From contig NZ_JAUXNK010000015.1 of the NCBI RefSeq assembly GCF_030682845.1, forward strand, positions 1 to 33,068: DNA of 33,068 nt, written 5' to 3'. A model generated the notes under the pieces. It had not been told where the DNA came from. It made no database searches and was given only the letters and a program-made list of their open reading frames with translations. This stretch comes from Methanolobus sp. (GTDB lineage: Archaea > Halobacteriota > Methanosarcinia > Methanosarcinales > Methanosarcinaceae). The position numbers and the translations under genes are program-made. Positions 1 through 33,068 of the stretch are shown in pieces. Every line of letters starts with the position of its first letter. Position 1 is the first letter of the stretch.

Positions 1-31
1 TTTATATACCTGGTCCTGTTCTCTTTTATTT

Positions 32-982
32 TCAGATCATGCCTTCTGCCTTTAGCAGCGTAAGTGATCGTATCCATTCTCCTTTTGGCTCCCTTGAGGT
101 GCCCACCACAAGCCTCTTGAAACCACCTACTTCTTCCACCATGCCGCTGGCCTCAATGGCCTCTCCGGCAAGGGCCTGGCCTGCATATGTGTGCGTATAG
201 GAAAGCACGTGGTCGATCTCCTCATGCTCTACCTTGTATACCGAAGGACTGTCAAATGCAAGATCTGCATTGGTGACCCTTGCTTCGATCTTCATTCTCC
301 GGGTGTCCTTTCCCCTGGTGGCAGGTGCCGTGATCTGCTCCCAGTCGCGCACGAACAGGAGGTCAAAGTAGGTTCCCCCGACTATCCCTCTGTTGCCTTT
401 TCTTTTTTCATGGAGGACGAATTCCTCAAAGCTGATCTCGGGAATGCGCTTGTTGTATATCTTCCTCCACATGTCCTCGTCAATATCCTCTATGGGTCCC
501 TGCGCAAGTTTTGCATCCCTTATGGCATCCCTGGCAGTGAACCAGTCCTTGCCGTATACTACAAAATCGATATCTGAACCTTCATTTTGCAGTCCGGGCA
601 GGAATGAGCCCGTGACGCCCATCTTATTTCTGGGGACACCGGCATCCTCAAGGGTCTTTACGATTACAGATACCCTCTTATCCAGGATGGCAAGTGCGTT
701 TATCGCCTCAGTAGGCCTGAGGACCTGTTTTACCTCACTCTCAGGCACAACATGGACATCCTCAACCCATTCAGGCCTGTTCTGCCTCATGAAGTCAAAG
801 GAAACATCAAAATCATATTTTTTATATCGGGTGCCGTTGAGTTCTCTTTCTCCCTCCTTGTCGGGCACATACCTTAAAGTCGATCTGATCCCTTGGGGGT
901 GGAAATAATCGGAAACAGCGAATATCCAATCATCTTTTGTTATCAGGAAATCCCTTATCCTTGTTTTGATCATTTGCATCAT
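32..982 (-). CDS. Nucleotidyltransferase-fold protein (archaeal, COG1665-like)
   Basis: A 316-residue protein. About residues 123-142 hold GSFLPG followed by GSDIDFVVYG, the Gly-Ser...Asp-x-Asp signature of the polymerase-beta-type nucleotidyltransferase fold, where the two acidic residues bind metal. The rest matches no characterised enzyme that I recognise, so the substrate is unknown. It resembles the uncharacterised archaeal predicted nucleotidyltransferases of COG1665. The N-terminus reads MMQM, so the start could be any of three closely spaced ATGs, and no strong Shine-Dalgarno precedes them. It is divergent from the M20 amidohydrolase gene, with 131 bp between them. The fold assignment is from the visible motif; the exact family is from memory. 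Confidence 0.72.
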   Translation of the reverse strand: MMQMIKTRIRDFLITKDDWIFAVSDYFHPQGIRSTLRYVPDKEGERELNGTRYKKYDFDVSFDFMRQNRPEWVEDVHVVPESEVKQVLRPTEAINALAILDKRVSVIVKTLEDAGVPRNKMGVTGSFLPGLQNEGSDIDFVVYGKDWFTARDAIRDAKLAQGPIEDIDEDMWRKIYNKRIPEISFEEFVLHEKRKGNRGIVGGTYFDLLFVRDWEQITAPATRGKDTRRMKIEARVTNADLAFDSPSVYKVEHEEIDHVLSYTHTYAGQALAGEAIEASGMVEEVGGFKRLVVGTSREPKGEWIRSLTLLKAEGMI

Positions 983-1113
983 CCGGATGTGTTTTCGTGA
1001 ATGGGCTGCTTTTTTGCATATGGAAGGCTTGCAACAATCTCAGGAATCACTCATATGAGTTAAATACATCGGGTTCTATCTTTTATGGTATCATTGTTGC
1101 ATAATAATATTGC

Positions 1114-2331
1114 ATGATCATATTTCGGGTGAATCGTTTGAGCTCCCTTGATGAATGGATAAAAAATCTGAGGCGCGAATTCCACCGGGAACCGGAACTA
1201 AGTTATGCTGAATACCGGACCCAGGAGAGAATTGTATCTGTCCTTGGAGAACTTGGAATAGACTGTCAGAAAATAGCCGATACAGGAGTGATAGCCAATA
1301 TCCGTGGCAGGGGCCAGGGTCCTTGCATCGCTATCCGTTCGGACATGGATGCCCTTGCTGTAACTGAAAATCAGACTGACTACAATAAAGAGTATATCTC
1401 TTCCAACAAAGGCGTGATGCATGCATGCGGTCATGACGGCCACATGGCTATCCTGCTTGGTGCTGCCCGGCTTTTAAAAGAGTGTCAGGATAGTTTCAAT
1501 GGCACCGTTCGCCTCATCTTCCAGCCTGCTGAAGAGGTCCCCCCCGGAGGCGCTCAGCGTGTGATAGCGCATGGTGGGCTTGAAGGTGTAGATGCTGCCA
1601 TAGGGCTCCATATATTCGGGGATGTTGAAGCAGGTGTGTTTAACATCAGAGCGGGACCATGCATGGCAAGCTCTAACCGCTTCAGGATACGCATCTTCGG
1701 AAAAGGAGGTCATCATTCCACTCCGGGATATTGCATCGACCCTATTCTGGTGGCATCAGAGTTCATTTCAACCCTTTACTCAGAACTGCCTAAAAGTGTG
1801 GACCCTGCAAATTATGTTTTTGGTATCGGGGCTCTGAACTCCGGCAGTCAGTTCAACAGGACTCCGGATGAGCTGGAGATTGACGGGAGCTTCAGGACAT
1901 TCGATGACCAGGATACTGCACATATCGGGCTCATAATAGGCAGTGTTCTTGATCAGCTGATGTCAAAGCACTCAAGGGAAGGTTTTGCCGGTCTTCCGCG
2001 TTATGAGCTTGAAATAGAGTCCGGCTATCCGGTGCTGATGAACGATGTAAGGTTTTCAAGGGCTGCTTCAAGGGTGCTCAGAGATAACAACTTTGCTGTC
2101 AACGAAAATGCTGATCGCATATTCGGCGCTGAGGACTTCGCATTCTATCTGCAGAGGGTGCCGGGTATTTTTGCTATCCTTGGCACACGGAACCCTGAAA
2201 AAGGTATGCTTGAAGGCAACCACTCCAGCAGTTTCGATATCGATGAAGACGTCCTGACCCTTGGTGCCAGAGCATTCTACACTGTTGCTCTCGATTTCCT
2301 TAAAACTCCGGAAGTATATCTCTCATCATGA
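1114..2331 (+). CDS. M20 family metallo-amidohydrolase (N-acyl-amino-acid/IAA-conjugate hydrolase type)
   Basis: A 405-residue M20D-type amidohydrolase. The metal-binding motifs appear in order: MHACGHDGH (Cys and His ligands), FQPAEE (Glu-Glu), GLH, and a late NHSSSFD. This pattern fits enzymes that hydrolyse the amide bond of N-acylated amino acids or related conjugates. The central GKGGHHSTPG segment belongs to the dimerisation domain typical of the family. Length is normal. The ATG at 1114 has no clear Shine-Dalgarno; a TTG at 1138 lies just after GGGTGA, so translation may begin eight codons later. The stop codon overlaps the next gene by 4 bp (ATGA), so the acetyltransferase is probably cotranslated. 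The substrate cannot be read from sequence. Confidence 0.85.
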   Translation: MIIFRVNRLSSLDEWIKNLRREFHREPELSYAEYRTQERIVSVLGELGIDCQKIADTGVIANIRGRGQGPCIAIRSDMDALAVTENQTDYNKEYISSNKGVMHACGHDGHMAILLGAARLLKECQDSFNGTVRLIFQPAEEVPPGGAQRVIAHGGLEGVDAAIGLHIFGDVEAGVFNIRAGPCMASSNRFRIRIFGKGGHHSTPGYCIDPILVASEFISTLYSELPKSVDPANYVFGIGALNSGSQFNRTPDELEIDGSFRTFDDQDTAHIGLIIGSVLDQLMSKHSREGFAGLPRYELEIESGYPVLMNDVRFSRAASRVLRDNNFAVNENADRIFGAEDFAFYLQRVPGIFAILGTRNPEKGMLEGNHSSSFDIDEDVLTLGARAFYTVALDFLKTPEVYLSS

Positions 2332-2765
2332 TAATGCCTTTTTCAAATGAGTACTCCTGTGCAGCAAGGTCACTGGTTCTCAAGGTGCTGCAGGAAGAAG
2401 GATTCGCATACGACCCGGTTAAAGACTCTGATCTTGAAAATATCCGGGCCAATTATGTGGAAAAAGGCGGTGCATTTTTCATTGCGCTGGAAGGTGATGA
2501 ATTGACAGGTACCTCGGCTGTGAAAAAAGCAGGGCCTGATACATGTGAGATAAAGAGGATATATGTGCGCAAGGAATGGAGGGGGAAGGGGATAGGCAGG
2601 GACCTTTTCAATGCAGCCCTTTCCTATGCAGCAGCAAATTATGAAAAAGCTGTATTGAAAACAGACCTATCTCTGCATACGGCAACAGACATGTACATAA
2701 GGCATGGTTTCACGATAGTGAAAGAAGAGGGTTGCATCCTATATCTTGAAAAAATATTTTACTGA
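2328..2765 (+). CDS. GNAT family N-acetyltransferase
   Basis: A 145-residue single-domain GNAT acetyltransferase. The acetyl-CoA pyrophosphate loop is visible as RKEWRGKGIGRDLF around residues 84-97, after the beta-strand CEIKRIYV. The C-terminal MYIRHGFTIV is the usual end of the fold. The start ATG overlaps the stop of the upstream amidohydrolase (ATGA); a second ATG lies two codons on. The coupling suggests related substrates, for example acetylation and deacylation of a similar amine, but that is inference. Confidence 0.82.
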   Translation: MIMPFSNEYSCAARSLVLKVLQEEGFAYDPVKDSDLENIRANYVEKGGAFFIALEGDELTGTSAVKKAGPDTCEIKRIYVRKEWRGKGIGRDLFNAALSYAAANYEKAVLKTDLSLHTATDMYIRHGFTIVKEEGCILYLEKIFY

Positions 2766-2801
2766 AATTCGCATGGTTACCCAAGCTGGTCACAGAGTCG
2801 C

Positions 2802-3254
2802 TTAGAGTTTCCTTATCATTGCCACTTCGTCACAGTTGGGAAATTTCGGGCATTTTATACAGCCGCTCCATATCTTGTGAGGCAGTGTGTGCTTGTCCAC
2901 GACATTGAATCCTTTTTTCTCAAAGAAGGGCACGGCGTATGTCAGAGTAAAAACCGTACTGACTTTGAGTTCCCTTGCATCGTTCAGGCATGCATCCAGG
3001 AGTATTGATCCGATCCCTTTTTTCGTATATTCCGGCTTAACTGCAAGCGAAAGTACTTCCGCCATGTCCTGCCAGCTTACCTGCAGGGCGCAGCAGCCGA
3101 TGATCTCTCCGTCCTCTTCACATATATAGAAATTCCTGACAGATTCAAAAAGCTCGCTTAAGGGTCGAGGAAGCATGATCTCTTTTTTTGCGTAAGGATC
3201 TATGATCTCCTTTATCGCTTTAACATCATCAACATTTGCTTTCCTTATTCTCAA
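2802..3254 (-). CDS. argA: Short N-acetylglutamate synthase-like GNAT acetyltransferase
   Basis: A 150-residue GNAT protein with acetyl-CoA loop VKPEYTKKGIGSILLD at about residues 72-87. The C-terminal tail CIKCPKFPNCDEVAM, with clustered cysteines, is characteristic of the short stand-alone ArgA-type N-acetyltransferases that acetylate glutamate at the first step of arginine synthesis and lack the amino-acid-kinase domain of classical ArgA. The gene is convergent with the preceding acetyltransferase and shares only general fold with it. It lies downstream of tRNA-Arg on the same strand, which is probably coincidental. Function is inferred from family resemblance; no other arginine gene is in the window. 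Confidence 0.66.
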   Translation of the reverse strand: MRIRKANVDDVKAIKEIIDPYAKKEIMLPRPLSELFESVRNFYICEEDGEIIGCCALQVSWQDMAEVLSLAVKPEYTKKGIGSILLDACLNDARELKVSTVFTLTYAVPFFEKKGFNVVDKHTLPHKIWSGCIKCPKFPNCDEVAMIRKL

Positions 3255-3295
3255 TTGTCAATCTCCCTTGTGATTGTTCTAAAAGAAGAAAATGG

Positions 3296-3370
3296 CGAGC
3301 GTGAAGGGATTTGAACCCTCGACTTGCAGCTTAGGAGGCTGCCGCCATATCCTGACTAGGCCACACGCTC
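3296..3370 (-). tRNA. tRNA-Arg (anticodon CCT)
   Basis: On the minus strand a full cloverleaf can be drawn. The acceptor stem GAGCGTG pairs with CACGCTC, the D arm is closed by GCC/GGC, the anticodon stem GCAGC/GCTGC has loop CTCCTAA (anticodon CCT, reading AGG), and the T arm is GAGGG-TTCAAAT-CCCTT with one G-T pair. The discriminator base is G, and CCA is encoded at 3293-3295. A T-rich run on the minus strand (3280-3292) follows and probably ends transcription. Confidence 0.93.
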
Positions 3371-3433
3371 ACAGTGCGGTATTGTGTAATAGCATCCTGG
3401 ACTTTAAAGTTTTTGGTAAGAATGCCTCTTTTA

Positions 3434-4321
3434 CTACTCATTTTCTACTTTTCCAATGAATTTATTATCCTTTATAACATTAAGGTTTATGCCCAGCATA
3501 TCCGGGGAGAAGCCAAGAGCAAGCCCCAGTAATTGGGTATAATGTAACACAGGTATATTGTATATGATACCAGTCCTTTGTCTGATCTCTTCCTGTCCGG
3601 CATCCAGTTGCATGTGGCAGAAAGGACACGCATTGACTATACAATCGATATTCGCATCCTTGATACGTGAGAGTTTATGCTGTGCAAGTCTCAGGGAGTC
3701 TTCCCGCTGTGCCGAGCGAACGCCCCCGCCTGCTCCGCAGCACTCGGTCTTGTCCGGATAGTCTACGCTTGTGGCTCCAAGGCACTCGATAAGTTCATCA
3801 AAGAACTCAGGACGCTCAAAGCTCCCAAGCTCTCTTTCCCTGGAAGGCTTGAGAAGATGGCATCCATAATGCACCGCCACCCGGATGTTCAGAGGCCTTT
3901 CAATAAAGCTCCTTACTTTATCCGGTCCTACCTCTTTATGGAGATATTCGATGATGTGCCTGACCTCGATATTCCCTCTGAATTCCCTGCCTATCTTTGC
4001 AAGATGCCCGTTGGTCTGTTCCCGGAGGACCGGGTCATTTTTCAGGATACGGTTCGCATCTGCCAGAGTACTGAAGCAGCCATTGCATATGGTTAATATA
4101 TCCCGGTCCATCTCTTCGGAAAGAACTATGTTACGGGCGGCAAGGGCCAGCCATGAAGACGTGTCAAAGGACCTGAAAACCCCCGGTGCAGGACAGCAGG
4201 AAGCACCTTTGAGTTCCACACAATCAATGTCCATCTTTGCAAGGCAGAGTTTGGTTGCCATCTCTATGCCAGGGTACCTGTTAGGTACCACACACCCCAG
4301 GAAAAGCGATAACCCTTTCAT
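3434..4321 (-). CDS. hdrB: CoB-CoM heterodisulfide reductase subunit B (cytosolic type)
   Basis: A 295-residue HdrB. The protein has two cysteine-rich CCG domains: an N-terminal one with GC at 9-10, SCC at 41-43 and CNGC, and a C-terminal one with HYGCH, ECCGAGGG and NACPFCHMQ. These hold the unusual [4Fe-4S] clusters that reduce the CoM-S-S-CoB heterodisulfide. It starts within the stop of hdrC (ATGA overlap), so the pair is cotranslated. No hdrA is adjacent, so HdrA must come from elsewhere. This is the soluble HdrBC arrangement, not membrane HdrDE. The frame ends in tandem stops TAG TAA. Confidence 0.9.
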   Translation of the reverse strand: MKGLSLFLGCVVPNRYPGIEMATKLCLAKMDIDCVELKGASCCPAPGVFRSFDTSSWLALAARNIVLSEEMDRDILTICNGCFSTLADANRILKNDPVLREQTNGHLAKIGREFRGNIEVRHIIEYLHKEVGPDKVRSFIERPLNIRVAVHYGCHLLKPSRERELGSFERPEFFDELIECLGATSVDYPDKTECCGAGGGVRSAQREDSLRLAQHKLSRIKDANIDCIVNACPFCHMQLDAGQEEIRQRTGIIYNIPVLHYTQLLGLALGFSPDMLGINLNVIKDNKFIGKVENE

Positions 4322-4860
4322 ATCGTCTCCTTTTCTGCATTTCTTTTACCCTTGTTATCCAGAAGACTGTCAAATCCGCATGATATGAGGAGGCTCCTCA
4401 CCTCTTTGAGATCATCAGGGTATTTGTGGACAGTTAGCGGCATCTCTTCCAACCCAAGTTCTACTCTCTGTTTCCTGCGTTCTTCATCTATCGGAACTGC
4501 ATGCCCGTATTCCAGCAGAAGTTCGCTCACTTTGGTGTGCTCCGCAAGCATAATGCCTTCGTGTACTGCCATCGATCTCAATGTAAGCACCACGTCTACA
4601 ATATCGATATCTCTCGGGCAGCGTTCCTGGCAGTTATAGCAGGTAGTGCACATCCATAATTGCTCATCCTTAAGGACATCCGTAGTTCTGGCTGCTTTTC
4701 TCACCAGCCTGCGGATATTAAGTGCCGTGTGCCTGCCGGAAGGGCAACTGCCGCTGCATACGCCACACTGCATGCATTTGAGCGTGTCTTTGCAGGCTGC
4801 TTTCAGCCGGTTGAGAAGCTCGGGATCGCTGGAAGAGGTTTCTGGCATGTTATATCTCAT
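4318..4860 (-). CDS. hdrC: CoB-CoM heterodisulfide reductase subunit C (cytosolic type)
   Basis: A 180-residue ferredoxin-like subunit with two classical [4Fe-4S] motifs: CMQCGVCSGSCP (Cys 29, 32, 35, 39) and CTTCYNCQERCP (Cys 71, 74, 77, 81). It carries electrons between HdrA and the catalytic HdrB. It is upstream of and overlaps hdrB. A TATA-like stretch on the minus strand at about 4876-4887 lies so close that transcription would begin near the first ATG; the second in-frame ATG at 4848 is therefore a plausible start as well. Confidence 0.9.
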   Translation of the reverse strand: MRYNMPETSSSDPELLNRLKAACKDTLKCMQCGVCSGSCPSGRHTALNIRRLVRKAARTTDVLKDEQLWMCTTCYNCQERCPRDIDIVDVVLTLRSMAVHEGIMLAEHTKVSELLLEYGHAVPIDEERRKQRVELGLEEMPLTVHKYPDDLKEVRSLLISCGFDSLLDNKGKRNAEKETI

Positions 4861-5132
4861 ATTCCTTATCTTGTGATATAAATTAGACTATAATCCCTGA
4901 TATCTTCCGGTTTGAGTCGCGGCAGCTTCTGAATAGGATTTCCGGTTCTTACCTATTTTAAACATTTGCTGCATTGCTGATCAGTCTTTCCGGATGGGGG
5001 GTGCTTTTAAGTTTCCTGCTGGCCGGCGGATGGTTTAGTCAATATTTGACTCATTCTGGAATTAATCTTATCAGTGAATGTTTGTTATTCTCTATTGTGG
5101 ATGGAATAACTCTGAATTGACTCATGCTTAGA

Positions 5133-5168
5133 AATCTATATATAGTTGAAAGTAGGTAATGGGTTACT
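5133..5168 (+). promoter_or_regulatory. glnA promoter with NrpR-type operator
   Basis: A TATA box (CTATATATAG, about 5137-5146) is followed at the expected start-site distance by GGTA-N6-TACT at 5155-5168. One base differs from the Methanosarcina NrpR operator GGTA-N6-TACC. The dyad extends to GTAGGTA-N6-TACTTAC with 6 of 7 arm positions matching. Its position over the likely transcription start suits repression under nitrogen sufficiency. The rest of the 4861-5132 gap shows only the possible hdrC TATA near 4880 and nothing else that I can identify. Confidence 0.68.
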
Positions 5169-5196
5169 TACATCCATAGAATGGAGGAGTAGTTGT

Positions 5197-6549
5197 ATGG
5201 TAAACTCAAAGTCAGTATCAAAGCCCACAACCGTTGAAGACGTGTTGAAGATTGTAGAAGAGCGTGATGTGAAGTTCATAAGGACCCAGTTCACAGATAT
5301 TCTGGGTATGGTCAAGAGCTGGGCTATCCCTGCAACAGACCTTGAGAGTGTATTCAAGAATGGTGTGATGTTCGATGGTTCATCCATTGAAGGTTTCACA
5401 CGGATCGAAGAGTCCGACATGGTGCTCATGCCAGACCCGTCCACTTTCAGGATCCTTCCATGGAGACCAAAGGAAGGTGCAGTTGCACGTATTATCGGTG
5501 ATGTCAAGAGACCTAACGGCAAGGCATTCGAAGGAGACCCAAGGTACATCCTCAAGAGAGCTATCGCAGAAGCCGACAAAATGGGCTACACAATGAACGT
5601 AGGTCCTGAACTAGAGTTTTTCCTGTTCAAGCTGGATGCTGACGGCAGGCCAACCACACAGCTCACAGACAACGGTGGATATTTCGACTTCGCACCTCTT
5701 GACCTTGCACAGGATGTCAGAAGGGCCATTGACTTTGCACTTGTGGACATGGGTTTCAGGCTGGAAGCTTCCCACCATGAAGTTGCACCTTCACAGCATG
5801 AGATCAACTTCAGGTTCGGAGATGTCCTTTCCACCGCTGACAGCGTTGTAACTTTCAAGTATGTCGTTAAGTCCATTGCTTATCATCAGGGATACTATGC
5901 ATCCTTCATGCCAAAGCCCCTCTATGGTGTGAACGGATCGGGCATGCACTCGAACCAGTCCCTCATGATGGACGGTAAGAATGCATTCTATGACCCGGAA
6001 ACAAGCGACGGCCTCTCCCAGACAGCCAGGTACTACATAGGCGGTCTTCTCAAGCACGTAAGAGAGTTTGCGGCTGTCACCAACTCCACGGTCAACTCAT
6101 ACAAGAGGCTTGTACCGGGATATGAGGCACCTATCTATGCAGCATGGTCTGCATCCAACAGGAGCGCACTGATCCGTATACCTGCAACAAGAGGAATCGG
6201 CACCAGAGTAGAGCTCAGATGCCCTGACCCTGCATGTAACCCATACCTCGCCTTTGCATCAATGCTTCACGCAGGTCTTGACGGTGTAAAGAACCAGATC
6301 GAACCCCCTGAGGCAACCAACGTTAACATCTTCAAGCTCAGTGAAGAAGATAAGGTAAAGAGAGGTATCGAAGCTCTCCCAGGCAGCCTGAGGGAAGCAC
6401 TTGACCTAATGAAGGAAAGCGAGTTCATGAAGAACGTTCTCGGAGAGCACACCTTCAACAGTTTCCTCAAGGCAAAGAATGCTGAATGGGATGACTACAA
6501 GACCATTGTTCACCAATGGGAGATAGATAACTATCTGAGCATCTTGTAA
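5197..6549 (+). CDS. glnA: Glutamine synthetase, type I-alpha
   Basis: A 450-residue glutamine synthetase, forming glutamine from glutamate, ammonia and ATP. Visible signatures are FDGSSIEGF in the N-terminal domain, GPELEFFLF (metal ligands), the ATP-binding stretch KPLYGVNGSGMHSNQSL, and NRSALIRIP. The Tyr adenylylation loop of I-beta enzymes is absent, as expected in archaea, where control is by GlnK and small effectors. The start at 5197 is chosen because GGAGGAG lies at 5183-5189, and because upstream in-frame residues run back into the operator. A second glnA lies at 11834-13162 on the other strand. Confidence 0.95.
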   Translation: MVNSKSVSKPTTVEDVLKIVEERDVKFIRTQFTDILGMVKSWAIPATDLESVFKNGVMFDGSSIEGFTRIEESDMVLMPDPSTFRILPWRPKEGAVARIIGDVKRPNGKAFEGDPRYILKRAIAEADKMGYTMNVGPELEFFLFKLDADGRPTTQLTDNGGYFDFAPLDLAQDVRRAIDFALVDMGFRLEASHHEVAPSQHEINFRFGDVLSTADSVVTFKYVVKSIAYHQGYYASFMPKPLYGVNGSGMHSNQSLMMDGKNAFYDPETSDGLSQTARYYIGGLLKHVREFAAVTNSTVNSYKRLVPGYEAPIYAAWSASNRSALIRIPATRGIGTRVELRCPDPACNPYLAFASMLHAGLDGVKNQIEPPEATNVNIFKLSEEDKVKRGIEALPGSLREALDLMKESEFMKNVLGEHTFNSFLKAKNAEWDDYKTIVHQWEIDNYLSIL

Positions 6550-6580
6550 ATTGGGTAAGGGATAAACCCTTATTCAATTT
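6548..6580 (+). terminator. Hairpin downstream of glnA
   Basis: A near-perfect stem begins at the glnA stop codon: the 14-base arm 6548-6561 pairs with 6567-6580 (AAATTG/CAATTT outside, two G-T pairs, TAAGGG/CCCTTA inside) around the loop ATAAA. T-rich sequence follows. It probably ends or stabilises the 3' end of the glnA transcript. Confidence 0.5.
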
Positions 6581-6622
6581 ATTTAAAATATATTAACGCA
6601 GCACTTTATTTATCTGCTGTTC

Positions 6623-6649
6623 CATATTTATAGTTACGGAAAGGTTTCC
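6623..6649 (+). promoter_or_regulatory. Probable promoter of the glutamate synthase operon
   Basis: A TATA-like ATATTTATA at about 6624-6632 lies some 100 bp before the first gene. Just downstream is a dyad GGAAA-GG-TTTCC at 6638-6649. Its GGAA/TTCC half-sites recall the Methanococcus NrpR site, but the spacing is 4 bp instead of 6, so a regulatory role is uncertain. No GGTA-N6-TACC site is present in this gap. Confidence 0.35.
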
Positions 6650-6731
6650 ATCCTTCTGTCAGCCGTTGCATGGTTAGGTCTGGCGTGAAGTTGATAATGC
6701 GAAACCCAAAAACATAGTCCTAGTGATAAAC

Positions 6732-7784
6732 ATGTGCGGAATAATAGGCGTCATCGACCGGACCAAGGCCAGAATGGACGGCTCCAGTATAAAGAAGGCC
6801 CTGAGTCTGATGAAAGAAAGAGGAAGTGGAGAAGGAGCAGGGTATGTAGCCTATGGCATATACCCCGATTATCCGGATTGTTATGCAATTCATGTATTTT
6901 TTGATAACCTTGTAGAACCTAAATCCAAGGTAGATGAGGTGCTTCAAAAGTGGGGAAGGATAGTCCATCAGGAAGAGATCCCGACTTATGAGCAGCCCTG
7001 CCTGAAGAGGGAGCATATCCCCTGGAGATATTTCTACAGGCCATATACCGAGTTCATAGTAGGCAGTAACAATCCTGCTGAAGATATCATCAAGCATCTT
7101 GTGATGACCGTGAACTCTACCATCCAGGGGGCTCTGATCTTCTCTTCGGGAATAAACCTTGGAGTCTTCAAGGCTGCAGGCTGGCCGGAGGAGGTTGCTG
7201 ATTTCTACAGGATAGAGGACTATAAGGGCTATATCTGGCTTGCACACAACCGCTACCCGACCAATACTCCTGGATGGTGGGGCGGTGCGCACCCGTTCAA
7301 CCTGCTTGACTGGGCCGTAGTGCACAATGGTGAGATCACATCTTACGGTACCAACAGGAGTTACGTGGAAAGCAACGGCTACAAGTGTACGATGTCCACT
7401 GATACGGAAGTAGTAGCGTACCTATTCGATCTTCTGGGAAGGCGGCACGGTCTTCCCTCCGAGATGATAGTTGAAGCCCTGGCACCCCAGTTCTGGGATG
7501 AGATCGATCTGCTGCCTGAAAAAGAGCAGAAACTAAAGCGTACACTGCGCCTGACATATGGGCCGGCACTAATGAACGGACCCTTTGCCATCGTGGTTGC
7601 AACCAGCAAGGGCATTGTAGGGTTCACTGACAGGATAAAGCTTCGTCCGCTTGTAGTGGGAGAGAACGGCTCACGCCTGTACATCTCCAGCGAAGAGGCA
7701 GCTATCCGTGTGATGGATCCCGAAGTAAAGTCAATTTATATGCCAAGGGCAGGCGAGCCTGTTGTAGGGAGGGTTGTACAATGA
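6732..7784 (+). CDS. Glutamate synthase, glutamine amidotransferase subunit
   Basis: A 350-residue class II (Ntn) glutamine amidotransferase. It hydrolyses glutamine and releases ammonia for glutamate synthesis. The start is set at the ATG that gives MCGIIG, because the catalytic nucleophile must be Cys2 after Met removal; the three in-frame codons upstream are not expected to be used. The NRYPTNTPGWWGGAHPF and VVHNGEI stretches are the glutamine-binding and oxyanion elements. In bacteria this domain is the N-terminus of GltB; here it is a separate gene, as is usual in archaea. The stop overlaps the next gene by 4 bp. Confidence 0.9.
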   Translation: MCGIIGVIDRTKARMDGSSIKKALSLMKERGSGEGAGYVAYGIYPDYPDCYAIHVFFDNLVEPKSKVDEVLQKWGRIVHQEEIPTYEQPCLKREHIPWRYFYRPYTEFIVGSNNPAEDIIKHLVMTVNSTIQGALIFSSGINLGVFKAAGWPEEVADFYRIEDYKGYIWLAHNRYPTNTPGWWGGAHPFNLLDWAVVHNGEITSYGTNRSYVESNGYKCTMSTDTEVVAYLFDLLGRRHGLPSEMIVEALAPQFWDEIDLLPEKEQKLKRTLRLTYGPALMNGPFAIVVATSKGIVGFTDRIKLRPLVVGENGSRLYISSEEAAIRVMDPEVKSIYMPRAGEPVVGRVVQ

Positions 7785-9292
7785 GCCTCGGCAGTGTTCC
7801 CCTGAAGTACAAGATAAGTATTGACCGCGACCAGTGTATGAAGTGCATGCGCTGTGTCGATAACTGTTCCTATGGCGTATACAGGATAGAGGATGACAAA
7901 ATTCTGATAGACTCCCGCAGGTGTACAGCATGCCACCGCTGCATTTCAATGTGCCCGAGGGATGCCATCTCTCTGAAGGAAAAGCCCGTGGATTACCGCA
8001 GCCACCCCCTGTGGACAGCACAGGCCCGCGAGGATATAATCAATCAGGCCCGTACCGGGAAGATCATCCTGGCGGGAATGGGCAATGCTATGGATTATCC
8101 GATCATCTTTGACCGGCTCGTGCTTGATGCCTGTCAGGTCACAAACCCAAGCATTGACCCGCTGAGGGAACCCATGGAGCTGCGCACCTACCTTGGAAAG
8201 AAGCCCGCGAAGCTCGAGTTCACAAAGAGTGACAAGGGCGATATAGAGCTGAAGACCGAGCTGTCCCCGAACCTGAAACTCGATACCCCGCTCATGATAG
8301 GTCATATGAGCTACGGTGCTATCAGCCTCAATGCCCAGCTCAGCCTGGCCAAGGCTGTTGCAAAGACCGGGACCTTCATGGGCACAGGTGAGGGCGGTAT
8401 GCATGAGTCGCTCTATCCTTACCAGAGCAATATGATAGTTCAGGTAGCATCCGGGCGTTTTGGTGTGGATATCAATTACCTGGAACGTGGTGCAGCCATT
8501 GAGATCAAGATCGGACAGGGAGCAAAGCCAGGCATCGGCGGCCATCTTCCCGGAGAGAAGGTGTGTTCAGATGTCTCATGCACCCGTATGATACCTCTGG
8601 GCTCGGATGCTATAAGCCCTGCCCCCCATCATGATATTTACAGTATAGAGGACCTTGCACAGCTTGTGCGCAGCCTCAAGGAAGCTACGGAATGGAAGAA
8701 ACCTATCTTTGTCAAGATAGCCGCTGTCCACAATGTCGCAGCCATAGCGGCAGGCATTGCCCGGTCTTCTGCAGATGCCGTTGTGATTGACGGTTTCCGT
8801 GGTGGTACCGGTGCAGCACCAAAGGTGTTCAGAGACAATGTCGGTATCCCGATAGAAGCTGCAATTGCAGCCGTTGACAAGAAACTGAATGATCAGGGCA
8901 TCAGGAATGAAGTATCTGTCATAGCCAGCGGAGGCATACGCAACAGCGCGGACCTCGCAAAATCCATAGCACTTGGAGCAGACGCAGTTTACATCGGTAC
9001 TGCTTCGCTCATAGCCCTGGGATGCAGGGTGTGCGGCAACTGCTACCGTGGTCTCTGCCCATGGGGTATCGCGACACAGCAGCCTGATCTTGTGAACCGT
9101 ATCGATACGGATGTCGGCTCACAGCATGTTGCAAACCTTATCCATGCCTGGACCCTGGAGCTGAGCGAACTGATGGGTGCCGCAGGAATCAACAGTATCG
9201 AGAGTCTGCGCGGTAACCGTGAGAGACTGCGTGGCTATATGCTGGATGAAGGCATGCTCAAGGTTCTGAATGTAGACCCTGTGGGGGCCTGA
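7781..9292 (+). CDS. Glutamate synthase, FMN-binding central subunit with N-terminal ferredoxin domain
   Basis: A 503-residue subunit. Residues about 19-60 carry two [4Fe-4S] motifs (CMKCMRCVDNC and CTACHRCISMC). The main part is the FMN-binding TIM barrel, seen in PLMIGHMSYGAISLNAQ, GTGEGGMHES, DGFRGGTGAAP and ASGGIRNSADLAKSIALGAD. Cys-rich CRVCGNCYRGLCPWG near residue 408 is the cluster site next to the FMN. This subunit forms glutamate from 2-oxoglutarate and channelled ammonia. The ATG overlaps the amidotransferase stop and follows GGGAGG. The ferredoxin domain suggests that electrons arrive through FeS carriers and not a GltD flavoprotein. Confidence 0.93.
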   Translation: MSLGSVPLKYKISIDRDQCMKCMRCVDNCSYGVYRIEDDKILIDSRRCTACHRCISMCPRDAISLKEKPVDYRSHPLWTAQAREDIINQARTGKIILAGMGNAMDYPIIFDRLVLDACQVTNPSIDPLREPMELRTYLGKKPAKLEFTKSDKGDIELKTELSPNLKLDTPLMIGHMSYGAISLNAQLSLAKAVAKTGTFMGTGEGGMHESLYPYQSNMIVQVASGRFGVDINYLERGAAIEIKIGQGAKPGIGGHLPGEKVCSDVSCTRMIPLGSDAISPAPHHDIYSIEDLAQLVRSLKEATEWKKPIFVKIAAVHNVAAIAAGIARSSADAVVIDGFRGGTGAAPKVFRDNVGIPIEAAIAAVDKKLNDQGIRNEVSVIASGGIRNSADLAKSIALGADAVYIGTASLIALGCRVCGNCYRGLCPWGIATQQPDLVNRIDTDVGSQHVANLIHAWTLELSELMGAAGINSIESLRGNRERLRGYMLDEGMLKVLNVDPVGA

Positions 9293-9296
9293 TAAC

Positions 9297-10037
9297 GTGG
9301 AAACGATGACTATTGACGCAAACGGCATGCACTATACGCCGCTGAACAAGATGATACGGCAGGCAGTGGCATCAGGTGTAAGAGAGATCGTGATCGATAA
9401 TGTGCTCGGGCAGCGTTTCATTGCGAACGGGCTCCGGAGCAATGTCAGGATAACTATTAACGGTGTGCCCGGAGGCGATCTTGGAATGTTCATGAGCGGT
9501 CCGGAGTGTATTGTACGCGGCGATAGTGAGCATGCGCCCGGGAACACGATGGACAACGGTACCATTGTCATTCACGGAAGTGCAGGTGATGCTGTGGCGC
9601 ACAGCATGCGCGGAGGCAGGGTGTTCGTCAGGGGCGATATCGGCTACAGGGGCGGCATTCACATGAAAGAGTACGATCAGAAGCGTCCTGTGCTAGCGGT
9701 CGGCGGTACAACCCATGCCTTCCTGGGAGAGTATATGGCAGGCGGAATTATCATTGTTCTTGGAATAGGGCATGAAGTTGCCGTAAAGGACAGGGGTATA
9801 GGAAGCGGTATCCATGGAGGAGAGATTATCCTGCGCGGGGACATCGAAGACCGGCTGCTTGGTGTCGGAGCCCGGAAGGTCATTTTTACAGAGGATGACC
9901 TGAATCGCTTATCACCACTGATAACGGAGTTCTGTGAGCGGATCGAGGTTGACCCCTCCCAGTTCCTGGATACCAATTACACCCGCATAATACCTGCAAG
10001 CAGCAGGCCATTTGCAGGCAAGTACACATGGGAGTGA
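9297..10037 (+). CDS. Glutamate synthase, GXGXG (alpha-C) subunit
   Basis: A 246-residue protein made of repeated beta-helix turns: PGGDLGMFMSG, GNTMDNGTIVIHG, GDAVAHSMRGGRVFVRGDIG, GEYMAGGIIIVLG and GIGSGIHGGEIILRG. This is the structural C-terminal domain of glutamate synthase, encoded as a separate gene. The start is a GTG at 9297, four bases after the previous stop and preceded by GGGGG; ATG 9306 is the alternative. The frame ends just before the RBS of the next gene. Confidence 0.9.
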   Translation: METMTIDANGMHYTPLNKMIRQAVASGVREIVIDNVLGQRFIANGLRSNVRITINGVPGGDLGMFMSGPECIVRGDSEHAPGNTMDNGTIVIHGSAGDAVAHSMRGGRVFVRGDIGYRGGIHMKEYDQKRPVLAVGGTTHAFLGEYMAGGIIIVLGIGHEVAVKDRGIGSGIHGGEIILRGDIEDRLLGVGARKVIFTEDDLNRLSPLITEFCERIEVDPSQFLDTNYTRIIPASSRPFAGKYTWE

Positions 10038-10041
10038 TCAC

Positions 10042-11067
10042 ATGGCAGGTAAAAATTATCTTGATCTTAAGGCAGAGGTATGGGAGACAGGCAAGTGCGC
10101 ATCATGCGGAGCATGTGTAGCAGTATGCCCTGCTGATGCCATCTTCTTTAGAACCGGTGCAGACTCGGCACATCCTCTAAACAGCGGTTACTGCAAGGAA
10201 GTGAACGATGGTGTGCCATGTGGCGCATGCTACGAGGTATGTCCCAGGCTCCACCCTGGCAAACCAGAAGTAATTGGAACTTATATCGACATAGTTTCTG
10301 CAAAAGCAGAGTTCGGTATTCCTAAAAAGCAAAGCGGCGGTGCGGTAACAGCTATACTTGCAAATGCGCTGGAACAGGGCATGATCGATGCAGTGGTGAC
10401 GGTCGTTGAAGACCCATGGACCCTGCGGCCGTCATCAGCCGTGATAACATCCGGTGAAGCCCTTGTGCATCATGCAGGAAGCCGCTATAACTGGTGGGTG
10501 CCCCTTGTAGCATCCCTGAAAGAGGCCATTATCAACCGCAAATTCACCAACGTAGCGGTTGTCGGGGTCCCATGTGTCGTGGAAGCGATCCATCAGATGC
10601 GTGAGAGCGACCTTGACCTGTTGAGGCCTTTCAGGAAATACATCCGTCTGGTCGTGGGCCTGTTCTGTACAGAGACCTTCGACTATGAAAAACTCGTGCA
10701 GGACAAGCTCATTGCACAAAAGAATCTCGATCCTCTGGATATCACTCGTTTCGATGTGAAAGGCAAGCTGGAAATAACACTGAAGGACGGCTCGCTAACA
10801 GTCCTCTCCCTCAATGAAGTGGAAGACTGTGTGCGTCCTGGCTGTAAAATATGCACTGACCTCACTGCTCTCCATTCAGATATTTCCGCAGGCTCCATCG
10901 GAAGTCCTCAGGGCTACACAACCCTGATAATTCGAAACCCCACAGGCAGACAGTTCGTCACCAGTGCGATAGGGAACGGCAAACTGTCTCTGGAAAAGGG
11001 CGTAAACCTGGAATCCATCAATAAGCTTTCCACAAAGAAAATGGAGAGGATGCCAGAGGAATGTTGA
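10042..11067 (+). CDS. F420 hydrogenase/dehydrogenase beta-subunit family protein linked to glutamate synthase
   Basis: A 341-residue protein of the FrhB/FpoF family. Two [4Fe-4S] motifs occupy the N-terminus (CASCGACVAVCP and CGACYEVCP). The family core follows, including KQSGGAVTAIL, VGVPCVVEAIHQM, the LVVGLFCTETF stretch and a late CVRPGCKIC. Family members move electrons between coenzyme F420, flavin and FeS clusters. As the last gene of the glutamate synthase operon it may make that enzyme F420H2-dependent; this is inferred from position. The start at 10042 follows GGGAGTGATCAC, a good match to the archaeal 16S 3' end. Confidence 0.82.
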   Translation: MAGKNYLDLKAEVWETGKCASCGACVAVCPADAIFFRTGADSAHPLNSGYCKEVNDGVPCGACYEVCPRLHPGKPEVIGTYIDIVSAKAEFGIPKKQSGGAVTAILANALEQGMIDAVVTVVEDPWTLRPSSAVITSGEALVHHAGSRYNWWVPLVASLKEAIINRKFTNVAVVGVPCVVEAIHQMRESDLDLLRPFRKYIRLVVGLFCTETFDYEKLVQDKLIAQKNLDPLDITRFDVKGKLEITLKDGSLTVLSLNEVEDCVRPGCKICTDLTALHSDISAGSIGSPQGYTTLIIRNPTGRQFVTSAIGNGKLSLEKGVNLESINKLSTKKMERMPEEC

Positions 11068-11293
11068 AATAGGACATTGGTTTAACGGGCACGGTACCCA
11101 ACACTTCCTCTATTCTAACTAACCATGCAAAGGGTATCCGTGTCCGGTATTTTAAAATGTCAAAGCGGTCTGGACTGACATTCATTTGAGCCTGCAGACA
11201 TATTCGCGATGAGGTGATTGTTTTAATGCCGCATGCACCAATGCTGCAACAATTAAGAACCATCTAAAGCTTAATCGATATCATCATCATATA

Positions 11294-11830
11294 TTATTGT
11301 TTTGCACTCATCAGGAACTTCCGATCCAATCTTTTCCTGTAATTGAGGGTGTTTATCCCATTGCCCCTGTCGTTAAGGACAATAGAATATGCCATGTATC
11401 CCAGTTTCTCATAGAAACGGATAGCTTCCAGGTTGTCTGACCATGTGCAAAGGTAGACCCTGTTGACGCCTTTTTCAAGAAGTATCTCTTCGAGTCTGCT
11501 ATACAATAAATGCGCTATGCCGTTCTTACGGTAAGAAGGATGTGTGGCCAGGAAATTGATATAAGCATCATCTTCCTGTTGCCACATTCGGGTGAATCCG
11601 ACCATTGAAACAAATCCATGCAAATCATCGGATGGTTCCGTTTCTGTCATCTGCGCAACGACATAATTTGCATTGGAAGCGGCAAGAGATGTCCTTACTC
11701 TTTCAGAGATGCCTCCGTCTCCCCTTTTACTGAGAGGGGGATAAAAATCCCCATCTACGAGTTCAATGAAACGCAGGACCCTGTGAAAGTCTTCCTTGGT
11801 TGTTTCTCTTATAACGATATCCAGCTGCAT
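11294..11830 (-). CDS. GNAT family N-acetyltransferase, cotranscribed with second glnA
   Basis: A 178-residue GNAT protein. The acetyl-CoA loop is THPSYRKNGIAHLLYSRL (about residues 95-112), followed by VYLCTWSDNLEAIRFYEKLGYMAY, the classic end of the fold. The C-terminus ends with a basic KRLDRKF tail. It begins 3 bp after the glnA stop on the same strand, so it should share the nitrogen-controlled transcript. This raises the possibility that it modifies GlnA or a related amine, but nothing in the sequence shows the substrate. The 226-bp gap 11068-11293 on its other side holds nothing I can name. Confidence 0.8.
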   Translation of the reverse strand: MQLDIVIRETTKEDFHRVLRFIELVDGDFYPPLSKRGDGGISERVRTSLAASNANYVVAQMTETEPSDDLHGFVSMVGFTRMWQQEDDAYINFLATHPSYRKNGIAHLLYSRLEEILLEKGVNRVYLCTWSDNLEAIRFYEKLGYMAYSIVLNDRGNGINTLNYRKRLDRKFLMSAKQ

Positions 11831-11833
11831 TCT

Positions 11834-13162
11834 TTAAACAGTGTTCAGGTATCTCTCTATCTCCCATTCATGCACTTGTATGCGGTACGCATCCCATTCA
11901 GCCCTTGCAAGCCTGAGGATGTTGTCATGCACGTGCACTCCGAGCTTCTCCCTGAGGAATGCATCCTTCTCCAGGTAATCTGCACTCTCACTGAGTGTGC
12001 CCGGCAGTGTCTCGATATCTCTTTCTTTTAGCTGTTCCTTTGTCAGGTCGAATATATTATAGTCAACTATCTTTGCCGGCATCTTCTTGTTCCTGATACC
12101 GTCAAGTCCGGCAGCAAGTATTGCCGCAAAGGTAAGGTAAGGGTTACAGGATGGGTCCGGGCTCCTGAGCTCTGTCCTTGTGCTGTTCCCACGAGGGGTG
12201 GGTATGCGGATAAGGGAGCTGCGGTTTGCACCTGACCATGTGATGTATACGGGAGCCTCATAACCTGGCACTATCCTCTTGTATGAGTTGACAAGCGGGT
12301 TTGCGATACAGGAAATTGCCTTGATGTGGTCCATTACACCTGCTATGAAGTACCTGGCAATATCGCTGATCTGCATATCTTTTTCTGGGTCATAGAAGGC
12401 GTTCTTCCCATCCTTTGAAAGTGACAGGTTGACGTGCATACCGGATCCGCTTTCGTTGGCTTTTGGCTTTGGCATGAAGGTGGCATGGATCCCGTGGATC
12501 TTTGCAATGGTCCTGGTAACGTACTTGAATGTCACTACATTGTCGGCCGTTGTCAGCGCATCGTCGTACTTGAAGTCAATTTCGTGCTGGCCGCAGGCAC
12601 ATTCGTGATGTGAGGCTTCGATATCAAAGTCAAGGTCTGTGAGTGTAAGCACTATTTCCCTTCTGATATCCTCTGCAAGGTCGGTGGGGGCAAATTCAAA
12701 GTAGCGTCCGTAATCGTTGGGTATTGTAGTGGCCTTGCCGTTTTCCTTGGCGAACAGGAAGAACTCAAGCTCCGGACCGACATTGAGCTGGAATCCCATC
12801 TCTTCCGCTTCCTTCATTACTTTCCTGAGGACAAAGCGCGGGTCAGCCTCAAAAGGCCTGCCGTCGGGAAGGTGAACGTCGCATATCATCCTTGCAACGA
12901 CACCTTTATCCCTGCCCCATGGAAGGATTGCGAAGGTCTTGGTATCCGGTTTAAGTACCATGTCTGATTCATCGATCCTCACCATCCCCTCGATAGAAGA
13001 GCCGTCAAAGGAGATCCCGGAGGTCAATGCTTTCTCTATCTGTGTAATGGGAATCTCGACATCTTTTACTGTTCCCTGGATATCCGTGAACTGCAATCGT
13101 ATGAACTTCACATTGTGCGTTTCAATGGCCTTAATAACATCGTCTTTGTTGTTGATTTTCAT
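11834..13162 (-). CDS. glnA: Glutamine synthetase, type I-alpha (second copy)
   Basis: A 442-residue glutamine synthetase of normal archaeal length. It shows FDGSSIEGMVRIDESDMVL, GPELEFFLFA, ASHHECACGQHEIDFKY, KPKANESGSGMHVNLSLS, NRSSLIRIPTPRG and the terminal VHEWEIERYLNTV. No adenylylation loop is seen. It is clearly paralogous to the glnA at 5197-6549, but the two differ widely outside the motifs, so this is not a recent duplication. An NrpR-type operator sits just upstream of its TATA box. The Shine-Dalgarno is weak. Confidence 0.95.
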   Translation of the reverse strand: MKINNKDDVIKAIETHNVKFIRLQFTDIQGTVKDVEIPITQIEKALTSGISFDGSSIEGMVRIDESDMVLKPDTKTFAILPWGRDKGVVARMICDVHLPDGRPFEADPRFVLRKVMKEAEEMGFQLNVGPELEFFLFAKENGKATTIPNDYGRYFEFAPTDLAEDIRREIVLTLTDLDFDIEASHHECACGQHEIDFKYDDALTTADNVVTFKYVTRTIAKIHGIHATFMPKPKANESGSGMHVNLSLSKDGKNAFYDPEKDMQISDIARYFIAGVMDHIKAISCIANPLVNSYKRIVPGYEAPVYITWSGANRSSLIRIPTPRGNSTRTELRSPDPSCNPYLTFAAILAAGLDGIRNKKMPAKIVDYNIFDLTKEQLKERDIETLPGTLSESADYLEKDAFLREKLGVHVHDNILRLARAEWDAYRIQVHEWEIERYLNTV

Positions 13163-13224
13163 TCAATCGCCTGTGTTATACTTCCTCTTGTTCCTAAACA
13201 GTCCATGCAAAAACTGCGCTTGAA

Positions 13225-13251
13225 TATTATAAAAAGGTAGAGTTATACCTT
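13225..13251 (-). promoter_or_regulatory. Second glnA promoter with perfect NrpR-type operator
   Basis: On the minus strand a TATA box (TTTTTATAATA, 13225-13235) is immediately preceded by GGTA-N6-TACC, read as GGTA at 13236-13239 and TACC at 13246-13249. The dyad extends perfectly to AAGGTA-N6-TACCTT. The site covers the BRE position, so binding would block TBP/TFB. In the glnA and amtB promoters of this window the operator lies over the start site instead. Confidence 0.75.
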
Positions 13252-13404
13252 GCTGTTAAAATAAATTAAAATTGTTTAAATTTGCCTGTACTCCTTTATT
13301 TATTTATGTTTATATGTAAATTATTATACGATGTAATATGCAATAATTATATTTGTTTGGGTATTCTTTTACTCATAATTATTCATGATTTCAGAGTATA
13401 AAAC

Positions 13405-14172
13405 ATGAAACCTTCTTATAAAATAATAGTTGGCTTTGTTCTGGTATTTGTCGTGTCTGCCGGAATGTTATCTTTCTGGTGGGCAGGCCAGAAACAAGCG
13501 ATGTATGAAGATAGCTTCCACAGCAGTTATGACTATGATGTCACTTTCACTACAAATTCGAATCTGAGCAACGTAACTCTTTACATCCCGATTCCTGTTA
13601 TGGATAACGCGTCTTCAGTTGGGCAGGATATTGTAGAGAATAACTTCAATAACGATGATCCTTCATGGGAGTATGCTCTTGTGGATACTGAACATGGGCT
13701 TATGCTTTCCATGAAGACTGATAAGATAGTCCCTAAATTCCGTCCTCTCCCCATACCTATATCCGATGAAAGCGACCCGCCCCAGGAAATAGAGCCCGTG
13801 ATATCTGATGGGTATTCTGAGGAAACACCTGTTCAGGATCACATCTTCTTTGCAACAATGGTATCTGCTGACCACATCATAGATACAAAGAATCCTCTTG
13901 AGCGGGAGATGGTCCTCCTTCCAAAATATGACATCGACAGCTCGCAGAATATCCATAACTATGAAAGTCGTATCTATGTGCAGTATGAAGCCTCCCCTGA
14001 TGCCCAGGTAGAGATATCTGTCAGCATGACCGGATATAATGAGTGGTGGATTCTGGGCTGGCAATGGAACAGCTACAGTGAATGGATGAATGTCCTGTTG
14101 TCAGGTCCTCAGGGCGGCTGGGTCACTGTAGACGGCAGGCTTGTCACCGGAGATGGGGTGTATAAGGAATGA
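13405..14172 (+). CDS. Membrane-anchored extracellular protein of unknown function
   Basis: A 255-residue protein that I do not recognise. Residues about 7-28 form one hydrophobic segment after MKPSYK, with no obvious cleavage motif, so it looks like a signal anchor with the rest outside the cell. The outer part is acidic and rich in Asp, Ser and Pro, and the C-terminus is unusually Trp-rich (NEWWILGWQWNSYSEWMN). The composition suggests a beta-rich surface domain. No Shine-Dalgarno is evident, and the long AT-rich leader (13252-13404) contains several TATA-like stretches. Confidence 0.62.
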   Translation: MKPSYKIIVGFVLVFVVSAGMLSFWWAGQKQAMYEDSFHSSYDYDVTFTTNSNLSNVTLYIPIPVMDNASSVGQDIVENNFNNDDPSWEYALVDTEHGLMLSMKTDKIVPKFRPLPIPISDESDPPQEIEPVISDGYSEETPVQDHIFFATMVSADHIIDTKNPLEREMVLLPKYDIDSSQNIHNYESRIYVQYEASPDAQVEISVSMTGYNEWWILGWQWNSYSEWMNVLLSGPQGGWVTVDGRLVTGDGVYKE

Positions 14173-14209
14173 TTATGGTTGCCGGTTGTGAGTTATGAGA
14201 CAAAAGTTG

Positions 14210-14234
14210 CAGGCAGAATATAATCTGCTGCCTG
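14210..14234 (+). terminator. Hairpin downstream of the membrane-anchored protein gene
   Basis: Perfect 7-bp arms CAGGCAG/CTGCCTG surround an 11-base AT-rich loop, 38 bp after the stop codon at 14172. T-rich sequence follows. A role as terminator or 3'-end structure is inferred. Confidence 0.3.
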
Positions 14235-14262
14235 TATCCTGTTTATCCGATCATCCCAAAGT

Positions 14263-14385
14263 TTAACTGAAAATTGCCTTTATCTTGTTGATCAGACCGG
14301 ATAACAATCCATTATTCTCTTTATCCGGGGCTTCATTTCCCGGTCGCCCACCTTCCGGTTCCCCGCCGTTAAAGTTTCCTTTCAT
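14263..14385 (-). CDS. Possible 40-residue small protein
   Basis: A 40-codon frame beginning MKGNFNGGEPEGG. It has a Gly/Glu/Pro/Asn-rich first half and an amphipathic, hydrophobic tail (LLSGLINKIKAIFS). AGGAGG lies 12 bases before the ATG, longer than ideal. Codon use looks gene-like, but I recognise no family. It lies between the membrane-anchored protein gene and the truncated MATE gene, on the opposite strand to both. Confidence 0.3.
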   Translation of the reverse strand: MKGNFNGGEPEGGRPGNEAPDKENNGLLSGLINKIKAIFS

Positions 14386-14499
14386 ACTGTCATTGTTCCT
14401 CCTCAGAATGAGCCGATGTGTAGTGAGACAGGGCCAGAGGCCCCATCTCTTCAGCTGGTAGTACACATTAATTTGCGTCTCAAATTACGCTGTCATTGC

Positions 14500-14847
14500 C
14501 TCCCTGGTACATTCTTCGGTATATTCAGTAAGGATGCAGATCTTATAGCCAGCGGGGAAACAGCTTTGAGGATCATGGTCCTTGCAACTCATATAATTGG
14601 AATAAACGTCATCAGTACGACAGTATTCCAGGCTATCGGGAAAGCAAGGTCGTCCTTTATTCTTTCAATGTGCCGCCAGATACTTTTCCTCATACCACTG
14701 GTACTTCTTCTGTCGCGTTATTTTGATATTTCCGGTGTATGGCTGGCGTTCCCCTTGTCCGACCTGATGGCGGGTCTTTTGAACATGTTCCTCATAGTTA
14801 AGGAGTACCGTTATTTCCAGGGCAGGCCGGACCCTGTACCTTCCTGA
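14500..14847 (+). pseudogene. Truncated MATE family exporter (C-terminal remnant)
   Basis: About 115 residues match the last transmembrane part of a MATE multidrug/Na+ antiporter: FFGIFSKDADLIASGETALRIM, then VISTTVFQAIGKARSSFILSMCRQ and a final pair of hydrophobic helices. A whole MATE protein is about 450 residues. Upstream sequence in this frame is not MATE-like, and no N-terminal half exists in the 330 bp back to the previous gene, so this is a 5'-deleted remnant. The frame itself stays open. Confidence 0.72.
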
Positions 14848-14872
14848 CCTGTCCTGTGATAATTCACGACAA

Positions 14873-14882
14873 TTATTTATAT
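14873..14882 (+). promoter_or_regulatory. Probable TATA box of the Rieske redox operon
   Basis: TTATTTATAT lies 36 bp before the first Rieske ATG. Transcription would start near 14900-14905, leaving a very short leader that holds the strong Shine-Dalgarno GGGAGG at 14905-14910. Confidence 0.45.
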
Positions 14883-14917
14883 TTTTGAATCCCTGCTTAC
14901 CTATGGGAGGTTAACAT

Positions 14918-15232
14918 ATGCCGGAGAAATCCTGGTTCTTTGCACTAAAAGAAAAAGATTTGACTGATGAGAGCATAGAGTTTGTCAGGGTAAAGGATAC
15001 TCCCATAATTATCTTTAGGAAAAATGGGCAAATCCACTCTCTCTATGGTAAGTGCGGCCATATGGGCTGCCGACTTTCCAAGGGCACTTTCATTGATGAA
15101 CATATCCTTAAATGCGGCTGCCATGGATGGGAATATGATACAAGGACAGGTAAGCACCTCGGGGATAAAGAAGCAACCCTTGAGACCTACGAGAACAAAG
15201 TAGAGGGAGGAGAAGTGCTCGTTCTGCTTTAA
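14918..15232 (+). CDS. Small Rieske-type [2Fe-2S] protein, first tandem copy
   Basis: A 104-residue single-domain Rieske protein without a membrane anchor or oxygenase domain. The cluster ligands are Cys46-x-His48 and Cys66-x-x-His69, within KCGHMGCRLSKG and KCGCHGWEYD. Such proteins act as soluble electron carriers. This is the first gene of a five-gene set of redox proteins. A second, related Rieske gene follows after 33 bp. Its direct partner cannot be named. Confidence 0.86.
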   Translation: MPEKSWFFALKEKDLTDESIEFVRVKDTPIIIFRKNGQIHSLYGKCGHMGCRLSKGTFIDEHILKCGCHGWEYDTRTGKHLGDKEATLETYENKVEGGEVLVLL

Positions 15233-15265
15233 CGTGACAAGATATCCTGAAGGAGGTATGAGGTT

Positions 15266-15577
15266 TTGGTTCCATGGTTCTTTGCAATAAACGAAAGTGA
15301 GCTGGATGAAGGCGATAAGAAACCATTGCTGATGGAGGGTAATAAGATACTGCTGCTCAGGCAGGAAGGTGGTTTCTATGCAATATCCAACAAATGTCCG
15401 CATATGGAATGCCCACTTTCAAAAGGTGATATGGAAGGATATGTTATCAAGTGCCCGTGTCATGACTGGCGGTTCGATATAAGGAGTGGTGAGTTTCTCG
15501 ATGCAAAAGAGATAACTGTCCCTGCTTATGAGACAAAGGTCGACGATGGCAAAGTTTACGTTAATCTGGAAAGGTGA
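15266..15577 (+). CDS. Small Rieske-type [2Fe-2S] protein, second tandem copy
   Basis: A 103-residue Rieske protein with ligands Cys44-x-His46 and Cys63-x-x-His66 (KCPHMECPLSKG, KCPCHDWRFD). It is a diverged paralogue of the preceding gene: both begin with WFFA shortly after the start and share the LSKG and TxxxYExKVxxGxVxV endings. The start is taken as TTG 15266 because GGAGG at 15252-15256 is correctly spaced; the ATG at 15258 is in another frame. Confidence 0.84.
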   Translation: MVPWFFAINESELDEGDKKPLLMEGNKILLLRQEGGFYAISNKCPHMECPLSKGDMEGYVIKCPCHDWRFDIRSGEFLDAKEITVPAYETKVDDGKVYVNLER

Positions 15578-15583
15578 GGTTCA

Positions 15584-15832
15584 GTGAAGAAAGTGGTAAT
15601 GTACACTCTCAGCACCTGTCCCTGGTGTATGAGGGCCAAGACGTTCTTCAGGGAAAAAAACATTCTCTTTGAGTACATCGATTACGATAAGGCTGACGAA
15701 GCGACTCGTAAGTCTATCCTGGAGGACTGCATGTCTCATGGAGAAAAGATGTCCTTCCCCTTCGTCAAAATTGGGGAGGACGTGGTCGTAGGATACGATC
15801 CTAAGAAATATTCCAGCCTGCTGGACAAGTGA
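15584..15832 (+). CDS. Glutaredoxin-like protein
   Basis: An 82-residue thioredoxin-fold protein with the dithiol site Cys12-Pro-Trp-Cys15 near the N-terminus, SFPFVKIGEDVVVGYDP carrying the cis-Pro loop, and no extra domain. It starts at a GTG six bases after the second Rieske stop; GGTGAGGT is just upstream. With the ferredoxin-thioredoxin-reductase-type gene next door, it may be the disulfide that this reductase reduces. Confidence 0.85.
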   Translation: MKKVVMYTLSTCPWCMRAKTFFREKNILFEYIDYDKADEATRKSILEDCMSHGEKMSFPFVKIGEDVVVGYDPKKYSSLLDK

Positions 15833-15842
15833 GGTAATATTC

Positions 15843-16190
15843 ATGGATACGAACAAGCGTATGGAGCAGTTCAGGACCATGTTCCAGAGAGTCATAGACC
15901 CACTTGGCTATAAGTTCAGTCCCGACGAAGAGATCGTGGATTTCCTGCTCGAGCAGGAGGTCATGCTGGAAAAGGAGAAAGGCAGTCCTTTCTGTCCCTG
16001 CCAGGGGCTGACAGGTGAGCGTGAGCATGATATGAAACTGGTATGCCCTTGCATACCTTTCCACAGAGAGCACTACGATGCAATGAGGCGTTGCTGGTGC
16101 GGGCTTTACGTCCATAAGGATGTGGATGATCCGGATGAACTGGTCCAGATATCGAAAAAGGAATTTGAAGCATCAAGAAATAAAGGGTGA
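15843..16190 (+). CDS. Ferredoxin-thioredoxin reductase-type catalytic subunit
   Basis: A 115-residue FTR-beta-type protein. All six conserved cysteines are present as CPC (51, 53), CPC (68, 70) and CWC (84, 86). In this family they hold a [4Fe-4S] cluster beside a redox-active disulfide, so one-electron donors can reduce a disulfide partner. The variable FTR subunit of plants and cyanobacteria is absent, as in methanogen ferredoxin:disulfide reductases. The gene lies 10 bp after the glutaredoxin gene. Confidence 0.88.
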   Translation: MDTNKRMEQFRTMFQRVIDPLGYKFSPDEEIVDFLLEQEVMLEKEKGSPFCPCQGLTGEREHDMKLVCPCIPFHREHYDAMRRCWCGLYVHKDVDDPDELVQISKKEFEASRNKG

Positions 16191-16237
16191 AATTGATATT
16201 CTAAAGTAAAAGGGATAAGGTTACAGGAGTGAGGTCA

Positions 16238-16819
16238 ATGACGGGGAAAGATAATGAGATCATACTAAATATAAAATCGCGCAGGAGTGTTCGGGATTAT
16301 CTCGACAGGCCGGTGAGTGAAGAGTCAGTAAAGAAGATAATCGATGCAGGGATATATGCTCCTACCGGCTTTGGTTCGGAGCCCTGGTTCTTTGTTGTGG
16401 TGCAGAACAAGGAAATGATGAAAAGGATGTCCGATTACTGCAAGCCGAAATTACTTGCACAGCTTAAAGATATGCCAAACGACAATGTGGCCGAGTTCAA
16501 GAAAATGCTGGGCCGGGAAGATTTCGACATATTCTATGGGGCTCCTCTGCTTGTTATAGTTCTTGGCAGTAATGCCGGTTTCACAACTGACTATGATTGT
16601 GCCATGTGTGCCCAGAACATGATGCTTGCAGCAACATCAATGGGCATTGGCAGTTGCTGGGTTGGAACAGCCTGTTTTTTCCAGGACAACGTGGAGTTCA
16701 TGAGCGAACTTGGGATACCCTATGATTACCGGGTTATCGCACCCATTGTGTTCGGATATGAGGGTGAGGTTCTGGAAAGGCCCCCGAGGCAGGAGCCCCG
16801 GGTAGTCTGGATACACTGA
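16238..16819 (+). CDS. Nitroreductase family flavoprotein
   Basis: A 193-residue nitroreductase-fold protein. The FMN phosphate site SRRSVRDYLDRPV is at the N-terminus, APTGFGSEPWFFVVVQN follows, and MGIGSCWVGTA is the second conserved flavin-proximal stretch. Family members reduce diverse small acceptors with FMN; the substrate is unknown. The ATG at 16238 is chosen because GGAGTGAGGT directly precedes it; a GTG at 16229 in the same frame lies inside that Shine-Dalgarno. It is the last gene of the redox set and converges on nifN with 40 bp between. Confidence 0.85.
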   Translation: MTGKDNEIILNIKSRRSVRDYLDRPVSEESVKKIIDAGIYAPTGFGSEPWFFVVVQNKEMMKRMSDYCKPKLLAQLKDMPNDNVAEFKKMLGREDFDIFYGAPLLVIVLGSNAGFTTDYDCAMCAQNMMLAATSMGIGSCWVGTACFFQDNVEFMSELGIPYDYRVIAPIVFGYEGEVLERPPRQEPRVVWIH

Positions 16820-16859
16820 TCTGCCCGGCTATCCCCTTTTCACTATTTCCTAAGACATC

Positions 16860-18278
16860 TCATGCTTCCGCAGGATAGAATTCTCTGTCAAGCGGAGCGT
16901 ATCTATCCGGTTCGGACCACTTTTCAGCTAACTTATCTTCCTGAGTTTCCAGTATTGTGTTTGTCACCCTGTCCAGCATGCTCATTGCTCCGAGGTATCC
17001 CAGGGACAGTATCCTCTGGGCACCCACTCTGTCATGTATGGGGAAGCCGACTCTTACAAGAGGTATTCCCATCTCCTTTGCAATATACTTGCCATTGGAA
17101 TTGCCAATAAGCATTTCCGGTTTTACCTTCTTCACTGCATCATTGAATGCATCAAAGTCCACATCCTCAAGAATGGTCACATCACAGTCCGGCTTTACCT
17201 GTGCGACCCTTTCCATTGCATATTCTGTGAATCCCGGGGACTTGCTGGAAGATACTACCAATATAGGATGCATGCCGTTCTCAAGTGCAAGGGAAAGTAT
17301 GCCAAGGACATTGTCCGGGTCTCCGTAGATGGCCACCTTCATTCCATACACATACTTGTGCGCATCCACCATAGCATCTATCAGGCGTCCTCTCTCCTTC
17401 TGGTACGTCTCGGGCACATCCGTCCCTGCTATCATGGAAACTGAAGCCACAAACCTGTCAGTATATTCCAGTCCTATGGGTAATGGCAGATTCTGTGAAG
17501 GGATATCAAAAGTCTGTTCAAGGTAACTAACCGCCCGGTTAGCATTAGTGATCCCGAGTCCTATCATTGCAGCACTGTTCTTCATGTCTGCTATGTCTGA
17601 GTGGAGAGTACCCCCCGGAAAGATCTTCTGCAGTTCTCCTGTAATGGGTGCATCAAAGGTCTCCGAAATGTCCGGCAACAGTATGAATGAATTTGGGCCT
17701 ATAATATCGGACAGTATTCTCCGGAGTTCGCGTGTGTCCTCAGGTGACACATTCTCTGAGAGCACCACATTGAGTTTGTTATTAAAAATATCGCTGCCGG
17801 ACCCCTCCGTAGCAGTGAACTCCTTTACGATCGCTTCCACAGCCTTGATGTAGCCGCTGTTGTGGCTATCCTCATAACTGGGCGTTGATACCGGAATTAT
17901 TATCCTGTCATTAACTATCTCTTCCTCTTCCTCTTTGAACTCTGCAATGATCCGGTTTACATCATCTCCTATTGTCTCGGCCAGACAGGTGGTGGAAACG
18001 CCTATTACCTTTGGGTCATAACGCAGGATCAGATTCTTCAGTCCCTTCTTAAGATTCTCACTTCCTCCGTATACTGCTCCCTTCTCGCTCAGGGAACTTG
18101 ACCCGATGTCCACGGGTTCCCTGAAGTGATGGGCAAGATGCAGTCTCATGTAAGTGCTGCATCCCTGTGAACCATGTAGCAGTACCATGGAATTCTCTAT
18201 TCCCTTAAATGCCATCACACTGCCTATGGGCTGGCACATGATGCAGGGGTTAACGGTAGCATAACTTCTGTCGGTCAT
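16860..18278 (-). CDS. nifN: Nitrogenase iron-molybdenum cofactor biosynthesis protein NifN
   Basis: A 472-residue NifK/NifN-type protein. With NifE it forms the scaffold on which FeMo-cofactor matures. It starts with NPCIMCQPIGSVMAFKGIEN and HGSQGCSTYMR, and has STTCLAETIGDD, the conserved Cys-containing stretches shared with NifK. Assignment to NifN and not NifK rests on position (after nifE), and on the other paralogue at 19809-21179 lying directly behind nifD. The ATG overlaps the nifE stop by 4 bp. It is the last gene of the operon; nifB, nifX and nifV are not in the window. Confidence 0.9.
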   Translation of the reverse strand: MTDRSYATVNPCIMCQPIGSVMAFKGIENSMVLLHGSQGCSTYMRLHLAHHFREPVDIGSSSLSEKGAVYGGSENLKKGLKNLILRYDPKVIGVSTTCLAETIGDDVNRIIAEFKEEEEEIVNDRIIIPVSTPSYEDSHNSGYIKAVEAIVKEFTATEGSGSDIFNNKLNVVLSENVSPEDTRELRRILSDIIGPNSFILLPDISETFDAPITGELQKIFPGGTLHSDIADMKNSAAMIGLGITNANRAVSYLEQTFDIPSQNLPLPIGLEYTDRFVASVSMIAGTDVPETYQKERGRLIDAMVDAHKYVYGMKVAIYGDPDNVLGILSLALENGMHPILVVSSSKSPGFTEYAMERVAQVKPDCDVTILEDVDFDAFNDAVKKVKPEMLIGNSNGKYIAKEMGIPLVRVGFPIHDRVGAQRILSLGYLGAMSMLDRVTNTILETQEDKLAEKWSEPDRYAPLDREFYPAEA

Positions 18279-19777
18279 GCTATCGACTCCTGTTGTGTGG
18301 TAGTATTGAGATCTTGCATGTTTTCTCTCTCCTTTATTGACTCTTCCGATTCTGCTCTATGGCATGCTTTCCGGGCAAAGTTATTCTTTGAAACGGTATC
18401 TGTCTCCAATGCCGGCTTTAGCCTGCTCCCATATGCCTTCCACACCGGGCTGTTCATGGAAGCATCCAGTTCCCTTGCAAAGTTGAGGAAACCATCGTAA
18501 CCCTCAAACTCGATCACCCTGTCATGGTTGAAATCACAGAAGGCAACTCCAAGCTTGTAGGCCAGGAAACGTTCCTTGACACCTGCCACCATCAGGTCTG
18601 CCTTCTGTCTTCTCAGCAGTTCGGCCAGTTCAAGCGGATTGGCATCGTCCACTATCACTGTCCCATCCTTAACCTGGTAGCTAATCTGTTCGTAGTCGTC
18701 CTTCTTGCCGGTCTGCGTACCTATGATGACCACTTCCATTCCAAGTTCACGGAATCCCTTGATAAGTGTAAGCGCCTTGGCAGCACCGCCCATGTAGATA
18801 GCTGCTGTCTTACCCTGAAGGCGATTGCGGATGCTCCGGATCTCAGGCATTATCCGACTGGTCTCGCTCTCTATTATTTGCTCTGCAATTTGCTTCATCT
18901 CCTGCGAACCGAAGAAATCGGCTGCTGTCCGCAAGGCGATTGCAATGTCTTCAATTCCGAAGTAACTGACCTTCCTGAAGGGAATGCCATATTCCTGATG
19001 CATCCACTTTGCAAGGTATGTCATGGATCCGGAACACTGCACAAGGTTCAGCCGGGCCCTGTGCGCCTGTGAGATCGTTTCGCAGGTCGCATCCCCAGTC
19101 ATTGAGGTTATGACCTGGATGCCCATCTTTTCAAAGAGAGGCTTGACAAGCCATACATCTCCTGCCACATTGTAATCTCCCAGGATGTTCATGGTGTACG
19201 GGGAAGTTATCTCCGGTTCCCTTGTCCCTATAAGCTGCATCAGGGCATTGCATGCTGCCTTGTATCCGTCGGACTTGGTACCCTTGAACCCTTCCGAATG
19301 TACGGCTATTACCGGGATATTGTGTATCCGGCTTGCTTCTTTACAAACTGCCTGGAGGTCATCACCGATTATTCCGACAATACATGTGGAGTATACGAAT
19401 ACTACTGGTGGATTGTACAGTCCGACCAGTTCCTCAATGCACTTTGAGAGCTTCTTCTCACCGCCAAACACCACATCAAGTCCCTTCATATTGCTGGAAA
19501 AGCTGGTGCGGAAAGTCTCCTTTGCGCTGGACAGGCTGCCCCTGATATCCCAGGTGTAACTTGCACAGCCGATAGGTCCGTGGACCAGGTGCACCGCGTC
19601 GGTCACGGGATTTAAGGCAACACGTGCACCTGAGTACACGCAGGCCCTCTGGCTCATGGCGCCTGCCAGGGAAGTACTGTCACAGGCAAGTGCAGTATCC
19701 TTTTTCTTTGCCTGCTTGAGGGCTATATATGGCTGTCTTTCGTCCAGTGTGTTAACCACGCTTGTTATTTCCGGCAT
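18275..19777 (-). CDS. nifE: Nitrogenase iron-molybdenum cofactor biosynthesis protein NifE
   Basis: A 500-residue NifD-like scaffold protein. Diagnostic stretches are QRACVYSGARVALNPVTDAVHLVHGPIGCASYTWD, VVFGGEKKLSKCIEEL, YSTCIVGIIGDD and the C-terminal FCDFNHDRVIEFEGYDGFLNFAREL. It partners NifN in cofactor assembly. The start is 31 bp after the nifK stop. The C-terminus has a low-complexity tail (NTTTQQES). It lies downstream of the broken nifD, so its expression may be reduced by polarity. Confidence 0.93.
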   Translation of the reverse strand: MPEITSVVNTLDERQPYIALKQAKKKDTALACDSTSLAGAMSQRACVYSGARVALNPVTDAVHLVHGPIGCASYTWDIRGSLSSAKETFRTSFSSNMKGLDVVFGGEKKLSKCIEELVGLYNPPVVFVYSTCIVGIIGDDLQAVCKEASRIHNIPVIAVHSEGFKGTKSDGYKAACNALMQLIGTREPEITSPYTMNILGDYNVAGDVWLVKPLFEKMGIQVITSMTGDATCETISQAHRARLNLVQCSGSMTYLAKWMHQEYGIPFRKVSYFGIEDIAIALRTAADFFGSQEMKQIAEQIIESETSRIMPEIRSIRNRLQGKTAAIYMGGAAKALTLIKGFRELGMEVVIIGTQTGKKDDYEQISYQVKDGTVIVDDANPLELAELLRRQKADLMVAGVKERFLAYKLGVAFCDFNHDRVIEFEGYDGFLNFARELDASMNSPVWKAYGSRLKPALETDTVSKNNFARKACHRAESEESIKERENMQDLNTTTQQESIA

Positions 19778-19808
19778 ATTGATTCTCCGTAAATGGTTTA
19801 TGAGGTCG

Positions 19809-21179
19809 TTACTGTACGACCTCCAGTTCTTCTTCGGGAATTGTCTTGTCCTTTATGTCCAGGAAAGTGTTGCCGATCCACTCGACCATCCGGGCTGCCC
19901 CTGCATATCCCATGACCGGGAAATGGTGCATATTTGCCCTGTCCATGATGGGGAATCCTACTCTTATGAGCGGTATGTCCTCTGCGAGTGCGATGTGCTT
20001 TCCGTAGGTATTGCCTATGAGCATGTCCACAGGTTCGTTCTTTATTATCTGGTGGAGAGTGAACAGATCGGCTCCGGTAAGTATCTGTGAATCCGGATAC
20101 AGTGGGTGTACCAACTGTGCCATCTCACTCTCAAATGCCTTGCTCGTAGTTCCAGTAAGGACTACTGTCGGCTCCATTCCCATCTCAAGCACCAGGCTTG
20201 TCAGGCCGTGGATTATGTCAGGATCACCAAAGATCGCGACCTTCTTTCCATAGTAGTGTGGATGGGCATCGGTCATCATATCGACAACTCTTGCTCTTTC
20301 CTGCTCTAGTTCCGGTGGTATCGGAACATTAGCAAGTTCTGCTGCCTTCATAATGAACCTGTCAGTGTAGCGCACACCGATTGGCACTGGTCCTATCTGT
20401 GCAGGGACCTTGAACTTTGTCTTGAGTAACTGTGCTGCCGCCCCGCCGGCCATGCTGCATAAGGCAATCGTTCCGGCAGAGTTTGCAGTATCCTCGATAT
20501 CCCCGACAGGTGTGCCGCCCTTAGCATATAGTGACCCGTCTCCTAAAAGGCCGGAGTCGAATACGTTTGTCTGGTCCGGGAACACGATAGCAGGTATCTT
20601 CATTATGGAAAGTATCCTCTTGATCTCCCGGATATCCCCGGGGTCCACGAAGCCGGGTATGACATTGAGTTTCCCGTTGGGCTTTGACTTGCGGGCAAAG
20701 CTTGTGACAAAGGACTTCACCATGTTGTCATAGCCGGTCACATGGGAGCCTACATAGCTTGGTGTGGATGCTGCACAGAGCTTAATGGATGGATCGATGA
20801 GTTCCTCCATCTTCACATCCTCAATTATCTGGTTAACATCATCACCGATGGTCTCAGCTACACATGTGGTGTGTATGGCTATAACCTCGGGCTGGTAGAC
20901 AGCCTCTATGTTCGTGAGTGCCTCCCTGAGGTTTGATGCTCCTCCGAACACTGCGGTCCCTTCAGAGAAACTGCTGCTTGTGGCTGCAGTCGGTTCCCTG
21001 TAATGCCTTGTGAGGCACATGCGCAGGTATGAGAGACATCCCTGCGATCCATGGCTGTGGGGCATACAATTGTGCACACCCATTGCAGCATACACAGCCC
21101 CTATGGGCTGGCAGATCTTTGCAGGGTTGACTACCAGTGCATTTCTCTCAACCTTTTCCTTTGGCGTATAATCTAGCAT
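19809..21179 (-). CDS. nifK: Nitrogenase molybdenum-iron protein beta chain NifK
   Basis: A 456-residue MoFe protein beta subunit. P-cluster cysteines are visible at 23 (KICQPIG), 48 (GSQGCLS) and 106 (TTCVAETIGDD), with the serine-containing STPSYVGSH after them. The N-terminus is short compared with Azotobacter NifK, as is usual in methanogen enzymes. It begins 13 bp after the nifD stop. The gene looks intact; only its alpha partner is interrupted. Confidence 0.94.
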   Translation of the reverse strand: MLDYTPKEKVERNALVVNPAKICQPIGAVYAAMGVHNCMPHSHGSQGCLSYLRMCLTRHYREPTAATSSSFSEGTAVFGGASNLREALTNIEAVYQPEVIAIHTTCVAETIGDDVNQIIEDVKMEELIDPSIKLCAASTPSYVGSHVTGYDNMVKSFVTSFARKSKPNGKLNVIPGFVDPGDIREIKRILSIMKIPAIVFPDQTNVFDSGLLGDGSLYAKGGTPVGDIEDTANSAGTIALCSMAGGAAAQLLKTKFKVPAQIGPVPIGVRYTDRFIMKAAELANVPIPPELEQERARVVDMMTDAHPHYYGKKVAIFGDPDIIHGLTSLVLEMGMEPTVVLTGTTSKAFESEMAQLVHPLYPDSQILTGADLFTLHQIIKNEPVDMLIGNTYGKHIALAEDIPLIRVGFPIMDRANMHHFPVMGYAGAARMVEWIGNTFLDIKDKTIPEEELEVVQ

Positions 21180-21192
21180 TCTACCTCTCCTT

Positions 21193-22455
21193 TTATTCTG
21201 CCTTCCAGGGTGTCTTCATCAGACTCCAGGTCGGATTGTTCACTGCCATGTCAGCATCTCTTGCAAAGTTCAGCACTCCTGAGAATCCTGTATACCTCCC
21301 ACTGTAATCATAGGAGTGTATCTGCCTTGAGGGAATTCCCATCTTCTGTGCCATGTACTTGTCCTTTATACCCGAGCAGAACAGGTCCGGCTTTAGCTCC
21401 TTAATGAGGAACTCCGTTTCATAATGGTTAAGGTCGTCTACAACGACTGTCCCGTCTTTCATTTCGGGGAACATTCCCTCATAGTCCATCAGGCCAAGCT
21501 GTTCCTTGAGTTCCTTCATACGCTCTTCACTGATGGCAGGCTTGTACCCTTCCTCCATTTCATAGTGCAGATCCTCAAGTATTGAACTGGAAGCCTTCTC
21601 CTTCATGCCTTCAAGGACCTTCCTGCCTTCGTAGTCATCCCGGTGCGCGAACTGATATCCGGCAACAATCACCTTCATGCCGAGATCCTCAAAGAGATTC
21701 TGGTAGTGGTGTGACCTGGAACCGCCGGAGTATATGAATACCTTCTTGCCTGCCAGCTTCCTTCTGTACTTCTCAAGTTCAGGCTGGATCTTTGCCATTT
21801 CTTCTTCTATTACTTCCTCTGTCTTCCTGGTCAGTTCAGGATCATCGAAAAACTGAGCCATCTTTCGAAGTGACTTCTTTGTGCCCTCTACTCCAACATA
21901 GTTGACCTTAAGCCAGGGCACGCCGTACCTCTCTTCCATCATGCGATTTGTATAGTTCACAGACCTGTGGCACAGCAGGATACTCAGCTTTGCCCTGTGA
22001 GCCTTTGCAAGACTATGGAAAGAACCGTCGCCTGTAAAGCTTGACACTATGCGGTACCCTATCTTCTCAAATAGTGGCGTTATCTCCCAGAGGTCTCCTC
22101 CGATGTTATACTCTCCAAAGATGTTGATATCGAATGGAGTCGGATCCTCAAGTTCCTCCGTACCTATCACATGTTCCATGAGCACGTTGCTTGCAATGTG
22201 ATGCCCGGCTGACTGGCTGACACCCCTGTAACCCTCACAGCGAAGTGCCATGACCTTGATGCCATGTTCCTTCTGTGCCTCAAGAGCTACTGCTTCTATA
22301 TCATCTCCGATCAGTCCCACAGGGCATGTAGCGCAGATAGAAATCGCGCCAGGCTTGAAGATCCTGACCACATCATCAATGGCAGTTTTGAGCTTCTTCT
22401 CACCACCGAACACGATATCAGTTTCTATGATATCAGTTGAGAAACTGTACTGCAG
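21193..22455 (-). pseudogene. nifD: nifD, 3' part (C-terminal 418 residues), split by an insertion sequence
   Basis: This segment encodes the MoFe protein alpha chain from YSFSTDIIETDIVFGGEKKL to the stop. Key residues remain: the P-cluster Cys in ICATCPVGLIGDD, the FeMo-cofactor Cys in LSILLCHRSVNY, and the cofactor His in RQIHSYDYSGRY. An insert of about 50 residues before GTVVVDDLNHYETE is typical of clostridial and methanogen NifD. Codons join in frame to the 5' part if the element 22456-24060 and one CTGCAG copy are removed. As it stands the frame is entered from inside the element, where an ATG at 22524 could start a chimeric C-terminal fragment. Confidence 0.92.
22450..22455. repeat. 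Target site duplication, left copy
   Basis: CTGCAG, identical to 24061-24066, directly flanks the left end of the element. The duplicated nifD codons encode Leu-Gln. Confidence 0.9.
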
Positions 22456-24060
22456 CCCAACATTGACAGTCAAAAGTAATAATAGTGTTCTTAGTCTTGA
22501 TGTATTCGACAAAAAATGCAACAAAAACTAAGAACATATGACATTATTCCTAACGAGAATATATGCTTTCCTGTCGGAACTATTGTGGCAGTAAACCAAC
22601 TTTATGATATCCTTGACTTTCCTACTGTTTTCGGTAAACACAAAAAGAATGGTATTGATATCAACAACCTGCTGAAGGCTCTTGTAAGCTACAAGCTTAC
22701 AGATAATTTCAGCATAAGTAAAGCTCATGACTGGATAAAACGTGATGAGGTACTTGATATCTTCGATCTCGAAGATTTCAGTGAAAGGACACTTTACAGG
22801 GTTCTTGAAACCCTGGGAAATAATCGTGAAACGATTATTTCCGATATTCAGGACAGACTGTTTGACAGGTATGACTTCGAACATACCAACATCAATATGG
22901 ATTGGACGAGTATCGTTCTGTATGGGGATAAATCTCCTCTCGGAAAGTATGGATATAGCAGAGATCACAGGCCTGACAAAAAACAGATAACTTTGGGTAT
23001 AACTGAACTTGCAGATCCCATAAACGTGCCTATAGGCATCACCGTAGAACAGGGAAATATGCATGATCAGAAACACTTCAGGAAAACGTATCAACAAGTA
23101 AACAAAAGGCTCAAGCAAGAATCACTTGTTGTTTTCGATAAAGGAGCTCACAGCATAGAGAACACTGCCATGATAATGGCAGATGATATGCAGTATCTGA
23201 CTGCAAGGAAGCTCAATAAGAGTGACGACAAGATAATAGCTAATTTCGGGGACTTTTCTCTTGAAACCATTGACCCTGATGATGGCATATATGGAATGAA
23301 GATAGTAAAACCAAGTAGTGTCAACTATTTTTATTTCTCTGAAAAACTCCAGATAGAGCAACTTGAATCAAGAGCAAGGAAGATAATGAGGCAGATAGAG
23401 GAAGCAAAAGAGATACAGGAATCTATTGATAAGAATAAGAAGCTGCCTAAAAAGTTCAGGATCAATAATGCCCTTGTTGATGTTGTTTATTCATTGCAGA
23501 CAAAGCTGGTGAATCTTGATGAAGAAGAAGCTATCAAACTTCTCGAAGAACGTCTGATCACAGGCAGAGAGGGATTTTTCTGCCTGAGATCAAGCAAGAA
23601 TTTGACATTGAAACAAGCTCTTCAAACATACAGGAAAAAGGATTCTATCGAGAAGATCATCAATTCCCTGAAGAATGAGATAGAGATCAAACCGCTAAGA
23701 GTGTGGTCGGATGCTAGTGTTTATGGAGCTATTATTATCGGGTTCATTGCACAATTGTTCATATCGCTGTTGCGATATGAGTTCAATGAACTCAAACATA
23801 AGTCCACAAAATTCATTAAAAATAGCTTATTGAATTTGACAGTTACCGTCGATTTCCTGAAAGAAGGGGCCAAAAAGTACATTTATGCCAACTTTGATGC
23901 TATAAATACACTGATCTTAAGGCAAAAAAGGGCAAAATCGTAGAATTTTGCATGAAATTGTTTAAACTGTCAAATAGGTTTTCCTGACAAAAAAACGAAA
24001 AAATTGGGCTGAAAGAGAAGACATTCTCTTCATCAAGGAGTGAAAACTGTCAAACTTGGG
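22456..24060 (+). mobile_element. Complete IS1634/IS4-type insertion sequence inside nifD
   Basis: A 1605-bp element bounded by inverted repeats: CCCAACATTGACAGT at the left and CCCAAGTTTGACAGT at the right end read inward. They match at 13 of 15 positions. It is flanked by the 6-bp duplication CTGCAG. It holds one transposase gene on the plus strand, opposite to nifD. An internal AAACTGTCAAA at 23964-23974 repeats the subterminal sequence at 24044-24054. Ends, duplication and gene are all intact, so it looks recently inserted and possibly active. The family name is from the transposase; no name can be given to the individual element. Confidence 0.93.
22516..23943 (+). CDS. DDE transposase of the IS1634/IS4 type
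   Basis: A 475-residue transposase. Catalytic candidates are the Asp in INMDWTSIVLYGD, the Asp in LVVFDKGAHSIENTA, and the Glu in ITGREGFFCLRSS. The last is followed by the late basic stretch usual in IS4-like enzymes. The TLGITELADPINVPIGITVEQGNMHDQKHF block is typical of this group in Methanosarcina genomes. Full length, no frameshift. It ends with TAG. No clear Shine-Dalgarno precedes the ATG. Confidence 0.93.
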   Translation: MQQKLRTYDIIPNENICFPVGTIVAVNQLYDILDFPTVFGKHKKNGIDINNLLKALVSYKLTDNFSISKAHDWIKRDEVLDIFDLEDFSERTLYRVLETLGNNRETIISDIQDRLFDRYDFEHTNINMDWTSIVLYGDKSPLGKYGYSRDHRPDKKQITLGITELADPINVPIGITVEQGNMHDQKHFRKTYQQVNKRLKQESLVVFDKGAHSIENTAMIMADDMQYLTARKLNKSDDKIIANFGDFSLETIDPDDGIYGMKIVKPSSVNYFYFSEKLQIEQLESRARKIMRQIEEAKEIQESIDKNKKLPKKFRINNALVDVVYSLQTKLVNLDEEEAIKLLEERLITGREGFFCLRSSKNLTLKQALQTYRKKDSIEKIINSLKNEIEIKPLRVWSDASVYGAIIIGFIAQLFISLLRYEFNELKHKSTKFIKNSLLNLTVTVDFLKEGAKKYIYANFDAINTLILRQKRAKS

Positions 24061-24066
24061 CTGCAG
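24061..24066. repeat. Target site duplication, right copy
   Basis: CTGCAG, identical to 22450-22455, directly flanks the right end of the element. Confidence 0.9.
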
Positions 24067-24381
24067 GTAATTATCTCCGCCATTCTCTGCCTTTCCCATG
24101 CTACGGCGGGTTCCCCACGTGTAATATCCACACCCTATAGGCCCGTGGACTATGTGCACCATGTCCTTGATAGGTCCCATGACCACGCCCTTGCCGCCTG
24201 CAAAAGCGCAGCCGCGGTTTGTCATGATGCCGGGTACCACCTTGGTGTCGGCTTCAATATGCTGGTCTGTGGAACAGTTCCTTACAACCACATGTTTTCT
24301 CCTGTCCCTGGCAACCTTCTCGGGATACCTCTTCATCATTTCATCAACGATGTCCTGTGTGGCTTCTACTTCAGAGCTCAT
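24061..24381 (-). pseudogene. nifD: nifD, 5' part (N-terminal 107 residues), split by an insertion sequence
   Basis: This segment encodes NifD residues 1-107, ending NGGDNYLQ. It contains the first two P-cluster cysteines, Cys58 in NRGCAFAGG and Cys84 in HGPIGCGYYTWGTRR. Reading continues 32 codons into the element before a stop, giving a 139-residue fusion without function. The ATG overlaps the nifI2 stop by 4 bp. Together with the 3' part it would make a 525-residue NifD, a normal length for methanogens. Confidence 0.93.
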
Positions 24382-24764
24382 TGTGATTCCCTCTCTACGG
24401 TAATGTCGCCTTCTTCTCCGGTACGTATCCTGATGGACCCAGGTATGTCTGTCACGAATATCTTCCCGTCTCCGGCATGCCCTGTGTTGTTTACTTCTAT
24501 TATCTTCCGGACAACCTCCTCAGTTGCTCCGTCGTCAACAACTATTGTGAACATGCGTTTTGGGATAAAGGGTATGCAGTTCTTTGATGCAGCAGTCTCC
24601 GGGGTTGGGAGCGGGGGTTCAAATTCATAACACAGACCCTTCTGTTTGCCCCGGCCCATTACTACCTGGACCGTGAAAGAAGGATATCCGCAGTCTGAAA
24701 GGGCCTCTATCGTCCGCTGGACCTTGTTCATGCGGATGATGGCTGTTATTTCCTTCATTTTCAT
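24378..24764 (-). CDS. nifI2: Nitrogenase PII-like regulator NifI2
   Basis: A 128-residue PII-family protein. The body matches PII ([49 protein letters not shown]). The T-loop region is extended and Pro-rich ([17 protein letters not shown]), which distinguishes NifI2 from GlnK. With NifI1 it binds dinitrogenase when ammonium returns and 2-oxoglutarate falls, switching off activity. It starts 13 bp after nifI1. An alternative start is the second Met two codons on. Confidence 0.93.
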
Positions 24765-24777
24765 TCCTCTGCGAGAA

Positions 24778-25095
24778 TCAAATGCCTGTTTCGCCTGTGC
24801 GTATTGTGTATGAGCTCTCTATGGGGTTGATGAAGATCTTGCCGTCACCGTACTTGCCGGTGTGTGCTGAGCGCTTGATTATTTCCACGACCTTGTCCTG
24901 ATTCTCGTCGTCAACCACCATCATGATCATTGTCTTTGGGAGTTCATCAAAATGAACTTCTGCTGTATGGATGCCCCTCTGTTTTCCCCTGCCGAATACA
25001 TCTATCTTGGTAAGGGAAACAAAGCCTTCCTTCTCAAGTTCCTCCACAACATACGAGACCTTGTTCGGCCTGATAATTGCACGTATCATCTGCAT
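24778..25095 (-). CDS. nifI1: Nitrogenase PII-like regulator NifI1
   Basis: A 105-residue PII-family protein: [29 protein letters not shown], a short T-loop [13 protein letters not shown], then [10 protein letters not shown] and YTIRTGETG. It acts with NifI2 in post-translational nitrogenase switch-off. The start is placed at 25095 because GAGGTGAT lies just upstream and the length then equals that of known NifI1. A longer frame to 25125 would overlap the nifH end and add ten non-PII residues. Confidence 0.93.
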
Positions 25096-25105
25096 TATTA
25101 TCACC

Positions 25106-25948
<843 letters not shown>

Positions 25949-25961
25949 TTACTTGTTCTTG

Positions 25962-26031
25962 TGTACTATTTCGGAGCTGCTTTTCGAATAGTACAACGGA
26001 ATCCTATGTACTAGATAATATTATATAAAGT
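25962..26031 (-). promoter_or_regulatory. nifH promoter and leader dyad
   Basis: On the minus strand the TATA box TTTATATAA lies at 26021-26029, predicting transcription from about 26000. Perfect 9-bp arms TGTACTATT (25962-25970) and AATAGTACA (25987-25995) flank 16 bases, and a third half-site TGTACTA lies at 26007-26013. The 9-bp dyad falls just after the predicted start and could be an operator or an RNA stem-loop in the leader. No GGTA-N6-TACC is visible here. The remainder of the gap to 26334 is AT-rich and shows nothing else certain. Confidence 0.6.
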
Positions 26032-26334
26032 TTTGTAAAACATAAATATACTATAATTTATAAAAATAACCAAAAAGAATATTAGTTGCACTTATTCAGC
26101 TATTTTGAAAATTAACAACGAGGTGTTTTATTTTTTAGTCCATGGGCGGTACAACAGGAAATTCTGTCTGATCAGGAACGACCCTTATATATAATTTCAT
26201 TTTAGAACACTCGTTTATGGGTCAAGGCAAACATTAAGATTTAAATCCCAAAGTCCGTGGTTCAGGACGAGGAAATCAGAAAGAGGGCAGATAAAAAAGA
26301 AAAATGGGGGCGAAGGGACAAAACTCCCTTCTGC

Positions 26335-26828
<494 letters not shown>

Positions 26829-27035
26829 CTACATAGATGAACATGGATTTTTAACTATGTGGGAGACATCAATGTTCGTATTTGGATCGGATAGAAATTG
26901 CCTCTAAAATGCTGGAAAAAGGAAAAATTCAAGAACACCCTCATAATGGGTTTTTTCTTGCACCAGAAAAGTCTATCTCTTGTGAAAGTATTGGTTCAGA
27001 GCTGGTAAAAGCAGAAGAAGGTATGGGAAATGCGC

Positions 27036-27374
27036 TTAAAGCGCATCTCCATCGGTTTCCCCTGTGCGTATCCTTACTATCTTTGCAATCGGATAAGCAA
27101 AGATCTTGCCGTCACCGATGGTTCCGGTGGCTGCTGCCTTTGAAATGATATCAATGACCTTGTCGGCATCTGTATCATTTACAACGATTTCCATCTTGAT
27201 CTTTGGCAACAGGTCAACGCAGTACTTGCGTCCTCTCCACTGCTGCATTACACCCTTCTGCTTACCGCGGCCTTTTACGTCGGTAACTGTAACACTCTCG
27301 AATCCTGCTTCATCAAGTGCATCCTTAACTTCGTGAACCTTTGTTGGCCTTATGATCGCTTCTATCTTCATCAT
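27036..27374 (-). CDS. glnK: Nitrogen regulatory PII protein GlnK
   Basis: A 112-residue PII protein, just behind amtB (5 bp gap). It shows KIEAIIRPTKVHEVKDAL, GRGKQKG, the T-loop QQWRGRKYCVDLLPKIK with Tyr51 present and Trp at 46, then GDGKIFAYPI and RIRTGE. In methanogens GlnK binds AmtB to block ammonium entry and binds glutamine synthetase; modification of Tyr51 is not assumed. Archaeal amtB-glnK pairing supports the call over NifI. Confidence 0.94.
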   Translation of the reverse strand: MMKIEAIIRPTKVHEVKDALDEAGFESVTVTDVKGRGKQKGVMQQWRGRKYCVDLLPKIKMEIVVNDTDADKVIDIISKAAATGTIGDGKIFAYPIAKIVRIRTGETDGDAL

Positions 27375-27379
27375 TTAAA

Positions 27380-28792
27380 TCACTCCTCGTGAATCATGAA
27401 CTCAGGGTATGCACTGATACCGTGTTCTACTATGTCCAGCCCGGTGATCTCGTGTTCTTCGGATACACGCAGTCCGATCACCAGGTCGATTAGCTTGAAA
27501 ATCACGAACGCTGCACCAAATGCCCATACGATACTAAGTATTACTCCGGCCAGCTGGATGAGAAGGAGCTGTACTCCGCCACCGTAGAACAGACCAGCGA
27601 CTTCAGCAGTATATGCTGCACCTTCAAGTATCGTACCATTGGTTCCAAGTGCGAAGAGACCAACTGCGATAAGTCCCCAGCTACCGGAGTATCCGTGTAC
27701 TGCTATGGCACCTACAGGGTCATCCACCTTGAGTACGTTCTCATTGAACATTACGCCTGCATATACTACGATACCACCGATTAAACCTATTATGATTGCT
27801 GCAGTGTTGTTGACCGAGCCACAAGCTGCCGTGATCGCTACAAGGCCTCCAAGCAGACCGTTCGCGGTAAGTGAAGGGTCTGGCTTTCCTGTCTTCATCC
27901 AGGTGATGGCCATGACAGCTATACAACCGGCTGCAGCTGCAAGGAATGTGTTTGTTATCACAAGGCTGATGAACGGATCGTTTCCATCCAGTGTACTACC
28001 TCCGTTGAACCCTACCCAGCCAAACGCCAGTATAAGTGTACCGAGGAACGCCAGTGGAAGGCTGTGACCGGGTATTGCCATTGGCTTGCCGTTCTTGAAC
28101 TTCCCGATCCTTGAACCAACGACCAGTACACCGGCAAGTGCCGCATATCCGCCTATGGAGTGAACTACTCCGGAACCGGCAAAGTCATGGTGCGCAACAC
28201 CGATGGCATCAACGAGGAAGCCGCTTGTAAGTATTCCTGCACCACTCCATACCCAGTGTCCGTAGATGGGGTAAATGAGTGCGACCATAATTACTGTGAA
28301 TATGAGGTATGCCTTGAAATCAGTTCTCTCAGCCATTGCACCTGATACTATGGTTGCACCGGTTGCTGCAAAGACCATCTGGAACCACCAGCTGTTCCAC
28401 AGTGCGTTGTCAGCACCCATCAGGAAGAACTGGTCAATACCTATAAGGCCTGCATAGTCTGCACCATACATAATGCCCCAGCCGACTGCCCAGTATACAA
28501 CTACACCCAGACAGATGGTCATGAAGTTCTTCATCAGGATGTTAGCTGTGTTCTTCGTGCGAGTAAGCCCGATCTCAACAAGCGAGAATCCCGCATGCAT
28601 CAGGAACACAATGGCACCTGCGATTATCAGCCACAAGACTGTAAGCGCGGTCTGGAGGTTTGCAATATCCTCTGCATTTTGTTCTACGGTTTCTGCCGAA
28701 CCCGGCACGGCAAACGCCATAAGTATGACACTGATAAGCAGCAAGAACTGCAATATCATTCTGGAATCGATTTTTGGTAATGTTCTGATCAT
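27380..28792 (-). CDS. amtB: Ammonium transporter Amt/AmtB
   Basis: A 470-residue Amt family channel. An N-terminal hydrophobic segment ending in PGSAE looks like a cleavable signal peptide, and eleven further membrane helices can be traced. Conserved elements are GFSLVEIGLTRTKN, YGHWVWSGAGIL (pore His) and AVHGYSGSWG (second pore His), plus FGWVGFNGGS. It imports ammonium when it is scarce. The start at 28792 follows CAGGTGTA; a Met 11 codons on is an alternative. It is the first gene of amtB-glnK and lies under an NrpR-type operator. Confidence 0.95.
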   Translation of the reverse strand: MIRTLPKIDSRMILQFLLLISVILMAFAVPGSAETVEQNAEDIANLQTALTVLWLIIAGAIVFLMHAGFSLVEIGLTRTKNTANILMKNFMTICLGVVVYWAVGWGIMYGADYAGLIGIDQFFLMGADNALWNSWWFQMVFAATGATIVSGAMAERTDFKAYLIFTVIMVALIYPIYGHWVWSGAGILTSGFLVDAIGVAHHDFAGSGVVHSIGGYAALAGVLVVGSRIGKFKNGKPMAIPGHSLPLAFLGTLILAFGWVGFNGGSTLDGNDPFISLVITNTFLAAAAGCIAVMAITWMKTGKPDPSLTANGLLGGLVAITAACGSVNNTAAIIIGLIGGIVVYAGVMFNENVLKVDDPVGAIAVHGYSGSWGLIAVGLFALGTNGTILEGAAYTAEVAGLFYGGGVQLLLIQLAGVILSIVWAFGAAFVIFKLIDLVIGLRVSEEHEITGLDIVEHGISAYPEFMIHEE

Positions 28793-28820
28793 GGCTATAC
28801 ACCTGAACTTTGTCTTACTA

Positions 28821-28863
28821 GGTAGACGGATACCCAGTGTAGAGTTTATTCTATTTATAATTT
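28821..28863 (-). promoter_or_regulatory. amtB-glnK promoter with perfect NrpR-type operator
   Basis: On the minus strand a TATA box (ATTATAAATAG, about 28851-28862) is followed at the start-site distance by GGTA-N6-TACC. On the plus strand it reads GGTA at 28821-28824 and TACC at 28831-28834. The arms extend to CTAGGTA/TACCCAG with 6 of 7 positions matching. The site overlaps the predicted transcription start. Confidence 0.76.
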
Positions 28864-29023
28864 TGTATTATCTATTATGTTACCAAGTCTGTACATGTAG
28901 TTGCATACTGCAGATAACACCAATACTTCAGTCAGGCGACTTGGCAAACGTGAAGTCAGTTGCTGCCCGACGCAGAATCAAATCTCTTTGGAATATTTAT
29001 CAATATTAGTATAATATTCTAAA

Positions 29024-29035
29024 AGCATATATATG
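29024..29035 (+). promoter_or_regulatory. TATA box of the DNA methyltransferase gene
   Basis: GCATATATATGG lies 24-35 bp before the ATG, so the transcript would start at or very near the start codon. A leaderless or nearly leaderless mRNA is implied, in keeping with the absence of a Shine-Dalgarno. Confidence 0.45.
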
Positions 29036-29058
29036 GTGTAAGTGCATATTTCGCTCTG

Positions 29059-30024
29059 ATGAGAGACACATACTACAACATGGACTGCATCGCCGGCGCA
29101 AAAAATTATATTCCGGATGCAGTGGTGGACCTTGTCATCACGGATCCGCCTTTTGCCATAGAGGGCGATCAGCTACACAAGCTCTATAACCGCAAGGAGG
29201 AACATGTTGTGCAAGGTTATGTGGAGGTCTCAAGAGAGAATTACAGGGATTTTTCTTTCAGGTGGATAGGGCAGGCAAAAAGGATTCTGAAAGACACAGG
29301 TTCCATGTATATCGTTTCAGGGTGGACCAACCTGCTTGATATCCTGCTTGCCATTGAACAGAACGGCCTTGAGCTCATCAATCATATCATCTGGAAATAC
29401 AACTTCGGGGTAAGCACCAAGCACAAATTCGTGACTTCCCATTATCATATCCTCTACTGTCGGAAAAAGGACCTTGCAGAAGCCAAGTTCAATCCTTACT
29501 GTCGTTTCGGTGCCGCGGAAAAGGATTCGGAGGGTTCATCCATGCTCTACTGTGATCTTGAGGATGTATGGACTATCGGTCGGGATTTCAAAAAAGGCAG
29601 GACAAAGAACAGTAATGAACTACCTGTTGAACTGCTCAGGAAGATGATCCTTTATTCCTCGGACGAAGATGACCTTATATGCGACTTCTTCCTGGGAAGC
29701 TTTTCCACCGCAAAGGTCGCCCGTTCCCTTGGCAGATACTCTACAGGTTTTGAAATAAACAGAACAGCATATGAGCACCAGATCGAGCATATCAATAATA
29801 TACAGCGTGGATGGATGCTGGAGGGCCTGCGGTCCAATGGCGGCAATCCGCATTTCAACCAGAGGAAACGCTGGACAAAAGAAGAGACTGGCAGCGTAAT
29901 GGAACGCTATCATAACATAAAGCGCACCGGGGTCACCGACAGGCAGGCTTATTCCATTCTGTCACAGGAATTTGGCCGGGGTTACTTCTCAATGATGAAT
30001 ATTGTAAAAAAGAGCAAGCTATAG
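29059..30024 (+). CDS. Orphan DNA N4/N6-methyltransferase (beta-class order) with C-terminal DNA-binding-like tail
   Basis: A 321-residue amino-methyltransferase. Catalytic motif IV, VITDPPFAIEG, is at residues 26-36 and precedes the SAM-binding motif (CDFFLGSFSTAKVA, about residue 210), which is the beta-class order. It would methylate adenine N6 or cytosine N4. Residues about 255-321 (NQRKRWTKEETGSVMERYHNIKRTG) resemble a Myb/SANT-like helical domain and may read DNA. No restriction gene is adjacent, so it is probably a solitary methylase. The recognition sequence cannot be deduced. It lies between amtB and nrpR, convergent with nrpR. Confidence 0.84.
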   Translation: MRDTYYNMDCIAGAKNYIPDAVVDLVITDPPFAIEGDQLHKLYNRKEEHVVQGYVEVSRENYRDFSFRWIGQAKRILKDTGSMYIVSGWTNLLDILLAIEQNGLELINHIIWKYNFGVSTKHKFVTSHYHILYCRKKDLAEAKFNPYCRFGAAEKDSEGSSMLYCDLEDVWTIGRDFKKGRTKNSNELPVELLRKMILYSSDEDDLICDFFLGSFSTAKVARSLGRYSTGFEINRTAYEHQIEHINNIQRGWMLEGLRSNGGNPHFNQRKRWTKEETGSVMERYHNIKRTGVTDRQAYSILSQEFGRGYFSMMNIVKKSKL

Positions 30025-30062
30025 TTTTTTCTTCCTTAAAGCAGGGCAAGCGGACAGGGCCG

Positions 30063-31040
30063 TCAGATCTGTTTCATCCGCCTGTATTCCACTACTGTGG
30101 AAACCGGGAGCGTCTCTACCTTAATGCCTGCCTCTTCTACAGCAGCCACAGCATTAATGCCTGCCATGACAGGAATGCCGACCATTCCTCTTGAGACCGG
30201 CGCATAGAATACTTCTTCCCCAGGTTCGCCGATACATATATGTCCCTGAATATCTGCTTTTTTGGCAAGCTCCATCACTTCAAGGGCTCTGGATGCTGCA
30301 GCTGCAGGTATTTCCCGCACATTGGCCAGCATTTTCCCGCTTCCCGTGTCGAAAGTCTGAAGAACGGAGGTCGACTTTCTTCTTAAGAAAAGTTTAATGG
30401 GATCGATGGATGTACCGTTATAGGATATGAGATCAATAAAACCTTCAGGTTCATGATTTTCTATTTGCATCAGCCCGCCGTAAGCAGGGGAGACAGGTAT
30501 GCCGCTTTTGAGCAGCAGGCCGTCAAATGTGATACTGCATACTGTTGCCAGAGCTATCTGGCCTTCAGGCACATAAATATCAAACTCTGTTGAGTCCTCT
30601 TCGAAAACGGCAATCTTGGAGCTGATAGTTGCTCCCTGGGACATTGCATACCTGACAACGTCAATAGCATTGTCAAAATCATCCTTGTCAATATAGGTGA
30701 CATTTACGATGACATTTCCCTTGCCGGTGTTAAGGTCGTAATCGGCCCTGTATATGAGTTCCTCTATTCTTGTAATGATAAAACCGAGCCTGTCGCTGAT
30801 AAGGGCATCGCTTAGCTCTTTTTTACCGCGCTCTGTAATAGTACGGCCTATGTATCCGTGTTTCTGGGTGAATCCTCTTTCATCAAGTATTCTCAGATGA
30901 TATCTGACAGCCCTCTCTCCTATCGCATAGCCACGGTTGTGAAGCTCGTCGGCAATAAGTCGTGCACCTACAGGCTTATCGCTCTCACTGATGATGCGCA
31001 TAATTTCCACAAGTTTTCTCTCAACATTCGGGTCTGTCAT
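30063..31040 (-). CDS. nrpR: Global nitrogen regulator NrpR (HTH plus one NRD domain)
   Basis: A 325-residue repressor. Residues about 5-75 form a winged helix-turn-helix (IMRIISESDKPVGARLIADEL, GERAVRYHLRIL). The rest is one NrpR effector domain (DUF128), with GLLLKSGIPVSPAYGGLMQIE and REIPAAAASRAL. In Methanosarcinales this HTH+NRD form is NrpRI, paired with an NRD-only NrpRII encoded elsewhere; 2-oxoglutarate releases it from GGTA-N6-TACC. Such sites occur at three promoters in this window. The start at 31040 follows GGTGAG; an ATG four codons upstream (31052) is possible. A TATA-like element lies near 31100-31108. Confidence 0.93.
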   Translation of the reverse strand: MTDPNVERKLVEIMRIISESDKPVGARLIADELHNRGYAIGERAVRYHLRILDERGFTQKHGYIGRTITERGKKELSDALISDRLGFIITRIEELIYRADYDLNTGKGNVIVNVTYIDKDDFDNAIDVVRYAMSQGATISSKIAVFEEDSTEFDIYVPEGQIALATVCSITFDGLLLKSGIPVSPAYGGLMQIENHEPEGFIDLISYNGTSIDPIKLFLRRKSTSVLQTFDTGSGKMLANVREIPAAAASRALEVMELAKKADIQGHICIGEPGEEVFYAPVSRGMVGIPVMAGINAVAAVEEAGIKVETLPVSTVVEYRRMKQI

Positions 31041-31118
31041 TTTTCTCACCATTTGGCCATCAGCCAGTTCTAATCACTCTAACTAATAGAATGTGCCTCT
31101 TATTTAAGTTGTGTGTAT

Positions 31119-31283
31119 TCAGATACGTCCTGTCCGGAGTATGTATACCACAAGCCACATCCCCAAAAGTCCCGCCATGACAAATCCTGTAACTCCAAGC
31201 ACCGGCATGCACCAAATATGTGGTTCCTGCCCGGTCTGGATATTCTTCTCTATTCCTGTCACTCTTATTAAATGATGGCTCAA
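31119..31283 (-). pseudogene. Small membrane-protein remnant, resembling the C-terminus of an AarF/UbiB-type kinase
   Basis: An open stretch of 54 codons without a good start (only TTG 31283 or GTG; an ATG lies at codon 26). The last 29 residues, MPVLGVTGFVMAGLLGMWLV and then VYILRTGRI, form one membrane helix with the Gly pattern and Arg-x-Gly end seen at the C-terminus of archaeal AarF/ABC1/UbiB family proteins. The upstream kinase part is absent, replaced by unrelated AT-rich sequence after a stop. It could instead be a genuine small membrane protein. It occupies most of the nrpR to DUF3303 gap. Confidence 0.4.
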
Positions 31284-31406
31284 TTTTCCATATATTTACA
31301 TTCGGGGAAATTGTTAAATATTCTTTAACTCCAATTTGTAATAGGTGAGGTAGGGTGTAGAATATTGACTTTATGCTCGCCTACAGTTAACAACAGGAGT
31401 GAGAAT

Positions 31407-31676
31407 ATGTTATTTTTAAGTATAAGCACATGGCAACCCGAGGAAAGTGACCAGGTAATTGAGCATTTCAAGAAGCTGAGACCTCCCGCGGGCGTAAACG
31501 TCATGAACCAGTGGGTAGACCTTTCCGGCGGAAGATATTTCATACTGTACGAGACCAACGATGCTAAGGCATTTGCAGAATTCAATCTGCCCTGGTCGGA
31601 CATTTGCTATATAGAGAGTTGCCCGGTAATGGAGTCTACTGATTTCATTAAACTGATGAGCTCAAAGGGAGTCTGA
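31407..31676 (+). CDS. DUF3303 family protein
   Basis: An 89-residue protein starting MLFLSISTWQPEESDQVIEHF. The pattern of two short strands, a helix and WVDLSGGRYFILYETNDAKAFAEF is typical of the small DUF3303 alpha/beta family that is common in methanogens and has no known function. The start at 31407 follows GGAGTGAG; the 14 extra in-frame residues upstream are not expected. A TATA-like TTAAATA lies near 31314-31320, giving a leader of about 60 bases. Confidence 0.7.
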   Translation: MLFLSISTWQPEESDQVIEHFKKLRPPAGVNVMNQWVDLSGGRYFILYETNDAKAFAEFNLPWSDICYIESCPVMESTDFIKLMSSKGV

Positions 31677-31699
31677 TATCACTCCCTTTTTATTTGCTG

Positions 31700-32311
31700 T
31701 CACTCTGCAGGTCCTAAAGTTATCTTCTTTTCCGAGTTCCCAAGGCTTACGGTAAAATCACCTGCCGGAAGCGCGTCTGTTCCATGGCTGTGATTGAAGT
31801 TGCCCTCGCTGTCCGAGTTTACGGCCTGCATGGCTATGAAATCCAGCCTTACCTTTTTTTCGCCTTCCTGAGCTTCCCCATTGATGAGTATGTCGTATGT
31901 CCCGTGAGGAACGTTATCTTCCGCAAATTCGGCAACTCCTCCATTCGCATCAAAACTCCTTTTAAAATCGATGAACATCTTTACGATGAAATTGAGATCC
32001 CTCACCTGCCTGGATCTGACCACGAAACGGTTCCTGCCCTTGGGTATCCTGATCCCCTCAAAACTATACTCGTAAGAGCCGTCCCTGACAATCACATCTC
32101 TTGAAAATGAGACCTCGATGTCCATCACCTTATCGGGTTCTGTCTTACCCTGAATTATCAGGACGTCTCCTGCATTTGGAGTCTCCGGCAGGATGCTCCA
32201 GCTTGCAACTTCAGTTTCAGAATTTTCAGGGCTTGCCTGTGGTCCCTGCGTCAGGGAATAGATGAATTTAGCAAAAATAAGGAATAGGTTCTCGCCTTTA
32301 CTGATGACCAT
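31700..32311 (-). CDS. Protein of unknown function with beta-sandwich-like pattern
   Basis: A 203-residue protein that I do not recognise. Residues about 8-22 are moderately hydrophobic and may be a weak signal or anchor. After SPENSE the sequence alternates strands with recurring motifs such as AGDVLIIQGKTEPDKVMDIEVSF, GIRIPKGRNRFVVRSRQV and HGTYDILINGEAQEGEKKV, suggesting repeated Ig-like or carbohydrate-binding-type sheets. Strong Shine-Dalgarno GGAGG lies seven bases before the ATG. It follows the phasin-like gene by 30 bp on the same strand and is likely in one operon with it. Confidence 0.6.
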   Translation of the reverse strand: MVISKGENLFLIFAKFIYSLTQGPQASPENSETEVASWSILPETPNAGDVLIIQGKTEPDKVMDIEVSFSRDVIVRDGSYEYSFEGIRIPKGRNRFVVRSRQVRDLNFIVKMFIDFKRSFDANGGVAEFAEDNVPHGTYDILINGEAQEGEKKVRLDFIAMQAVNSDSEGNFNHSHGTDALPAGDFTVSLGNSEKKITLGPAE

Positions 32312-32341
32312 CCTCCATCCTCCAGATACCTGGTATTCATA

Positions 32342-32719
32342 TTAAATATCTTCTTCCTCTTTACTTAAAGGTGAAGCTGCCTCTTGTTCATGCATTACCT
32401 TTTCCCTGTTTACAAGCATATCTATCTTGCTTTCCAGCCCGATCATCATCTCTTTGAGGTCTTTTACTTCGTCCCTGGTTGCATAATCAGCCTTCTTGAA
32501 GGTATCCTGTACTCTGGCAGTGATCCTGTTTTCCATTTCTTCTTTCTGCTTTTTCTGCTCGTCTACCAGTTCGCGTACGAATTTCTTGCCTTCTTCCTTC
32601 CTCATTTCACCATTTTCGATCAGATCATCAGTGAAATCCTGGATCTTTTCTTCGGTGAGGGCCCACATACCAATGCCAAACAAGGTGGCTTTTTTCCATA
32701 ATTCTGTCATATCTCTCAA
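32342..32719 (-). CDS. Phasin/PHA-granule-associated-like coiled-coil protein
   Basis: A 125-residue, highly charged helical protein. The N-terminus LWKKATLFGIGMWALTEEKIQDFTDDLIENGEM resembles the poly(hydroxyalkanoate) granule-associated PhaF/PhaI-type family. The rest is a long coiled coil (VDEQKKQKEEMENRI, DEVKDLKEMMIGLESKID). These proteins occur in methanogens that make no polyester, so the name is only structural. The start is set at TTG 32719 because GGAGG is seven bases before it; the ATG at 32710 would be 16 bases away. Confidence 0.62.
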   Translation of the reverse strand: MRDMTELWKKATLFGIGMWALTEEKIQDFTDDLIENGEMRKEEGKKFVRELVDEQKKQKEEMENRITARVQDTFKKADYATRDEVKDLKEMMIGLESKIDMLVNREKVMHEQEAASPLSKEEEDI

Positions 32720-32773
32720 TTCTAAACCTCCAGTGATTAATTGGTAGGTGTTATGATAAATATCTTATTCTGA

Positions 32774-32804
32774 GTCTGGTGAACTACCCAGACCCTAAAG
32801 GGTC
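32774..32804 (-). other. Probable right end of an IS200/IS605-type element with overlapping hairpins
   Basis: Just 3' of the tnpB stop, the minus strand folds as two adjacent hairpins. GACCC/GGGTC (32791-32804) has a 4-base loop, and GTCTGG/CCAGAC (32774-32779 with 32788-32793) has an 8-base loop GTAGTTCA. Subterminal imperfect hairpins at the tnpB 3' end are the normal right-end structure of this family, and the same strand would carry the guide (omega) RNA scaffold. The exact boundary cannot be set without other copies. Confidence 0.45.
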
Positions 32805-32840
32805 AGTGCTTCCTGCTCAATAGTAGCATCCTACTAAGTA

Positions 32841-33068
32841 TCAACAGGCTATCCCCGCAGTTCCTGCGGTTTGTTGTATCATTGTCATTCCGTAGTTGCG
32901 GATATTGACAGCGGCATTAATATCTCGATCATGGAATGCTCCACAAGTGCAGGTCCATGTCCTGTCATCCAGAGTTAATCCTCTGTAGACTATATTGCAG
33001 ATAGAACATGTCATTGAACTGGGATAGAACCTTGGTATCTTTACAAGCTTCTTTCCAATTTCTTCCAT
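32841..33068 (-). CDS. tnpB: TnpB (IS200/IS605 accessory nuclease), C-terminal part, cut by window end
   Basis: The 75 visible residues hold the TnpB C-terminal zinc ribbon and last catalytic block: SSMTCSICNIVYRGLTLDDRT, then WTCTCG and AFHDRDINAAVNI. The two Cys pairs bind zinc and the Asp in HDRD is the final RuvC acidic residue. A full protein has about 350-400 residues, so the gene continues beyond 33068. No TnpA is seen inside the window. TnpB proteins are RNA-guided DNA nucleases. Confidence 0.9.
   Translation of the reverse strand: MEEIGKKLVKIPRFYPSSMTCSICNIVYRGLTLDDRTWTCTCGAFHDRDINAAVNIRNYGMTMIQQTAGTAGIAC

Follow-up and report, generated by a model that had tools for sequence, protein, structure and literature searches.

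The conserved unit at this locus is a trio of genes encoding a Rieske protein, a glutaredoxin-like protein (Grx) and a disulfide reductase resembling the catalytic subunit of ferredoxin:thioredoxin reductase (FTR). A first Rieske gene and a nitroreductase gene, which complete a run of five in this Methanolobus genome, are family-level additions. By analogy with known systems, the trio can be read as a Grx/FTR disulfide-reducing unit in which the Rieske protein would take the place of the rubredoxin of ferredoxin:disulfide reductase (FDR) or of the variable subunit of plant FTR (probability about 0.6). The Rieske-Grx-FTR unit looks like an undescribed version of the known methanogen disulfide-reducing system.

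The window is the whole stretch of DNA that was analysed, a 33-kb contig (G000:C27) from a genome of 2.87 Mb. The gene run and its putative upstream signal are as follows:

14871..14884, + strand: TATA-like A/T stretch, about 35-45 bases 5' of the first start codon, recognised by sequence inspection only; possibly an archaeal promoter for the gene run
14918..15232, + strand: Rieske protein 1 (Rsk1), 104 aa, CGHMGC...CGCH; an addition at the level of the Methanosarcinaceae
15266..15577, + strand: Rieske protein 2 (type A), 103 aa, CPHMEC...CPCHDW; core member 1 of the conserved trio
15584..15832, + strand: glutaredoxin-like protein (Grx), 82 aa, CPWC; core member 2
15843..16190, + strand: FTR catalytic-subunit-like disulfide reductase (FTR-beta), 115 aa, CPC-14-CPC-13-CWC; core member 3
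16229..16819, + strand: nitroreductase-family flavoprotein, 196 aa; outside the wider core

As the preliminary description had stated, the five genes are tightly packed and co-oriented; they are also intact. All of them lie on the + strand, the intergenic gaps along the run are 33, 6, 10 and 38 bases, and every cofactor motif is whole, namely the Rieske ligands CGH...CGCH and CPH...CPCH, CPWC in Grx, and CPC/CPC/CWC in the FTR-like protein. Rieske protein 1 has the four cluster ligands as well as a bc1-type extra Cys pair. In Pfam searches, both Rieske proteins matched PF00355 (63.8 bits for the first and 73.3 bits for the second, with a cut-off of 20.3), Grx with its CPxC active site matched PF00462 (42.7 bits, cut-off 22.9), the FTR-like protein with its three CxC motifs matched PF02943 (FeThRed_B; 94.5 bits, cut-off 22), and the nitroreductase matched PF00881 above the curated cut-off (113.9 bits). 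The Pfam search detected no second domain in the 115 residues of the FTR-like protein, and a C-terminal rubredoxin-like domain is absent from it. The variable subunit of FTR (PF02941) had no match in the whole window genome at E<=0.1, with a Synechococcus control being matched. The earlier remark that the FTR-beta protein lacks its variable subunit is therefore accurate, but because PF02941 is missing genome-wide, this lack does not mark out the locus and was discarded as a sign of it.

Within the Methanosarcinaceae, an orthologue of the FTR-like protein (64-100% identity) occurs in 38 of 112 genomes, the next matches being about 30-38% identical. The order Rieske 2, Grx, FTR was found at all 40 loci examined in this family; upstream of the trio lies Rieske 1, often together with a third Rieske gene. 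In the window genome the trio occurs once more, on contig C98, where it has neither a nitroreductase nor nif genes. In the converse search of the 112 genomes, all best matches to the Rieske protein (at least 56%) and to Grx (at least 69%) were located at these cassettes, including one (G055 C33) that no longer has FTR. More distant Rieske and Grx genes are present elsewhere; examples are a solo Rieske gene on C33, a solo Grx gene in G040 and those Grx genes that some Methanosarcina carry.

Beyond this family, a profile scan across about 85,000 species returned 65 loci, with FTR recognised in 64 of them; the scan requires exact peptide patterns, and the counts are consequently too low. A type A Rieske gene and Grx precede FTR at 57 of the 64 FTR loci if counted strictly and at 58 with L059, and since L083 and L109 are cut off by contig ends, the Rieske-Grx-FTR order is present at 58 of 62 informative loci. 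The archaeal hosts are Methanosarcinaceae, Methanoperedens and Bathyarchaeota. The bacterial hosts, which represent at least eight phyla, are found in Bacillota, Lithacetigenota, Actinomycetota, Ignavibacteriota, Bacteroidota, Spirochaetota, Fibrobacterota, Omnitrophota, Chloroflexota and Myxococcota/Deltaproteobacteria; most hosts in the scan are MAGs, so individual taxon assignments may be wrong. Directly after FTR, a second and different Rieske gene (type B) occurs at 30 of 42 loci outside the Methanosarcinaceae. When the distance matrices of the three proteins are compared, they correlate with r values of 0.70-0.77, and of 0.62-0.72 for the loci outside the Methanosarcinaceae, as expected for genes inherited together. 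The gene order is thus not unique to the window genome but widespread across two domains of life, and its occurrence at 40 of 40 Methanosarcinaceae loci and at most loci in other phyla excludes chance.

In the neighbour comparison across the scanned loci, no further partner gene recurs past close relatives. Methanoperedens-type loci have in common a gene with a GSDH domain and one for a small membrane protein. None of the loci examined showed a natural fusion of Rieske with FTR or with Grx, and apparent long ORFs considered as Rieske fusions proved to be start-choice artefacts. The possibility of a mobile or viral cassette was also considered, and the lack of any relative among viral contigs argues against it.

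Individual copies show several peculiarities. In the sister genome G055, the FTR gene has disappeared from its place between Grx and nitroreductase in the cassette on C33 (L136:2813-4707), and a second cassette (C6) keeps it. The type A Rieske protein at L055:5135-5443, which is the same gene as in L008, no longer has the first Cys ligand (NKSPHM) and therefore probably carries no normal cluster. The second-copy glutaredoxins at L035:7532-7930 and L006:1855-2418 begin with a piece that resembles the N-terminal ~45 residues of FTR; it was probably left behind when Grx-FTR was duplicated in tandem and a deletion fused the copies. The window genome also encodes two further short FTR-beta paralogues (L050:4721-4999 and L051:4664-4948), one of them near hybrid-cluster-protein-like and formylmethanofuran-dehydrogenase-like genes and the other beside a flavodiiron-type protein.

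The motif CPC-14-CPC-13-CWC is retained in all 61 full-length FTR copies of the 85,000-species set and in all 40 Methanosarcinaceae copies, and the mean column identity of FTR across the domains of life is 69%. Between its two Cys, the third motif has Trp here, Tyr in FDR and His in plant FTR. In all 57 of 57 intact copies, type A Rieske proteins contain both ligand pairs and two further Cys residues where bc1 proteins have their disulfide, and their second ligand motif almost always runs into CHDW; among the type B proteins encoded downstream of FTR, the extra Cys are present in 0 of 30. The active site of Grx is CPWC in 42 of 42 Methanosarcinaceae copies and mostly CPWC, with some CFHC or CYHC, across the loci of the 85,000-species scan. 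AlphaFold models of Rieske 2 and FTR are confident (pLDDT 96 and 92, respectively). The former matches Rieske ferredoxins (TM 0.91 to 2QPZ), and the latter matches the Grx/FDR fusion of Desulfotalea psychrophila (7PWE, the best match) and the FDR of M. acetivorans (4TPU). Assignment of Rieske A to the high-potential bc1 type fails: the Cys pair is present, but the positions of the potential-raising Ser and Tyr are occupied by W and F/Y (CHDWRF), which suggests a moderate or low potential. Assignment to the dioxygenase Rieske ferredoxins fails as well, as no oxygenase or ferredoxin reductase recurs as a neighbour at the scanned loci.

The proposed chain is modelled on FDR and methanoredoxin (MRX). 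The FTR-like protein would hold a [4Fe-4S] cluster beside a redox-active Cys pair; by analogy with plant FTR, the cluster may be bound by C51, C68, C70 and C84, with C53-C86 as the active disulfide. Electrons would be exchanged in pairs with the CPWC Grx and singly with the Rieske protein. A partnership of Grx and FTR is known from the natural fusion 7PWE and from the adjacent MRX and FDR genes of M. acetivorans. The Rieske protein would occupy the position of the variable subunit and ferredoxin in chloroplast FTR, or of the fused rubredoxin in M. acetivorans FDR. The most likely flow would lead from a low-potential donor (ferredoxin, or an F420H2- or NADPH-linked donor) through Rieske, FTR and Grx to target disulfides, for example in NrdH of the class III ribonucleotide reductase. 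Its middle section, from Rieske by way of FTR to Grx, is the direction that the preliminary description had put forward, and it is plausible. The window genome has an NrdH-NrdD-NrdG operon (L138) and no FDR, which makes NrdH a reasonable candidate target. The cassette Grx was itself considered as NrdH and rejected, since the genome has its own NrdH as a separate gene beside nrdD.

The direction of this flow can be questioned on energetic grounds. Soluble Rieske potentials are about -150 to +200 mV, and those of the usual FTR and glutaredoxin disulfides about -200 to -320 mV. Because the former lie at or above the latter, transfer from Rieske to disulfide may be uphill, and a reverse or indirect role is possible. 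In the reverse case, Grx and FTR would oxidise dithiols and pass single electrons to a Rieske protein of higher potential, acting as a dithiol oxidase or as an overflow for excess thiol reductant, with the type B Rieske protein or the nitroreductase as the exit. Such a direction accords with the usually higher potential of Rieske clusters, with the retention in type A of the Cys pair that forms a stabilising disulfide in bc1 proteins, and with the two Rieske kinds flanking Grx-FTR at 30 of 42 non-family loci, as if two steps were needed. It is nevertheless unlikely: the replaced Ser and Tyr positions predict a lower potential, and the characterised FTR, FDR and methanoredoxin are all reductases (PMC7278568, PMC6262447).

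Another explanation treats the Rieske protein as the client of the two enzymes. Grx and FTR would keep its extra Cys pair reduced, or would repair or mature its cluster, so that a thiol switch would operate on a carrier used elsewhere. Disulfide-reducing enzymes are indeed encoded beside Rieske A, and the extra pair is constant in type A across domains and missing from type B. However, the equivalent disulfide of bc1 Rieske proteins has a structural role, with no switching known, and a general disulfide reductase would need no dedicated client gene across so many phyla. This explanation is quite doubtful.

With respect to the extent of the unit, the preliminary description had proposed a private redox cassette of five genes. 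A dedicated Rieske/Grx/FTR-beta unit is borne out by conserved order and co-occurrence, but it comprises three genes rather than five. The nitroreductase is next to FTR at 30 of 40 Methanosarcinaceae loci and missing from 10, and it was not found as an adjacent gene at loci outside the family; a five-gene core is therefore rejected, and within the Methanosarcinaceae the nitroreductase is at most an accessory. A different nitroreductase lies directly after FDR in the g5 genus and 1-2.5 kb from FDR in some Methanosarcina, a recurrence that would suit one obligatory pathway of all five genes with the nitroreductase as flavin entry or exit, as envisaged in the preliminary description. These FDR-linked nitroreductases are only 26-28% identical to the window protein, however, and in view of the many loci without the gene such a pathway is very improbable.

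Genes for nif, MATE and glutamine synthetase proteins neighbour the cassette in the window, and the nif cluster follows it on the opposite strand. A role in nitrogen fixation or metabolism, to which the proximity of nifEN and of the genes for glutamine synthetase and glutamate synthase and the convergent, adjacent nifN in the window and at many Methanolobus and Methanomethylovorans loci could point, is hardly credible and was discarded: most other loci have no nif neighbour, the genome's own C98 copy and the Methanohalobium and Methanosalsum copies showed no nif gene beside them, and nif does not recur as a neighbour in Methanoperedens or bacterial loci.

The nifD gene of the window is split (21193-24381, - strand) into a C-terminal part at 21193-22524 and an N-terminal part at 23962-24381. 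The insert contains a DDE transposase gene (PF01609; 22516-23943, + strand) and is surrounded by weak inverted repeats (22439-22470/24046-24077). As the two parts of nifD flank the transposase gene, the nitrogenase of this assembly appears to be disrupted. A MATE-family ORF (14416-14847) immediately upstream of the cassette is similar to MATE transporters in their C-terminal end only and may consequently be a truncated remnant; a MATE-family ORF holds the same place in relatives.

In these methanogens and other strict anaerobes, the occurrence of soluble Rieske proteins is explained neither by an oxygenase nor by a bc complex. Their conserved association with a disulfide reductase offers a testable job for such proteins, and the trio, consisting of three small soluble proteins, is readily accessible to experiment. 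If the reading of the trio as a Rieske-coupled disulfide-reducing unit is true, a further FTR class would join the plant type with its variable subunit and the Methanosarcina type with its fused rubredoxin, and the reduction of glutaredoxin or NrdH in FDR-less methanogens such as Methanolobus would be explained. It is rather unlikely that the analogy extends as far as a Rieske-dependent glutaredoxin reductase forming a third donor class of the FTR superfamily in archaea and bacteria, with the invariant extra Cys pair of Rieske A joining or gating the thiol relay, so that one small protein would be both Fe-S carrier and thiol switch.

The preliminary description knew of no pathway with this set of parts. 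In open full-text papers (subscription papers being outside the search), no link between Rieske, FTR and glutaredoxin was found, only plant and cyanobacterial reviews. To that extent the claim stands, but a close counterpart, the pair of MRX and FDR, is described (PMC7278568, PMC6491703). Wei et al. 2015 (cited by title in PMC6262447) report that FDR delivers electrons to the class III ribonucleotide reductase of M. barkeri.

Several other known systems share parts with the trio. FtrB double-selenoproteins and UXX-star glutaredoxin-like proteins (NCBIfam NF041072, NF041212) belong to the same superfamilies and give weak matches, whereas the window proteins are all-Cys and score far below the curated cut-offs. 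The soluble Rieske ferredoxins of dioxygenases (2QPZ, 5BOK, 1FQT) are similar in fold, size and soluble one-domain form, but they are without the extra Cys pair, and the window locus has no nearby oxygenase or ferredoxin reductase. Chloroplast and cyanobacterial ferredoxin:thioredoxin reductase (1DJ7) shares the catalytic-subunit fold and the three CxC motifs; it differs in its variable subunit (missing from the window genome), its thioredoxin partner and a CHC motif instead of CWC. The Grx/FDR fusion of D. psychrophila combines Grx and FTR-beta domains in one unit and matches both window Grx and FTR in sequence, but it is a single fused chain that no Rieske protein is known to accompany.

The comparison with Methanosarcina acetivorans is the closest. 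Genome G074, judged by its proteins identical to 5CAX (MRX) and 4TPU (FDR), is M. acetivorans or a strain of the same, and its MRX and FDR genes are adjacent (locus L120) with Grx first. As in the trio, a Grx gene directly precedes an FTR-beta-type gene on the same strand and in the same order, there is no variable subunit domain, and the hosts are archaea of the same family. By domain search, FDR consists of FTR-beta and a rubredoxin-like domain (PF21349) at the C-terminus; the window FTR has no such domain and has Rieske genes upstream. The FTR parts are ~29-32% identical, with CYC in FDR and CWC here as the third motif, and the active site is CVWC in MRX and CPWC in the window Grx. Kumar et al. 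in 2015 reportedly thought that the rubredoxin centre relays electrons from ferredoxin to the active-site cluster, replacing the variable subunit. Among the 112 Methanosarcinaceae genomes, FDR orthologues occur in 30 (three genera) and the trio in 38 (six genera) with an overlap of 0, and about 44 have neither; the hypergeometric P of 3e-7 for this non-overlap is not corrected for descent and concerns few genera. At two Methanoperedens-type loci (L085:7214-7705 and L116:7211-7708), an FDR-like (FTR-rubredoxin) gene follows the trio in one run, so the two systems are not exclusive everywhere. By this analogy, the trio of Methanolobus and its relatives is best read as the counterpart of the methanoredoxin/FDR pair in Methanosarcina.
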